54,055 nucleotides of DNA, taken from positions 1 to 54,055 of the IMG/VR virus record IMGVR_UViG_3300017598_001815; one strand, given 5' to 3'. The notes under the pieces are model-generated. The model saw only the letters and a program-made list of their open reading frames with translations, was not told where the DNA came from and searched no databases. A program made the position numbers and the translations under genes. Shown here piece by piece: positions 1-54,055 of this stretch (positions are counted from its first letter, which is position 1; each line of letters starts with the position of its first letter). The stretch is from a virus.

Positions 1-798
1 TCATGCTTTCACTCCTTCGGGTAAGGTTTCTTTACGTTCCTGACAGACAAATTTGAAGGGATGGCTCTGCCACCCCTTGAGGGTTTCATGGCGGAAGGTC
101 AGCATGGTGAGCGGCGGAATTTCCAATTCTCGCCAGCCACGCAGGTCATCCAGAGCGGCTTCGATGTATTCCGGTTCCGAGGCATAGAGCACCGCCCGGT
201 GCTTGCGGCTGTAACGCAGCGACAGCGGCTTGTTCCCCTTGATGACGGTAATGGCCCCGGGATCGAGCCGCGAGGCCAACACGGCGCTCATTTGGCCGCG
301 ACACAGGCGCAGGGCTTTGCGGAAGCCACGACCGTCGATGTTTCCGTCGGGTGCAAAGCGGTCGGCCAGCCTGAAGAGCAGTTCACTGTCCACCTCGGCA
401 TAGCGAGGCAGACCCAGTCTGCGGAACAGATAATTGGCGTTGTAGATGGTGCCGTTATGGGTGCCGATGATGATGCCGGAACGGATCGGATGGTTGTTGC
501 GACTGTTGATTTCGCTGCCCCGGGTCCGCCAGCGAGTGTGTCCCATGAGGATGGTGGTCTGGTTGTCCACCTCGGCCATCAGCTCGTTAAAGGTCGATTC
601 CCTTACCAGCTGGTGTGCTCGGATGGGACGTTTGAAAAGACGGAAATCACCGTCGGTCCTAAGCCATGCCATTCCGCTGGCATGTGGACCGCGCTCTTCA
701 CTGCAGAGCAGCATGCGGATAAAGACCTCGTTCAGGTATTCCCGCTCAGCATTGCGGCGTCGCTTCTGGCCGAAGATGATGCCTACTTGTCCGCACAT
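1..798 (-). CDS. Class II glutamine amidotransferase
   Basis: This is an Ntn-hydrolase that would release ammonia from glutamine for a partner ligase. Cys2, directly after the initiator Met, is the expected catalytic nucleophile (MCGQVG). The family motifs GHTRW (86-90), HNG (114-116) and DSE (137-139) are present. At 265 aa it is only the glutaminase domain, without the synthetase part of GlmS, PurF or AsnB. A good ribosome binding site (AAAAGGAGG) precedes the ATG. The start overlaps the end of the 113-aa gene upstream by 16 bp, and that gene overlaps the amidoligase gene, so the three form one translationally coupled unit. Phages are known to pair such amidotransferases with amidoligases. 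The substrate here is unknown. The gene ends at the window edge with its stop codon inside. Confidence 0.9.
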   Translation of the reverse strand: MCGQVGIIFGQKRRRNAEREYLNEVFIRMLLCSEERGPHASGMAWLRTDGDFRLFKRPIRAHQLVRESTFNELMAEVDNQTTILMGHTRWRTRGSEINSRNNHPIRSGIIIGTHNGTIYNANYLFRRLGLPRYAEVDSELLFRLADRFAPDGNIDGRGFRKALRLCRGQMSAVLASRLDPGAITVIKGNKPLSLRYSRKHRAVLYASEPEYIEAALDDLRGWRELEIPPLTMLTFRHETLKGWQSHPFKFVCQERKETLPEGVKA

Positions 799-1124
799 AA
801 ATCATCCTCCTTTTCAAAGGTGTCCTCCGGCGGCAGGTCGATAAAGGCGTTATCCGGCAAGAACTCCACCAGCCCATGCTTTCCCAGCAGGGTCAGGAAT
901 TCGGCTGCGGCCACTTCCTGATCTTCTGGCAGCTGGAGTTTCCGGTCTGGCTCGATGCGGCCAAGCACCCCGAGCATGTAATCACGGGCGGTCGCTTCGA
1001 TGGTGAATGGTGTCTGGCCTTTCATGATCTCCACCAGCTCCGCGCAGTTTTTGCCTTCCAGAGCGAAGCCGTCAGCTTCCAACGGTTCGCCGTCCAGTGT
1101 TGTCGAGTGGATCAGTATCTTCAT
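783..1124 (-). CDS. Small acidic hypothetical protein in amidoligase cassette
   Basis: This 113-aa protein has no family I recognise. The N-terminal half is mixed and the C-terminus is strongly acidic ([16 protein letters not shown]). No signal peptide, membrane segment or metal-binding cluster is visible. An AGGAGG sequence lies just before its ATG, inside the last codons of the amidoligase gene. It overlaps the amidoligase (stop at 1121) and the amidotransferase (start at 798), which argues that it belongs to the same biochemical unit, perhaps as carrier, substrate or adaptor. That role is inference from position only. It does not look like the cyclotransferase-type protein often found in such cassettes. 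Confidence 0.75.
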
Positions 1125-2083
1125 GATTCACCTCCTAAAACAGAAAGGCCGGGATTAGACCCGGCCTCTGTGGTTTGAATGGTGGTTTCGGTTTCATCCG
1201 GTTTGGGACGACCTTTCTTGAAGGCCGCGTCACCGGGCATGTTTTTCATCAGGTGTAATCGGGCGGTTTTGAACTCATCCCCTATCAGGCCGAGGTGGAG
1301 CAGAAAGACGCGGAAGTCATACTTGGCGCTTTGCGGATCGAAGTCCCGCTTGCGGCTGGATGCGGCTCTGCCGTTGAGCGCCTTGGCGGCGATGCCCAAA
1401 CAGAACTGCAGGTAGGCTTTGATCTTTCCGGCATGCAGGGTCGCTTCGAACCAGCGAAATTCCACCGTGCCCCGGTACCAGACGTTGTGCAGGTTGACTC
1501 CATGGTAGCGGGTGTTGTCGTAATGCTGGGGCTGGTTGTTGTGATAGCCGTACCAGATGCGGTTCAGCTGGGCCTTGGTCTTAGGCCGGTGCCGTTCGAT
1601 ATTCTGGATCAGCTCGTCACTAACCGGCCGGGTGTAGCGGCGCAGGCGGTCGCTGTTGATCCCGAGAGCATGGAGGATCAGCGGCTCCTGTTTGTAAACC
1701 ACCTTGGCAAGGTTGCCCAGCTTGCGCCCGTCAAAGGGCTCAGCATCGATATGGATGTGGATGCCGCACTGGCTGTTGATTTTTCCACCGGCCTTGCGGA
1801 TGGCCCGAACCACCTCCTGTAGCTGCTCGAGGTCGTCATAAGTCAGTACCGGGCTCACCAGCTCGGCCCGCAGGTGGGATGGCACATTGGTCAGGGAGGC
1901 ATCGTTGACCACCTTCCATTTGCGTCCCCGCAGGTCTTCCACTTCCCATGGGTCGTAGCTGGCCGGTACGCCAACATGCCTGACATGGCCGCCGACCACC
2001 GAGTGGATTGCCCAGGCTATCTGTTCCCGGGTGCGTTTTACGGTCTCGATCTCGATTCCGTATCTGAGTTCTCTTAAATCCAT
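1121..2083 (-). CDS. Amidoligase family protein (COOH-NH2 ligase)
   Basis: This 320-aa protein matches the amidoligase_2 family, ATP-dependent ligases of the glutamine-synthetase fold that join a carboxylate to an amine. Visible family features are the N-terminal GIEIE strand (9-13), ELVSP (74-78), the metal-binding CGIHIHID strand (106-113), a long helical centre, and the [11 protein letters not shown] strand near residue 207. The C-terminal ~50 residues are low in conserved features. It is the first gene of a three-gene cassette with a class II glutaminase, which would supply ammonia. The cassette lies beyond the terminator of the tail operon, so it is probably expressed separately. A hairpin in its last codons (about 1148-1167) could tune expression of the two following genes. 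The product of the reaction is not predictable. Confidence 0.85.
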
Positions 2084-2270
2084 TCACAGTCTCCGTTTTA
2101 CGGTTTATAACTTGTTGCCGGGCTTGTATTTAAGCCTTCAGCTTACATGTGAATGAATGCTTTAATTCCGTCAGAAAGCAAGTAGAAGAACAGAAAGAAG
2201 CGACATTTAACACCTTTATTTTCAATATGTTACGAGTTTGGCGGCATTCGGGCGAACACATCAAAAGAAA
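2084..2270. other. Non-coding gap upstream of the amidoligase cassette
   Basis: There is no convincing gene here. It should hold the leftward promoter of the amidoligase cassette. A weak candidate -10 (TTATAA) lies near 2105, but I see no good -35, so I do not call a promoter. No copy of the phage 31-bp promoter element is present. A short GGCTT/AAGCC stem is seen near 2121-2136. Confidence 0.4.
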
Positions 2271-2301
2271 CGCCCCGGAAGCGTGCGTACGTTCCGGGGC
2301 A
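2271..2301 (-). terminator. Rho-independent terminator of the tail operon
   Basis: Read leftward this is a GC-rich stem (GCCCCGGAA with TTCCGGGGC) and a short loop, followed by TTTCTTTT. It lies 29 bp beyond the stop of the last tail gene (2330) and separates the tail operon from the amidoligase cassette. Confidence 0.8.
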
Positions 2302-2329
2302 TTGGCTGTTTTTGACGGATGGGATTGGA

Positions 2330-2587
2330 TCAGGAATCCGGGCTGCTACCGGTAATCAAGCTGGTGTGAATCTCCTTATTCAGGGTTTCATCCTGCTTCA
2401 TTTTCTCCAGAAAGGCGGTGCAGGCTTCGGTCTCATCGAGCGGCAATCCCAGCTCCTCTTCCAACCGACTCAACCTGTGGTGCAGGTTTTCGATCAGATT
2501 GAAGGAGTGATCCCGGACCAGTCCTTCCCGTTTTTCCTGTGGAGACGGGATAAATTCTGTCATTCCGCCACGGCGTTTAACGATCAT
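2330..2587 (-). CDS. Small hypothetical protein, end of tail operon
   Basis: This 85-aa protein is largely helical, with a likely coiled coil around residues 28-50 (NLIENLHHRLSRLEEELGL). No family is recognised. The ATG at 2587 has a GGAGG seven bases upstream. A second ATG at 2563 has a weaker site. The gene starts 14 bp after the stop of the 1186-aa tail protein and is the last gene before the operon terminator. Small genes in this position often encode tail-fibre assembly factors or fibre-attached proteins, but nothing in the sequence proves that here. Confidence 0.7.
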   Translation of the reverse strand: MIVKRRGGMTEFIPSPQEKREGLVRDHSFNLIENLHHRLSRLEEELGLPLDETEACTAFLEKMKQDETLNKEIHTSLITGSSPDS

Positions 2588-2600
2588 TTCGTGGCCTCCA

Positions 2601-5600
2601 TCAGCTCAGGGTTGCACCGAGGGTGTGAATCCTCGGATAGGTCAATACGGTTCCGGTCAGCTCAGCCTTGTAGCGCACCTTGTTGCCCTGCGGATCGCTG
2701 AAGGTTCTGACCAGCGTGTATTCGGTCCAGTCTTCATCGATGGGCCGGGTATCGTCGATGGTCATGGCTTCCCATGTTTCACCGCCGTCATTGGAGGCGA
2801 ACCACTGAACACTGGTGCCGCTGGGGATATCCATTTGGGTGTAGACTTTGGTGGATTCCACACCCTGTGTCAGTTCGTTCTCACGGGTCAGATAGGTTCC
2901 TGCGGTGTTGTTAAGGTAGCCGATCAGGTTGACGTCCCGGAAGTTGAGCGCCGGAGTGTCGTTACCCATGCCGGTGCTGAAGCGCACCCGCACCAAAACG
3001 CCATTCGCCAGATTGGGCAGACGTTCTTCCTCAGCCGGAACCACGGCATCCCATGTCTGGCCGCCATCGGTGGAGTATTCCCAGATGAGATGGGTGCCTT
3101 CCGGGATGGCTGAGTATTCATCGATGTTCAGATCAGAGAACTGCACACCGCTAATCAGCTGGAACTGGACCGTGCCTTCATTCTCGAACTCATAGCCATA
3201 GAGTTTCATGGTGAGGTCGGAACCGTTGAGCGGAGTCCAGGTCTCGGCATTGGAGCTTTCCAGAAGCACACCTTCAGCATAGGTCTGTCGGGTGATGATG
3301 CCCTGACGACCGGTTTTTCCGAGGGTAGCGGTGCGCACCTTGTAATTGGTGCTGTTGGTCAGCAGAACCACCGCATAGCTGGTATTGGCTTCCGCATAGA
3401 ACGGGTCGTCGAAGCTGATCTTGGTTTCACCGCCGAGATTGATTTCAGACGGCGCGATCACCTTTTCGGCAAAGATGGTGTCATTGGGCAATCCGGTGGT
3501 AACGCCGCGAATCTGAACTGTTACCGGAATGGAGGCATCCCGCTCGGTGAACTGAATACCCACTGCCGTCAACACCCGGTTTTCCGTGAAACTGAAGGTC
3601 TGGGCCAGCGGATCGCGGCGGACAAAGATGGTGCGGGTTCTCCAGACGGTACGCACCACCGGCACACGAACGATGCGGGTAATGATATTGGTCTGAATAA
3701 AACGCTGAATACGAGTGATCACCAGCGGATCATTGATCTGCAGGCTGGTCCGGGCGGTATACTGGCCATCGGCCATCTCCACGATACGGTTGCCGTTGCG
3801 GGCTTGCGTCGGCACCGTAAATGAGGCACTCACACGTCCGGCATCGTCGCTGACCAGATTGCTGGCCATGACTCGCCCGTCACAGCGCAGGACAATACCA
3901 GTGCGATCCGGGGTGAAGTTGATGCCTGTCACGGCGATGCCGGTCTGACCACGGCGACCGATATTGGGCGTGACCTGCAGCATGGCAGGCGGCTTTTCAA
4001 AGACCGCATACGGGTTGATGTTGCGCTCCTCGGACCAGTCATTCTGTTCGAGTACGACCTGTTCCGCGCCCGGCAAGAGCGCCAGACTGCCAAAGAAGCT
4101 GGCATCGCTGCTGCCAAGATCCACATCGAGCGGATTGGAAATGGCCGAACGATCCGGAGAGGCAAACTTGCCCAGTTCGTTTACCCGGGCATCCCACTCG
4201 GCGTGATAGATGTCCGACTGGGCCGTATTGGAGAAGTCATCCGAGTAGATGCCTTTCTTGGACTGAGCGTCGCGGTTTTGCAGCTCGTTGTTCATCTGAT
4301 ACTGGGCATCGTTGTATTTCAGGTCCTCCACATCTTTGATGATGTCATGGATCTGATCCATAGTGATGCGGGTGAGCCCGAAATTGCGAATGGTCATATC
4401 GGTGGAGTTGGGCGGACAGTCGATGCTGCACATTCCAAGTGTATTTTCCGGAACAATCGGCAGTTTTGGGAAATCCGCTGGAGCGCCTTCGAGTCGCTTG
4501 ATCTCCCGGGTGGTGGCGTAGATGATGTCCTTGCGTCCGAGATAATAATCATAGTCGATACTGCAATTGGAGCCGTTGACCGGTTCATCACCCAGTGCTC
4601 CGCGACCGAAGTTGACCACATTGAGATTACCCAGCTCGATCTGGGTCGTGGACATGGAAACCGCCGCCGAGCTGCTTGCCGGTGGATTGGATGCCACGGG
4701 TTCGTCCACCGCATCATCGATATAAGAGATGGCTTCGCTGCCCAGTTCCTTGATGCGCTGGAAGTCGGTTCTGGAACCGTTGGTCGTGGCCCGGTAAACC
4801 CGGTAGCCGTTGGCACCGTTGACCGGCAGCCAAGAAAGACGGTTCATCTCTCCGGCCAGAGTCATTCTCGAAAGCACACTGCCGGAGTTGAAGGCGGTCT
4901 CACCCGAGCCGTCGAAAGCGGTCACCACATAGTGATAGATCCCGGATACCGGATGGGCGGTAATGCCGAACCAACCGCCGTCCACATAATCCTCGCCTTT
5001 GATCATCTGCTTGGTGTAGGTCCAGCGCACGGTATAGGTGGTTCCGATGGCCGGTTCATTACCGGAGCCAATCCAGTCCACATGGTTCCCGGATTGCTGC
5101 CAGTCGATGCCTTCCTGAAAAATGGTGGCACCCTGACTGACCTCCAGAATATCCACGACCGGATTGGGATCGAGCAGATCCTCACCGCCGCCGACCGAGC
5201 CACGGGTCACGTTGGCGGTCATTTCCACAATGGCTTCCACCTGCGTGGTCTCTTTGAGTGGCGTGGAGTTGACCGGATAACGGCGCTGGCTGATGTTGTA
5301 GGTCTTCTGTTCACCACGCACGGACTTGATAGCCACCGACTTGGGAACCAGCGTTGAGGTGGGCAGATCCCGCTGATGCCGGAATCCCTGAATGTAGGCT
5401 CTGCCCGCATTGGTGATCACCTCGACATCGGTATCATCCACCGAACCGATAAAGCTGTCGAAACCGTCCACCAGATAGCTGCCCGCCTGATCGAAGGTCC
5501 GCTCGGCAAGATTCTGCAACAGCGAATTGAGTCCTTCGGCGGCGGCAAAGGAGAGCTGATCTTCGGTAATGGAGGAAACCGTTATCCGGCTGCCGGGGAG

Positions 5601-6161
5601 CGTGCCCAGCAGATCGCGCAGATACAGATTGGATTTTTCCTGCACCGTTGCCGTGACATCGCCGGTATCCCGGTCGAATTTGTAAATGGGAACTACCTTG
5701 CGCTCGGTCACGTTATTGGGAAGTGTCAAGCCGGTAGTGTCGGTGGTCTTCAGGGCCAGAACCCACTTTTCACGCTCGCCGGTTGGTTCACCAGTGGCCG
5801 GATTGATCAGTGAAGGGTCCTGCGTGTAGCCGTAATTGTATTTGAGCAGCTCGGCATAGACATAATCCGCGCCGCTGGTGGTGGCAGGATCATAGGTCAA
5901 AGTGGCTCCGGTGACCGCTTCCACATGGCCGTCGATATAGATCATACCCGGTGTCAGAGTAAGCACGTTATCCTGCACCGTGACATCAAGGCCGCTCAGA
6001 ATCGATCCCTCCTTGAAAAGGATATCGGCAATCTTGCGACGCTCGAGGTTGATCAGTTCCTGCTGTTCATTGAGCTCCGAATCAAGCAGGTCCCGATCCT
6101 GATGATAGCGGATGCGTTTGTAGTTCTTGGCGGGATCGAATGTATCTCTTGAAATACTCAT
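2601..6161 (-). CDS. Large tail/baseplate protein with DUF4815 N-terminus
   Basis: This 1186-aa virion protein is probably a tail-fibre or baseplate-attached component. The first ~150 residues (FDPAKNYKRIRYHQDRDLLDSELNEQQ, then LTPGMIYIDGHV) match the DUF4815 family found in contractile-tail phages. Around residues 390-490 there is a fibronectin-III-like segment (SWLPVNGANGYRVYR). Around 740-830 there is an IPT/TIG-like segment (VTPNIGRRGQTGIAVTGINFTPDRTGIVL). The C-terminal third is beta-rich, with two repeated WxxSxDGGxTWxA-like units near 1030 and 1120 (EYSTDGGQTWDAV, FASNDGGETWEAM), typical of carbohydrate-contact or structural fibre modules. It starts after a CCGGAGG site and follows the 177-aa tail protein. 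Host-range involvement is plausible but inferred. Confidence 0.85.
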   Translation of the reverse strand: MSISRDTFDPAKNYKRIRYHQDRDLLDSELNEQQELINLERRKIADILFKEGSILSGLDVTVQDNVLTLTPGMIYIDGHVEAVTGATLTYDPATTSGADYVYAELLKYNYGYTQDPSLINPATGEPTGEREKWVLALKTTDTTGLTLPNNVTERKVVPIYKFDRDTGDVTATVQEKSNLYLRDLLGTLPGSRITVSSITEDQLSFAAAEGLNSLLQNLAERTFDQAGSYLVDGFDSFIGSVDDTDVEVITNAGRAYIQGFRHQRDLPTSTLVPKSVAIKSVRGEQKTYNISQRRYPVNSTPLKETTQVEAIVEMTANVTRGSVGGGEDLLDPNPVVDILEVSQGATIFQEGIDWQQSGNHVDWIGSGNEPAIGTTYTVRWTYTKQMIKGEDYVDGGWFGITAHPVSGIYHYVVTAFDGSGETAFNSGSVLSRMTLAGEMNRLSWLPVNGANGYRVYRATTNGSRTDFQRIKELGSEAISYIDDAVDEPVASNPPASSSAAVSMSTTQIELGNLNVVNFGRGALGDEPVNGSNCSIDYDYYLGRKDIIYATTREIKRLEGAPADFPKLPIVPENTLGMCSIDCPPNSTDMTIRNFGLTRITMDQIHDIIKDVEDLKYNDAQYQMNNELQNRDAQSKKGIYSDDFSNTAQSDIYHAEWDARVNELGKFASPDRSAISNPLDVDLGSSDASFFGSLALLPGAEQVVLEQNDWSEERNINPYAVFEKPPAMLQVTPNIGRRGQTGIAVTGINFTPDRTGIVLRCDGRVMASNLVSDDAGRVSASFTVPTQARNGNRIVEMADGQYTARTSLQINDPLVITRIQRFIQTNIITRIVRVPVVRTVWRTRTIFVRRDPLAQTFSFTENRVLTAVGIQFTERDASIPVTVQIRGVTTGLPNDTIFAEKVIAPSEINLGGETKISFDDPFYAEANTSYAVVLLTNSTNYKVRTATLGKTGRQGIITRQTYAEGVLLESSNAETWTPLNGSDLTMKLYGYEFENEGTVQFQLISGVQFSDLNIDEYSAIPEGTHLIWEYSTDGGQTWDAVVPAEEERLPNLANGVLVRVRFSTGMGNDTPALNFRDVNLIGYLNNTAGTYLTRENELTQGVESTKVYTQMDIPSGTSVQWFASNDGGETWEAMTIDDTRPIDEDWTEYTLVRTFSDPQGNKVRYKAELTGTVLTYPRIHTLGATLS

Positions 6162-6176
6162 CTCTTTTACCTCCGG

Positions 6177-6710
6177 TTATATTTTGATGATCCCGACCAA
6201 CTCCACGCGGGTATCGGAAATCTTGTTGAAATCTGGAATGTTCTTCACTTCGTACAGGTAGCCCGGGCGCAGCACCTCACCGACCGGATTGGTGTCCTGA
6301 TGGAACACGCCGCCCATGGCCAAATCACCGCTCACACTGGCCACGTATTCGACATCGCCGCCGAAAAAGCCGTATTCACGAATGGTGATACCGTTAGCTT
6401 CGGCCTCATCAAAGCGAAAGAAGATGCCGATGGTGTTGGTCTCTTCACCGGTTTCAAGATAGCGGACACCATTGACCACCAGCGCACCCTCGGCGTCCTC
6501 TTTGAGGAAGGTACGTTTGTAGAACCGCTTTCTGGCACGCTCGTTTTTAAGTGCAGCCTGCTCGATGTCCGGCGCGGGCGGATTCTGCGGTTCTGTGAAT
6601 GTTTCATCTCCATCCCCGATGGCGCAGTGGGTAATGCCTTCCACTGCCTGTCCCATCAGGAGCTTTGCCGTCAATACACGGCCTGATTTGACTATGAGTC
6701 CTAATGCCAT
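6177..6710 (-). CDS. Tail fibre/collar-like structural protein
   Basis: This 177-aa protein opens with a segment like the N-terminal attachment region of phage fibre proteins (LTAKLLMGQAVEGITHCAIGDGDE), followed by beta-rich sequence with tidy strand-turn patterns. No enzymatic motif is seen. A GGAGAAGACC site precedes the ATG. It lies between the 139-aa protein and the DUF4815 protein, in the run of tail-tip genes. Its family assignment is tentative. The structural role rests on gene order and composition. Confidence 0.7.
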   Translation of the reverse strand: MALGLIVKSGRVLTAKLLMGQAVEGITHCAIGDGDETFTEPQNPPAPDIEQAALKNERARKRFYKRTFLKEDAEGALVVNGVRYLETGEETNTIGIFFRFDEAEANGITIREYGFFGGDVEYVASVSGDLAMGGVFHQDTNPVGEVLRPGYLYEVKNIPDFNKISDTRVELVGIIKI

Positions 6711-6720
6711 GGTCTTCTCC

Positions 6721-7140
6721 TTATGTTTGAATCTCGTGTTCTTCGTTGATAATCACATTGAAAATGGTCAGCCCCGCGTCAGCGGAACTGGCGAAATGCT
6801 GCTCCAGATGCTGGGCGGTATCGGCCGTCAATGCCCGGGAACCGCTGATTTGAAGAGCCGTATCCAGCATTGCCTGTCGGGGATGCGTTACTCGAATGAC
6901 GGCAAAAGCCAATTGCTCAAATGCCTGCGGAATGATCAGCCAGGTATCGGAGGATTTAATGAATGAGTTGCGGATAAGCAGTTGGAGATCCATATCCATT
7001 AGTCGCTGCCCAAACACAAGGTTCCGACAATCATGACTGGATGAGACCTCTTTCACGGCGATTATCCGGCAGTCACCATTGATTTGCCGGGTGCCATGAA
7101 CCATCAAAGATGTGTCTGTGCTTATCTGAAATTCAGCCAT
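6721..7140 (-). CDS. Hypothetical tail-operon protein
   Basis: This 139-aa protein is not recognised. It has no signal peptide, membrane span or metal cluster. The ribosome binding site is weak (GGATTTGAT before ATG), suggesting translation coupled to the gene upstream, whose stop is at 7150. It sits between two structural genes of the baseplate/fibre region, so a virion or assembly role is the simplest guess. Confidence 0.65.
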   Translation of the reverse strand: MAEFQISTDTSLMVHGTRQINGDCRIIAVKEVSSSHDCRNLVFGQRLMDMDLQLLIRNSFIKSSDTWLIIPQAFEQLAFAVIRVTHPRQAMLDTALQISGSRALTADTAQHLEQHFASSADAGLTIFNVIINEEHEIQT

Positions 7141-7149
7141 ATCAAATCC

Positions 7150-7743
7150 TTAAACAATTGGGTTCTCTGTTCCGGTGAGGCGCAGCTTGATATCGATCTT
7201 GTTCTGAACGGGTGTGCCCGAAAGTACCGTGCAGCGACGCCAGAAAGAGGTGGTTTGATTGTGGGCCTTTGCTCCGAGGTTGAGCGGCGTACTCTGGGTG
7301 GCTGCATCGAGTCCGGCCTGTGTGAGCGCGAGCTTGTACCAGACCGATTCGTCGGTTTCGAACTCGTCGATCGGGTCCACCACCAGCCCTGTATAGTCGT
7401 ATCCGGAATAGACCGGCGCATCTGCCGCGTGGGATGTTGCCACGGTATTGGCCACGGCGCGTCTTACGGTCAGATTGTTGGTTCCACCACCGGAAAGGAT
7501 CTGCATCTGCTCGGTGCCGATCACGATGTATTCCGCATCGGCAAAGCGCGGTTCAGTCAGTTCTATGTCGGTCTGGATGTCATCAATCGGTGTAGCGAGC
7601 GTGGTCTGTTCATTGGCCACGAAAATCTGCCGGTCTTTGATTTCTCCATCTGTGCCGTTGTAGTTGTCCGCATCCGGATTGCTGAAATCGCCTTCCGAAA
7701 TCTGCTGGGTCAACGGTTCATCGAGGTATAAGTGAATTGCCAT
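7150..7743 (-). CDS. Hypothetical baseplate/tail protein
   Basis: This 197-aa protein is beta-rich with many Asp and Thr residues (FVANEQTTLATPIDDIQTDIELTEP). Its middle part (EYIVIGTEQMQILSGGGTNNLTVRRAV) resembles small beta-sandwich modules seen in other phage tail-tip proteins. It follows the gpI-like baseplate gene by 9 bp and has AGGAGATATT before the ATG. No specific family is assigned. Confidence 0.65.
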   Translation of the reverse strand: MAIHLYLDEPLTQQISEGDFSNPDADNYNGTDGEIKDRQIFVANEQTTLATPIDDIQTDIELTEPRFADAEYIVIGTEQMQILSGGGTNNLTVRRAVANTVATSHAADAPVYSGYDYTGLVVDPIDEFETDESVWYKLALTQAGLDAATQSTPLNLGAKAHNQTTSFWRRCTVLSGTPVQNKIDIKLRLTGTENPIV

Positions 7744-7752
7744 AATATCTCC

Positions 7753-9327
7753 TTAGACAGGCCATTGGGTTACTTGATATTGGTTCACGGCACTCTCTAT
7801 TACGGCTTCCTGCGCTTCACTGAAATCCTGCTGACGGAACAGCCAGCGGTAGGAAGGTTCGGTGAACCGGAAACCCGCCTGATTGAGTTTCATCCGGCCG
7901 ATGCGGAGCGGTCGGGTTCGGTCCACGGAGAGGCGTAAAGAGGTCGTGTTGAGGGCGCGTTGGTTAAGGCTTAAAGGCACAATCCGTGGGCGTTGGAGAG
8001 AACCTGTATCCACATAGACTTCAAGCGATGCCCGTTCTCCGGTGAGGTTTGCATTAGTCAAAGTCCGGTTGTTGAGTACATTCGCGTTGAGCTTGAATAC
8101 AGGCCCTCTCCGACGCCAGCGGTTAATCAGATCGGATGCTTCGGTGACACCGGCTTTGCATCCGGCGGCGGCAACCAGTAGAGCGCTGCTGTGTCCACCC
8201 TGAATCGCATTGATGACCACATCCCCGTTGAGCGGTGAGCGGCCCAGCTGGAAACATTGCCGATTTCTCGCTTCGATGTTTAAGCCGAAGGTCTGTCTGT
8301 TCTGCAGGGCTTCCGAAGCCGCTGCCTGCAGAATTGAAAAGAGGTCTTTCTGCCGGAAGCAGTAAAGGGTTTCCGCATCGGCAAAGGACAGTTTGCGGCG
8401 GTTGATATGGTCAGCTGAGAGATTGAAACCGGATTCGACAATATCGGTGAGGTAATCTCTTCCGGTATAGATCGGGTTACAGAAGGACAGCCTGCCCTCG
8501 CGGATGGAGGTGTTCACCAGCCGTCTTTCGTTGAGCGGCCTGTGATTGAGGCGCATCCTGTTTTGACGGCCATGAAAACGGGCTACCTTGTTGGCGGCCC
8601 GGTCGATTTCAGGAACCATCTCCACGGTGCTGGTCAGCTGCAGGTAATCGTATATCCGTTGCTTGTTGGTCAGATGGCGACAGGAGCCAAGACGGCTTCT
8701 TCCCAGCACGAAGGTTTCATCGAGAAATGCCAGAACCACACTGCGGACATGGGCGGCGTTCTGAAATTCCAGATCGGACCCGATCTCCAGAAACGTGGCC
8801 AGCCACTGCAGGAAAAAGGCCCGGGTGCCTGCGGGGTGATGAAAAGACAATGCATCCCGTACACCTTCAGCCAGGTTGAGACTGTGAACCCGATACACCC
8901 CGAGACTGAACACATTGCCGGGGAGTTTTGCCGAGCTCAATCGGGAGCGGGAGTTCAAACGGAGAGCACTGCGGAAGGTTTCTTCGATTTGCCCCTCCCA
9001 GCCAATTGATGCAAGGCTGCGATCGATGGCCGGAATGGTCCCTTTGCGCCGGTATATTTCGACCGCCTCACGGATCAGCCGACGCTGGTTTTCCGGCGTG
9101 TCCGTGCCGTCATAGCGGTGGCCGACCAGATACGCGAGCAAGGGCAGAAAACGCTCGTCACAGCGCTCCACATTAAAAATGTCGGGGAACCTGTCGATGG
9201 CCTCCTTGATATCATCGAGAGTGCCTGCTGGGAGTGAAAGCAGAGAGCGAAGGTCACCGCTTTCATCCTTGTGCTCATACAGCGGCGGCAGCAGATCGAT
9301 AAGATTGTTCTGGAACCAGTCCGCCAC
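7753..9327 (-). CDS. Baseplate wedge protein, P2 gpI-like (tail protein I)
   Basis: This 524-aa protein begins with a recognisable phage tail protein I domain. It has DLLPPLYEHKDESGDLRSLL, then FDERFLPLLAYLVG-like and RRKGTIPAIDRSLASIGWEG segments (roughly residues 10-115), and continues to about 190. The C-terminal ~330 residues are an extension made of repeated LxxRxLN/GxRxxF-type short strands, longer than in P2, whose gpI is under 200 aa. Its start codon overlaps the stop of the baseplate J gene, as in P2-like and contractile injection system gene orders (gp25/W, J, I). It is likely part of the baseplate wedge to which fibres attach. Confidence 0.85.
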   Translation of the reverse strand: MADWFQNNLIDLLPPLYEHKDESGDLRSLLSLPAGTLDDIKEAIDRFPDIFNVERCDERFLPLLAYLVGHRYDGTDTPENQRRLIREAVEIYRRKGTIPAIDRSLASIGWEGQIEETFRSALRLNSRSRLSSAKLPGNVFSLGVYRVHSLNLAEGVRDALSFHHPAGTRAFFLQWLATFLEIGSDLEFQNAAHVRSVVLAFLDETFVLGRSRLGSCRHLTNKQRIYDYLQLTSTVEMVPEIDRAANKVARFHGRQNRMRLNHRPLNERRLVNTSIREGRLSFCNPIYTGRDYLTDIVESGFNLSADHINRRKLSFADAETLYCFRQKDLFSILQAAASEALQNRQTFGLNIEARNRQCFQLGRSPLNGDVVINAIQGGHSSALLVAAAGCKAGVTEASDLINRWRRRGPVFKLNANVLNNRTLTNANLTGERASLEVYVDTGSLQRPRIVPLSLNQRALNTTSLRLSVDRTRPLRIGRMKLNQAGFRFTEPSYRWLFRQQDFSEAQEAVIESAVNQYQVTQWPV

Positions 9328-10736
9328 TATTCAGCCCTCCGCATGTCGAGATTGACCGAGCCGAGAACCGGTATTTCACCGCGCCCGAGGTCCACGTCCA
9401 GTTGCGGCGTATAGAGATGAATGTGACTTACTCCCCGAACACCATCGATCAGGGCAATGAGATCGGATGAATGGATGGTCTGCCCAAAGCTCACCTGATC
9501 GAAAGCAAAGAAATCAGCCAGTGACGATTCGATTCGACTGCGCACATTTTCGAGCGCTTCACCCGGCCATGCATAGACTTCACAATCGATATGGATGGAC
9601 CGGTACACCGGGTCGAACAGTTTAACCTCGACGGTGATCACCTTGCGGCGTTCCAGATATTCAGCCAGATCACGCTTGAGAAGCCCAGATGGCATGCCGC
9701 CACCATTGGGCGCGATGGCCAAATGGACGTTGTAATAACGGATGTTCTGGCAGTCGTTGGTGTCGAGCACCTTGGCCTTGGCGACACCGGGATAACCCTC
9801 GGCAAGCGCCTTGTAGTCCTGAAGCGTTACCGCCTTCCAGAGACTGCGCAATTCGGCCGGAGCCTGATTGCGGGCATGCTGAATGGTCTCCCGGGATGAG
9901 CCACCTGTCGCAGCCACCGGATTGAAGATGGTCAGCGGGATTTGAGCACCGTCGTGATAGATGGCTGAAAGAAGCTGCGTGATGCGGCCCGGTCCGATAT
10001 TTCCTTTGGCTCCGAGACTTTCCAGCCAGCTCACGGAAATGGTTTTTCCGGAAGCGGGAACAGTCCCGGCTTGGCCGTCACCAAAGAGAATGGAGGTAAT
10101 ATCCAATGCATCTGTATCGGCCATGAAGTGGAGACTGTCGCCGTCGCTTTCCTGAAAATGGCGGACCTCACTCCAGGTATCATCATCGATAAGAATACAG
10201 ATGGTTGCCTGCGCGATGGATACTCCACTCAAGTGGAAACGCTGCCATGGCTTTCCCGTGGCTTCCAACTCCTCGGATTTGCGGATTCCCTGCCGGGCGT
10301 AAATGTCGACGGAGAGTTCACCACGGGGAATGAAGGCATCCTCCACCGTTTCAAAGTCGGCCTTGCCATCTTCAAGCAGTGCCCGGCACTGAGTTCGCGT
10401 CGGAATAGGCAGATCAGAATCGAGCGGTGCAGCCAGTGAAAAACGAATGCTGGTGGTGGAAGAGACCGGCGTATCCAGCTGGTAGCCGATGAGCTTGCAG
10501 AGATTGATGATGTTCTGACGCTGACGGGCTGTGGGCAAAAATGCTTCGGCAGCCTGCGCATCGAGGTAATAGGCCAGCATGTCACCGACACCACAGAACA
10601 GTTCCAGCAGAACGACTCCAAGGTCGGAGTGATTGAAATCGGTCCAGCGGTCTGTCAGCTGCGGCACTTTGGCCAGCAGCTCCTGCCGGATCGATTCATA
10701 ATCCTTGTTGATATATTCAATGCTTGCGCGGCCCAT
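9327..10736 (-). CDS. Baseplate J-like wedge protein
   Basis: This 469-aa protein (starting at MGRASIEYINKDYESIR) matches the baseplate J family, which forms the wedge ring of contractile tails. FNHSDLGVVLLELFCGVGDMLAYYLD near residue 45-70 is a typical J signature, as is the later ARNQAPAELRSLWKAVTLQDYKALAEGYPGVAKAK. I chose the ATG at 10736 because CCGGAGG lies 5 bp upstream. A longer frame begins at 10787, but it would run back almost to the predicted promoter. Promoter P10 (10795-10825) lies 58 bp upstream, so this gene heads a transcript of gpJ, gpI and the fibre genes. Confidence 0.9.
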   Translation of the reverse strand: MGRASIEYINKDYESIRQELLAKVPQLTDRWTDFNHSDLGVVLLELFCGVGDMLAYYLDAQAAEAFLPTARQRQNIINLCKLIGYQLDTPVSSTTSIRFSLAAPLDSDLPIPTRTQCRALLEDGKADFETVEDAFIPRGELSVDIYARQGIRKSEELEATGKPWQRFHLSGVSIAQATICILIDDDTWSEVRHFQESDGDSLHFMADTDALDITSILFGDGQAGTVPASGKTISVSWLESLGAKGNIGPGRITQLLSAIYHDGAQIPLTIFNPVAATGGSSRETIQHARNQAPAELRSLWKAVTLQDYKALAEGYPGVAKAKVLDTNDCQNIRYYNVHLAIAPNGGGMPSGLLKRDLAEYLERRKVITVEVKLFDPVYRSIHIDCEVYAWPGEALENVRSRIESSLADFFAFDQVSFGQTIHSSDLIALIDGVRGVSHIHLYTPQLDVDLGRGEIPVLGSVNLDMRRAE

Positions 10737-10794
10737 TGTGCCTCCGGTTCGTTCGTCGTTTTTAAAGCGGAGCGATAAACTCCACACACGCCGA

Positions 10795-10825
10795 TTACTT
10801 ACCGGAAGCTGGCAGGAAGTGTCGG
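10795..10825 (-). promoter_or_regulatory. Phage promoter element P10
   Basis: This is a copy of the ten-fold repeated bipartite element. Read leftward it is CCGACA, 13 bp, TCCGGTAAGTAA. The TAAGTA block ends 58 bp before the baseplate J start codon, in the short gap after the gp25-like gene. The leader holds a small GGAG/CTCC hairpin. Confidence 0.7.
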
Positions 10826-10829
10826 AGGT

Positions 10830-11243
10830 CTAAAAAAGTTCTCGGAAGAACGGGTAAACGAGGTTTCCTTCGACTTGAGTCTGGATGACCCGATAGGAAA
10901 TGATGACGGGCAGTTGATTGAGGTCCTTGTTGCGTGTGGAATCATCAAACGACACGTCCGTGATGATCACTCGCTTTTCCCATCGGCGGATCGCGTCAAT
11001 GACATGATGCCGGATGAGCCCTTTGAGCACTTCATCATTCTGTTCGAACACCAGATCTTTCAGCTTTGAGCCGAATTCCGGGTTCATGAACCGCTCGCCG
11101 GGCCGGGTTCCAAGGATCTGAATGATGCTTTCCCGGATATGCTCATGCTCCCGTGAGGTCGATGTAGAGACTTCGGCTCCGCCAGATATGGATTGAAAGT
11201 TCAAAGGGAATTTCAGCCCTGTACCGAGAAAATCGTAGTTCAT
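10830..11243 (-). CDS. gp25-like baseplate wedge protein (GPW/gp25 family)
   Basis: This 137-aa protein matches the gp25/gpW family. HIRESIIQILGTRPGERFMNPEFGSKLKDLVFE (residues about 35-67) carries the hallmark TRPGER..P.FG pattern, followed by a second half with IRRWEKRVIITDV. In contractile tails this protein starts sheath polymerisation from the baseplate. Its start overlaps the end of the 296-aa gene upstream by 4 bp (ATGA-type overlap). Promoter P10 lies just after its stop. Confidence 0.92.
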   Translation of the reverse strand: MNYDFLGTGLKFPLNFQSISGGAEVSTSTSREHEHIRESIIQILGTRPGERFMNPEFGSKLKDLVFEQNDEVLKGLIRHHVIDAIRRWEKRVIITDVSFDDSTRNKDLNQLPVIISYRVIQTQVEGNLVYPFFRELF

Positions 11244-12130
11244 CGGTCACGCTCCTCGCATTCAAGGTTGCAGAGTTCCTGACAGCCGGTGGAGCCGTCA
11301 TTTGTTGCCGAGTCATCATCCGTGAAGCGGACAACCAGACTGGTGCCGCTTTTCATGGACAGATGTATAGTGCCGCCGCTTTCGATCAGGCCACCATGCC
11401 CACTCTCTTCACAGGAGAAACCCTTGGCTCCATCAGCCAGAATGCGGACGGTGATGGTCTCGCCGACACCTTCGATGTGGGCAATTCCGAGGATATCGAT
11501 GCTGCCGGAGGGATTGATGACGGACAACGTTTTCAACTGCTGATCGAGCAGCAGCCTGTAAGGGGCAAGCTCGATACTGAAACGATGTTCGGTCAGTTGA
11601 TTCACTTGGGCCGAGATCGGGAGTCCCTCGATTCCGGCCTGTTCCACCGTGGTTTCGATCCATTCGGGCACCAGTTCGTAGATACGGCCGGGACTGACCT
11701 CCATGGAGGTTGCCGGTCCCGGAGTAACGACATGCAGCTCGCCATCGACAATGACCGAAATGGTGTGATCATCGTTGGTTTTGAGGATCATGCCGTCAGA
11801 CAGGGTAAACAGACGATTGCCGTCCGGCAGGTCTTTAACTTGGCACCCTTCGGGAAGTGATACAAAGGGATAAAAATCCGGTGGTGGTTCGGTCGTGATC
11901 TGATCCATATAATCCTGTGTGTTCTGAATGTGTGCTTCCAGCGCCTCCTGTGCCTGCTGTTTCAATGCTTCCGATGCATTGTGAGAGGCTTCGATAATGG
12001 CCTTCATGCCTGCGATTTCGGTTTTGATCCCCGCAAGCTGCAGCGCCATGTCTTTGAGAATGAAATGGTTTTCACCGGAATCGGTCTGTTCGACCACGGC
12101 TCCGGCCTGAGGTTCTTCTATGGATATCAT
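11240..12130 (-). CDS. Hypothetical virion protein with N-terminal coiled coil
   Basis: This 296-aa protein is predicted helical at residues 25-80 (IKTEIAGMKAIIEASHNASEALKQQAQEALEAHIQ). The rest is beta-rich, with a C-terminus that includes several Cys (GCQELCNLECEERDR). No family is recognised. It is embedded between the BIG2/YfaP-like spike protein and the gp25-like wedge gene and has GGAGAAC before the ATG. A trimeric or filamentous baseplate-attached protein would fit. The four clustered C-terminal Cys could bind a metal, but this is speculative. Confidence 0.7.
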   Translation of the reverse strand: MISIEEPQAGAVVEQTDSGENHFILKDMALQLAGIKTEIAGMKAIIEASHNASEALKQQAQEALEAHIQNTQDYMDQITTEPPPDFYPFVSLPEGCQVKDLPDGNRLFTLSDGMILKTNDDHTISVIVDGELHVVTPGPATSMEVSPGRIYELVPEWIETTVEQAGIEGLPISAQVNQLTEHRFSIELAPYRLLLDQQLKTLSVINPSGSIDILGIAHIEGVGETITVRILADGAKGFSCEESGHGGLIESGGTIHLSMKSGTSLVVRFTDDDSATNDGSTGCQELCNLECEERDR

Positions 12131-12140
12131 GAGCGTTCTC

Positions 12141-13157
12141 CTAAATTCCTACACTGCCCGGATTCGACTCAAACTCCATCTGGTTGAGGGCGGTGATCGC
12201 TCCGGTGGTTCCGTTGATTTCAAATACATTCCAGACTGTCCCGGGTTGATTGGGCACATTGAAGGTGTATTCCCGGCCGTCGTAATAAAACACTTTCACG
12301 GTCGCGCCTGATCCGGCCAGCCCTGTACTGGTGCTCGAGTTCCGGTTGGTGTAGTCGTGAACACTGTAGCGATAGGTTCCGGCCACCAGCCGGTGCATGG
12401 TGATGGTCTCCGGCCCGTAAGATGAGGTGTCATCCACATCCAGCTCGCCACAATCCTGCACATAATCCGTCGAGTAATAGACGTGAAATGTGCCGCCACC
12501 CGGTTGGGGACCACGCAGGTGAGAGTCAAGATCCCGAGGATTAAGTCCCCACTGCAGAACGATGCGGGCCACTTGTCCGTTGAGTTCCGGAGAAAGCACA
12601 ATGTTCTGCCCGGAGCTTCCTGATTCGAGGACGTTCAGCAGGCCATGAGCGTCGATATAGTTGGGCGTGCTCGCCTCGTAGACATAGAGTCCTTCAAAGA
12701 GCTCCATTTCATACTGGCCGGATGCATCGGTGATCTGCTGCGCCACGATCGGGCCTTCCTCACTGCGCCGTATGGTTACCAAAACGCCTGCAAGCGGCCG
12801 GGCATTGAGGGCATCCACTACAGAGCCGACAACATGTACACTGGTGCCCAGATCGAGCAGAAAGTCGGGATGGTTGGCGAACCACGAGGGATCTCGTACC
12901 TCGACAGTCAAATGGCGAAGGCTCTGCCTGGCATCGGAATCCCAAGCCATAATCATGGCGTTTCCAACCTGCATTCCACTGACCAGAAAGCCATCGTCAT
13001 CCACATAGGCCACGGCCGGATTGGATGAAACAAACTGCGGGTTCAAACCACTGCCGCGAACTGAAACAGGTATCCGCTGTTCGAAGTAGGATAGCGAGAG
13101 TCGGACGCTCTCAGGGTAAATCTCCCAATAAGCCGGAATGTCGAGTTGTTCGGTCAT
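12141..13157 (-). CDS. BIG2 domain and YfaP/DUF2135-like protein
   Basis: This 338-aa protein has three visible parts. Residues ~5-85 are a bacterial Ig-like (BIG2-type) domain with SSNPAVAYVDDDGFLVSGMQVGNAMI. Residues ~105-185 are a carboxypeptidase-regulatory-like beta-sandwich (VVGSVVDALNARPLAGVLVTIRR...DASGQYEMEL). Residues ~205-320 resemble the YfaP/DUF2135 family (LDSHLRGP, LDVDDTSSYGPETITM, GTVWNVFEI). No signal peptide is present, so it is probably a virion surface or spike-associated protein rather than exported. The Ig-like part is paralogous to the whole of the next upstream gene (13154-13459), which overlaps it by 4 bp. The function of YfaP-like domains in phages is unknown. Confidence 0.75.
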   Translation of the reverse strand: MTEQLDIPAYWEIYPESVRLSLSYFEQRIPVSVRGSGLNPQFVSSNPAVAYVDDDGFLVSGMQVGNAMIMAWDSDARQSLRHLTVEVRDPSWFANHPDFLLDLGTSVHVVGSVVDALNARPLAGVLVTIRRSEEGPIVAQQITDASGQYEMELFEGLYVYEASTPNYIDAHGLLNVLESGSSGQNIVLSPELNGQVARIVLQWGLNPRDLDSHLRGPQPGGGTFHVYYSTDYVQDCGELDVDDTSSYGPETITMHRLVAGTYRYSVHDYTNRNSSTSTGLAGSGATVKVFYYDGREYTFNVPNQPGTVWNVFEINGTTGAITALNQMEFESNPGSVGI

Positions 13158-13459
13158 GAGGGCATTTCTCCACCGCCCATTGGCGTGCCGTACACTTCAA
13201 CCTGAACATGACGAACACTCAGACGGTCATCCGAGCGCCAGACCATGACAATGGCAGCGCCGGGCTGCATACCGCAGATCACATTTCCGGCTTCATCCAC
13301 GTCGGCGACATCGTTGTTGGACGATTCAAACACCGGTGATTCAACAGAGCCCCGAATGGAGAGCGGAATGGTTTGCGGCCATTCGGAGGTCGAAACACGG
13401 ATCAGTTTGGGGAAAACGTCCCAATATGGATGTGTCGGTATGGTTGATTCTTTCGGCAT
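13154..13459 (-). CDS. Small BIG2 (Ig-like) domain protein
   Basis: This 101-aa protein consists of one bacterial Ig-like domain (SSNNDVADVDEAGNVICGMQPGAAIVMVW). It aligns end to end with the first ~85 residues of its downstream neighbour (YWDVFPKLIRVS versus YWEIYPESVRLS; SVRHVQVEVY versus SLRHLTVEVR), which indicates a tandem duplication. A GAGGAAATTT sequence precedes the ATG. Ig-like domains on tail proteins commonly help surface attachment. Here that is inference. Confidence 0.75.
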   Translation of the reverse strand: MPKESTIPTHPYWDVFPKLIRVSTSEWPQTIPLSIRGSVESPVFESSNNDVADVDEAGNVICGMQPGAAIVMVWRSDDRLSVRHVQVEVYGTPMGGGEMPS

Positions 13460-13469
13460 GCAAATTTCC

Positions 13470-13736
13470 TCAGGTGTCTATGGTATTCGGACTGCCAGCC
13501 ACAATCACCGCACCGCAGGCGGTTATGTCGCCGATTCTGGCGTTGGGGCTGCCTTCGGTAATGGTGGTCATACTTCCGGTCACAATGGGAGTAACGCCGT
13601 GTCCGGGTATTGGACAAACGTGCAGGTCACCCATGCGAGCTACCGGAATGCCGTTCACCATAGTTCGAACGGCCGAGGTGATGATCACACCGCCGTGACT
13701 GCTGATATCTCCGAGACGAGCCTGTGGTCCGCTCAT
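13470..13736 (-). CDS. PAAR-repeat spike-tip protein
   Basis: This is an 88-aa protein from the ATG at 13736 (MSGPQARLGDIS). A PAAR-type repeat runs its full length: ARLGDISSHGG, ARMGDLHVCPIPGHG, ARIGDITACGAVIVAGSPNTID. PAAR proteins cap the spike of contractile tails with a metal-bound point, and the His and Cys at these positions fit that. The longer reading frame back to 13826 overlaps the upstream gene and lacks a ribosome binding site. It lies next to the OB-fold spike protein, as expected. Confidence 0.9.
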   Translation of the reverse strand: MSGPQARLGDISSHGGVIITSAVRTMVNGIPVARMGDLHVCPIPGHGVTPIVTGSMTTITEGSPNARIGDITACGAVIVAGSPNTIDT

Positions 13737-14101
13737 GGTTTCAGCCTCAAGGTTAAATTGATCAGATAGCCGACGAGACCTCCGACGGCAGTACCGATTC
13801 CCAGTGTTAGACCGACAATCTTCCACATGGTCTCCGTCCCAACTTTCGCACTGACTCGATTATGCAGCCGGTCAATCTCCTCGGCATGGCGGTGCAGGTC
13901 TGAATTGATGCCGCGAACCAGCACCTCGACATTCTCCTTGTCGGATTTCTTTTCGATTTCCCGTTCGATCTTCTCCAGCCGGTCCTGAATTTCACGGCGG
14001 TGGGATTCAAGAATCCCTCGAAATTCCTTACGCCATGTGTCGAAGGTTCTGGCGAGCATCTCTTCGGATGCAGTCAGTCCGGGTTGATTTGAATCACTCA
14101 T
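13733..14101 (-). CDS. Coiled-coil protein with C-terminal membrane span (holin/XhlA-like)
   Basis: This 122-aa protein has a highly charged coiled coil at residues ~25-85 (RREIQDRLEKIEREIEKK) and one C-terminal hydrophobic segment at ~93-117 (IVGLTLGIGTAVGGLVGYLINLTL). This is the layout of haemolysin XhlA-type proteins and of some phage lysis accessory proteins. Its location near the M15 endolysin (15567-15944) supports a lysis role. Its immediate neighbours are spike proteins, so an anchoring or assembly role cannot be excluded. The start overlaps nothing upstream. The stop overlaps the PAAR start by 4 bp. Confidence 0.7.
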   Translation of the reverse strand: MSDSNQPGLTASEEMLARTFDTWRKEFRGILESHRREIQDRLEKIEREIEKKSDKENVEVLVRGINSDLHRHAEEIDRLHNRVSAKVGTETMWKIVGLTLGIGTAVGGLVGYLINLTLRLKP

Positions 14102-14112
14102 GCAACGTTCCC

Positions 14113-15162
14113 TTATGTGTTAATCAATACTTGGTTAGTCGATTTGATGATGATGTTGCCAACGACACCATCCATGAAAATGAGGCTTCCCGCCTTGTCT
14201 GTTGCGCTGATGCTTTCCGTTCCCGGTGCCGCGTTCATTCTGACCACCTGTCCGGCTTTGTCGGTCAGACGGATCTGTTCAGCGCCTTTGGTGGAGTCGA
14301 TCAGGATTTCCTGTGTGCCGTTGAGTCCCCAGATGTGGACCTTTTCCCGGCCTTTGGTGGTATCGATCAGAATCTTCTGCCAACGGGAACGGCCCTTGTC
14401 GCAGGAGAGGATGTGAATCTTTTCCTTGTCCTGCCATGCCTCCAGCAGCACCTGCTGACGGCAAAGATCTGTGAGTTGAACCCGGGCTTTTGATCCGACG
14501 ATCTGTGAAGCGATATCCAGCTGGTCGCCTTTCTCGGCATCCTTGGTGCCGCGTCTGAGGGCGTTGCCGCTCTGCATTTCCGGTTTGACCTTGGCTTCCA
14601 TGGTGAGGATCTGACCGGCCCGGTCGATCAGGCGCATCAGTTCATCGCCGTCACGGTCATCGGCCAGAATGGTGTGTCCGGTTTCCGTCTTCATCAGAAC
14701 CCTGAAGCGCGGGCAGTAGTATTCCGGGTGGCCGTGGTATTTCTGGTGTTCGAGATTGTCGTGGGGATTGCTCTGGTGCTCCAGCTTGTCCTCGCAGTCA
14801 TGGCAAAAAGCATTGCTGCAGGTGCGCTTGGATTCCTCCGGCTGTTCCCCGGGATTGCTCTTGGCCAGCCAGACTCCGGTCCAGATCGGATACTGAACAA
14901 TGCCGCCTTCAAACTCGGCCCAGACCGAAGCGCCTTCTTCAGGCACAAGGAACATGCCGCAATCATCATTACCACCATAGGGAAAACAGGGAGAGGCCCA
15001 GTCGGACCAGTTTTCACGGCCTGTACCCAGCACAGCAGGGATTTCGAGCCGGACTCTTCCGAGCCGTTCCGGGTCGTTGTTGTCCCGGACAAAGGCCCGG
15101 TACTTTCCGTACCAGCGATTGCGATAGCGTTCTTCTGTCTGTTTATCGGAGGTTTCAAGCAT
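14113..15162 (-). CDS. Baseplate spike protein, gp5/VgrG-like OB-fold
   Basis: This is a 349-aa protein from the ATG at 15162 (MLETSDKQTEERYRNRWYGKYRAFVRDNNDPERLGRVRL). Residues ~15-95 form an OB-fold like the gp5 N-terminus and VgrG spike base (VRDNNDPERLGRVRLEIPAVLG ... VWAEFEGGIVQYPIWTGVW). The C-terminal half has repeating beta strands such as ILIDTTKGREKVHIWG, IDSTKGAEQIRLTDKAG and VRMNAAPGTESISATDKAG, as in a triple-stranded beta-helix needle. Two Cys clusters (TCSNAFCHDCEDK, about 134-146) may bind a metal. It sits between DUF1353 and XhlA-like genes and just before the PAAR tip, matching the assembled spike. Confidence 0.85.
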   Translation of the reverse strand: MLETSDKQTEERYRNRWYGKYRAFVRDNNDPERLGRVRLEIPAVLGTGRENWSDWASPCFPYGGNDDCGMFLVPEEGASVWAEFEGGIVQYPIWTGVWLAKSNPGEQPEESKRTCSNAFCHDCEDKLEHQSNPHDNLEHQKYHGHPEYYCPRFRVLMKTETGHTILADDRDGDELMRLIDRAGQILTMEAKVKPEMQSGNALRRGTKDAEKGDQLDIASQIVGSKARVQLTDLCRQQVLLEAWQDKEKIHILSCDKGRSRWQKILIDTTKGREKVHIWGLNGTQEILIDSTKGAEQIRLTDKAGQVVRMNAAPGTESISATDKAGSLIFMDGVVGNIIIKSTNQVLINT

Positions 15163-15574
15163 GGCTGCTTTCCCTCCGGCGGCTGTTATTCCAAGCCTTC
15201 CAACCGCCCACACGGACAGCCCAATACATCAGTCGGCGTTTCCATGCCGGAACACCGAGCTTGGTCATCAGGTCGAGAAAGATGCGGTCGGCTTCAGCCC
15301 GGGTCACAAGTCCGGTGTGATAGAGAAAGTCATGCACGACGGCTGCCGGTGAATAGCGTCCCCATGGAGGCACAATTCGCCAGAACAGGCGCGGCACGGA
15401 GGCAAAGTCCGTTTCGAATCCAGCAGGTACGGTAATGGTGCGGCTGCCAGCGATCCTGACCTTGTAATCTTTGATCAGACGGGCGCTGCGGCCATTGGGC
15501 AGCAGTTCAAACTGCAACGGCCCGTTTAGTCCGATTCCCGAGCCGACGGTAACGGTTTTCTGAAACTCAGTCAT
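15155..15574 (-). CDS. DUF1353 family protein
   Basis: This 139-aa protein (starting at MTEFQKTVTVGSG) matches DUF1353. It has ITVPAGFETDFASVPRLFWRIVPPWGRYSPAAVVHDFLYHTG followed by ADRIFLDLMTKLGVPAWKRRLMYWAVRVGG. The family is common near phage lysis and tail genes, often with endolysins. Its biochemical function is not established. The conserved Asp/His pairs (TDFASVP, VVHDFLY) suggest an enzyme. Its ATG overlaps the stop of the M15 peptidase gene (AATGACTGA), so translation is coupled. Confidence 0.88.
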   Translation of the reverse strand: MTEFQKTVTVGSGIGLNGPLQFELLPNGRSARLIKDYKVRIAGSRTITVPAGFETDFASVPRLFWRIVPPWGRYSPAAVVHDFLYHTGLVTRAEADRIFLDLMTKLGVPAWKRRLMYWAVRVGGWKAWNNSRRRESSHA

Positions 15575-15944
15575 TACGCCACCTCGCCTTCCCGGTGGTA
15601 CGGACATCGAGATGGACCCATGACGGATAGATTCCGATGCCGCCTTGTTGAAAGGCCGGTATGGCTTCCGCCGCCTGAGCCAGGTCTTCGGCTGTCAGTC
15701 CATCCGGGCAAGCCACATCGGCAGCCAATCCCAAGGTATGAAAACTTTGGGCTGCTCCGCCAACAGACTCATTGTGACGGTTGCAGCGAAAACCGCTGGT
15801 AATGCTCAGTGGCAGATTCAATTGATCGCGCAGAGCCTGAAGCGCCGAAATCAGTTCAGGCTGCACCGGAGCCGAATGCCCGCAGCAGTTGGTTCCTTTG
15901 CAGGCAAATTCGGAACGACTGAAATTTTTACTCAGATCTCCCAT
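15567..15944 (-). CDS. M15-family D,D-carboxypeptidase-like endolysin
   Basis: This 125-aa zinc peptidase of the M15 (VanY/peptidase M15_3) type would cleave peptidoglycan peptides at lysis. The zinc site is visible: His69 and Asp76 in SFHTLGLAADV, and His111 in WVHLD with Asp113 after it. ITSGFRCNRHNESVGG (48-63) is the typical substrate-binding stretch. No signal peptide is seen, so release would depend on a holin or other help. The first 22 residues contain three Cys (CKGTNCC), unusual for the family and perhaps a second metal site. It lies in the tail operon directly after the gpD-like hub gene. Confidence 0.9.
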   Translation of the reverse strand: MGDLSKNFSRSEFACKGTNCCGHSAPVQPELISALQALRDQLNLPLSITSGFRCNRHNESVGGAAQSFHTLGLAADVACPDGLTAEDLAQAAEAIPAFQQGGIGIYPSWVHLDVRTTGKARWRND

Positions 15945-15952
15945 GGTTCCTC

Positions 15953-17218
15953 CTAAGAAACAGCACCGGAATCCGCATCGATGGTCACCATCGCCGGTGG
16001 CTCATTCTGCGGGGTTGCCGGTGCTTCTTTATCGTTTGGCTTTCCCTTGGTCTGGGCGGACTTGTCTCCGGCACCTTTGCCAAGGGCGTTCTTTTTGAGT
16101 TTGATCTCACAGGAATAGCCGGATGAACCGATGCTGTGGCGAACCGAGTGGCAGTAATAAATGCCGGAAAATTTCCCGCCCACGCCTTTCACTTCGAGGT
16201 TCTTTTTGGCACGGAGAGACGGAATACCGATGGTGACGGCGGTGGCTTCCACCTGTTTGAGCTCGGCGTTTCTGAACTTGCCTTCGGCTGTATCCTGCGC
16301 AGGCTCCTGTGCCGGTTCTTCATGAAAGGCTTCGGAACGCTCATAAGCAGGAACGACCTGACCGGTCTCCTGTTCTTTGAAGCGGCCCTCTCCCGTATTG
16401 CCATCCACCAGATAGGTCTGTTTGCCCAACGAGGTCCGTTCGGGAGTGGTGGCGTTGTTGGCCTTGTGTTCCACCACATCCTTCTTGCGGGGATCGACAC
16501 CGACTGATTTGGTTTCGACCCCGGCACCTTTGGCTCCCTGTGATTGGGTCGATGGCCTGAAAGAGCGCAGAACGCCCTTGCGGTCGGTGAAATATTCCAG
16601 CGCCAGCAGCGGAGCCTGTTCCAGCTCCCGTGGGTGGAAATGGAGTTCATCGTCCTGAATGAAAAAGGAGTATCCGCTGACACCCTGACCATCCCGGTCA
16701 CGAGCCTTTGCGCCCAACTCTTTGAGGAAGACGGCATCGGATTGATTGCTCTGGGTTACGCGAAGATGATGGCCCTTGGTTGGCGTTACGACCGGTTTAA
16801 GGCCATTGGCCGAAGCGATCTGCTCGGCAATTTCGGAATAGAGAATGCCCGGAGCTGGCTTTTGCCAGACCTTCTGGTTTTCTTTTCCGGCCAGCTTGAA
16901 GCCTTTGTCGTAGGCTTTGATACGGATGGTGGGGTCACCGTTTTCAGGAAAGTCGTAATCGATATCTTTGATGACGGCTTTCTTGCGGGGTGAGAGATTG
17001 CCCACATAACCGAACCGGGCAATGATCTCGTTGCCTTCCTGAAAAAGCGGATCGTCCACAAACTGCAGGTTGCGGTTGGTGATGGACAGTTCGAGAACAT
17101 CCAGTTCCTCTTCATTGTCGGTAAAAACGAATGAAGTGATCTCCTGAGTGATATCCTTGGAGAGCGATTTGCCCTCTATCTGAATCAGAAATGTCGGTTT
17201 GAATGTATCGAGTTCCAT
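15953..17218 (-). CDS. Baseplate hub protein, gpD-like (late control D family)
   Basis: This 421-aa protein starts at MELDTFKPTFLIQIEG, ATG at 17218 with GGAGACGTGC upstream. The N-terminal ~330 residues match the phage late control gene D / gp27-like hub family: TSFVFTDNEEELDVLELSITNR, IARFGYVGNLSP, YSEIAEQIASANGLKPVV, LKELGAKARDRDGQGVSGYSFFIQDDELHFHPRE. The hub joins the tube to the spike. The last ~60 residues are low-complexity, Lys/Pro/Ala-rich. Promoter P9 is 31 bp upstream, so this gene heads the transcript for hub, endolysin and spike. Confidence 0.88.
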   Translation of the reverse strand: MELDTFKPTFLIQIEGKSLSKDITQEITSFVFTDNEEELDVLELSITNRNLQFVDDPLFQEGNEIIARFGYVGNLSPRKKAVIKDIDYDFPENGDPTIRIKAYDKGFKLAGKENQKVWQKPAPGILYSEIAEQIASANGLKPVVTPTKGHHLRVTQSNQSDAVFLKELGAKARDRDGQGVSGYSFFIQDDELHFHPRELEQAPLLALEYFTDRKGVLRSFRPSTQSQGAKGAGVETKSVGVDPRKKDVVEHKANNATTPERTSLGKQTYLVDGNTGEGRFKEQETGQVVPAYERSEAFHEEPAQEPAQDTAEGKFRNAELKQVEATAVTIGIPSLRAKKNLEVKGVGGKFSGIYYCHSVRHSIGSSGYSCEIKLKKNALGKGAGDKSAQTKGKPNDKEAPATPQNEPPAMVTIDADSGAVS

Positions 17219-17248
17219 GCACGTCTCCGGCTGTTTGCAGTTCACTGC

Positions 17249-17279
17249 TTACATACCGGAAGAGCTGATGGAGTGTCGG
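17249..17279 (-). promoter_or_regulatory. Phage promoter element P9
   Basis: This copy reads leftward CCGACA, 13 bp, TCCGGTATGTAA (A/T variant in the right block). It is 31 bp upstream of the gpD-like start codon and 3 bp after the stop of the LysM-like gene. A GCAG/CTGC hairpin with a TGAA loop follows directly. Confidence 0.7.
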
Positions 17280-17282
17280 AGC

Positions 17283-17573
17283 TCAGTCGAGAATGTGCAT
17301 GTTGACGTGGTCCATGGAAGGGATGCGAAGTACCGTTCCCGGCGTCAGTTCCAGCGGAAAGAAGATGTCGTTGTAGTCACAGATGATCCACCAGAGCTTT
17401 GCTTCTCCCAGATACCTGTGGGCCAGAAGATCCAGCCGGTCCCCGTCGGTCACGGTATGAAAACGGTCATCAAATCGCGGTGATATATTGATCGGAAACC
17501 GCATGCCAAGGGAATCACCATCGCTGTCTCTGTACCGGAGACATTTTGCGTATCTGGAGTCCTTGTCGATCAT
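17283..17573 (-). CDS. LysM-like tail protein X (baseplate)
   Basis: This 96-aa protein has a LysM-like segment in the middle (FHTVTDGDRLDLLAHRYLGEAKLWWIICDYNDIFFPLELTPGTVLRIPS, ~38-88), as in P2 gpX and T4 gp53-type baseplate proteins. These bind or thread the baseplate centre. It overlaps the tube-like gene upstream by 4 bp and precedes the hub gene, the usual order in contractile-tail clusters. Confidence 0.85.
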   Translation of the reverse strand: MIDKDSRYAKCLRYRDSDGDSLGMRFPINISPRFDDRFHTVTDGDRLDLLAHRYLGEAKLWWIICDYNDIFFPLELTPGTVLRIPSMDHVNMHILD

Positions 17574-18043
17574 GAGCGCACCTCCGACCAGTTGACGGAT
17601 TGATCGACGTATTCTTCGAGGGATATATCCACCTCGGCCCGCTGGGGAGCGAGATTGGTCTGGTCGAAGAGACCGAAAAAGCGGGCCTTAACCTGTCTGA
17701 CAATGCAGGTAACGCCCGGATAGAGATCGCCGAAAATGAGAATGACCCGGTGCGGCGCGTTCTTGAGCATGCTGCCTGCGTGCTCCGGGTATTGCAGAGA
17801 CCGCAGCCAGTCGACCTTCTGTTTTACCGATCCCTTGAACAGCTCGATCTTGAAGGTGATCCGGCGTGGTTCACCGGCCACATACTGATAGCGCGGGTGA
17901 CTCATACCGGGAATCTTGATGGCGGCATAGCTGGTCGATTTTTCATCGCTGATATTGTTGGGGTTGTATTGGAATTCCAGTCGCTCGCCGGTGTCGGCAT
18001 CGACCAGATATCCCTTTATCGGTTGCTGGTTCCAAGCCATCAT
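17570..18043 (-). CDS. Contractile injection system tube-type protein (CIS_tube-like)
   Basis: This 157-aa protein matches the N-terminal CIS tube domain: GYLVDADTGERLEFQYNPNNISDEKSTSYAAIKIPGMSHPRYQYVAGEPRRITFKIELF. The domain is found in the tube-initiator or baseplate-hub-adjacent proteins of contractile systems, commonly just before a LysM protein, as here. Two adjacent ATG codons exist (18043 and 18040). The first overlaps the stop of the upstream gene (GAATGATGG). Confidence 0.88.
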   Translation of the reverse strand: MMAWNQQPIKGYLVDADTGERLEFQYNPNNISDEKSTSYAAIKIPGMSHPRYQYVAGEPRRITFKIELFKGSVKQKVDWLRSLQYPEHAGSMLKNAPHRVILIFGDLYPGVTCIVRQVKARFFGLFDQTNLAPQRAEVDISLEEYVDQSVNWSEVRS

Positions 18044-18354
18044 TCAACCTCGTGGATTTCAACGATTGTTTTGTTGATCTCTCTGGCATGGGACAGCTCC
18101 TGCTGCATCCCTTTGGAAATGCCGTTCCCGGTAAACGCCCAGACTTCAGAGCAGGTTTCCATGTAAGCGAGTCCGCAGCCGATACCGGCGGAGCGTTGTT
18201 CCGGGTCGTGATCATCAACAAAGCGGGGATACAGCAGGTGCGGCGCGAATGGCGCGTAGCCTTGGTTCATGACCATGCGGCATAGCTTTTTGGCCACTTC
18301 AACATTTCTTTCAATGTCCCCGGCAAAGGGGCTGCAAATAAACACTCTTTTCAT
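18040..18354 (-). CDS. DUF4406 / nucleoside deoxyribosyltransferase-like protein
   Basis: This 104-aa protein (ATG at 18354, MKRVFICSPFAGDIERN) resembles DUF4406/nucleoside 2-deoxyribosyltransferase-fold proteins. An N-terminal strand leads into CSPFAGD, followed by LCRMVMNQGYAPFAPHLLYPRFVDD. The C-terminal SEVWAFTGNGISKGMQQELSHAREINKTIVEI includes the G-S/SxGM..E motif of the nucleotide-binding fold. Such proteins act on nucleosides or related nucleotides. It is out of place between tape measure and tube genes and looks like an inserted accessory gene. Promoter P8 inside the tape-measure gene, 436 bp upstream, could drive it separately. Confidence 0.8.
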   Translation of the reverse strand: MKRVFICSPFAGDIERNVEVAKKLCRMVMNQGYAPFAPHLLYPRFVDDHDPEQRSAGIGCGLAYMETCSEVWAFTGNGISKGMQQELSHAREINKTIVEIHEVE

Positions 18355-18362
18355 CGGTTGCC

Positions 18363-21300
18363 TCACAGGGTTTCATAGTTTCTGATTTTTCGTTCCCGGA
18401 GGTCTTTGTAGACCGCCTCGGCCACCTGACGGCCATCGATATGCGTGGCCACCGAAACCTCCACCGGCCGTTCCGAAAGCGCATCGAGTTTGTTCAACAG
18501 CGCCTCCAGAAGACTGGCCATATCGGGGCCTTCCTGCTGGCCTGCTGGTGATGACACAAACGGACTCGTTCTTGCCGCTGCCAGTTTTTCAGGCGAATGC
18601 GGTTCCGGATGCATTAGCGGAACTGCATTGACTTCCTGCAACAAACCTGTCCCGGCAGTATCCACCGAAGCTCTGACATCGGCCGGAATATTCAACGCGG
18701 GAATCATCCCCATCGACGGGGCAATCTGCCCGGCAATAGTCACCGGTGGAACAAAAGGAGCCGCAATGGCGTCCGGGAACTGATAAGGCTTACTTACCGG
18801 AATTTTCGGTGTAATGTCGGGTGCTCCTGCTGGCCCGGCATTCACGACCGGCATTGCCGAAGCCATGACCGGCGTGAGCATAAGCACGGCGGAGAACACG
18901 GTCGGAATCAGTTTTTTATCCAAACTCGGAATCAATGCAAATAAACCGGCACTTTGCTGAACAACAGATGTTTTTGCGGAAGCGGTCTGTAATCTGGGAG
19001 CAGTTTTAGCTTCCGGGGCCGATGAAGATGAAAACAGTGACGTGATGCTATTCCATGCGCCGCCGAGTAGGCCCGAGGCTTTTTGCTTTACCGACTGAAT
19101 GACACCGCCCACACCGGACTTAACCTGGCTCCATAGGGCTGTTCCTTTTTCGGCTACCGCAGAGATCCCGGAGCCGATGATGTTTTTCAGCCCGCTGAAG
19201 GTGGCGGTGAACGTCTGTTTGACCGCAGTCGCACCGGCGGACAGTTTATTCCAGACGCCGCTCCATGAATCCGGCAGTGACAGTTCCGGGATGAGGTTAC
19301 TCAGAGCGCCTGTGATCAATCCACCGGCTTTGGATACCATCGCTCCGGCACCATCAACCAGTGAACCCCAAAGATTGCCTGCCGCTCTAAAGGGAGTGGA
19401 AAGCAGGCTCATAGCGGTCTGGCCAGCTGTTTTGAGTCCGTTCCAGACACCAGACAGTGCAGACAGAACTCCACGAGCAGCGAAGGAGAACACTTTTGCA
19501 GGCAATGCCAACGTGGAAAGCATTCCATCCGCCAATGTTTTTAGCAGGGCTTGGCCTGATGCAGTCAGTGTCGACAGTGGACCTTCCTTGGCATCGGAAA
19601 ACGGCAACAGGCTTCGCAACTTGCCGAGAGCGTTCTTCAACATGCGGAATGGATAGGTAACCGCCGACCAGATGCCTTCACCCAGTGTGACCAGCATCTT
19701 TTTCCCGGCCTCGAAAAAGGTCATGTCGCCCGCGAAAAAGCTCTTCACTGTGGCGAACAGATTCCGCAATGTGCTGACGAGCGGCAGATTCATGAAAACA
19801 TTGACGATGCGCTCACCGGCAGCCACAAAGAACCGAACCATCCCATCAAAAACCGAGGTGATAAAGTTCCAGACCCCGCTGATGACATCGCGAGCCCACC
19901 TGAACGGGGTTGCAAGAAAATCAAAGACCGCTCCGCCAATCGCTTTCAACCCATCCAGCAGGGAGACATCACCGGTCAGTATCTGCCAGACGGAATAGAT
20001 AATCTTCCCGGCGGCCACAAACGCCTGAGCAATCAGCCTCACCGGGAGCAGAAATTTGTAAATGAACTTGGTGGCATAGATCAGTGAGCCGACGATCACC
20101 TTGCCAACCCAGACGACGCTTCTCACCACAATGGCCAGTGTTTTGACAACCATCGTGATATTCCAGACCACGATGCGGAGTGCATAGGCCAACCCCTGAA
20201 GCAGAACACCGGCAACTGTTCCGACCACGGAACCGAACTTACGCCACGCCGATCCATCCACTGAATTGGCCGAGACACCGAATATTTCCACCACCGAAAA
20301 GATGGCTTTGTAGAGGGTGGCATAGGCTGAAATCATCGCCTTGACAGCTGGTTCGAGAATGGCCCGGATTCGACCGAAGGCATGTGAGAAGGCTTCCCAC
20401 AGCCCGGACAGGTATTCCCGCACCCGGTAATAGACCTTGAAGACGGTCACGACAAAACCGAGGAGTCCGGCCGACTTGAGTCGGTTGGCAAGCTCGGCCG
20501 ACATCTGGCCGCTTGAGCCACTCAGGGATGAGATGAGGGTCTTCACGCCCTCGAAGACCAGTTTGATCTTGTTCCACGTCCCGAGCACCACATCTCGGAT
20601 TCCTCCGAAGTTTGTCTCCCATGCCCGTTTCAACAGATAGACGGCCAGAACCACACCGGCAATGGCGGCGGTTACCGGTAGAAAGTAAGTGGCAATGGCA
20701 GAGCCGACACCTGCGGCGGCTGCACTGATGGCGACGAACCCGGCCTTGATTGCCGGAAGCATGAGTCCGACCAACCCGACGGCGGACGTGACCGCTCCGG
20801 CAACAACCAGCACAGCTCCAAGTGCCATGGAGAGCGTCAAAATCACCCGGGTGACGCCGGGCATGGATTTGGCCAGTTTCTGCAGAAAAAGAACAAAGCG
20901 GGAGATGCCGTTCATTACCGGGGTGACGACCGGTAATAGTGCGCGACCCAGTATTTCTGTGAGATTGGACATCTGTTGACGGATTAATCCAAACTGGGCT
21001 CCGATATCCTGATTCATGGCACTGGCCATCTGATTGGTGACGGCTGTCCCGGTTTTCATAGCTGCGCCGACCGACTTGATATTGCTTTCAAGCGATTCCG
21101 TTCCGGCCGCCATCTGCAGGAGAAACTTGACCGCTTCATCGGAACCAAAGGCTTTCTTTAGTTTGACTTGAGCTGCAGCCTGCGACAAATCCGGGAACTG
21201 TTGTTTGATTTCCTGCAGAATGGGAATGACGCCTTTGAGACGACCGGTTGTATCGGTGAACGAGAGCCCAAGCTGATCACCGGCCTCGGCCGCTTTCATG

Positions 21301-22031
21301 ATAAACGCCTTGTAGAGCGTTCCCGCTTCTGAGCCCGGCATGGTGGTCTGCAACTGACCGAGGATTGCCAGCTGTTCCTGCAAAGGAATATTGTTGGCGG
21401 CGGCAACGGCACCGATGTTTTTGATCGCATCGGCCATCTGGGTTCCGTTGGTCTTAAACGAGGCAACAGTCTGGGCCATGGCTCCTGAAAAGGCGGTGGC
21501 CCATTCCATGTCGGTCATATCCGACATAATGGGCTTGAAGATGCCATAAGCCGTGGTGAAGGTTCCGACCATCTCCTGCGTGGTAGCCTTGGTGGCTTTG
21601 GCCGTGAGACCGGCCATGTTGGTGAAGACGCCGACCGCCTCATCGCTGAGGTTGGACAGGGCTGACTTCACATCGTAAGTGGCCGTAATGAAGGCCGCCT
21701 TGTTGGCACCCGACCACTGGTTGGTGAACGATTCGGCGGCATCTTCAATGGCACCGAGGTCCTTAACACCAAGCGATGCCAGTTCCCCGAGGGCTTTCTG
21801 GGTAGCGGCGGTGGATGCGACCAAGGCAACGGGCGCGGCCATGAGCGCAAGACCGGCTCCCACCATCATGGTGCCTTTCTGGATACGATCCAGATTTCTG
21901 GTCATGCGTTCACTGGCGGCCGCGACGGTTCCGTCGAGGCTTGTCATCGAGCTTTCAATGCGCTGGGCGTTCTGCGTGAACGCATCCTTCATCGATACGA
22001 CAATGCCCAGTCCAAGGTCGTTATTCATCAT
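18363..22031 (-). CDS. Tail tape measure protein
   Basis: This 1222-aa protein matches the TP901-type phage tail tape measure family. It has an N-terminal SMKDAFTQNAQRIESSMTSLDGTVAAASERMTRNLDRIQKGTMMVGAGLALMAAP, then ATQKALGELASLGVKDLGAIEDAAESFTNQW. Several long hydrophobic segments follow (about 395-460 and 600-650). Long repetitive amphipathic stretches (FSGLKNIIGSGISAVAEKG, SGVGGVIQSVKQKASGLLGGAW) occupy the C-terminal half. By the usual ~1.5 angstrom per residue, its length predicts a tail near 180 nm. It starts 4 bp before the stop of the frameshift ORF upstream. A phage promoter element (P8) is embedded near residue 1075. Confidence 0.93.
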   Translation of the reverse strand: MMNNDLGLGIVVSMKDAFTQNAQRIESSMTSLDGTVAAASERMTRNLDRIQKGTMMVGAGLALMAAPVALVASTAATQKALGELASLGVKDLGAIEDAAESFTNQWSGANKAAFITATYDVKSALSNLSDEAVGVFTNMAGLTAKATKATTQEMVGTFTTAYGIFKPIMSDMTDMEWATAFSGAMAQTVASFKTNGTQMADAIKNIGAVAAANNIPLQEQLAILGQLQTTMPGSEAGTLYKAFIMKAAEAGDQLGLSFTDTTGRLKGVIPILQEIKQQFPDLSQAAAQVKLKKAFGSDEAVKFLLQMAAGTESLESNIKSVGAAMKTGTAVTNQMASAMNQDIGAQFGLIRQQMSNLTEILGRALLPVVTPVMNGISRFVLFLQKLAKSMPGVTRVILTLSMALGAVLVVAGAVTSAVGLVGLMLPAIKAGFVAISAAAAGVGSAIATYFLPVTAAIAGVVLAVYLLKRAWETNFGGIRDVVLGTWNKIKLVFEGVKTLISSLSGSSGQMSAELANRLKSAGLLGFVVTVFKVYYRVREYLSGLWEAFSHAFGRIRAILEPAVKAMISAYATLYKAIFSVVEIFGVSANSVDGSAWRKFGSVVGTVAGVLLQGLAYALRIVVWNITMVVKTLAIVVRSVVWVGKVIVGSLIYATKFIYKFLLPVRLIAQAFVAAGKIIYSVWQILTGDVSLLDGLKAIGGAVFDFLATPFRWARDVISGVWNFITSVFDGMVRFFVAAGERIVNVFMNLPLVSTLRNLFATVKSFFAGDMTFFEAGKKMLVTLGEGIWSAVTYPFRMLKNALGKLRSLLPFSDAKEGPLSTLTASGQALLKTLADGMLSTLALPAKVFSFAARGVLSALSGVWNGLKTAGQTAMSLLSTPFRAAGNLWGSLVDGAGAMVSKAGGLITGALSNLIPELSLPDSWSGVWNKLSAGATAVKQTFTATFSGLKNIIGSGISAVAEKGTALWSQVKSGVGGVIQSVKQKASGLLGGAWNSITSLFSSSSAPEAKTAPRLQTASAKTSVVQQSAGLFALIPSLDKKLIPTVFSAVLMLTPVMASAMPVVNAGPAGAPDITPKIPVSKPYQFPDAIAAPFVPPVTIAGQIAPSMGMIPALNIPADVRASVDTAGTGLLQEVNAVPLMHPEPHSPEKLAAARTSPFVSSPAGQQEGPDMASLLEALLNKLDALSERPVEVSVATHIDGRQVAEAVYKDLRERKIRNYETL
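18790..18820 (-). promoter_or_regulatory. Phage promoter element P8, inside the tape-measure gene
   Basis: This is a perfect copy of the element (leftward CCGACA, 13 bp, TCCGGTAAGTAA) embedded in the tape-measure coding sequence, where it encodes PDITPKIPVSKPY. It is the only copy within a gene body. The next start downstream is the DUF4406 gene at 18354. Confidence 0.6.
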
Positions 22032-22240
22032 CGCTTATCCATTTGCTCCCGTTCAAAATCAATCTGCCGCTCCAAGGCTTCCACAAACTGTTGCCTGCGC
22101 CTGAGCGGCAGTGATCGGATTTCCTGATAACTCCAGTGGAGCCCGCCATAGGCGAGAAAGAAGCTGTCGCTTACAAGCGAACTCCTGGAAATAAAAAAGC
22201 CGGTTCGGCCTCGAGACGTGTTCTGATCCGGGTGCCGCAT
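22028..22240 (-). CDS. -1 frame extension of the tail chaperone (small GpE/DUF6760-like segment)
   Basis: The open frame reads YGGLHWSYQEIRSLPLRRRQQFVEALERQIDFEREQMDKR at its end, like the short helical proteins that precede tape measures in contractile-tail phages. It has no convincing start. The only ATG (22240) lies deep inside the upstream gene without a ribosome binding site. It is exactly the -1 frame of that gene and is entered at a canonical slippery heptamer (22192-22198). The likely product is a fusion of about 273 aa: 219 residues of the upstream gene plus ~54 from this frame. Its stop overlaps the tape-measure start. Confidence 0.7.
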   Translation of the reverse strand: MRHPDQNTSRGRTGFFISRSSLVSDSFFLAYGGLHWSYQEIRSLPLRRRQQFVEALERQIDFEREQMDKR

Positions 22241-22848
22241 CCATCGCAGTCGACTTCGACTGTCGTATCGATACCGGCATCCACCCGGGCCATTTCCTGT
22301 CGCAGGGCACTTCGGTCACGCATGGACATTTCAGCGAGGGATTTCTTGCTGGGTGCTTTCCCGTCAATCTCGATAAGTCGAATCATCATGGCCGATGAAA
22401 TGTTCGGCTCGCGCAATGCGGCCAGCCGTTTTTCCTTATGTCCGTCGAGCAGTCCGAAACGAACCGACTTCTTGGAGCCGGGTAGTTTGAATTCGAACTC
22501 ACGCTCCTCGGTGTAAGGCGTGAGTTTGAGATCCTCCAGATTGACCGTCACATAGTTGGTCATGCGGCACGATGCATTCGGGCAAGTTGGTTCCAACTCC
22601 ACCTCGTCTCCGAGGGAAATCTGGCGCAGCCTTACCAATGCGAAAAGACGGTCGCCCGAGAGCAGGTCGAGAATATCGTTCACTGCTGGATTTTCATTCT
22701 CGCCAAGACGGACGGTACAGTTTCTGAGCACCTGATTGATCGCCTCTCCATTCCGGATAAGACGCTGATTGGTCAGGAGCTCTTCTTCGGCACCGGTCAT
22801 CTCCTTGAGTTCGATCTCGATGCCACTGGGTAATTCGTAGGTATACAT
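22171..22848 (-). CDS. Tail assembly chaperone / T4 gp26-like baseplate protein with zinc ribbon
   Basis: This 225-aa protein lies in the tail-chaperone position between tube and tape measure. It resembles the T4 baseplate gp26 group found in contractile systems: MYTYELPSGIEIELKEMTGAEEELL, later EFKLPGSKKSVRFGLLDGHKEKRL. Two Cys pairs (CPNASC about 109-114 and CDGCG about 201-205) suggest a zinc-binding ribbon. It ends 6 codons after a T TTT TTA slippery heptamer in the correct phase for -1 frameshifting into the small ORF downstream, as in other phage tail chaperones. A ribosome binding site AAGGAG precedes the ATG. Confidence 0.82.
   Translation of the reverse strand: MYTYELPSGIEIELKEMTGAEEELLTNQRLIRNGEAINQVLRNCTVRLGENENPAVNDILDLLSGDRLFALVRLRQISLGDEVELEPTCPNASCRMTNYVTVNLEDLKLTPYTEEREFEFKLPGSKKSVRFGLLDGHKEKRLAALREPNISSAMMIRLIEIDGKAPSKKSLAEMSMRDRSALRQEMARVDAGIDTTVEVDCDGCGTRIRTRLEAEPAFLFPGVRL
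22192..22198 (-). other. Predicted -1 ribosomal frameshift site
   Basis: Read leftward the sequence is T TTT TTA, with TTT and TTA as the zero-frame codons of the chaperone gene. This is the X XXY YYZ form used for -1 slippage. The zero-frame stop is 6 codons downstream. The -1 frame runs on to the tape-measure start. An AGGAG sequence lies right after the heptamer. Confidence 0.7.
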
Positions 22849-22866
22849 TGCTTCACTCCTTGTTTA

Positions 22867-23328
22867 TCAGGTCCAGTACTGGTAGCAGATGGTCAGTTTT
22901 TCGATGGTGTTTTCGGTGTTACCGCCTTCGAGTTCGTCGTATTCCAAGGTCTTGATCCATGCGCCATGCAGCGTCCATCGTCTGGTTTCATTGCCGCTGC
23001 GGTCATAGCGCACCACATCGACATCCTTCATGTAGTCGGCAGGCAGACCACCGGTCACCGCATTAACGTCGACCTGTTTTTTTACCCATTCCCGGGCGAC
23101 TTCGTCAGAACCGTCCTGCAGGATTCCCTTTTCAAGAGTGAGGTCTTCAAACTTCACGCGTCCGGCCACCTTCTGGTCGAACATGGAACCTGCGGGAGCA
23201 AAGGCCACTTCTTCGAATTCCGTTTTTGGCTCCTGTCCCTTATGAAACAGGGCCACATCAAAGCCGTTTACCTCAATGGCAAACTGCCAGTTCTGGTAAA
23301 GGCTCTTGGGCATATTTCCACTTCTCAT
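22867..23328 (-). CDS. Tail tube protein (gp19-like)
   Basis: This 153-aa protein matches the T4 gp19-like/phage tail tube family: YQNWQFAIEVNGFDVALFHKGQEPKTEFEEVAFAPAGSMFDQKVAGRVKFEDLTLEKGI, then RRWTLHGAWIKTLEYDELEGGNTENTIEKLTICYQYW. It forms the inner tube through which DNA passes. It lies directly after the sheath gene. The AGGAG eight bases before the ATG at 23328 supports that start. A second Met is five codons in. Confidence 0.93.
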   Translation of the reverse strand: MRSGNMPKSLYQNWQFAIEVNGFDVALFHKGQEPKTEFEEVAFAPAGSMFDQKVAGRVKFEDLTLEKGILQDGSDEVAREWVKKQVDVNAVTGGLPADYMKDVDVVRYDRSGNETRRWTLHGAWIKTLEYDELEGGNTENTIEKLTICYQYWT

Positions 23329-23343
23329 GGTTGTATCTCCTGA

Positions 23344-24873
23344 TTAAATGATTTCACTGAAGTCCGCGCCGGTGCCGGTCAGGATGAAGTTCAGTTCGAT
23401 GAATTCCGCTGTTTTGGTCGGCTTAACGAACACCCGGGCAATCATTTCATTACGGTCGATGACCACCGGAGTGTTGGTTTCCTCATCACACTGGAATGCG
23501 TAGTCATAGAGACCGCCTTTTTCCTTGATGTCTTGCAGGAAGGGATTGATCAGACGACCAAGAGCCCGCCATGTCTGCGGATTGTTCGGCTCGAACACGA
23601 CAAAACGGGATGACTCGGAAATGGCTTCCTCCATATACATCATCAATCGTCTCACGTTGATACGATCCACCGCCGATGGTTGACTCTGGAGTGTTTTCTG
23701 CCCCCAAATGTTGATTCCGGTATCCGGGAAAACAGCAATGACATTGACCCCTTCGGGATAGAGCACGTCGCGCTCGCCACGGCTGGTTTTGTAGGCAACA
23801 GACACTGCGTTAAAAACGCGACCACGGTCGATTCCGGCTGGAGCCCACCAGACATAGGTCTTCTGGTCGCTTCGCGCACAGCACCCGGCAACAGCCCCAC
23901 ATGGCGGGATGTATTTCTTGCGGGCGGTGATAGGATCGCTGATCTCCAGCCACGGGTAATAGAGAGCCGCATAGGAAGAATTGAATGCAGCGTGAGTGTA
24001 GGTTCCCTGACCCTTTCTGAAGTCAACGACCTCAAGCGGTTCAAGCATGAAGGGCGTGTCAGCGATGAAGAGCAGATCCTTGCGGTTTTCCGCATAGGTG
24101 ATTCCGGCATTGATAACCGGAACGGTTGTGACTCCTGGAACCATGAGCAGGTTCAGGGCGTCGATCTCATCAAATGCATAAAGCCCGGTATGCTGGGACG
24201 GGTCGCCGATGTAATCCGAATCGGTCACACCGGAAAGACCGTTGTCGCCACCAATTAGCGGATAACTTCCAAGTGCGGGCCGGTCATTTGCAGTCCCTGT
24301 TGACGGGGACAAATCACTGACCGTGATATAATCAGAAACCTCATTGACCATAAGCTCGACATGATTGGCCGAAGCTTCATCCATAGAGAGGTCTTTGAAC
24401 ACCTCGACGATGTTGTCCTTGTATTTGACAATGAGATTGAATGCGTTGGCCGGGTCCAGTGAGCCATCCTCGATCGTCACGGAAATACGGTCGCCCCATG
24501 TTCCGGGGTTAGCTGCATTCACTTGCAACGTAAGCTCAGGCGTTGACTTTCGGTTGGAAAGAACGGCAACCGAGTTAACAGCAATCAAGGTGGCTTTGTC
24601 CGTAATATCGGTATAGTGAGCAACACGGCAGACATAGAGAATCGAACCGCCATTGTCGAAAAAGGCTCTGGCCGCATAAGCCAGGTAGCCTTCGTTGATG
24701 TAAGAGCCGAATTTATTGATGAACTGCTCCCAGCTCGTTACCAGCACCGGCTTGTTGACCGGGCCTTTTTCGGTGATTCCCACCATGGCAGCCGCCGAGG
24801 TGGATATCTGCTTTACATAAAAACTGAAGTCTGTTTCCCGGGTGTAAATGCCGGGAGATAGATATGCAGGCAT
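23344..24873 (-). CDS. Tail sheath protein
   Basis: This 509-aa protein matches the contractile tail sheath family. It begins MPAYLSPGIYTRETDFSFYVKQISTSAAAMVGITEKGPVNKPVLVTSWEQFINKFG, typical of sheath N-termini. The C-terminal domain contains INVRRLMMYMEEAISESSRFVVFEPNNPQTWRALGRLINPFLQDIKEKGGLYDYAFQCDEETNTP, the strongly conserved sheath-sheath contact region. It encodes the contracting outer tube and defines this phage as a myovirus type. The tube gene follows. Confidence 0.96.
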   Translation of the reverse strand: MPAYLSPGIYTRETDFSFYVKQISTSAAAMVGITEKGPVNKPVLVTSWEQFINKFGSYINEGYLAYAARAFFDNGGSILYVCRVAHYTDITDKATLIAVNSVAVLSNRKSTPELTLQVNAANPGTWGDRISVTIEDGSLDPANAFNLIVKYKDNIVEVFKDLSMDEASANHVELMVNEVSDYITVSDLSPSTGTANDRPALGSYPLIGGDNGLSGVTDSDYIGDPSQHTGLYAFDEIDALNLLMVPGVTTVPVINAGITYAENRKDLLFIADTPFMLEPLEVVDFRKGQGTYTHAAFNSSYAALYYPWLEISDPITARKKYIPPCGAVAGCCARSDQKTYVWWAPAGIDRGRVFNAVSVAYKTSRGERDVLYPEGVNVIAVFPDTGINIWGQKTLQSQPSAVDRINVRRLMMYMEEAISESSRFVVFEPNNPQTWRALGRLINPFLQDIKEKGGLYDYAFQCDEETNTPVVIDRNEMIARVFVKPTKTAEFIELNFILTGTGADFSEII

Positions 24874-24875
24874 CG

Positions 24876-25115
24876 TTATTTCCTCCGTTTCGTGGTTTTG
24901 GGTTCGGTGGTTTCAGCCGTCTCATCTGAAACGGAAGGCTTTTTCTCTTCCGGTTTTGAAAGGCCCACCAAGCCGCGTTTTTCAGCAAGCGTGATTTCAG
25001 GTGAGATATCCTTTTGTGGAATCGAGGTGCGCTCACGCGGGCCGAGATGCAATGTTCTGTCTCCGGCCAGATTAAAAGTGAGCGGTTGAAACTGAAGGTT
25101 TCTGATTTCAATCAC
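24876..25115 (-). CDS. Small charged hypothetical protein before the sheath gene
   Basis: This 79-aa protein has a short beta-rich N-terminus (MIEIRNLQFQPLTFNLAGDRTLHLGPRERTSIP) and a disordered, Lys/Glu/Thr-rich C-terminal tail. It probably starts at GTG (25115) with AGGAG eight bases upstream, overlapping the stop of the preceding gene by 4 bp. No family is recognised. Small proteins with this N-terminus are common next to sheath genes and may assist assembly. Confidence 0.75.
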   Translation of the reverse strand: MIEIRNLQFQPLTFNLAGDRTLHLGPRERTSIPQKDISPEITLAEKRGLVGLSKPEEKKPSVSDETAETTEPKTTKRRK

Positions 25116-25675
25116 TGTTCATCTCCTTTGGGTTCATAGGTTCGTTCTTCATTCACGCTGCCGTGAAACTGGAAAGTTCGGTCCTTAATCAGATGGCCGT
25201 GTTGGATTTCGCCATCGTAAACAGGACAGTCTTCAATGCGGATGCGTCCGGAGCTTTGCTTCAGATTGGAAAGGTTGACCCGGTTCAGGCCGCCCAGCGG
25301 AGCGATTTCCGTCAGGTTGAGCTGGCCCTGATCCGTAATAGTCAAAACGGGATTGCGCTGGACAAAGCGGGAAACCGACTCTTGAAAATCAATCAACTCG
25401 ACCTCACGGTCCACGGTCACGATCAAGTCAAAGTCGAGATGGTAGAGACGCGGAAAAGAACACTCCTCGAATGACAGAGTGTCCACGTCCTTTTCAATCA
25501 GACGGCTTTGGCTGCGGCGCAGTTTGTTTTCGCTGACTCGTGGCCCTTGCAAAATGACGCTGGGCGTGCGCTGAACTTCAAAAACATCATCAGGCAAAAC
25601 CAGCACGGCATCCGGGTGGATGTCGGCTTTGACCTGCCTGATTAGTGTTTCTGTAACGGTTCGTATTGTGCTCAC
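25112..25675 (-). CDS. Tail terminator/neck-like protein
   Basis: This 187-aa protein starts at GTG (25675) with a strong GGAGG site. The gene position, between the head-completion genes and the sheath, is that of the tail terminator or sheath-completion protein. The sequence is mixed alpha/beta (FPRLYHLDFDLIVTVDREVELIDFQESVSRFVQ is compatible with the terminator fold). The family is not firmly recognised. Promoter P7 is 27 bp upstream, so this gene heads the tail transcript. Confidence 0.75.
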   Translation of the reverse strand: MSTIRTVTETLIRQVKADIHPDAVLVLPDDVFEVQRTPSVILQGPRVSENKLRRSQSRLIEKDVDTLSFEECSFPRLYHLDFDLIVTVDREVELIDFQESVSRFVQRNPVLTITDQGQLNLTEIAPLGGLNRVNLSNLKQSSGRIRIEDCPVYDGEIQHGHLIKDRTFQFHGSVNEERTYEPKGDEQ

Positions 25676-25701
25676 GGTAGCCTCCGGTTGTTTCTGCCAG
25701 A

Positions 25702-25732
25702 TTACTTACCGGAAGCGCTGCGGATGTGTCGG
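25702..25732 (-). promoter_or_regulatory. Phage promoter element P7
   Basis: This perfect copy (leftward CCGACA, 13 bp, TCCGGTAAGTAA) is 27 bp upstream of the terminator-like gene's GTG start. It touches the stop of the upstream head-tail gene (25734). It would start the sheath-tube-tape measure transcript. Confidence 0.72.
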
Positions 25733-25733
25733 A

Positions 25734-26219
25734 TCAGAGAATGCCTTTCAGGGCTGCTCGATAATTTTGCTCAATCTCTTTGCGGTATTTCTGCATGACA
25801 GGATGAAGAAAAGGTCTGGCGGGGATGATAATAGTCGCCCCGTTTGGGTGGTTGATGGTGGCTCCATATTCCATGACAGCGCCGATATTAACCATGCTTT
25901 CACCGTCCTTGTTGACGGTGCCTCGAAGAAGGCCCACAAACGCCTTGTCCGCCATGATCTTCTGGGTGATGGAATTGATCAGAAAGCCGGTATCGATAAG
26001 TGCCTTACTGGAACCTTTGCGGGCGATAGTGCTGTCGGCCAGCTTGGCAAAAGCCTGCCCGCCGGGAGCCTGATTGCGGATGCCGCGTTGAATCTCCCGA
26101 ACAAGAAAAAGGGCATTACGGATGGTCGCCTGCTGGAGGGCCATGGCGATCCGGGGACCAAGCGTGCCATTCAGTTTGGCTTTGGCCTTGTTCCAGTCAC
26201 CGGTCCGTTTAACGCCCAT
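25734..26219 (-). CDS. Head-tail connector/tail completion protein (HK97 gp10/virion morphogenesis-like)
   Basis: This 161-aa protein has the layout of phage virion morphogenesis or tail completion proteins: a basic helical N-terminus, GIRNQAPGGQAFAKLADSTIARKGSSKALIDTGFLINSITQKI, then GAVMEYGATINHPNGATIIIPARPFLHPVMQKYRKEIEQNY. The LIDTG...I...PARPFL signature is typical. It overlaps the preceding head-tail adaptor gene by 11 bp. Confidence 0.85.
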   Translation of the reverse strand: MGVKRTGDWNKAKAKLNGTLGPRIAMALQQATIRNALFLVREIQRGIRNQAPGGQAFAKLADSTIARKGSSKALIDTGFLINSITQKIMADKAFVGLLRGTVNKDGESMVNIGAVMEYGATINHPNGATIIIPARPFLHPVMQKYRKEIEQNYRAALKGIL

Positions 26220-26568
26220 GGATCTTCACCAGCTTGATGGATTGGTGAGTGATGACTCCAAAGAAGTGTTCTTCTTCGAGTGTCTGTATTCTGTATGTGA
26301 CTGTCTCTATCTGGAGTCTGTCCTCCGGGAGCACGTCAGCTTCCGGCAGAACAGAGACGGTGGCATCGATTTTTCCGGCGAGATCTTCCGGGGGTGTGTG
26401 GACTATTTCCACGGGGATCGAGCCTATTGGACTGTATTCCTGATCGTCGCTTCCATACAGATTTTCACCGGGAACAATGCGCAGCACTGTGGCGGTGATG
26501 CCGGAGGAGACAATCAGTTCTCTGACGTCCTTCACGGCCTGTTCTTTTTCCTGATCTGTCAAAAGCAT
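26209..26568 (-). CDS. Head-tail joining protein
   Basis: This 119-aa protein lies in the head-completion block. Its N-terminus is helical and the rest beta-rich (EIVHTPPEDLAGKIDATVSVLPEADVLPEDRLQIETVTYRIQTLEEEHFFGVITHQSIKLVKI). This fits small joining proteins of the stopper type, which have a beta-barrel with DRL/Y..I patterns. The ATG at 26568 is coupled to the upstream stop (TGATG). Confidence 0.75.
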   Translation of the reverse strand: MLLTDQEKEQAVKDVRELIVSSGITATVLRIVPGENLYGSDDQEYSPIGSIPVEIVHTPPEDLAGKIDATVSVLPEADVLPEDRLQIETVTYRIQTLEEEHFFGVITHQSIKLVKIHGR

Positions 26569-27032
26569 CAGCAATCCTCTTCAAGACAGATTCCCTGTTC
26601 ATAAATCACCGGAGTAATGCCGCCGGGGGTGATGATGTAGCCATCCTCGTTAACCTCGGTTCCCGGTTTGAATGCGGCGAGCCTTTTGCGGTATTCCTCC
26701 AGCAGGTCCACTTCGAGCTTGGCCCAGTGTTCCGGTTGCTTGGATTTATCGACCCGCTTGTCGCCGCTGGAAAACGAAAAGGCATTGGCTGTGGCAGAGC
26801 GCATCACCTGACAGGCATGTATCTGCCCGAGCAGCAGAAGCAGCTCCCTGAGTTCACCGCTGATATCCGGCAGAATCTGCTCGCCCTCGATGGTCAGAGA
26901 AATCTCCGCATCCCGGGACAGCTTAAAAACCGCTTTCCGGACGCATCTCTCCAGTGTTGAATCCACAAAGAGAGACGCATCCGGATCGGATAGGTCAATG
27001 CGCAGGTCGGCTATGAGCTCAGGAAGCGTCAA
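26568..27032 (-). CDS. Head-tail connector adaptor protein
   Basis: This ~154-aa protein is helical, as in gp6/gp15-type adaptors (LPELIADLRIDLSDPDASLFVDSTLERCVRKAVFKLSRD, then a second helix pair LRELLLLLGQIHACQVMRSATANAFSFSSGDKRVDKSKQPEHW). It probably starts at a TTG codon at 27032 or 27038. The GGAGG placed six bases upstream favours 27032, inside the end of the upstream gene. It would bind the portal ring. Confidence 0.78.
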   Translation of the reverse strand: MTLPELIADLRIDLSDPDASLFVDSTLERCVRKAVFKLSRDAEISLTIEGEQILPDISGELRELLLLLGQIHACQVMRSATANAFSFSSGDKRVDKSKQPEHWAKLEVDLLEEYRKRLAAFKPGTEVNEDGYIITPGGITPVIYEQGICLEEDC

Positions 27033-27372
27033 CGTCAACCTCCGTGAGACGGTTTTTCAGGGCATCGATCACGGTTCTGCGTTTTTCGCCTTCCATATAG
27101 CCTTTGAGTTTGGCCGGGTCGGCCTCTTCATTGACCTTGGAAATGGCTTCGGTCGCGTTGAGCTTGCTCAGACCATCATCCTGATCCTGTTTCTCCAGAG
27201 AAGATGGATTGTCTGCGTTCTCCTTTTCGATCTGAATCACCACTCCGGTTTGCAGGCAGTGTTTGATCTGGTCGGTCTGCGCTTCAACCGGTACAGCCTC
27301 TCCGGGTAGCAATTTTAGTCCGGCATCCGGAATGATGAGAATGCCGGGGCGTACATTTTTTATCATCAACAT
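27019..27372 (-). CDS. Hypothetical head-operon protein
   Basis: This is a 117-aa protein from the ATG at 27372, AAGGAGG upstream. The N-terminus is beta-rich (IKNVRPGILIIPDAGLKLLPGEAVPVEAQTDQIKHCLQTGVVIQIE). The C-terminal half is charged and helical. No family is assigned. The N-terminal motif resembles short proteins found between major capsid and adaptor genes in other phages (decoration or fibre-base proteins). Confidence 0.7.
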   Translation of the reverse strand: MLMIKNVRPGILIIPDAGLKLLPGEAVPVEAQTDQIKHCLQTGVVIQIEKENADNPSSLEKQDQDDGLSKLNATEAISKVNEEADPAKLKGYMEGEKRRTVIDALKNRLTEVDVDAS

Positions 27373-27388
27373 GATTCCTCCTTCGGCA

Positions 27389-28252
27389 TTAAACACCAAG
27401 TTTCACTCGGGCCAGAACGTCCGGGCGGGTGATGCCCTGACCGATTTCGGACCAGACAAGCCAGCCCGTTTTGAAGCGGGTCTTCTGGTCAATGGATTCG
27501 GCTTTGAGCTTTTCACGGACCGGCATTTTCCCCACTTCTTCATCCGGAATGATCAGGATTTCATCAAGGGGCATGGAAGCCGTCAGCAAGATGCCGCCGG
27601 TGCCGTAGTTCTTGACCACACCTTTCTGACGTAACTCGAGCTTGGTCTGAGGATCGAGATCCCAGCCGCGCAGATCGTTGAAACGACGGCCACGCATGAC
27701 GATGTATTTCACCGAAAGTTCGAGGTCTTCGATAATGGAGATGGCCTCATTGAGGGCTTCCTCGGTAAGCGTGTTTCCAGCCACTTCAATGGTATTGGCA
27801 GCTGGAACTGCCGCAGACAACACACTGATTGATCTGCGGTCCATCTCTTTTCGAATGGCATCGGACGCACTGGTCTGGATATCCATCAGCGTGCCGATGT
27901 TGCCGTTCTTGAGGACAGAGATATCCACCATTGGATTGGAGTGAATGCGGTTGGTCGGAAACTCGACTTCATCTTTGCCGATTTCCTGTTCCTGTGCTTC
28001 ACCGTCTTTACTGATCCAGTGGGCTTTGACCGTCGGCTTTTTCTGATAAAGCGGACGTTCCCCCTTGGGCAGCGTGTGTTTGGTGAGCAGCAGAGAGGAA
28101 ATTTCCTTGCGCCGGATCTCCTGTTCAATCGGAGCGGCAATTGCAGCAGCCAACGCCTGCATCCCTTCCGGGGACTCAAGAGCTTCACTCATGAGCCTTG
28201 CCATGGTCTCCATGTATTCCTGGCTGTGAATGTTCATTGGGTTGTTCTTCAT
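27389..28252 (-). CDS. Major capsid protein (HK97 fold)
   Basis: This 287-aa protein lies between the decoration protein and the connector genes. The features fit an HK97-fold coat: a helical N-terminal arm (about 1-60), a central P-domain, an A-domain region (LSVKYIVMRGRRFNDLRGW and GTGGILLTASMPLDEILIIPDEEVGKMPVREKLK), and a typical C-terminal beta strand (TRFKTGWLVWSEIGQGITRPDVLARVKLG). It would be processed or assembled with the protease-scaffold encoded upstream. Confidence 0.88.
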   Translation of the reverse strand: MKNNPMNIHSQEYMETMARLMSEALESPEGMQALAAAIAAPIEQEIRRKEISSLLLTKHTLPKGERPLYQKKPTVKAHWISKDGEAQEQEIGKDEVEFPTNRIHSNPMVDISVLKNGNIGTLMDIQTSASDAIRKEMDRRSISVLSAAVPAANTIEVAGNTLTEEALNEAISIIEDLELSVKYIVMRGRRFNDLRGWDLDPQTKLELRQKGVVKNYGTGGILLTASMPLDEILIIPDEEVGKMPVREKLKAESIDQKTRFKTGWLVWSEIGQGITRPDVLARVKLGV

Positions 28253-28269
28253 GTGTACAGCTCCTGTGG

Positions 28270-28635
28270 TTAAATAAGCAGTTTGAATTTCAAAACGCCG
28301 CTCTGGACGGAAATGGCCTGAGCGATGACATGCTGCCGGTTTGTAATGCTTCCGCCTTCAAGTTTTCCGGTGGCCGATACCTTCAGGTCATCCCCGGGAT
28401 TGATCGTTCCTTCGAAAACATCTGTTTCGTACACACCGCCATTGCAATAAATGCCGGGCATTTCACCGCCTGCGTAATCCTTGATCAGGATGCCGAAAGA
28501 TCGGACCTCCGGATCTGTATTAACGGCAAACAGGTCGTTCCCGGCCAGACTCACCAGATGACCAAGCTGGCCATCTCCCTGCATATAGCCGTCACCGTAA
28601 GCGAGGCCCCTGTGACATGGATTGATAAAAGACAT
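28270..28635 (-). CDS. Head decoration/stabilisation protein
   Basis: This 121-aa, Gly-rich, beta-rich protein (GLAYGDGYMQGDGQLGHLVSLAGNDLFAVN ... CNGGVYETDVFEGTINPGDDLKVSATGKLEGG) lies directly before the major capsid gene. Gene order and size fit a decoration protein. No catalytic motif is visible. The segment VFEGTINPGDDLKVSATGKL is close to that found in phage capsid-accompanying proteins. Confidence 0.75.
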   Translation of the reverse strand: MSFINPCHRGLAYGDGYMQGDGQLGHLVSLAGNDLFAVNTDPEVRSFGILIKDYAGGEMPGIYCNGGVYETDVFEGTINPGDDLKVSATGKLEGGSITNRQHVIAQAISVQSGVLKFKLLI

Positions 28636-28649
28636 AGTTCTTCTCCTTG

Positions 28650-29216
28650 TTAGTTGATTTCCACGGTTTCGTTCGATTCGTTGCCGACACGGTTGTTGTA
28701 AGCCGCCATGAATCCGTTACGAAGACGGTCTTCAAGCGACACTTTGCGATCATCCACATCGTGAGGTCTCACACCTGCGGAGCTACGCATAAGCTGTTCG
28801 CTCGAAGCCTTGGATTTTTGTTTTTCAGGCTCTTTTTCCGTTTCCGGCTGGGTCTTGGCATCGGCCTTCTGAGCTTTTGCCATTTTTTCATAAGCCGCTT
28901 CGGTGGCAGAAAAAGCCTCGTCAGAAAGCTCCGCCAGTCGTTTCAATTCTCCGTCGCGGTCATCTCCTGTACCGAAATCAACGCCTTGCTTTTCCAGCTT
29001 TGAAATCAGTTTGTGAGCACGGGCTTTCGAAGCGGCAGCCTTCTGTTCGGCTTCCATCTCCTGAATGCGTTTCTGGAGTTCGGCCACCTGAGCTTTCAAC
29101 TGGCGGTTTTCCTTTTCCAGCTCACTGTTGGGAGCCGGATTGTCTTCCTGCCGTTCCTGTTTTTTCTTAGCGGCGTCGGCGGACGACTCATCTGGTTTCT
29201 TGGTTTTTTCGTCCAT
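28650..29216 (-). CDS. Nested in-frame scaffold protein
   Basis: An internal ATG (29216, MDEKTKKPDESS) lies inside the methylase-protease gene in the same frame, with AAGGAG eight bases upstream, a near-ideal ribosome binding site. It would give a separate 188-aa protein: a charged start, a long coiled coil (SELEKENRQLKAQVAELQKRIQEMEAEQKAAA), and an Arg-rich end (LEDRLRNGFMAAYNNR). This is the structure of phage scaffolds, and nested scaffold genes at the end of prohead protease genes are known (for example Nu3 of lambda). Confidence 0.75.
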   Translation of the reverse strand: MDEKTKKPDESSADAAKKKQERQEDNPAPNSELEKENRQLKAQVAELQKRIQEMEAEQKAAASKARAHKLISKLEKQGVDFGTGDDRDGELKRLAELSDEAFSATEAAYEKMAKAQKADAKTQPETEKEPEKQKSKASSEQLMRSSAGVRPHDVDDRKVSLEDRLRNGFMAAYNNRVGNESNETVEIN

Positions 29217-31043
29217 AGTAGGATCTCCTTTGGGTTGGTGTGGGGCAGATGGGTCCTGAACCGACGCCACCTGCAGAATGCGGGCATTTTCATCTGCCCC
29301 TTTGCGGTCCAGCAGGCCCAGGCCCGTAAAAGTCACGCCGTGAAGAATCTCGAAAACGGGTTTCCCATCGAGTTCACGACCTTTAAATTTTCTGAGGTGT
29401 GTGCAGTAATCAGATTTGCTCTTAAAACTCTTATGGCAGACGGAGCATTCACCTTCCTCATAATCACATTCCATCGATACCTGCGTGATGATGCCGCGCT
29501 TCATGAGTTTGTAAGCCAGCTGGGCGTTGGGGGTGTCTCCGGTGTAAAGCTCACCTACGCATTCGATCCGGCCGCCGATGTCGTCCTCCAGATAATCGGC
29601 CGCCACCACTCCACCGACAATGTCGCCAAACTCCTGCGAGTGCTGAAGGTCGACTTTCTTGTTGATGGCGGTCATGTGCCTTCCGGCCAGCTCTTCGGGG
29701 GTGAAGTGGTCACCATTCCGGTTGGTGCCGGTTCTGCAGAGGATGAAGGTAAACTGGGGGTCGCCCGGCAACCCTCCGCTCATTGCTTCGGCATTGAGTC
29801 CGGAATTCTCATCGAGACAGAGCTCCACCGGAATAGAGGTGTGGATATTGGCTGCGGTAGCCATCGGAAAAGGCTTTGCCGCCTGATCGGTATCCACATG
29901 GGACTGGTTTCCTTTCAGGCAAACGAAAAGACGCTCCTTGGCGCTGGACGCCTCGCCATGCTTGGAGGTGATCGAATACTTATGGTCCTTGGTCTTCATC
30001 CGGCTCTGACGCCCAAGACCGCCGATGATCTTTTTCATCTGCTGTTCGTTCGGATAGGCGTGATCACGGTAAGAAATCAGCCAGTGAGGGATATGGGTGG
30101 CGTTGCCGAGAAATTCCTGAAAGAAGTCAGAGGCATTGCCCTTGGTGACCGTCACATGGCTGGTTTCATAGTTTTTGACCTTGGTATCTGCCTTGATGGT
30201 CAGTCCATCCCAATACGTCATCAGCCCTTCGACAAAGTGGTAGGCTTTTTCATAATTGGTGGTCGAAAACTCGGTGGCATACGGCGGATCAAAGTAAGCG
30301 AGGTCAGCCTTCACCTTGGAAAGGACCTCGTTTACGTCTCCACGATAGGCTTTGTTTTCTTTGCCGTTATCGAATATCAGGGCGTTGATCCGCTCGATAT
30401 TCGCCTTCAGACGTTTTTTGAATTCGTCAGGGGTGTCCTGACGTTTGCCGTAATCGGTGGAAGACGAAAAGTGGCCGAATCCGCCTTTGCCGCTCATACA
30501 GGTTTTGCCGAGAGCAAACAGCGCGATGTCTTTTTTATAACCGGATAGATCGTCGCAATTGGCTCTCAGCGAATCAATGAGTGCGTGGACACCTTTGGCA
30601 AAGAAAATCCCTTTGAAATTGTCCCGAACAAAGGTTTTGGCTTTCGGATTGTCCGCCAGCAGTTTTTCGATCTCGGCTTCGGACAGTCGTGTCGAACTGT
30701 TCTCGACGATGGCTTTGGCTGCGTGATGACTGTAGCGAAGACGGTCATTGGCAAAAACCCGCAGCCCTTTGGATTTGTACATGTAAGCAACAACGGCCGA
30801 ACCGGAAAAGGCATCCAGAACAGAGGAAACTCCGTCCGGGGTGTTACGCCAGATCCAGTCGACCAGCTTCTGTTTGCTGCCGATGTAGTTGGTGATGTAC
30901 TTGGGGCGTTTCTCCGGGGGCTGCTCTTCAGGAGCCTTCTGTTCGGCTGCATCGGTCCCGAGCTCGTCGGGATCGATTGCGAGCGCCGCATCTGCCTCAA
31001 GGAGGAACGCCAGCCTTTCCAGGTCAGTGGCAAACATTTCCAT
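28650..31043 (-). CDS. Fusion: D12-class DNA adenine methylase + prohead protease + scaffold
   Basis: This is a 797-aa protein from the ATG at 31043 (CCGGAGAATTTA upstream; a GTG at 31085 is an unlikely longer start). Residues ~50-385 are a DNA N6-adenine methylase of the D12 type: YIGSKQKL (53-60), DAFSGS (77-82, AdoMet), DPPY (252-255, catalytic). Residues ~395-600 are a prohead protease: FILCRTGTNRNGDHF, catalytic His468 in LQHS, Ser523 in TQVSM, and a Cys/His finger (Cys533, Cys536, Cys547, His549) inside the domain. Residues 610-797 are a coiled-coil scaffold, also startable internally. It precedes the capsid genes, as expected for protease-scaffold. The methylase addition is very unusual. 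Promoter P6 lies 66 bp upstream. Confidence 0.88.
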   Translation of the reverse strand: MEMFATDLERLAFLLEADAALAIDPDELGTDAAEQKAPEEQPPEKRPKYITNYIGSKQKLVDWIWRNTPDGVSSVLDAFSGSAVVAYMYKSKGLRVFANDRLRYSHHAAKAIVENSSTRLSEAEIEKLLADNPKAKTFVRDNFKGIFFAKGVHALIDSLRANCDDLSGYKKDIALFALGKTCMSGKGGFGHFSSSTDYGKRQDTPDEFKKRLKANIERINALIFDNGKENKAYRGDVNEVLSKVKADLAYFDPPYATEFSTTNYEKAYHFVEGLMTYWDGLTIKADTKVKNYETSHVTVTKGNASDFFQEFLGNATHIPHWLISYRDHAYPNEQQMKKIIGGLGRQSRMKTKDHKYSITSKHGEASSAKERLFVCLKGNQSHVDTDQAAKPFPMATAANIHTSIPVELCLDENSGLNAEAMSGGLPGDPQFTFILCRTGTNRNGDHFTPEELAGRHMTAINKKVDLQHSQEFGDIVGGVVAADYLEDDIGGRIECVGELYTGDTPNAQLAYKLMKRGIITQVSMECDYEEGECSVCHKSFKSKSDYCTHLRKFKGRELDGKPVFEILHGVTFTGLGLLDRKGADENARILQVASVQDPSAPHQPKGDPTMDEKTKKPDESSADAAKKKQERQEDNPAPNSELEKENRQLKAQVAELQKRIQEMEAEQKAAASKARAHKLISKLEKQGVDFGTGDDRDGELKRLAELSDEAFSATEAAYEKMAKAQKADAKTQPETEKEPEKQKSKASSEQLMRSSAGVRPHDVDDRKVSLEDRLRNGFMAAYNNRVGNESNETVEIN

Positions 31044-31109
31044 TAAATTCTCCGGTTCAATCACTGTTATTTGCCCCGATCGCACGGGGCGAGCGGGAGG
31101 TTTCAGCGA

Positions 31110-31140
31110 TTACTTACCGGAAGGCTTTGAAATGTGTCGG
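31110..31140 (-). promoter_or_regulatory. Phage promoter element P6
   Basis: This perfect copy (leftward CCGACA, 13 bp, TCCGGTAAGTAA) lies 66 bp upstream of the methylase-protease start and 9 bp after the stop of the minor head gene. A 6-bp perfect hairpin (GCCCCG/CGGGGC, 31073-31090) follows in the leader. Confidence 0.72.
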
Positions 31141-31149
31141 AAAGGCGTC

Positions 31150-32013
31150 TCAAATATTTTTCAGCACGACATCACTCAATACAGGAAGATTGGTGCATCT
31201 GCAGAATGGGTGTGCTGGTTGTCCCGGAAATTTATCAACAGGGAAGGTCTTTCCATTGAGCGGACCACAGACCGGACAAGTTCTCTCATCGCCCATGGAC
31301 ATCCACTCCAATTTTTTGATTCCAACATGCTGGTGAAATTTCAGCCTTCCCATATTGTGTGCCCGTAACACCTCGGTCCGGGCGATCATTTCCATGCGAT
31401 ATTGGGATTTGCTGAACACTTTTGTTCCGGCCTGTTTGAAGGAATCTTTGTAGATGACGACCCGCCCAAGATCCCGGACAATTTCATCCGTACCTTTTCC
31501 CTCTAAGATTCCCTGCATGATGACGCGTTTTATGCCGTCTGCCAGTTCCCGGTTTACGTCACCAGCAAGCGTTAGATTGTATTGAGTCATGAAGTCGAGG
31601 GCATTGGTGTCGACGATTGAGAACACTTTGGTGGCCAGTTTATCGATGCCATCGGGTTTCAGATCGGCATAAAAAGGCAGTGATGCGGATGTCAATTCGG
31701 TAATGCCCTGAGTGATACCGCCCTTGAAAGCGTCCTTGGTGCTCTTGCGGAAGACAAGCGTCTGGCCCCGTTTCAACTGGCGCAGGACATCGTCCAGCTC
31801 TCCCTGCAGTTTTTCCAAACCTTTCAACGCAGCCAGCTTGTTGTCCGGCAGAGATCCCAGACTGCGGTATTTCAAAATGGCCTGAGCCACTTCCTGTTCA
31901 GCCTTTTTGAGGGACTGAGTCAGTTGGGCGGTAATAGAATCGTTGTAGCGGTTGCGGGATTTCAAACTCTTAAGCGTTGCCGCCTGAATGCGTTCTTTAA
32001 GGTCGGAAGGCAT
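31150..32013 (-). CDS. Minor head protein (Mu gpF/SPP1 gp7 family)
   Basis: This 287-aa protein has the C-terminal Phage_Mu_F head morphogenesis signature: RMEMIARTEVLRAHNMGRLKFHQHVG, LEWMSMGDERTCPVCGPLNGKTFPVDKFPGQPAHPFCRCT (about 205-275). The Cys and His pairs look like a metal site. The N-terminal ~200 residues are helical. It follows the portal gene (3 bp gap), as in Mu- and SPP1-like phages. It is thought to be needed for DNA delivery and head assembly. Confidence 0.9.
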   Translation of the reverse strand: MPSDLKERIQAATLKSLKSRNRYNDSITAQLTQSLKKAEQEVAQAILKYRSLGSLPDNKLAALKGLEKLQGELDDVLRQLKRGQTLVFRKSTKDAFKGGITQGITELTSASLPFYADLKPDGIDKLATKVFSIVDTNALDFMTQYNLTLAGDVNRELADGIKRVIMQGILEGKGTDEIVRDLGRVVIYKDSFKQAGTKVFSKSQYRMEMIARTEVLRAHNMGRLKFHQHVGIKKLEWMSMGDERTCPVCGPLNGKTFPVDKFPGQPAHPFCRCTNLPVLSDVVLKNI

Positions 32014-32015
32014 GG

Positions 32016-33521
32016 TCAGGATTCCCGGCGGTCAATGAATCGGCAGGCCGGGGAATCGAAAGTGCGCTCGGTGTTGTGTACACGGCATCGGTTGGAATCG
32101 GAATTGAAGTGGCTACATTCATCACACAAGGTGCTCGCCGCCGTTGCTTCCAGTTCCTCGGAATAATGATTGTGTGCCTCGGTTTCGAGATCATTGCCAT
32201 CAGCGGGAATACCGAGCATCTTTCTGGCACTGGGGACACTCATGATTCCCGACACCACCATATCGACGACTGGCTTAACCTGCTTTTCGTCCATCAGGTC
32301 GATCTTCTTGCTCTCGGTTTCGCGATTGGCGGCCTCAATGTCCGGGTCCAGATCCATCTTGAGCTGTAGACTGGAGCGACTGATCAGTTTGCGGTCATAG
32401 AGCTCGATGAGCAGTTTCTTGAAATCGACGGCATCGCTTGGATCGAGATCATTGAAGAGGAACTGGAGCGACTTGTCGCCATGACCTTTCAGCTCCATCC
32501 AATCGTCAAAAACCCAGTCGAGCAGTTTGCGTGCGGCCTGTTTGATCTCACGGATCATGACCATCATTTTCTGCATGCTCACCGAGGCCGTGGCAAAGTT
32601 GGGACCGTCGCCGGTCACCAAGGATCGGGAAAGGCCCAGTGCCACCACAATGTCTTCTTTGACCTCCTTGACCTTGTCCTCGACGTTGAGCACCTGGCCA
32701 TCGGTCCCATGAGTTTCCACATTCACATAGAACGGGACCACAAGGCCGCTTTTCATGTCCATCTTGTTGACCATGTCGCGGACCTGTTCCAGCATTCGCT
32801 GGTCGGGCATCACCATCTTCTGCCCGAACGCACCGCCCACTTTAAGAAGGCGAAACGGTGTGGCCCATCGCTTGGCAATAGCCTGTTCGGCGCGGCGGTA
32901 ATCACGCAGCAGTTCAATGGCTTGAAACGCGGGAAGAACGAGAGAGTTTCCTCGTGGCGAGAACCCCGGGGCATCCCATTTCAAGTGGATGACCTGATCC
33001 ACTGGAAGGTCAATCGGATCACTGGCAGAACCTGAATCCTCCGCATATTGCTTGGCTTCGATGAGCTCGCCTTGGGCATACTTCACCTTCACCGAAACCG
33101 GATTGACGCATACCACTTCCTCGATGTCCTGACCGGAAGTTGCATATCGTTTGAAGCCGACGGCATCACCTTTGACCAGCAGCTGAAGGATCATGTCCTT
33201 TATGAATTCCGAGACATTGAGTCGCCACGCGGCATTGACCGCATCATCTTTCAGCGTTTCATCATCGCTGGTAATTTTGATTTCATCCCCGACCGCAAAG
33301 GTGCGCCATGAGTTGACGCAGTTCTTTACCAGCGGCTCTTCGACATAGTATTCCCAAGCCTTTCTGGCTCGCTCTTCCCATGTGGCCGGAACCGCGTCCG
33401 ACGCGTTGACCTTGCTGAAAGCGGATGCGTCGAGGGCTGCCGCTGCGGCCATGGGCACAATGGCGTATCCATTGGACTCGTTGTCAGGGTGCTCGGTATC
33501 TGGCTTGGCGTTTGTATCCAT
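32016..33521 (-). CDS. Portal protein with C-terminal Cys cluster
   Basis: This 501-aa protein matches portal proteins by order (terminase - portal - Mu F) and by sequence: LPVDQVIHLKWDAPGFSPRGNSLVLPAFQAIELLRDYRRAEQAIAKRWATPFRLLKVG, VEDKVKEVKEDIVVALGLSRSLVTGDGPNFATASVSMQKM. The last ~40 residues carry CDECSHFNSDSNRCRVHN...SPACRF, four Cys plus a His spaced like a small metal-binding or iron-sulfur module, which portals usually lack. The start has GAGAGGATAAC upstream. Promoter P5 lies 75 bp upstream, in the gap after the terminase gene. Confidence 0.9.
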   Translation of the reverse strand: MDTNAKPDTEHPDNESNGYAIVPMAAAAALDASAFSKVNASDAVPATWEERARKAWEYYVEEPLVKNCVNSWRTFAVGDEIKITSDDETLKDDAVNAAWRLNVSEFIKDMILQLLVKGDAVGFKRYATSGQDIEEVVCVNPVSVKVKYAQGELIEAKQYAEDSGSASDPIDLPVDQVIHLKWDAPGFSPRGNSLVLPAFQAIELLRDYRRAEQAIAKRWATPFRLLKVGGAFGQKMVMPDQRMLEQVRDMVNKMDMKSGLVVPFYVNVETHGTDGQVLNVEDKVKEVKEDIVVALGLSRSLVTGDGPNFATASVSMQKMMVMIREIKQAARKLLDWVFDDWMELKGHGDKSLQFLFNDLDPSDAVDFKKLLIELYDRKLISRSSLQLKMDLDPDIEAANRETESKKIDLMDEKQVKPVVDMVVSGIMSVPSARKMLGIPADGNDLETEAHNHYSEELEATAASTLCDECSHFNSDSNRCRVHNTERTFDSPACRFIDRRES

Positions 33522-33596
33522 GTTATCCTCTCGGGCTGTTTCCGGTTTAACAGCCGCACATCTCCCCGCTGTGGGGCGATCACGGCAACACTGGGG

Positions 33597-33627
33597 TTAC
33601 TTACCGGATAGAAAGGGAAAACGTCGG
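33597..33627 (-). promoter_or_regulatory. Phage promoter element P5
   Basis: This copy reads leftward CCGACG, 13 bp, TCCGGTAAGTAA (last base of the -35-like block is G). It lies 75 bp before the portal start and 9 bp after the terminase stop. The leader contains a CCCC/GGGG hairpin inside a GCCG/CGGC stem (33551-33586). Confidence 0.7.
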
Positions 33628-33636
33628 GAAGGCGGG

Positions 33637-35160
33637 TTAAATAAAGACAGGCTCGGTCAGAACAGGTTTGAGCCAAACGGTCTCTTCACCTGCAAGGTCG
33701 AGGTTGCCTTGCTCTCGAATGAGCATGGCACAGCGGACCGCGTCGATGATATGGTCATTCCCTTTAGAATAGATGATTTTGCCGTCACGCAACGTGTAGG
33801 TCTGGGTGGTGAACTGGTCTTCAATTTCCAGATCGTCTGACGGGAAGATGATCTGTTTTCGTTGGATGGCACCGCTGATCAGGCTGGTCATCAGTTCCTT
33901 TGTCCGCTTTTTGATTTCCTTCCCGTCGCGGATCGTAAGCCGGGTCATGCCGCCGAAGTCAAAGCCTTTCAATCTGCCTTCAAGTTCCAGCTCTTTGTAT
34001 TTGTCGAGAGTCAGCAGTTCCTGCACCACGGCCAGACCGTTCCCGCCATTGTCTACACCGATCCCCGCCGGGGTGAAATAACGTTCAAGAAGTGCAATAG
34101 TCTGGGCAATATGCGGATACGAGACATGCTCCATGTGTAGGCGCAGCACCAGTTTCAGGATACTGCGATCACCCACCTCGGCTTCCTGAAAGATAACCAG
34201 CTCGGTAGGGTCGTTTGTATATCCAAGGTCACCGCCAATCCAGAACAGTCCGGTTCGGGGCGTGAGGTTGAGCAGTAGTTCAAGTCGGTCATAGGCAGCT
34301 TCCTCCGTTTCACAATTGCGCAGCTCGGTATCGGTAATGGTGACCTTCTGATATTCCAGCAATTCCTGTCGGCAGAGATTGAACTGCTCCACGTTGAACG
34401 TCCCATAGGAAGGCTTTCCGTGTTCCCCGGCAACCTCATGCTGCCACCCGGAGGTGTCTTTGCCTCCATAAAACTCCAGCAGCTCCGACTCACGTTCAGC
34501 GGTCCAGAATGGATTGAGCCACGATGCCCAGCGGAACACCTTGAACTGTTCCGACAGGGTCAGCCGATAATAGGTGGTGTTTCTCAGGCCGTTGGGAGTG
34601 GAATAGATTTTCAGGCGGCCGCCTGTTTTCAGGCATTGCCTGAGCGCCTTCCATGCACGTTCGGAAAGCCATGCACCTTCATCTACCCAAACCCGGTCTA
34701 CATGAAGCGAGCGGAATGCATCGCCATACGCACCGGCCGGACGGAAATAGATCACGGAGCCATTGGTAAACTCTAGTCGGAAGTATGGCTTCCTAGTGAT
34801 TTTGGGTTTGCCGTATTTCGAGATGGCAATGCTGTTCATCAAATCTTCATTGTGGTCCAGTTGGTACTCAATTTCTTCGATTACGGTGTCGAGATGTCCC
34901 TGATGAGGAGCGGCAATCAATCCCTTTCCGCCGCGAGTCGTAAAGGCATAGTGCAGTGCATCCGTTGAGAGCACGATCGACTTGCCAACGTCACGGCCAT
35001 CGAGGTGGATGATGTTTTTATGGGAGCAGCGGAGGTCTTCCTTCTGATGGTCCCAATACGACCGTGCCGAACCGTCCCGGTTGTAGAGATATGCTTGTCC
35101 CCACAAGACCGGGTCACGGAGTGTTTCGGCCAGCCTGCGCTCCTTATCAGAGACACCCAT
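33637..35160 (-). CDS. terL: Terminase large subunit
   Basis: This 507-aa packaging motor has an ATPase domain with a Walker A-like loop HLDGRDVGKS (~54-63) and Walker B VWVDEG (~156). It has a C-terminal RNase-H-like nuclease with acidic residues in IGGDLGYTNDP, IGVDNGGNG and HIIDAVRCA. The ATG at 35160 overlaps the stop of the upstream gene (TGATG). It cuts and pumps DNA through the portal encoded next. No copy of the phage promoter lies directly upstream, so it is probably expressed with the lipoprotein and small gene before it. Confidence 0.95.
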   Translation of the reverse strand: MGVSDKERRLAETLRDPVLWGQAYLYNRDGSARSYWDHQKEDLRCSHKNIIHLDGRDVGKSIVLSTDALHYAFTTRGGKGLIAAPHQGHLDTVIEEIEYQLDHNEDLMNSIAISKYGKPKITRKPYFRLEFTNGSVIYFRPAGAYGDAFRSLHVDRVWVDEGAWLSERAWKALRQCLKTGGRLKIYSTPNGLRNTTYYRLTLSEQFKVFRWASWLNPFWTAERESELLEFYGGKDTSGWQHEVAGEHGKPSYGTFNVEQFNLCRQELLEYQKVTITDTELRNCETEEAAYDRLELLLNLTPRTGLFWIGGDLGYTNDPTELVIFQEAEVGDRSILKLVLRLHMEHVSYPHIAQTIALLERYFTPAGIGVDNGGNGLAVVQELLTLDKYKELELEGRLKGFDFGGMTRLTIRDGKEIKKRTKELMTSLISGAIQRKQIIFPSDDLEIEDQFTTQTYTLRDGKIIYSKGNDHIIDAVRCAMLIREQGNLDLAGEETVWLKPVLTEPVFI

Positions 35161-35438
35161 CAATGCATTCCTTTGCGGATGGCAACCCCAAGAACCGATG
35201 AGATCAGCTCTGTGAGGATCTGCTGGACCGCCAATGTGTTCGTCCTGTTACTGACAGCTTCCTCAATATCCAGAATGGCCTGATCGAGTTCCTGCCATTC
35301 CACGTATTTCTGCCGGGCGACTTCCATACGTTCGAATGCGTCGTCTATGCGCCCGGCCGCCAGCTCGGAGCCGATATCGACCAGCGCCTGACCGGCCTCC
35401 CGGATCGCATCGCTGTTTTGTTCGAGTATTTCTTTCAT
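35160..35438 (-). CDS. Small helical hypothetical protein before terminase
   Basis: This 92-aa, almost fully helical protein has heptad-like spacing (AFERMEVARQKYVEWQELDQAILDIEEAV). No signal peptide or clear transmembrane segment is present. The C-terminus (ILTELISSVLGVAIRKG) is amphipathic. It is coupled to the lipoprotein gene upstream and to terminase downstream by stop/start overlaps. It may be a packaging or lysis accessory protein. It is not recognisable as a small terminase by sequence. Confidence 0.7.
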   Translation of the reverse strand: MKEILEQNSDAIREAGQALVDIGSELAAGRIDDAFERMEVARQKYVEWQELDQAILDIEEAVSNRTNTLAVQQILTELISSVLGVAIRKGMH

Positions 35439-35707
35439 TGTTCACTGTCCTCCGGATTTGTGTTCGCCCAACTATCCAGTGAATCAATGGCTTTCTGCAG
35501 ACGCAGGCCGATTCCGACCAGACGTTCCGCATCCGGGTGGTTGGATTCAACCAGAGCCTTGTTTGCCTCCCGGACATATTCCGGGGTGTAGCGGTTCAGG
35601 GTGGATGTAGCCGACTGAATCTGCTCAGGCGGCCTATACGTGGCGCAGCCAGCAACCATACTGGCCAGCGTCAATGGGATGACCCATTCGAGTGCTTTCT
35701 TTAACAT
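35435..35707 (-). CDS. Small lipoprotein (possible o-spanin)
   Basis: This 90-aa protein has an N-terminal signal sequence MLKKALEWVIPLTLASMVAGC ending in a lipobox-like VAGC, with Cys21 as the predicted lipidated residue. The mature part (~70 aa) is soluble and rich in helix (TLNRYTPEYVREANKALVESNHPDAERL). Small lipoproteins in phage genomes are often outer spanins that help disrupt the outer membrane at lysis. No clear inner spanin partner is seen next to it, so that is only one option. Its promoter would be in the divergent gap to the right. Confidence 0.8.
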   Translation of the reverse strand: MLKKALEWVIPLTLASMVAGCATYRPPEQIQSATSTLNRYTPEYVREANKALVESNHPDAERLVGIGLRLQKAIDSLDSWANTNPEDSEQ

Positions 35708-35847
35708 GTTGCGCTCCTTTGTTTTAGGGTTGTTGAATTAATGCAGAAACATCTCTGCAAACACTTGATTTCCAAGGGGAAATAAGCGTCATTGGACATG
35801 ACGCGGGACGGTCCCGCAGAACCATAAACCGAAGCAGGAGACGCCCC
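35708..35847. promoter_or_regulatory. Divergent intergenic region with three inverted repeats
   Basis: This gap separates the leftward lipoprotein-terminase genes from the rightward recombinase cassette, so it must contain both promoters. Three inverted repeats are visible: TGCAGA/TCTGCA at 35742-35759, GCGTCAT/ATGACGC at 35786-35804, and GCGGGAC/GTCCCGC at 35803-35817, the last two overlapping. They look like operators, or could fold in RNA. No copy of the phage 31-bp promoter is present. Confidence 0.5.
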
Positions 35848-36042
35848 ATGAAACAGGTAAAAAACAGTGACGACGCCAGAACGGCCTACCAAAAGCGCCA
35901 GGACAACATTGCCGAGTACATCCAGCGGATTCAGCAGAAGCTGGCCGCAGATGCCGGGCAATCGAATATCAACTGGGCTCACGTCGGGTCGCTCGGGCAT
36001 GTCGAAGAGCTGCTCCAGCAGATCGATGAGTTTCTGGGTTAA
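35848..36042 (+). CDS. Small helical protein, first gene of tyrosine recombinase cassette
   Basis: This 64-aa protein (MKQVKNSDDARTAYQKRQDNIAEYIQRIQQKL...) is predicted mostly helical, with an amphipathic Leu/Ile pattern at the C-terminus (GHVEELLQQIDEFLG). It has a good AGGAGACGCCCC site before the ATG. It is 33 bp upstream of the core-binding-domain gene, in the same direction. No family is recognised. By position it might be an accessory factor or regulator of the recombinase. Confidence 0.75.
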   Translation: MKQVKNSDDARTAYQKRQDNIAEYIQRIQQKLAADAGQSNINWAHVGSLGHVEELLQQIDEFLG

Positions 36043-36075
36043 GCCACCGGCTTCAAAAACAAAGGAGTTAATGCC

Positions 36076-36447
36076 ATGACAGAGATGACCATTCATGAAA
36101 CCACAGCCGCCTTCATCAACCATCTTCGGGAGAACGGCAAAAAGGAGCGGACGCTCTACACCTACCGGAAGGACCTCGATCTCATCGAGGGATACTTCGG
36201 CAAGGACAAGAAGCTTCAGGAGCTTCGTATCACTCAGGTTGGAAAGTTCCTCAAATGCGATGCGCTGCTGAAGCTCGGAAATGGCAATGCCCGGGCCGAA
36301 AGAACCGTCGCTAAGACTATCCGCGTGTTCCGGATGATGCTGGTATGGGCCAAAGATACCGGACTTATCGATGAGCTCCCGCTGCCCAAGAGCACCCCGA
36401 TGGGACACAGCAAGCAGACGGAGGTGACCGATGCCGAACAGCAGTGA
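36076..36447 (+). CDS. Stand-alone core-binding (SAM-like) domain of a tyrosine recombinase
   Basis: This 123-aa protein contains only the N-terminal DNA-binding domain of phage integrases: MTEMTIHETTAAFINHLRENGKKERTLYTYRKDLDLIEGYFGKDKKLQELRITQVGKFL...RVFRMMLVWAKDTGLI (~1-105). No catalytic Arg/His/Tyr domain follows, and the frame ends after ~18 further polar residues, overlapping the full recombinase gene by 17 bp. It could occupy half-sites without cutting, acting as a directionality or inhibitory factor or as a partner in the synaptic complex. It is not a simple frameshifted remnant, because the next gene has its own core-binding domain. Confidence in the domain is high; the function is inferred. 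Confidence 0.85.
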   Translation: MTEMTIHETTAAFINHLRENGKKERTLYTYRKDLDLIEGYFGKDKKLQELRITQVGKFLKCDALLKLGNGNARAERTVAKTIRVFRMMLVWAKDTGLIDELPLPKSTPMGHSKQTEVTDAEQQ

Positions 36448-37339
36448 TCGACTGGAAGCGGCCATAGAGCGGTTCTGTGCCCACCTGTCGGCTGAAAACA
36501 AAGCAGCAGGGACAGTGACCGCATACCGGCGTGATCTGCGGCTAGTGGCCTGTGTGGCCGAATCCTTCCAGTCCGGACTCTGCTGCCAAGATGTGACACC
36601 CGGCCTGTTGGACAGGACCTTATCCTCGCCAGAGCTTTTAACCACAGACTCGGGAGCACGATCACCGGCATCGGTGCATCGGTTGAAAGCGGCGGTCCGC
36701 TCATTCTTCACATGGACTACCGATGCCGGGCTTACATCTGAAAACCCGGCCCGGGCGGTTCGCATGAAAAGGCTGGCGCAGAAGCCGCCGGTGTTTCTTA
36801 CAGCTTCAGAAAAGAAGGCGCTGCTGAAAGAGGTAAAAGGCCGCACGGGCTTTGCAGGAATGCGTGACCGGGTCATGATCGAAGTCCTGCTCGGCACCGG
36901 CATCCGCATCGGTGAGCTTGAAGCGCTGGACATAGACGATATCGATCTCGATGCAAAGCACCTGAGAGTCAGAGCAAAAGGGAATGTGGTGCAGGTCAAA
37001 TTCATAAAAACCGACCTCCGCATCCTGCTGAAAAGATATTTGAAAGAACGATCCCGGCAAAGCACAGCGCCATGCAGCGCACTGTTTCTGTCGAATAGAG
37101 GAACACGTCTTTGCCAGCGGCAGATAGCCAACCGAATAGCCTTCTGGCTGAAGAAGGCAGGTATTGAAAAGAACCTGACTCCGCATGGTCTGCGGCATAC
37201 GTTTGCAACCCACCTATACGGGGCCACCAGTGACCTGCTTGTCGTGCAGAGGGCGCTGGGGCACCGGGATATTTCAACGACCCAGATTTACACCCACCTT
37301 GTCGATGGTCAGCTCGAGGATGCTCTTGAAAAACTGTGA
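36431..37339 (+). CDS. Tyrosine recombinase (XerC/D-like integrase)
   Basis: This 302-aa, complete tyrosine recombinase has an N-terminal core-binding domain (LEAAIERFCAHLSAENKAAGTVTAYRRDLRLV) and a catalytic domain. The catalytic Arg is in LLGTGIRIGELEAL (~158), the beta-hairpin Lys in VRAKGNVVQVKF, and the His-x-x-Arg in LTPHGLRHTFATH (~258-261). His is in LGHRDIS (~283) and the nucleophile Tyr in TQIYTHL (~292). The length is typical of XerC/XerD. Its start lies inside the end of the short core-binding gene. A cluster of TTATG-containing palindromes follows downstream, a candidate recombination or operator site. It lies in the middle of the phage genes, not at an end. Confidence 0.92.
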   Translation: MPNSSDRLEAAIERFCAHLSAENKAAGTVTAYRRDLRLVACVAESFQSGLCCQDVTPGLLDRTLSSPELLTTDSGARSPASVHRLKAAVRSFFTWTTDAGLTSENPARAVRMKRLAQKPPVFLTASEKKALLKEVKGRTGFAGMRDRVMIEVLLGTGIRIGELEALDIDDIDLDAKHLRVRAKGNVVQVKFIKTDLRILLKRYLKERSRQSTAPCSALFLSNRGTRLCQRQIANRIAFWLKKAGIEKNLTPHGLRHTFATHLYGATSDLLVVQRALGHRDISTTQIYTHLVDGQLEDALEKL

Positions 37340-37362
37340 CAGCATCCTTGGCCTGAACATCC

Positions 37363-37387
37363 GGAGCGGCTCCTGCTGCTCCTTTTT
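37363..37387 (+). terminator. Possible rho-independent terminator of the recombinase cassette
   Basis: GGAGC pairs with GCTCC around a 10-nt loop, followed by TTTTT, 24 bp after the recombinase stop. The stem is only 5 bp, so confidence is moderate. Confidence 0.5.
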
Positions 37388-37412
37388 CGTTCCCGGGCCG
37401 CATATTAAAATT

Positions 37413-37528
37413 GCGGCATATGCCGTTATGCGCGAACAAGGCCATATAGGCCACTTTGGGATTTATGGCGTTATGTGCGCATAAGCCAATAAAGTTGATT
37501 TTCTTATGTATGGTCTTATGCGCATAGG
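37413..37528. repeat. Cluster of TTATG palindromes downstream of the tyrosine recombinase
   Basis: Motifs of the type TTATG(CGC) occur at 37426, 37471 and 37516, exactly 45 bp apart, with extra TTATG at 37463 and 37504. Around 37471 the sequence TTATG-TGCG-CATAA is an interrupted palindrome. Around 37517 TATGCGCATA is a perfect one. At 37413-37424 there is CGGCATATGCCG. Part of it (ATTTATGGCGTTATG, 37461-37475) recurs inverted at 39640-39654. These are candidates for recombinase-binding sites, an attachment site, or operators. The GTGCGCATAA segment resembles a Xer half-site. Confidence 0.55.
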
Positions 37529-37623
37529 ATTGGAGGGAGGCGATGCTGGATCGATGGTTCGCACCTTCGATTCGAGAAAATTTATTTAACTGAAATTTCC
37601 GGGAACACGTCTTATCTGAACTC

Positions 37624-38217
37624 TTACTCACCTTGAGCCTCCTTATTCCCCCGTGTTTTCCCGCTCTTTCTTTTCGAGGCTCTGGTGTTATCCGAACTTT
37701 TTTTCGGCTTTTTCACGGGAGCGGTCTTCTGTGCGGCAGCCTCACTCACTTTTTCAAGAAGAGCGGAGGCCCATTCGGCCGGTGAAGTCTGTGAACCTTT
37801 AGGCTCTTCACCCTCGCGGGCAATCTTGGTGGTCTTGAGATCCTTCATGTGGCAGCGGATCATCCGGTCGAGACTCTCGGCGGCCTGTGTGTTTCCTTCA
37901 ACCTGAGCCCGGACCAGCTTCACCGAGTAGATGCCCACCAGCTCGACCTGCAGGAAGTCGCTGGATTTATTGAACTGAAAGTCCTCGTGCAGCTTTTCGA
38001 TGATGCTGTCGAACATGACCTTTTCTTCCGGAGTCAGGCAGCGGTCGGCAAAGATGCCATGCTTGAGCGTCCGAAGGTTTCCTTCCTTGGCTCCCGCTTT
38101 GCTCTTTGCTTCTTCATGATCTGTCATGCCCTCATTCCGGTGCCAGCGATCCAGATTCTGTTCGTCTTTTTTTGTAACACCCAAGGCTTGTCTCCGGTTT
38201 ATCAATTTTGTTTCCAA
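37624..38217 (-). CDS. Probable terminase small subunit
   Basis: This 197-aa protein probably starts at TTG (38217) or at the ATG at 38127 (GAATGAGGGC upstream). The central part is typical of small-terminase-type proteins: NLRTLKHGIFADRCLTPEEKVMFDSIIEKLHEDFQFNKSSDFLQVELVGIYSVKLVRAQ. The C-terminal ~50 residues are Lys/Ser/Arg-rich and probably disordered. It is separated from the large terminase by the rightward recombinase cassette, an odd arrangement suggesting that cassette was inserted between the two. P4 lies 55 bp upstream of the TTG. Confidence 0.65.
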   Translation of the reverse strand: METKLINRRQALGVTKKDEQNLDRWHRNEGMTDHEEAKSKAGAKEGNLRTLKHGIFADRCLTPEEKVMFDSIIEKLHEDFQFNKSSDFLQVELVGIYSVKLVRAQVEGNTQAAESLDRMIRCHMKDLKTTKIAREGEEPKGSQTSPAEWASALLEKVSEAAAQKTAPVKKPKKSSDNTRASKRKSGKTRGNKEAQGE

Positions 38218-38272
38218 AAGTCGGGGTTCGGGGCGGAAGGCAGATTTAGCCCGTTTTCCCGCACCTCAAGCC

Positions 38273-38303
38273 TTACATACCGGAAGAGTCCTCAACCTGT
38301 CGG
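38273..38303 (-). promoter_or_regulatory. Phage promoter element P4
   Basis: This copy reads leftward CCGACA, 13 bp, TCCGGTATGTAA (A/T variant, as in P9). It lies inside the last codons of the HTH gene (stop at 38273) and 55 bp upstream of the small-terminase-like gene. Confidence 0.68.
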
Positions 38304-38548
38304 GCATCAGTTTCCTTTCTGTGGTCCGCGAGGATCTGATTGACCCGGCGACGTGTGATACCGGCGAGGCTGGCAATTTCATCGGTTTCGATTCCCTGAC
38401 TTTTCAGGGCAATGACCAGCTGTCTGCGCTCCTTGTAAAAACTGCCCGGCGCTGGAATCCAAAGAATGCCGGAATGGTACTTCTGCACCTCCTTGAGCAA
38501 CTCTCTCGGGAGGATGTGTTCGGCATTGGCGTATTTCTTAATGCTCAT
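38273..38548 (-). CDS. HTH regulator, Mor/CD3324-like
   Basis: This 91-aa protein has an N-terminal MSIKKYANAEHILPRELLKEVQKYHSGILWIPAP, characteristic of the small CD3324/Mor-activator-like family, and a C-terminal helix-turn-helix (DEIASLAGITRRRVNQILADHR, ~56-77). Mor-type proteins activate phage transcription in Mu. Here it could control the late operon or packaging genes. The start overlaps the end of the 262-aa gene by 11 bp. The end of its coding sequence carries promoter P4. Confidence 0.8.
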   Translation of the reverse strand: MSIKKYANAEHILPRELLKEVQKYHSGILWIPAPGSFYKERRQLVIALKSQGIETDEIASLAGITRRRVNQILADHRKETDARQVEDSSGM

Positions 38549-39326
38549 GGTTACTCTCCACTTTCTTCAACCACGGCTGAGGAACATCAGGGTTGTGAAA
38601 TCTGAGCGTGCTGGGACGCGGTGTATCCGGGCTGTGGATGATTTCGATATATTTTTCCGTCACGGCTCCAATCTTCCTGTCACCGCCGACAAAGCAGACC
38701 AGCCCGTAGTCCTGACCGCAGGGAAATCGGTATCGTCCCTGATTCTGGTATAACCTGGCTTCAGACCATTTCTTGGACATGGCTTCCTCCTTGATGGCAT
38801 CAACTTTGGCCAATGCGTCGAAGCTGACCTGCTCTATGCAATTCCAAGCTTCGTTTGGCGGATAAATCCAGTTGTTCTTGGGAGGTTCCGCAGGTTTCTC
38901 AGGTTCTGCCTGAACATGGCGGGGAGCTTGATAATTTTGCGGGCTGAGCTGGCGGGATGCCTGCTGTAGATCATCCTTGCCGAATTTCTGAACAGCATAT
39001 TCCTGAAGCGGATTGAATCTGTTTTTCAGGCTTTCCCATGTTGATTCGGGAAGTTTACCGGCTTTGAAAGCGGACTGGGCTGCCAGCATGCGTGAACGAA
39101 GCCATGCGAAATACTCTGGGTCGAGACGTCGATAGATTTTGCCGTTGTATTCAACATCGCTGGCGGACGTGACGGCCCACTCGAATTGTGCGGTATCCAG
39201 ATCGGTGGATACAAAAAGCTCGGGCTCCGGTGCGCTGCTGTCGTTTTCAGTTGGCTGCGGAGCTTGTTCGGAAGGCTCACACTCTGGGGAATCGAGATGC
39301 GTGAGCATGGTTTGTAAAAGGCTCAT
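38538..39326 (-). CDS. Hypothetical protein downstream of promoter P3
   Basis: This 262-aa protein has a disordered acidic N-terminus (PECEPSEQAPQPTENDSSAPEPEL), then a helical part (YRRLDPEYFAWLRSRMLAAQSAFKAGKLPESTWESLKNRFN), a Pro-rich linker, and a C-terminal segment (GRYRFPCGQDYGLVCFVGGDRKIGAVTEKYIEIIH) with one Cys pair. No family is recognised. It starts 38 bp after P3, right of which lies the iteron region, so a replication-initiation or regulatory link is possible but unproven. Confidence 0.7.
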   Translation of the reverse strand: MSLLQTMLTHLDSPECEPSEQAPQPTENDSSAPEPELFVSTDLDTAQFEWAVTSASDVEYNGKIYRRLDPEYFAWLRSRMLAAQSAFKAGKLPESTWESLKNRFNPLQEYAVQKFGKDDLQQASRQLSPQNYQAPRHVQAEPEKPAEPPKNNWIYPPNEAWNCIEQVSFDALAKVDAIKEEAMSKKWSEARLYQNQGRYRFPCGQDYGLVCFVGGDRKIGAVTEKYIEIIHSPDTPRPSTLRFHNPDVPQPWLKKVESNHEH

Positions 39327-39364
39327 GGGTGACCTCCGGAATTTCGGGTTTATTTTTCTTCCCG

Positions 39365-39395
39365 TTACTTACCGGAGCCGGAGCCTGAGTGTCGG
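39365..39395 (-). promoter_or_regulatory. Phage promoter element P3
   Basis: This perfect copy (leftward CCGACA, 13 bp, TCCGGTAAGTAA) is 38 bp upstream of the 262-aa gene and immediately left of the iteron cluster. A CGGG/CCCG stem lies right after it. Confidence 0.72.
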
Positions 39396-39720
39396 ATGGT
39401 AGAAAGCGTAGAAAGGGGTTTCTACGCTCAGAGACCTTTCTACACCCCCTTTCTACATCTCTCAACAGTAGTAATAGCAGTTAGTTATATATGTTTTTGT
39501 AGAAAGTGTAGAAAGGTATAGGAATATTACTCACGCATAGCTCGTTTTTTTCATGCATGCCATTGATCCAATAAATTGAAAAAATGAACAGTAAGGGGGA
39601 GTGACCTCTGAAACCTTTCTACACTTTCTACGCTTATCTCATAACGCCATAAATAACAGTGAGTTGCGCTGTAGAAAGGTGCTTTTCTGACATTCTACAT
39701 TGTAGAAAGGTCTTTCTACA
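39396..39720. repeat. Iteron cluster, candidate replication origin
   Basis: At least eleven copies of a 9-mer close to GTAGAAAGG occur in both orientations. They often come as tandem pairs with a 9-bp period (39399-39416, 39499-39516, inverse 39614-39631) or as close pairs (39435-39456, 39702-39719). The region is AT-rich compared with its neighbours, has no gene, and borders the primase-helicase gene and its terminator. Iterons next to the replication genes are the usual form of a phage or plasmid origin, bound by an initiator. The initiator is not obvious; the flanking genes are candidates. Confidence 0.65.
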
Positions 39721-39731
39721 CCGGCGGCCTT

Positions 39732-39798
39732 TGTAATGATTTTTACAGCCAGACGCCAATTTGTAATTGTTTTTGCAGCGGGATAATGATTTTTACAG
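39732..39798. repeat. Three direct repeats of a TGTAAT...TTTTT.CAG motif
   Basis: TGTAATGATTTTTACAG (39732-39748) and TGTAATTGTTTTTGCAG (39762-39778) are two copies of a 17-mer. A third at 39783-39798 lacks the first base of the motif. The unit has TGTAA at one end and TTACA near the other, an interrupted palindrome. They lie beside the iterons and may be further initiator or regulator sites. Confidence 0.5.
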
Positions 39799-39819
39799 GA
39801 ACCTGCCGTGGATATAAAC

Positions 39820-39849
39820 AAAAAGCCCGTAGATGTGAATCCACGGGCC
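39820..39849 (-). terminator. Rho-independent terminator of the replication operon
   Basis: Read leftward, GCCCGT pairs with ACGGGC around a 12-nt loop, followed by a run of five T, 30 bp past the primase-helicase stop (39879). Confidence 0.78.
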
Positions 39850-39878
39850 TGACTGGGTGAAAATATGAAGGGCAGCGT

Positions 39879-42800
39879 CTATTCGACTGATTGAATGGTA
39901 TAGAGTTTGGTCCCGTAGCGTTTCTGGCTGATGACAACATCAAACCCGGCTCCACGAATGGTTTCGAGGTCGTTGGCAAAGCGCTGGGCAAACTGCCTCG
40001 ATGAGTCCATTTCAAATCGGAGGCCAAAATCTCTGGCCACACGCTTGAGCGCCACGAACAATTCCCGGGATAACACTTCCTTCAGGCAGCCGTCCTCTTC
40101 GAATTGAATTTGATAGCGGGCGACGAACTCCTGAATGTGATCCACCCGGCGATCGTTATACATATCCTTTCGGTCGGCTTCCACAGCGGTCTGCCATGCT
40201 TTGAACAAGGTTGAGAGCGCCGTTGCAGTGTGATTGGATTCCCGAGCGGTTTCCCGACTGGTCTGGTTGATGGTCTGGATCTGCTGCTTGAAGGCTGGAG
40301 CAAGCGATGTCATTCCTTGCTCTACCTGTTCCTGAGACGATCCGGCCAGCAGCATCAGATACATCAGACTGAGGTATTCGTTGCACCGCCGTTTGTCATG
40401 GTTACCAAGAGCTTCATGCAGCAGTTTCATCGCCTGTGTCCGCATGCCGTCCTTCATCATTGCCAGGACCTCGCTGGTCCTTTTCATAATGGCGGAAATA
40501 ATCAGATCGCGGTTCTGCTGAATGGAGGCAATGACCTCAGATTCAATGAAACAGTCATTGCCCTGATTATCGATATCAAAATTGACGACAAAGCTCCGTG
40601 ACTGGATTTCGGAAAGCTCTCCGCACAATGGCTCAATGCCGGTTGTGTTCAGCAGGCACTTGGTCCGTTCGGTCACCGTCTCACTGTCTGTTCCGCTCTT
40701 GCGTTTCTCCTTGGCAATGCCGGTGATGCTTGTGAGCATGAATGTGGTCAGCTCCTCGCTCATTTGCCGTACCTCGATGTTGTCGAGGACAATAAGCGGA
40801 TTCTGGGAACCGTCGGTATAGTTGGCAGCATCGGTGGCTTTCTTGTGCTGAGGTTCTCCGTACAGCAAAGCAGAAATGATTTTACTGGCCGTGGTCTTAC
40901 CCGATCCGGCAGAACCTTCAAAACGGGTCATGGGCCGGGTTCCTGAAAAATCAATCAACAGGAAACAGGTCAACCACGAGAGAATCAGAAAGCGGTCCCC
41001 CTGAGAGCAGGTCATATTGTTGATTAAAAAATCGACCAATAGTTTGTCGGCTTCCTCGGGAGAGGCATCTTTCATAAATTTGAGTGGCTTCATCTTACGG
41101 GAACCATCGAGAATGATCCCATCGGCATTTCCACCGTTCTTCAGAATCTCGATGCCATCCGGTGTAATCCGGGCAATCTCATGGTCCTGATTATTCAGGT
41201 TGAAGTAGACTGTGAAATTGGAAATATCCGAATGAAGCCATGAGAAATGATCCCGGACCTGTCCACGAATCATGGCTAAACTGGGTAACACCTCAAAAAA
41301 AGTGCGACCGCCATTGGATGTCGGAACCATACCGGTGTGCTTGTAGAGCATGGCTGCATACTGCCTTTTGCGCCCCCGGTCCGGTGAATCCATCCAGTAG
41401 ATGGAATTGTCGAAATACATGAACGGTTCGCCGGTCTGGGTGTAAAAAAACTGAGCCCCGTTGGCCGTAAACCAATCATAGGCAGCTTCGGCTGCAGCAG
41501 TGTAATCCGGTGCGCCATTTTCTATTTCTGTATCGATCAATACTTCATCGACGCGACCACGGCATGAACCCGGCGGTGATCCGCTGAGACGCTTTGCCTT
41601 TTTCTTTTCCTTTTTGGCGTTGTCACGGCGGCTCTGCTGAACAGATCGCACCTGTTCCTTGAGGGTCGCCATTGGAACCGCTTTACCCAGTCGTTCCTGA
41701 ACCAGTTTTAGGAGGCGACTTTGCTCCAGCGGCGAATGAGCCGATATTTCGGCCAGAACCGGCTCAAGCTGGCGGTTTCTCTCTTCATCCGGGGCATCCT
41801 CGGGCAGACTTTGAATGCCGAACTCCACCGGCGTACTGGCCGCAGAAAGCAGCTCATCAAATTCAGCTTTGCCATTGCCGGATGCAAAGAAGTCGTTCAC
41901 ATCAATCTTGGCGTTGGCCAGCAGCGTTTCAGCCTCCCGGATATCCTCGGCAGAGTGGCCGTCGAGTAATTTGGCCAACTCCCGGGGACCGACGGCTGCT
42001 GTCAGGTTGAACCGCTCTTGCAGTTCCTGACGCGCTTGCTGCTGGGGCTCATTCAGAGGGATGGTAACCAGCTTCGTATCAATCTTGTGTTCGGCCAGCG
42101 TGCGAGCAGTCTGCAAGGCTCCCTTGAGTCCGGCCTCCGAGATTTCATTGTCCTGACAGATATAGACGGTCTTGAGCCCGCGCATCTTCGGAACCAGACG
42201 TTCCCAGTCAGCGGCTCGAATTCTTACCGTCACAGGTGAGAGCGCAGTAAACCCTTGCTGCATCAGAGCGATGCAATCCGTCACGCCTTCGGTAATGATG
42301 ATGTGATCGGGCTTGCCCAGCAGGCAGTCTTCATTGAACAGCACCGCATTGTTGATGAACCGGGCTACATAAGGGCGCTGATGTTCATCGTGAACCGGCA
42401 GCTTCTTGTACTTTCCCTGTTCCCAGTTTGCATCCGGTGTCCATTGTGTCTTGCGACCGATCATGAACACCACACGGCCACGGCTCCAGTATGGAAAGAT
42501 GATGCGTTTTTCAAAAAACGGATTCAATCCATCCTGACTGGTCGGGCGAAATGCCCCAGTGGCGGAAAGCTCACGTTTGCTAAAAGCATGGTCACCGGAG
42601 CGCAGGGCGGAAATGACACCGGACTCATTGTCGGCAAAACCAATCAGCAGGTCGTCGATGGTCTCATCACTGATCGCGTACTTTTCTTTCAGCCAAGTCA
42701 GCGCTTCCTGATTTTCCTTCAATCGCTGATGATAGTAACGGGCCAGCTCGGTCAGAGCGTCTTTGACCCGGATCTCAAACGAGCGATCATTTTCCGTCTG

Positions 42801-43181
42801 CTCCAAACGCTCCTGCGTGAGACCATAACGCGACAACGGCGGCATTCCGGCTTTTCCAGCAAGGAAGTCACGGGCCTGCCGATGGCTGTCAGGCATGGGA
42901 CCGGACTGCCCGGCGGTAACCGTTCCCGATTGAACAAACTCAACCAGCTGCAGGACATCTCCGCCCACACCGCAGCCAAAACAGTACCATCCCTGTTTGT
43001 CGAGCATCACATGAAGTGAGCGATGGGACTGGCTCTGATGGTGCGGGCAATCACACTGGAGCCGCTGCCGGGATTCCTGAGTGATTCTTCCGGCAAGAAG
43101 AGCCCTTGCGACATCGCCGATATCGAGCTCGGTTATCAGGCGGTAATATTCTCTGACATTATCTGAACCGCCCATGCTCAT
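39879..43181 (-). CDS. Primase-helicase (CHC2 zinc finger, TOPRIM, AAA/SF3-type helicase)
   Basis: This 1100-aa protein starts at MSMGGSDN (43181, GCGGGGGCATT upstream). It has an N-terminal zinc finger CDCPHH...WYCFGCGVGGDV (43-76), as in DnaG-type primases. A TOPRIM region (VIITEGVTDCIALMQQGF, then VYICQDNE, about 285-360) follows. In the C-terminal half there is an ATPase with Walker A GSAGSGKTT (~750) and Walker B LIVLDN. The combination can prime and unwind DNA in one chain, as in phage primase-helicases. It closes the replication operon and lies beside the iteron region. Confidence 0.88.
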   Translation of the reverse strand: MSMGGSDNVREYYRLITELDIGDVARALLAGRITQESRQRLQCDCPHHQSQSHRSLHVMLDKQGWYCFGCGVGGDVLQLVEFVQSGTVTAGQSGPMPDSHRQARDFLAGKAGMPPLSRYGLTQERLEQTENDRSFEIRVKDALTELARYYHQRLKENQEALTWLKEKYAISDETIDDLLIGFADNESGVISALRSGDHAFSKRELSATGAFRPTSQDGLNPFFEKRIIFPYWSRGRVVFMIGRKTQWTPDANWEQGKYKKLPVHDEHQRPYVARFINNAVLFNEDCLLGKPDHIIITEGVTDCIALMQQGFTALSPVTVRIRAADWERLVPKMRGLKTVYICQDNEISEAGLKGALQTARTLAEHKIDTKLVTIPLNEPQQQARQELQERFNLTAAVGPRELAKLLDGHSAEDIREAETLLANAKIDVNDFFASGNGKAEFDELLSAASTPVEFGIQSLPEDAPDEERNRQLEPVLAEISAHSPLEQSRLLKLVQERLGKAVPMATLKEQVRSVQQSRRDNAKKEKKKAKRLSGSPPGSCRGRVDEVLIDTEIENGAPDYTAAAEAAYDWFTANGAQFFYTQTGEPFMYFDNSIYWMDSPDRGRKRQYAAMLYKHTGMVPTSNGGRTFFEVLPSLAMIRGQVRDHFSWLHSDISNFTVYFNLNNQDHEIARITPDGIEILKNGGNADGIILDGSRKMKPLKFMKDASPEEADKLLVDFLINNMTCSQGDRFLILSWLTCFLLIDFSGTRPMTRFEGSAGSGKTTASKIISALLYGEPQHKKATDAANYTDGSQNPLIVLDNIEVRQMSEELTTFMLTSITGIAKEKRKSGTDSETVTERTKCLLNTTGIEPLCGELSEIQSRSFVVNFDIDNQGNDCFIESEVIASIQQNRDLIISAIMKRTSEVLAMMKDGMRTQAMKLLHEALGNHDKRRCNEYLSLMYLMLLAGSSQEQVEQGMTSLAPAFKQQIQTINQTSRETARESNHTATALSTLFKAWQTAVEADRKDMYNDRRVDHIQEFVARYQIQFEEDGCLKEVLSRELFVALKRVARDFGLRFEMDSSRQFAQRFANDLETIRGAGFDVVISQKRYGTKLYTIQSVE

Positions 43182-45400
43182 AATGCCCCCGCGCAAGCTG
43201 ACTGCTCTTCAGGGCAATTCACATTGTTCAACAGAATGGAAAGAAAGGTCTTGCGGTCATCCACCTGACATTTCTTGGCGCAATTGCGGATGCCCCAGCG
43301 GTCACCCAACACAATCGCGGTCTTGCGGGCACGGGTCACTCCGGTGTACAGCAGGTTGCGATGATGCATGAAGGAATGAGCTTTGTGGACCACCACGACA
43401 GCGCAGGGAAATTCCGATCCCTGGGTTTTGTGGATTGTCAGCGTATATGCCAGCTGGATGTCCTGAAGGTTCGGTGAGCCTTTTTCAATCTCAACCGCCA
43501 CACCCTCGAAATCAATCAACAGCGTGCCGTTGGGCAGTACATCGACCACATGACCGATGGCACCGTTCATGACGTTCAGGTCATAGTTGTTGCGGGTCTG
43601 AATGACCTTGTCGTGTTTCAAAAATGGCGACCTGCGGCCGGGCTGTGTTTCCGGAACATTCACATTCCAGAGGCGCTTTTGGATAAGCCGCTGCAGGTCC
43701 TCGTTGAGGGATTTGGTTCCAAGCGGCCCCTTGTGCGTCGGGGTCAACACCTGCACATCTTTAATCAGATCAAAGCCAAGGGCATCGAGTCGTTTGCCAA
43801 AAAGGTCCAGCAGGAAGTTGCGGGCGGCACCCGGATCGGTGAACTGATCCGCCAGATACCAGTCCCGGCATCCCTGTGTGCTGGCTTCACTGGTCTTTCT
43901 GACTTCTCCTTTCAGGATGGCGGTGCTGTTTTCCTTCAGCACACCGGCCTGTCTGACCACCTTATCCAGAATGACGGAGGTAATAGCATTCGAGTGGATC
44001 AGATCCCGAAGGATGTTCCCCGGTCCGACCGGCGGCAACTGGTTGTGGTCTCCCACAATGACAATGGCTGTTCTGGCAAAGTCGACCGCATTGAAGAGGT
44101 GCCAAGCCAACGGAACATCCACCATGGAAAATTCATCGATGATCAGAATGTCGGCGTCGATGGGATTGTTACTGTCCTTTGAAAAGGACTTACCGTCATA
44201 GCCAAGCAGGCGATGGATTGTGGTTCCGGTGCGGCCGCTCACTTCCTCGAGTCTCTTGGCCGCTTTGCCTGTAGGTGCAGAAAGAACCACCTCCAGATCG
44301 CATTCTTCACATACCGCGTTGATGGCCGATACGGTGTAGCTTTTTCCCGATCCGGCTCCACCGGATATCAGGCTGATGGAGTGCATCAGGGTGGAATGAA
44401 CCGCTTCGAGCTGTTTTTCGTTGAGCGTTTCAGCCTGACGCAAAATCAGTTTCTGCAGATTGCGGGTTGTCTTGAAATGAGGGTTCGGGGCATCCGCTTT
44501 GGTAAAAATGGCCGCGATGTCCTGTTCCATTTTCAAGATATCGGAAAGTGCTACCAGAAAGCGTCCTCCGTAAGATTCACAGGAGAGCAGTCTTTCACTG
44601 ATCAGATTGTCCAGCGACGATTCGATGCGGATTCGGCTGTCCAGATTATCCATCACCAGCAGCAGGTTGGCCTGATCAACAAGGTCCTCGTATTCGACCC
44701 AGCAGTTTCCCTGATCCAGCGCCTCGTGCATGCAGTACTGAATACCGGCACGGATTCTTGGCGTGTGATCCTTGGGCGTACCCAGCTTGCGGGCAATCTT
44801 GTCGACCTTCTTGAAGCCGAAACCGCGCAGTTCCCGAATGAGAATGTAAGGATCGGCTTTAAGGATCTCCAGACAGCTTCCACCCAGCTTATCGACCAGT
44901 GTGGTCACCTGATGATGGGTCAAGCCAAAGGCGGAGAGCCATGCCAGGACTGTATTGACGCTGCGGTTTTTAACCCATTCATTTTTCAGACACCCCACCG
45001 CTTCGAGGGAAATTCTGGCTTTTGATGCGATGAGCTCCGGGGATTCAATCAGGGTCTCCTCGAATGAATCGCCGAACTCTTCGACTATAAGGCGGGCTTT
45101 GGCGGGGCCAATTCCTTTGATGTCAGGGTGATTGGCCAGATAGTGAATCAATCCTTCCGGGTTCAGATCAAGATCGTGCTCCATGGCATCGGCCTTGAAC
45201 TGACGACCGTATTTCGGATGGGTGGCCCACGTCCCCACAAGGACCACGGGCTGGTTTTCGCGGGCAAACAGGTTTCCGGCAAACTGTATTTCATCTCCGG
45301 TGGAGGTGAGTAAACGGCCTGCGGAAAACTTTGGCCCGGCATAATAAACTCTCTCTATTCTTCCCCGGAGTTTTGCCGGGGAGTTTGATTTTCTTGGCAT
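43178..45400 (-). CDS. RecD2-like superfamily 1B helicase
   Basis: This 740-aa protein has the layout of RecD2/TraA-type helicases. It has an N-terminal OB-like part (VYYAGPKFSAGRLLTSTGDEIQFAGNL) and helix-hairpin-helix segments (IKGIGPAKARLIVEEFG; LRGFGFKKVDKIARKLG). The motor core has Walker A GGAGSGKS, DEXX IIDEFSMVD, SAPTGKAAKRL, GDHNQLPPVGPG and a C-terminal TIHKTQGSEF motif. It moves 5' to 3' on DNA. It likely helps phage recombination or repair together with the SSB-like, ATPase and nuclease genes next to it. Its end overlaps the primase start. Confidence 0.92.
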   Translation of the reverse strand: MPRKSNSPAKLRGRIERVYYAGPKFSAGRLLTSTGDEIQFAGNLFARENQPVVLVGTWATHPKYGRQFKADAMEHDLDLNPEGLIHYLANHPDIKGIGPAKARLIVEEFGDSFEETLIESPELIASKARISLEAVGCLKNEWVKNRSVNTVLAWLSAFGLTHHQVTTLVDKLGGSCLEILKADPYILIRELRGFGFKKVDKIARKLGTPKDHTPRIRAGIQYCMHEALDQGNCWVEYEDLVDQANLLLVMDNLDSRIRIESSLDNLISERLLSCESYGGRFLVALSDILKMEQDIAAIFTKADAPNPHFKTTRNLQKLILRQAETLNEKQLEAVHSTLMHSISLISGGAGSGKSYTVSAINAVCEECDLEVVLSAPTGKAAKRLEEVSGRTGTTIHRLLGYDGKSFSKDSNNPIDADILIIDEFSMVDVPLAWHLFNAVDFARTAIVIVGDHNQLPPVGPGNILRDLIHSNAITSVILDKVVRQAGVLKENSTAILKGEVRKTSEASTQGCRDWYLADQFTDPGAARNFLLDLFGKRLDALGFDLIKDVQVLTPTHKGPLGTKSLNEDLQRLIQKRLWNVNVPETQPGRRSPFLKHDKVIQTRNNYDLNVMNGAIGHVVDVLPNGTLLIDFEGVAVEIEKGSPNLQDIQLAYTLTIHKTQGSEFPCAVVVVHKAHSFMHHRNLLYTGVTRARKTAIVLGDRWGIRNCAKKCQVDDRKTFLSILLNNVNCPEEQSACAGAL

Positions 45401-45825
45401 TGAGCGAACCTCCGGTGAAAGCGCATTAAAAACTCTTCAACAAACCGGCAGGCTGCCTGACGGTCTGAGCAGAAATACACGGGCACACCGAAGTCGATGA
45501 TGATGGAGGCAATGGTTCCTATGAGGGCGTTTGGATGGGCGTCGCTCTGGTAGCAGGCACCGAGAACATCCCGGTAATTGGCTTCAACAACGACACAGGC
45601 CGCATCATAATCCCGGAGCTTTTCCAGCTCCTTTTGAAAACGCTTTCGGCCTCGGATGACAGTGGAAACAAAATCCGCCATGGACTTCCTTTCCACCGCC
45701 ACCCGGGTCTCAAATCCCTCGATGGAGTAATCTCCTGCCGGGAGGGCCTTCCGGATTGATGCGACAGCTTCCGAATCAAATCCGTAAGGCTCCTGTTCCC
45801 GGGTATCAACGACAACGGTAACCAT
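45355..45825 (-). CDS. ERCC4-domain nuclease
   Basis: This 156-aa protein starts at MVTVVVDTREQ (45825; GAGG six bases upstream). It has the ERCC4/XPF-type nuclease motif: VVVDTREQEPYGF, ALPAGDYSIEGFETRVAVERKSMADFVSTVIRGRKRFQKEL. The catalytic residues (Asp in VDTRE, Glu-x-Lys in VERKS) are present. Such small ERCC4 proteins cut branched DNA. Here it probably acts with the RecD-like helicase, whose gene it overlaps by 46 bp. The C-terminus (CQENQTPRQNSGEE) is disordered. Confidence 0.9.
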   Translation of the reverse strand: MVTVVVDTREQEPYGFDSEAVASIRKALPAGDYSIEGFETRVAVERKSMADFVSTVIRGRKRFQKELEKLRDYDAACVVVEANYRDVLGACYQSDAHPNALIGTIASIIIDFGVPVYFCSDRQAACRFVEEFLMRFHRRFAQCQENQTPRQNSGEE

Positions 45826-45833
45826 GCCCATCC

Positions 45834-46307
45834 TCAAAACGGAATCATGTCGTCTACATCGTGACCGGCCGACGGTGCTGCGGCATCTTCATCCGAAAGC
45901 ACAATCCGGCGGTTGAAGTAGATGTTCTCGAATTCGTTTTTCGTGCGCTTGGTCACCTCTATCCCGACATCCAGAAGGGTTTCCAGTTTGCCCGGGAGGT
46001 CCGAAAGTTTGTCCATCTGAAGGCCGCAGGTATAGAGATCCTGCTTGAGCCACTTCACATTGTCCTTGCTGGCAATGACGTTGTTTCTCCAAAGCAGCCG
46101 ACCTTTGTGTGTGGGTCCCAGAATCTTCAGCGCCCACTTGAGCATGGGGTTGCCGGAAGTTTCCGAGCGGGTCAGTTCCACGCGATCGACCTTGACCTGA
46201 TATTTCCCGTCGGGAACAGCTTCAAAGTCCTTTTCTTCAACGTCCGCAGTGACAAAATCATCATCGAACTGCGCCAGATCCATGGTATCGTCGTTATTCC
46301 AACTCAT
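45834..46307 (-). CDS. DUF669 family, SSB-like protein
   Basis: This 157-aa protein matches DUF669, thought to act as a single-strand DNA-binding protein in phages: PDGKYQVKVDRVELTRSETSGNPMLKWALKIL, later FENIYFNRRIVL. It ends with DVDDMIPF, like the acidic tip of bacterial SSB, which recruits partner proteins. It sits between a RecA-like ATPase and the ERCC4 nuclease, as expected for a recombination module. Confidence 0.88.
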   Translation of the reverse strand: MSWNNDDTMDLAQFDDDFVTADVEEKDFEAVPDGKYQVKVDRVELTRSETSGNPMLKWALKILGPTHKGRLLWRNNVIASKDNVKWLKQDLYTCGLQMDKLSDLPGKLETLLDVGIEVTKRTKNEFENIYFNRRIVLSDEDAAAPSAGHDVDDMIPF

Positions 46308-46312
46308 AGTTA

Positions 46313-47083
46313 TTACTCCTTATTTTGAGGTTTAGCCGTTGTGGCTGGCTCTGACTTTGTCCGGGCGGCACTCACCGCTGAACCGGCAGCCGTTTGATTG
46401 AAAGCTTTCAGAAAGGTCTGGAAATCCAGAGGGATCATCTCCGGAAGTCGGCCGGTTCGATCTCCGGCGTCGTAATTGGGACTTGGCTTGGTGCGCATGA
46501 CCCGCTGATACATGGGCTTGCCGTCGTCACCGGTTTTCATGTCCAGATCACAGAAAAGGATCAGGTCCACCAGACCGGTCACCAGCTTGCGGGCCTTGTC
46601 CGGCAGGGTCGGCACGATGCGTGTGTGCTTCCCGGTGCGAGTTTCGATGTCACGCTCGTGGGAATGGGAAATGAGGATCAGGCCGTATGGTAGAAATGCC
46701 AGCTTGTTGATAACACGCTGAAACTCATTATTAATAAGGGCATAGCCTTTGCCGTAGCCAAGGTCGGACTCATGCTCGATCTTGAACTTCTTACAGACAT
46801 AATCCGCACACATACGATAGGCGTTATCCACCGTGTCGATGACGATGGTTTTGAAGTCGTGTTTGCCATCCGCAATCTCGGCACACGCCTGCAGAAGGTC
46901 GTCCCAGCAGGTAATGGGCGCTTCGAACACTTCGAGGGCGTTAAGGCCCGGTTCCGTGGCGAGAAACAGGGCGTTCTCCGCATGGGAGCACCAAGTGCTC
47001 TTGCCAATTTTGCTCGGACCGTAAACCAGTGCGGTCAGGTCGTTCAGGGTTGCTTTCGGTTTGGTTTTGCTTTTTGGAAGCAT
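46313..47083 (-). CDS. RecA-like AAA ATPase (Sak4/AAA_24 type)
   Basis: This 256-aa protein has a Walker A-like YGPSKIGKSTWCSHAENALFLATEPGLNALEV (~20-50) and a Walker B-type TIVIDTVDNAYRMC. LPYGLILISHSHERDIETRTGKHTRIVPTLPDKARKLVTGLVDLI is typical of the phage AAA_24/Sak4 family of single-strand annealing-type ATPases. The C-terminal ~45 residues are Ala/Thr/Ser-rich. It is next to the DUF669 SSB-like protein, a common pairing in phages. Confidence 0.9.
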   Translation of the reverse strand: MLPKSKTKPKATLNDLTALVYGPSKIGKSTWCSHAENALFLATEPGLNALEVFEAPITCWDDLLQACAEIADGKHDFKTIVIDTVDNAYRMCADYVCKKFKIEHESDLGYGKGYALINNEFQRVINKLAFLPYGLILISHSHERDIETRTGKHTRIVPTLPDKARKLVTGLVDLILFCDLDMKTGDDGKPMYQRVMRTKPSPNYDAGDRTGRLPEMIPLDFQTFLKAFNQTAAGSAVSAARTKSEPATTAKPQNKE

Positions 47084-47108
47084 GGTTTATCTCCTTTTAT
47101 GGTTTGGA

Positions 47109-48125
47109 TTAAAAAACAGGGGCAGCGTCTTCACTTGCTCCATCCCGCAGCTCTTCGTGCGGGAGCACCCGTTGGTAATGGTTTTCAATGACGTTGGGGT
47201 TCTCACCGCTTCGGCACAGCGGGAAGTAGGGACAGGCGCGTCCATACTGAAAACAGAAGGCCGTATTGCGGTAGAAGGTGCTGCGACGACGGGCATCCAG
47301 CATCGCTTTGGATAATTCCCAAAGCTCACTGCGGAGCTCATCGAATTGATCTCGGGAGATGTAGAGCAGCTCCCGGTGAAACATGCCCGGCTCGAGATAT
47401 TTCTCTTTGAGGCGTAGCTGAAAGGATTCATCCGTCTCAGGCATCTTGCGCTTGGCACTGCTCTTGCCGGTTTTTGATTTGGCAATCAACTCGGCACGGC
47501 GGGTTTCAAATTCAGCTTCAGTTTCACCTTTGCTCTGGCGCAGTTTGGCCTTGACCAGCACGTTGTAGATGATTCCGGAAATGTGGATGCCGAAGGTCTG
47601 TTCCAGATACCACGCATAAATGATGATCTGAAAATCAGTCCAGAGCCGCTCCAGATAACCGGCGTCGATTTGAGAGGCGGTCTTATGTTCCAGCAGGAAG
47701 TACTGCCCATCCTGTTTGACCAGACCGTCCACCTTGCCTGCCAGCACAAAACTTCTGGATGAAGCGTTCGTGTCGGGATTGATGATCGGGCCTTCAAAGG
47801 TCTTTTCCAGAGCGACCACATCAAAATCCTCGACGGGATAATGCTCCGTGTATGAACTCATCATGGCGGTGGCGAGATGCCAGTCGGCAAGCTGATGATC
47901 ATCATGAGACCGGTTGGCATAGACTTGATCGATATGTTCGAGAACTTTTTTGAGGTCCCGCTGCCCATGCCAGATTTCAAGGCAGTCGTGAATGACCGAT
48001 CCGAAAGCCAGGTTGTGATCCCGCTCCAGAGGAACAAGGTCCCTCAGGTAGCGGTATTCACAAGCCTTGCGGCAATTGCGGAAGAGCCGCCACATGGAAT
48101 ACGTGGTGGTCATCAATTCGCTCAT
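47109..48125 (-). CDS. PD-(D/E)XK nuclease, RecB/Cas4-like
   Basis: This 338-aa protein has RecB-family nuclease features: FGSVIHDCLEIWH near 45, AGKVDGLVKQDGQYFLLEHKT (Asp and Glu-x-Lys) at ~120-140, and QIIIYAWYLEQTF. Four Cys (one at CEYRY near the N-terminus, CFQYGRACPYFPLC near 295-310) fit a 4Fe-4S cluster, as in AddB and Cas4. It is the first large gene of the replication module and would trim DNA ends. The ATG overlaps the preceding stop (ATGA). Confidence 0.9.
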   Translation of the reverse strand: MSELMTTTYSMWRLFRNCRKACEYRYLRDLVPLERDHNLAFGSVIHDCLEIWHGQRDLKKVLEHIDQVYANRSHDDHQLADWHLATAMMSSYTEHYPVEDFDVVALEKTFEGPIINPDTNASSRSFVLAGKVDGLVKQDGQYFLLEHKTASQIDAGYLERLWTDFQIIIYAWYLEQTFGIHISGIIYNVLVKAKLRQSKGETEAEFETRRAELIAKSKTGKSSAKRKMPETDESFQLRLKEKYLEPGMFHRELLYISRDQFDELRSELWELSKAMLDARRRSTFYRNTAFCFQYGRACPYFPLCRSGENPNVIENHYQRVLPHEELRDGASEDAAPVF

Positions 48126-48442
48126 ACCGCTACCTCCATTGCTGAAGGTGCTTTTGCATTACAGGCGCATCCGCCACCGGCGGGCTCTCGGTCAATCATC
48201 ACTGCACGCTCGCCGTATTCCTTGGTGGCGAATCCGGTAAAGATGCTCGCCAGATCACCGCCGACTTTGGTCGCGGCATCGATCTGACAGGTGCGATTTT
48301 GTTTATCCAGATTGAAGCGGGATTCCATCCTCACTCTGGAGTGTCCATACATGCTTTCCACAGCCAGCAACGCCAGCATAAAGGTGTCTTCCAAGTCCTG
48401 AGCCGGGACCGACTGATCAAAGCGATACTTGTAAGTTTCCAT
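48122..48442 (-). CDS. Small hypothetical protein leading the replication operon
   Basis: This 106-aa protein starts at METYKYRF (48442, CAGGAG seven bases upstream). No family is recognised. It has an internal CQIDAATKVGGDLASIFTGFATKEYG and a Cys-containing GGGCACNAK near its end. It is the first gene after promoter P2 (72 bp upstream), so it is expressed with the whole DNA module. The reading frame extends further upstream (48502), but that would run almost into the promoter. Confidence 0.75.
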   Translation of the reverse strand: METYKYRFDQSVPAQDLEDTFMLALLAVESMYGHSRVRMESRFNLDKQNRTCQIDAATKVGGDLASIFTGFATKEYGERAVMIDREPAGGGCACNAKAPSAMEVAV

Positions 48443-48514
48443 TGTTAATCTCCTGTTTTTTTCAGGTTTTCTGTTTACCGAGGCCCCGGTTGTCCGCTTC
48501 ATGCGGCACGATGC

Positions 48515-48545
48515 TTACTTACCGGAACTCCGGGTGATGCGTCGG
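48515..48545 (-). promoter_or_regulatory. Phage promoter element P2
   Basis: This copy reads leftward CCGACG, 13 bp, TCCGGTAAGTAA. It lies 72 bp upstream of the first replication gene and just after the sigma-factor stop (48550), so sigma and replication genes are separate transcripts. The leader contains a CCGC/GCGG hairpin. Confidence 0.7.
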
Positions 48546-48549
48546 TCGA

Positions 48550-49134
48550 TCAGAGGTATTCTTCCAATCCGCCATCCCGGAAAGCGTCCCTCAGTTTGGT
48601 CAGTGTTCCGTAGAGAGTGCTGCGCGGCACACCCATCTCCCGTGCAATTTCAGCCATGTTGCTCGATTGCAGTTTTTCGCATAGCTCCTGCAGATCTTCC
48701 GGCAGTCCAGCAATGACCCGTTCGACATCGAAGCGGATATCGTTTTGCCGTTGCTCGATTGTTTCCTTGCCGTGATGTCCCATAAGTCCATCACTGGAAA
48801 CCTGTTCGATGCGCTCAGTGGAATCGTTGTCCCCGCCGGGAATAGGGTCGTTGAGAGTGTTGAAGCATTTGCGCCAGTCTCTGCATTGAGCGAAGCGGGC
48901 TTCAAGAATGGTTGAAATCCGCCGCTCCACGATGCGGGTCATGAAGGTTGTTTTCTTCCCTTTGGCAGGGTTGAAGTGCTTCATTCTGCCCAACAGGTCG
49001 ATCATCAGTTCCTGCTCAAGATCCTGTCGATCGTCTTCTGTCAGCCCTGCTTTACCCACCAGTTGCCTTGCTTTGTGCCGAATAAGATCTGCGGCATATC
49101 CATCGATGCCTTCATAAGAATTTCGATAAAACAT
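48550..49134 (-). CDS. Phage-encoded sigma-70 family (ECF-like) factor
   Basis: This 194-aa protein has region 2 (LTEDDRQDLEQELMIDLLGRMKHFNPAKGKKTTFMTRIVERRISTILEAR, ~31-80) and region 4 (VIAGLPEDLQELCEKLQSSNMAEIAREMGVPRSTLYGTLTKLRDAF, ~140-185, with a helix-turn-helix). The two are joined by a linker, the size and layout of ECF sigma factors. It would redirect host RNA polymerase to phage promoters. The natural candidates are the ten P elements in this window. Its own ATG is preceded by a hairpin that buries the AGGAGG ribosome binding site and by a structured leader (49135-49326). No P element precedes it. Confidence 0.85.
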   Translation of the reverse strand: MFYRNSYEGIDGYAADLIRHKARQLVGKAGLTEDDRQDLEQELMIDLLGRMKHFNPAKGKKTTFMTRIVERRISTILEARFAQCRDWRKCFNTLNDPIPGGDNDSTERIEQVSSDGLMGHHGKETIEQRQNDIRFDVERVIAGLPEDLQELCEKLQSSNMAEIAREMGVPRSTLYGTLTKLRDAFRDGGLEEYL

Positions 49135-49145
49135 TTGGTCCTCCT

Positions 49146-49326
49146 CGGAGCGAGGAGGAGCACCGCGTGGGTGTCGGCACGGGCCTTAAACAGAGGAAGG
49201 ATCTGATTCAACAAGCGGAGTGTCGCAGGTTCGCCTTTTCTGCCACCTGCCGTGCTATTAAACACACGGTCAGGTTTGGCTCGGCGACACCCACAACAGC
49301 CTCCGCCTTGCGTCCAGCTTGTTGTC
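49146..49326 (-). ncRNA. Structured leader of the sigma-factor gene (possible RNA switch)
   Basis: Leftward leader RNA. Strand b (GTGGGTGTCG, 49294-49285) pairs perfectly with its complement at 49176-49167. Strand a (49310-49301) pairs with 49220-49212 (CTCCGCTTG, one bulge). The order a, b, a', b' is a pseudoknot. Strand b (GTGTCGC part, 49290-49284) can instead pair with GCGACAC at 49226-49220, next to a', giving one long hairpin. Just before the ATG, TCCTCCTCG-CTC-CGAGGAGGA forms a hairpin that hides the ribosome binding site. An inner hairpin (GCAGGT/ACCTGC) lies at 49225-49250. No known riboswitch class is recognised. A 39-nt part recurs at 52867-52905. Confidence 0.55.
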
Positions 49327-49349
49327 GAAGTGTCTAAATTATCAGTTTG

Positions 49350-49676
49350 TTATGCTGCCCGTTCCTCGATGCGGATCAGGAATGGCAGCCCATGCTTGAT
49401 TTCAAGATGACGGATGATTCCATCACCCATGCCAGTCAGGTGTTCGATAAGAGCGAGTACTTCCTGTTTCAGGGTGAAGTCATCCTTGGCCAGCTCCGGA
49501 CGGTTACCGTTCTGGCCGCCCAGTTTGATTTCACGCTCGATGATGGTGTCTGCGGTGAGTTCGGGATTTCCGCTCACAACCGGTATGTTGGAAATGCGCC
49601 CGAAGTTGATTTGCTGCATCAGCTCGATGAGCTTTTGCTGCGGTTCGTTTAGTTCTGTCTTCTTGATCTGGTTCAT
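49350..49676 (-). CDS. Hypothetical protein upstream of sigma factor
   Basis: This 108-aa protein has AAAGGAGG before the ATG. It is predicted helical (LNEPQQKLIELMQQINFGRI; LKQEVLALIEHLTGMGDGIIRHLEIKHGLPFLIRIEE). No family is recognised. It lies upstream of the sigma gene and may share a transcript. The gap contains the switch-like leader. The transcript's own upstream region has operator-like palindromes and a long hairpin. Confidence 0.65.
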   Translation of the reverse strand: MNQIKKTELNEPQQKLIELMQQINFGRISNIPVVSGNPELTADTIIEREIKLGGQNGNRPELAKDDFTLKQEVLALIEHLTGMGDGIIRHLEIKHGLPFLIRIEERAA

Positions 49677-49946
49677 GCCGAACCTCCTTTGTTAAGGACC
49701 TCCCGGAAGACAGGTCCGGCATGATTTCTCCGGGTGAGGTCGTGAACGATTTTCTGTTCACCAGACCTGTCACCCTTCTTTGGCGAAATTTCGTTGGACC
49801 ACTGAAATTTCACCCGATGCGGATGCACTTGGATTGGCTAACGCACTGAATTTGAGGGGGATTTGATGAAATGAGGCGGAGAAAAATTTCTTAACTTTTT
49901 TTGCCTGCCCTCAGTGAAATTTCGTTGGTCTCACTCGTCAGGGCAT
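49677..49946 (-). promoter_or_regulatory. Regulatory region with GAAATTTC palindromes and two hairpins
   Basis: There is no gene here. Three copies of the 8-bp palindrome GAAATTTC stand at 49785-49792, 49804-49811 and 49916-49923. The first and third are part of a longer GAAATTTCGTTGG. These look like operators of a repressor, perhaps the HTH protein at 50000-50419. A long imperfect hairpin (GGGTGA..GGTC..GTGAAC with GTTCAC..GACC..TCACCC) lies at 49733-49775. Another (TGCCCT/AGGGCA with AGTGA/TCACT inside) lies at 49906-49945. The promoter for the 108-aa and sigma genes must be near, but I see no good -35/-10. Confidence 0.5.
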
Positions 49947-49972
49947 AAAAAAAGCCGACACGAAAGTCGGCT
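49947..49972 (-). terminator. Rho-independent terminator of the recombinase operon
   Basis: Read leftward, AGCCGAC pairs with GTCGGCT around a 6-nt loop, followed by seven T. It lies 28 bp beyond the stop of the HTH gene and separates the serine recombinase operon from the sigma-factor region. Confidence 0.85.
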
Positions 49973-49999
49973 GTTAGGGATGGTGGTTTGGTATAGCGA

Positions 50000-50419
50000 T
50001 CAGCAGAATCCAAAGAACGTTCGCTGCTCGCTCCAGTCGAGTGGGAATGTTTTCACCAGCTTTGACAGGGATAATCCGCTGGGCTCTTCACCGTTAATGA
50101 TGGCTTCGATAATGTCCGGGGCGAGAGTGGTCAGTTTCAGTGTTCGGGCGACATAGGATGAATCCACATCGAGATCCCTTGCCAGCTCGCTGATGGACTT
50201 TATCTCGCCGCTCTCGAGGATGTCCGCCCATGAAAGGGCTCTGGCCAGCGACTGGACAATGGCCGTTTGAACGGTTTCCGGCATGCCTTCGTTTTCACCG
50301 TCCAGCGTGTCCGGCGTGAACACCATTTTGCGGCCACGCATTCTTCGGATGAACATGGGGACATGGATGTGCAGGTTCCCGCTGTCTGATAGTTTGATAG
50401 TTGGTTTGATCTTTTTCAT
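50000..50419 (-). CDS. HTH protein of the recombinase trio (ParB/resolvase-associated type)
   Basis: This 139-aa protein has a helix-turn-helix in the middle (IKSISELARDLDVDSSYVARTLKLTTLAPDIIEAIINGEEPSGLSLSKL, ~70-125) and a C-terminus with WSEQRTFFGFC. Such proteins often follow DUF2924 and serine recombinases in many bacteria and prophages. They are thought to bind DNA at or near the recombination site or promoter. The start is coupled to the recombinase stop (TGATG). It is the best candidate for binding the GAAATTTC palindromes downstream. Confidence 0.85.
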   Translation of the reverse strand: MKKIKPTIKLSDSGNLHIHVPMFIRRMRGRKMVFTPDTLDGENEGMPETVQTAIVQSLARALSWADILESGEIKSISELARDLDVDSSYVARTLKLTTLAPDIIEAIINGEEPSGLSLSKLVKTFPLDWSEQRTFFGFC

Positions 50420-52002
50420 CAGCTGTTACTCCTTTCCCTGACTTCACAAGCCAGACCGGCCAGTTCGGTGACAAGGTTTGTGAGGCCGTTGGTTTTCAGC
50501 TCCATGTCGATTCCTGTTTCCCGTATCTCGATGGTTTCCACCAGTAGCTGGATCAGCCGATTGCGCTCGAGGGGGAACAGGTCTTCCCAGAAGGTTTCCA
50601 CGCTCTGGAATGCTTCCGATACATCACCCTCGGAAATCTGCTCAGTATCGATCACCCTCAACCGAGCCGATACATTGGTGAGCTGTTTGGTCAAATCGAC
50701 GGCCTGCTGGTTGACCAAGGGGAGTCGGCTGTTCCGGTCGGGATCGTCGTTGTCGGGCGACATCAGCTTCAAGGCTTCCTGACGAACACCTTTCAGGGAT
50801 TGTTCAATTTCCTTTTTCTGGACCAGCAGGCGTTCGCGCTCTTCGGCCTCGATATCTCTGGCGGCAAAGTAGGTCTTAGCCACCAAGGTCGGGGTCCTGA
50901 ATACAGCTCCCAGCTGATCAAGCACCACCGACTCGATGTCTCCGGCAGGAACCCGCTTCAAAGGGCATCGGCTGACGGCGCGTTTAGTATCCTTTTCACA
51001 GATATAATAGGAGTAGCGCCGGTCACCTTTGTTGGTATAGGTGATACCCATGGCACTGTCGCAGTGGCCGCATCGGATTACACCGCTCAGGGGTGAGACC
51101 ATTTTCACCCGGGCCTTGCTCATCTTGGTTCGATTGTTTTCCGAGAGCAGCGCCTGAACCTTGTCCCAAGTGTTTTGATCGATCAGGGCTTCATGCTCAG
51201 CCGGGTAATTGTTCCCTTTGTAGGCAATCTCTCCGATGTAAAGCCTGTTATTGAGAAGGCGGTAGATCTGAGCCGTGTTCCATTCAGTACCGACCCGTTC
51301 TTTTCCTTTCTTGGTGGTCCATGACTTGGTTTTGTATCCCTGCTCATTGAGTTCCTGCGCCACCTTCTTGGCTGATCCCACCTGCGTGTATCGCCTGAAT
51401 ATGAGTTTTATCAGTGGGGCTTCACTCTGGTTGATCAGCAGCTTTTTGTTTTCCCGGTCCACGTCATAGCCGAGTACCGCAGGTCCGCCGCAGTATTTCC
51501 CCCGGCGTTTTGCGGCGGCCACCTTGTCCCGGATACGCTCGCCGATGACCTCGCGCTCATACTGAGCAAAGGTGATCAGGATGCCCAGAAACATGCGGCC
51601 TGTCGGATCAGTGGTGCTGAAGTGTTGCGTGACGGATACAAAGCTCACTTCCTTTTCGTTGAAGACCTCGATCATCTTCATGAAGTCCAGCAGGGAGCGA
51701 GATAATCGGTCGATCTTGTACACAACAATGACATCAATCTTACCGGCATCGATATCAGCCAGCAGTCTTTGCAGGGCCGGACGTTCCATGGTCCCACCAG
51801 AAAATCCGCCATCATCATAGCGATATGGAATGGCTCTCCAGCCTTGAAGTTTTTGGCTCTCTATATACGCCTCACCAGCTTCTCTTTGGGCATCGAGTGA
51901 ATTGAATTCCTGTTCCAAGCCTTCTTCGTGGCTCTTTCTGGTGTAGATCGCACACCTGAGCGTTTTGCGTTGGCCGTTCTGTGTATTGGTATTGTTAAGC
52001 AT
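50419..52002 (-). CDS. Large serine recombinase (site-specific integrase)
   Basis: This 527-aa protein starts at MLNNTNTQNG (52002, GGGAGG upstream). It has a resolvase domain with catalytic Ser in AIYTRKSHEEG (~24) and SLDAQREAGEAYIESQ, GGFSGGTMERPALQRLL, VYKIDRLSRSLLDFMKM and TDPTGRMFLGILITFAQYEREVIGERIRDKV. A recombinase domain (AVLGYDVDRENKKLLI..) and a zinc ribbon (CGHCDSAMGITYTNKGDRRYSYYICEKDTKRAVSRC) follow, with a coiled coil in the C-terminal half. Such enzymes integrate and excise phage DNA in one direction. With the tyrosine recombinase, this phage has two recombinase systems. It is likely the true integrase. Confidence 0.93.
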   Translation of the reverse strand: MLNNTNTQNGQRKTLRCAIYTRKSHEEGLEQEFNSLDAQREAGEAYIESQKLQGWRAIPYRYDDGGFSGGTMERPALQRLLADIDAGKIDVIVVYKIDRLSRSLLDFMKMIEVFNEKEVSFVSVTQHFSTTDPTGRMFLGILITFAQYEREVIGERIRDKVAAAKRRGKYCGGPAVLGYDVDRENKKLLINQSEAPLIKLIFRRYTQVGSAKKVAQELNEQGYKTKSWTTKKGKERVGTEWNTAQIYRLLNNRLYIGEIAYKGNNYPAEHEALIDQNTWDKVQALLSENNRTKMSKARVKMVSPLSGVIRCGHCDSAMGITYTNKGDRRYSYYICEKDTKRAVSRCPLKRVPAGDIESVVLDQLGAVFRTPTLVAKTYFAARDIEAEERERLLVQKKEIEQSLKGVRQEALKLMSPDNDDPDRNSRLPLVNQQAVDLTKQLTNVSARLRVIDTEQISEGDVSEAFQSVETFWEDLFPLERNRLIQLLVETIEIRETGIDMELKTNGLTNLVTELAGLACEVRERSNS

Positions 52003-52501
52003 TCGGACCACCTCCCTTTTTTCTGTAACTGTTCTTCAGGCCGAAAAAGATCTTGCCGTTCCAGCGGGTGCCTGTGATTTCCCTCGCTATGGCACTCAGA
52101 GATCTGAAGATGCGGCCGTCGTATTCAAAGCCGCTTTCCCGGGCGATCACTTCATAGCGATGGTCGTTCCAGATCCGGACAAACCGGGTACCCGGCAGGA
52201 TGGCCTCCTGTGATTTTCGTTCCTCCGGGATCTTGCGTATGACCGTTGCCACCGGATCAGTCTCGGCAACCTTCTTCAGGTGGGACTTGGCCTGTTCCGA
52301 CAGACCGCCGTAAAAGAGCTCCTGAATCCGGTGCGCCAGCCGTTTAACCAGAAACTGTTTTTTGTACTGGGGTGGCTCGGTTCCATAAAGGTCCAGCCAT
52401 TTCTCTCTAAGCTGATCAAGGCTCATACTCTGGAGCGTTGCCAGCTGCCTCAACACTGAGGTCTTGGTCGGCTCCGTTTTTTTGTTTTTCAAGTCATTCA
52501 T
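51995..52501 (-). CDS. DUF2924 protein
   Basis: This 168-aa protein has a C-terminal part typical of DUF2924: VRIWNDHRYEVIARESGFEYDGRIFRSLSAIAREITGTRWNGKIFFGLK. The N-terminal ~100 residues are helical. The family is always or often found beside serine recombinases. Its role (perhaps an accessory in integration) is not established. The ATG at 52501 has AAGGAG six bases upstream. The end overlaps the recombinase start by 8 bp. Confidence 0.9.
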   Translation of the reverse strand: MNDLKNKKTEPTKTSVLRQLATLQSMSLDQLREKWLDLYGTEPPQYKKQFLVKRLAHRIQELFYGGLSEQAKSHLKKVAETDPVATVIRKIPEERKSQEAILPGTRFVRIWNDHRYEVIARESGFEYDGRIFRSLSAIAREITGTRWNGKIFFGLKNSYRKKGGGPNA

Positions 52502-52521
52502 TTTCAACTCCTTATGTTTGT

Positions 52522-52785
52522 TTACAGGACTCGGTTGTCATGAATGACGCTCTTTCTGGCAGAAGAATCAAGTCCTTCTCCGAAGGTTCCGGAAGAATCT
52601 GCAACATTCTTTAAGTTATTGGCATTATTGGCCTTACGATACCGGCTCCTGAGGGCGGCAATGGCCAGAATGGCTGCAATGGCATCCAGCCGCTGCTCCG
52701 GGTTAATGCCTTCAGCATCCGGCAATTGGGCGTCGGTCAACTGGTTTGAGTAAGGGTTTTCGGGTGCTAATTCCACATCAAGCAT
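52522..52785 (-). CDS. Small hypothetical protein, first gene of the recombinase operon
   Basis: This 87-aa protein starts at MLDVELAPENP (52785, CGGAGG upstream). A helical segment (QRLDAIAAILAIAALRSRYRKANNANNLKNV, ~33-63) has a hydrophobic face and basic end. No family is recognised. It is led by promoter P1 and a structured leader, so its expression may be RNA-controlled. A longer frame (52875) would overlap that leader. Confidence 0.7.
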   Translation of the reverse strand: MLDVELAPENPYSNQLTDAQLPDAEGINPEQRLDAIAAILAIAALRSRYRKANNANNLKNVADSSGTFGEGLDSSARKSVIHDNRVL

Positions 52786-52824
52786 AATGGCCTCCGTTGG
52801 GCCGGTGCCGATGAGGGAAGCTGC

Positions 52825-52905
52825 GGGTGCCAAAAACAAAAGGCGGTTGGGATGCGCGTTTTTCAGCACCCACAACCGCCTCTGCCTGGCATCCGGCCAA
52901 TTGTC
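52825..52905 (-). ncRNA. Structured leader RNA after promoter P1
   Basis: Leftward RNA. AGGCGGTTG (52881-52873) pairs perfectly with CAACCGCCT (52849-52841). The next segment GGGTGC (52871-52866) pairs with GCACCC (52830-52825). Order a, b, a', b' gives a pseudoknot. The 39 nt at 52905-52867 are 31/39 identical to 49326-49288 in the sigma leader, including all of strand a's core and strand b's start. The ribosome binding site of the next gene (GGAGG) is not obviously hidden here. Confidence 0.5.
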
Positions 52906-52951
52906 TGGTTTCTAACTCATGTCCGAGACGAACCCTCGGAACTTTCGGAGG

Positions 52952-52982
52952 TTACTTACCGGGAGTGGTTTCAATCCGTCGG
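52952..52982 (-). promoter_or_regulatory. Phage promoter element P1
   Basis: This copy reads leftward CCGACG, 13 bp, CCCGGTAAGTAA (first base of the right block differs). It lies 166 bp upstream of the 87-aa gene, and the leader between holds a pseudoknot. It lies inside a long open frame reading the other way, whose true start is 53081. Confidence 0.68.
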
Positions 52983-53003
52983 AAGTTTTATTTATAAGAT
53001 TTC

Positions 53004-53032
53004 TTGACCTTACAGGCATAAGGTCATATATT
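53004..53032 (+). promoter_or_regulatory. Sigma-70 promoter with operator, rightward
   Basis: TTGACC (53004-53009), 17 bp spacer, TATATT (53027-53032): a near-consensus host-type promoter for the right-edge gene. A perfect 8-bp inverted repeat (TGACCTTA, 6 bp, TAAGGTCA; 53005-53026) fills the space between the two boxes, where a repressor would block polymerase. Confidence 0.8.
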
Positions 53033-53080
53033 TGCTTGTTATTCGGCCCAAACTGGGGCTCTCTGTCTTTTAAAGGAGCT

Positions 53081-54055
53081 ATGCATGTGCAAGACAAAAC
53101 AATTGAACTAATAAAACCCGGGATTTTTACAAACATGAATGCTTATTGGGCAATGCACTATTGCTCAATAATCGAAACGATTTATGAACAGAAAACTATG
53201 GGCCACGGTTTTCAACAGAGCTATATGACAAATGTTCCGCACACACTTGAAAACTTGGTCTCAAAGGCTGGCTTTTCTTTTTTTAGCAATATCAAAGGCT
53301 CGATTAGGAATTTTGGGCTGCAGTCTTTGCTTTGCCATTACTTGACAAGCGTAGAAGGTGCGCCGGTATTTTTTCATATTATTGAGAAGTTAGCAGATCA
53401 GCACAATTTTGATTTTTCAACCGATCTATATGACTATGGGGTTTTTGTCAGCTGTAAGGACTTTGCATCAGGAACCCGATTCATTGAGGAACATAATCCA
53501 GTGCTCCTTGGGTATGCTCCATTAACTCATTCCCAAGCAGCCAGCTCCGTTTCTTATGCCGACCTCTTCTTTCTAATAAAAATGGAAGATGAAAATCTCG
53601 CCTTATTAGGTGAGGTAGAAGGGAATAAAGGAACTGACCTGAGACTGAAGTCATTTTGGAGCAGAAAAAAAGGCGAATATTACTCATTTGGAATCGGTGT
53701 GCAGCAACGTAAAAAAGACATCCGCTCAATGATGGAACCAGTAAACATTACTGGAGAATGGGTAAATACTGAGTGTGGATGGAAATACGTTATTCTTTTT
53801 CAAAGCGACTTTTATCTCATAGATGATTTTTGCGCGGCAATCGATACTCTCCAAGTTTTCTTTACTATGGGACCAGCGCAGAGGAGCAATTTTGATCCAT
53901 CACTATTACCTGTTCTGAATCTAATCAAACAGAATTGGACAAATGATGTTATTGGCCTAATTGAGACACTAAGAGAGCTTCTTGTTTCTGATGAATCCGC
54001 CCGGTTGGGAACGAATCCGCTTCCAGCACGAGTTGTTCCTAATTTAGCAATATGA
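53081..54055 (+). CDS. Hypothetical accessory protein at right edge (lysogenic/defence candidate)
   Basis: This is a 324-aa protein from ATG 53081 (MHVQDKTIELIKPG; AAAGGAG upstream, spacing short, so GTG 53087 is possible). The longer open frame to 52919 lies upstream of its promoter. The gene is clearly more AT-rich than its neighbours and reads opposite to the phage genes. A stretch SYADLFFLIKMEDENLALLGEVEGNKG (about 220-246) vaguely resembles a nuclease-like D..ExEG.K pattern, but this is weak. No family is recognised. It has its own sigma-70 promoter and operator, so it is expressed apart from the phage program, like lysogeny or defence cargo. Confidence 0.75.
   Translation: MHVQDKTIELIKPGIFTNMNAYWAMHYCSIIETIYEQKTMGHGFQQSYMTNVPHTLENLVSKAGFSFFSNIKGSIRNFGLQSLLCHYLTSVEGAPVFFHIIEKLADQHNFDFSTDLYDYGVFVSCKDFASGTRFIEEHNPVLLGYAPLTHSQAASSVSYADLFFLIKMEDENLALLGEVEGNKGTDLRLKSFWSRKKGEYYSFGIGVQQRKKDIRSMMEPVNITGEWVNTECGWKYVILFQSDFYLIDDFCAAIDTLQVFFTMGPAQRSNFDPSLLPVLNLIKQNWTNDVIGLIETLRELLVSDESARLGTNPLPARVVPNLAI

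Follow-up and report, generated by a model that had tools for sequence, protein, structure and literature searches.

Two copies of a structured leader RNA with competing folds, accompanied by a small orphan gene: a probable control switch of a temperate phage group

Virus record IMGVR_UViG_3300017598_001815 raises the question of whether the RNA leader of its sigma-factor gene works as a switch and, if so, what it would control. The window, i.e., the whole stretch of DNA analysed, comprises the 54,055 bp of this record and encodes a serine recombinase, a DUF2924 protein, an exonuclease, Sak4, a RecD-like helicase, a primase, a terminase, a portal protein, a methyltransferase, and tail proteins. 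Close relatives were found in genomes of Desulfatitalea, Desulfobulbus, Desulfosarcina, Desulforhopalus, and Ectothiorhodospira. The sigma-70-family protein (194 aa; 48550-49134, on the minus strand, as are all genes and RNA features located below) was recognized by Pfam Sigma70_r2 (E 1.9e-6) and PHROG 1740 (E 1.4e-16). Its gene is the second of a leftward run that opens with a gene of 108 aa (49350-49676), and the first copy of the RNA element (copy 1; 49135-49331) spans the gap from the stop codon of the 108-aa gene to the sigma start, so that copy 1 is intercistronic. A preliminary description of this leader, made from the window itself, had proposed a bistable structure with a hidden ribosome binding site on a master regulator; the basis for the putative rank of "master regulator" is homology to sigma-70 region 2 and position in the operon only.

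Strong terminators close both the sigma operon and the integrase operon, and a terminator-like site (39850-39823) lies directly past the primase gene. Together with a gap of about 500 nt after the primase, this site (region 39879-39326) probably marks the boundary between early and late operons, at which a sigma-dependent late promoter could sit. Several operator-like palindromes of the GAAATTTC type were noted at 49780-49930 (minus strand), between the terminator of the integrase operon and the 108-aa gene; similar palindromes occur shortly upstream of sigma in phages without the RNA, e.g., L162, L167, L169, and L170.

Perfect Watson-Crick helices were searched for over 49326-49132 of the minus strand, and this returned, at the coordinates of the preliminary description, a 10-bp helix, here termed Pfar, between 49294-49285 and 49176-49167 (GTGGGTGTCG/CGACACCCAC), a local alternative of 7 bp between 49290-49284 and 49226-49220, and the 9-bp hairpin around AGGAGG. 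S1, the base of a local competing hairpin, is also present as described, between 49310-49301 and 49220-49212 (CAAGGCGGAG/CTCCGCTTG), with one bulge. Absent from that description were P1, in which ACAAC (49325-49321) pairs with GUUGU (49297-49293), the P2 hairpin that P1 encloses (CGC 49312-49310 with GCG 49306-49304; 4 bp in most relatives), the second RNA copy, and the upstream partner gene. A perfect helix of at least 10 bp was present in 4 of 400 dinucleotide shuffles of the window leader (~1%), and the leader folded better than shuffles (z -4.4), part of this margin coming from its Shine-Dalgarno (SD) hairpin. For the predicted structure, single-sequence evidence is modest and comparative evidence is decisive.

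Related leaders were collected by scans with the sigma protein and with an alignment, which yielded 19, 9, and 69 loci. Exact-word scans returned mostly chance matches, the first of them yielding L043, L067, and L148. The 48 unique leaders have their shared elements in a fixed order with near-constant spacing: ACCAGACAAC, the P2 hairpin (e.g., CCRC-GAA-GYGG), GGAGG, GUUGUGGGUGYCG, an apical hairpin, CAACGCCUCCGC, a variable linker, CGRCACCCAC, and the SD hairpin. Covariance models were built from 28 leaders (R1) and from 45 (R2) and recovered the window with E 6e-10 and E 2e-14, respectively. The element sits upstream of sigma homologs down to ~35% identity; it was present in 9 of the 297 surveyed genomes from the phylum that contains Desulfatitalea and in 2 of the 398 from the phylum of Ectothiorhodospira, and the sigma homologs of Wolbachia WO have neither the RNA nor the 108-aa gene. 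Searches of Rfam 15 with the window, copy 2, and relatives gave no match at gathering or relaxed thresholds, the sub-threshold noise being mostly microRNA families, which bears out the earlier remark that no known riboswitch class fits. By sequence comparison, the leader is confirmed as a structured-RNA family absent from Rfam 15, with the general traits of a cis-regulatory RNA, i.e., compensatory change in its helices and a conserved place before the sigma gene or the integrase operon. A second small hairpin of the GGGG...CCCC type was seen in L149, L150, L165, and L202 approximately 40-80 nt upstream of the core, just past the 108-aa stop codon.

Covariation was assessed on two alignments, one of 28 leaders built by MAFFT blind to structure (A3) and one of 54 copies. 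In A3, the share of paired cells in P1, P2, and Pfar was 94.1%; double-change cells numbered 41, compared with 13.9 ± 3.3 in shuffled alignments and 0-3 for slid partners. The 54 copies were paired in 94.8% of cells, with 76 double-change cells against 18.0 ± 4.4 and 1-15 for slid partners, figures that lean towards the model because this alignment was fitted to it; the covariation in homologous phages that had been named as a check was thus found. Double-change counts are inflated by related sequences, and events were therefore counted on a tree, which gave 13 independent compensatory events among the 54 sequences. Pairing was kept in 6 of 6 double-change events of P1 (P 0.002; 4 of 4 on A3), in 4 of 5 of P2 (P 0.002; 3 of 3 on A3), where the third pair alternates between GC and AU, and in 3 of 3 of Pfar (P 0.08 alone). 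Pfar, the 10-bp helix proposed from the window, covaries in the family: 97.2% of its cells are paired among the 54 sequences, 83% of 54 single changes stay paired against 41% for random partners, and one of its pairs occurs as UA, CG, or AU, another as UA or CG. On A3, 76% of 38 single changes in S1 stayed paired (random partners, 41%), as did 62% of 45 in the extension of S1 (null, 41%), which has two compensations (P 0.027). A strict all-pairs scan (APC G-test with a tree-based null) found a P2 pair alone significant (E 0.025); the low power of this test was the reason for counting events. Combinations of G-U outnumbered those of A-C by 123 to 13, which identifies the leftward strand as the RNA. 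Among the partners of the core strand, the ACAAC of P1 has the best compensatory evidence; covariation in these alignments is strong for the 5' domain of P1 and P2 and for Pfar and supports more weakly the local hairpin that competes with both.

The 23-nt core strand consists of the 5' strand of S1, GUUGU, and GGGUGYCG. In fold A, GUUGU would pair with the 5' ACAAC (P1, enclosing P2) and the adjoining GGGUGYCG would form Pfar with the far strand; fold B would take up these core bases in one long local hairpin made of S1, its extension, and an apical P3. Because P1 and Pfar share bases with the local hairpin (and, in copy 1, P2 shares bases with S1), folds A and B exclude each other. Across the family, the core strand GUUGUGGGUGYCG can pair with only one of its several partners at a time, and to this extent the idea of a bistable leader holds, but the exact 7-bp partner proposed for it belongs to the window lineage: other lineages use a wobble-rich strand (e.g., ACUCGCA), and L021 has lost both the 7-bp alternative and the 3' strand of S1 while retaining Pfar and the SD hairpin. 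Both folds appear conserved in the alignments, fold A strongly and fold B more weakly, with pairing above the null and few double changes. The pseudoknot of S1 and Pfar that had also been suggested uses no base twice and fits the data, which do not single it out; it could be an intermediate or a final form. A nested energy model favoured fold B (median 7 kcal/mol), and such energies say little on the two folds because the pseudoknot lies outside the model and was not scored. Termination as an output of the whole family was rejected: TTTT follows S1 in 6 of 28 copy-1 leaders and is absent from copy 1 of the window. In the L021 leader (2713-3000), the SD hairpin is separated from the far strand by ~92 additional nt.

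The 108-aa gene directly upstream of copy 1 belongs to an orphan family, and its predicted fold (AF2 pLDDT 85.5) had no match in PDB or BFVD. A search with the family profile found the gene in 79 of 84 RNA-positive loci (contig ends truncate the remaining five) and in 0 of 15 sigma loci that have no RNA. Gene and RNA were concordant in all 20 whole records searched. On the sigma tree, well-supported branches alone give at least five changes of RNA state and the best tree gives 10; in every case the 108-aa gene changes with the RNA (sign test on supported branches, 5:0, p 0.06). For instance, both are present in L197 and both are missing from L194 and L213, which are closely related sisters of it. 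Tight linkage of the two could account for part of this co-occurrence. The 108-aa proteins are not consistently basic, with net charges of -6 to +11.

The second RNA copy (copy 2; 52792-52909; R1 E 1.8e-6, R2 E 1.4e-13) is the leader of an operon (genes at 50419-52785) of an 87-aa gene (52522-52785; homologs of 69-88 aa lie beside DUF2924 in other loci), a DUF2924 gene (51995-52507), and the serine recombinase/integrase gene (50419-52011). Pfar of copy 2, as aligned by R1, pairs 52873-52866 with 52830-52823. The competing hairpin (52880-52866/52855-52842; 14 bp with one bulge) is followed by TTTTGTTTTT and has the form of an intrinsic terminator (52880-52832 in all); terminator-type hairpins of copy 2 were also found in L349, L352, and L394-L399. 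Distant phages, as well as related host genomes, also have a second copy ahead of the homologous operon. Some lineages have the integrase cassette in the opposite orientation with respect to sigma. The flanks immediately upstream of copy 2 in L362 and L363 resemble mutual inversions (TTTGAAACCGGAC versus GTCCGGTTCAAG), which suggests either inversion by the recombinase or an att site next to this copy.

Taken together, the favoured reading, to which we assign a probability of about 0.6, is a two-part phage control module in which the 108-aa protein and a bistable leader RNA in two copies gate the expression of sigma and integrase. Comparison across phages shows the RNA family with P1, P2, and Pfar, a recurring SD hairpin, two copies per phage, and strict co-occurrence with the 108-aa gene. 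We infer that the RNA passes between folds A and B inside the cell according to some signal; the factor that binds it and dictates the fold would be the 108-aa protein or one linked to it. Where a U-tract follows, as in copy 2 of the window lineage and a minority of the copy-1 leaders, fold B would act as a terminator, and the SD site of the controlled gene would be kept in a hairpin of its own beside the far strand. As output, either ribosomes would gain access to the sigma and integrase operons or RNA polymerase would read through into them, and early expression and integration would thereby be matched to the state of infection. Control that acts locally on the following gene, through ribosome access and, in certain copies, through termination, fits the SD hairpins and the U-tracts.

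The hidden ribosome site of the preliminary description is well founded: AGGAGG lies within a hairpin TCCTCCTCG-CTC-CGAGGAGGA of 9 bp (49159-49151/49147-49139), and a hairpin of 5-9 bp with the SD in its 3' arm recurs in 46 of the 48 unique leaders with sequences that differ between lineages. Such hairpins near the SD are also present in most copy-2 leaders. As in a thermosensor, the SD is held in a hairpin, with a GC-rich stem of 8-9 bp. These hairpins would suit a purely translational leader, thermosensor-like or with a standby site, that needs no dedicated protein; fold B would leave the linker and the far strand free as a standby site, and fold A would remove it. This reading is unlikely, while deserving serious attention: it explains neither the terminators found in copy 2 nor why the RNA and the 108-aa gene always occur together. 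RNA thermosensors of the rpoH and cIII type, which serve a sigma or a phage regulator gene, likewise lock the SD in a hairpin, but here a conserved element of 130-200 nt, strand competition, and a co-occurring protein gene are added. The strands of the SD hairpin are shared with none of the competing strands. L194 and L213, which have neither RNA nor 108-aa gene, carry an SD hairpin (CTGTCCT-CCGGCCC-AGGACAG, with GGCC in the loop) ~80 nt upstream of position 2001, so this hairpin can persist on its own without the upstream element. The loop of the SD hairpin is usually GGCC and the P2 region has a conserved (G/A)GCC, which makes a GGCC-GGCC kissing contact conceivable. In L392, a minimal copy 2 (approximately 42-145) consists of P1 (ACAGC/GCUGU) and P2 only, and the GUGG of its core could pair with the CCAC of the SD hairpin CUUCC-ACCC-GGAGG, possibly opening it directly; this is a single case.

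The main mechanistic rival to the local-control module, given that one copy heads each early operon, is processive antitermination of the nut or put kind, in which the RNA and the 108-aa protein would load on RNA polymerase and the terminators downstream in the sigma/replication and integrase operons would be read through. In lambda, the N gene and the nut site are paired. The likeness to lambda nut/N and HK022 put lies in two copies heading two early phage operons, with a small protein gene beside one of them; the intercistronic place of copy 1 right after that gene, the strict co-occurrence of protein and RNA, and the strong terminators at the ends of both operons all agree with it. However, the conserved SD hairpin and a far helix by the start codon point to local control, and no conserved terminator lies just downstream of copy 1. 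The present element also differs from nut and put in its two alternative folds, and neither boxA/boxB nor the two-hairpin layout of put was noticed in it, in an informal comparison. We consider antitermination rather doubtful as the mechanism.

A metabolite-sensing riboswitch of an undescribed class is improbable. The compact conserved core, its fixed spacing, the mutually exclusive folds, and the conserved unpaired segments ACCAGA and CYGG would be in keeping with one, but sigma and integrase genes point to no metabolite and the occurrence of the RNA is tied to a phage protein. Still less credence is given to leader-peptide attenuation, in which GGAGG with GUG, UUG, or AUG in the core would open a short ORF and the fold would depend on its translation: GGAGG-N5-GUG is present in most members, and group 3 has AUG-UGG-GUG-UCG-CCG-UAA, but the frames run from 4 to ~60 codons with no conserved peptide, and the start codon is lost in L210. 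An attenuator of the erm or trp type was rejected, the short upstream frames not being conserved. Chance complementarity, or inverted repeats acting in DNA as an operator or recombination site, is scarcely credible: a single 10-bp helix does arise in about 1% of shuffles and copy 2 does lie near the recombinase cassette, but the pairings covary across highly divergent phages and G-U is tolerated on one strand only.

Compared with known systems, the element works like an attenuator or a translational leader and belongs to no named family that could be compared. As in the terminator/antiterminator attenuators of bacterial leaders, one strand is common to two exclusive hairpins, and copy 2 has a textbook terminator; in contrast to them, copy 1 mostly has no U-tract, the far helix reaches past the terminator, and the SD is sequestered separately. 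With pseudoknot operators such as the leaders of T4 gene 32 and ribosomal protein S15, it shares a structured leader, a possible pseudoknot upstream of the start codon, and a phage regulator gene, whereas the protein suspected here is not the product of the controlled gene and a second, unrelated operon is also headed by the RNA. No description of the element was found in a literature search that covered few subscription papers.

Decisions of temperate phages are mostly explained by DNA-binding repressors, with antitermination in a few models. The element is probably a control switch of this temperate phage group. Tentatively, and against the odds as they stand, the fold-orphan protein and the two-copy bistable RNA may jointly set the expression of sigma and integrase as the lysis-lysogeny switch of widespread serine-integrase phages. 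The proposal is testable, as the alignment defines compensatory mutants and the 108-aa protein is named as the candidate trans-acting factor. If true, it would mean that phages of sulfate reducers, and of other proteobacteria, also decide through a circuit at the level of RNA.
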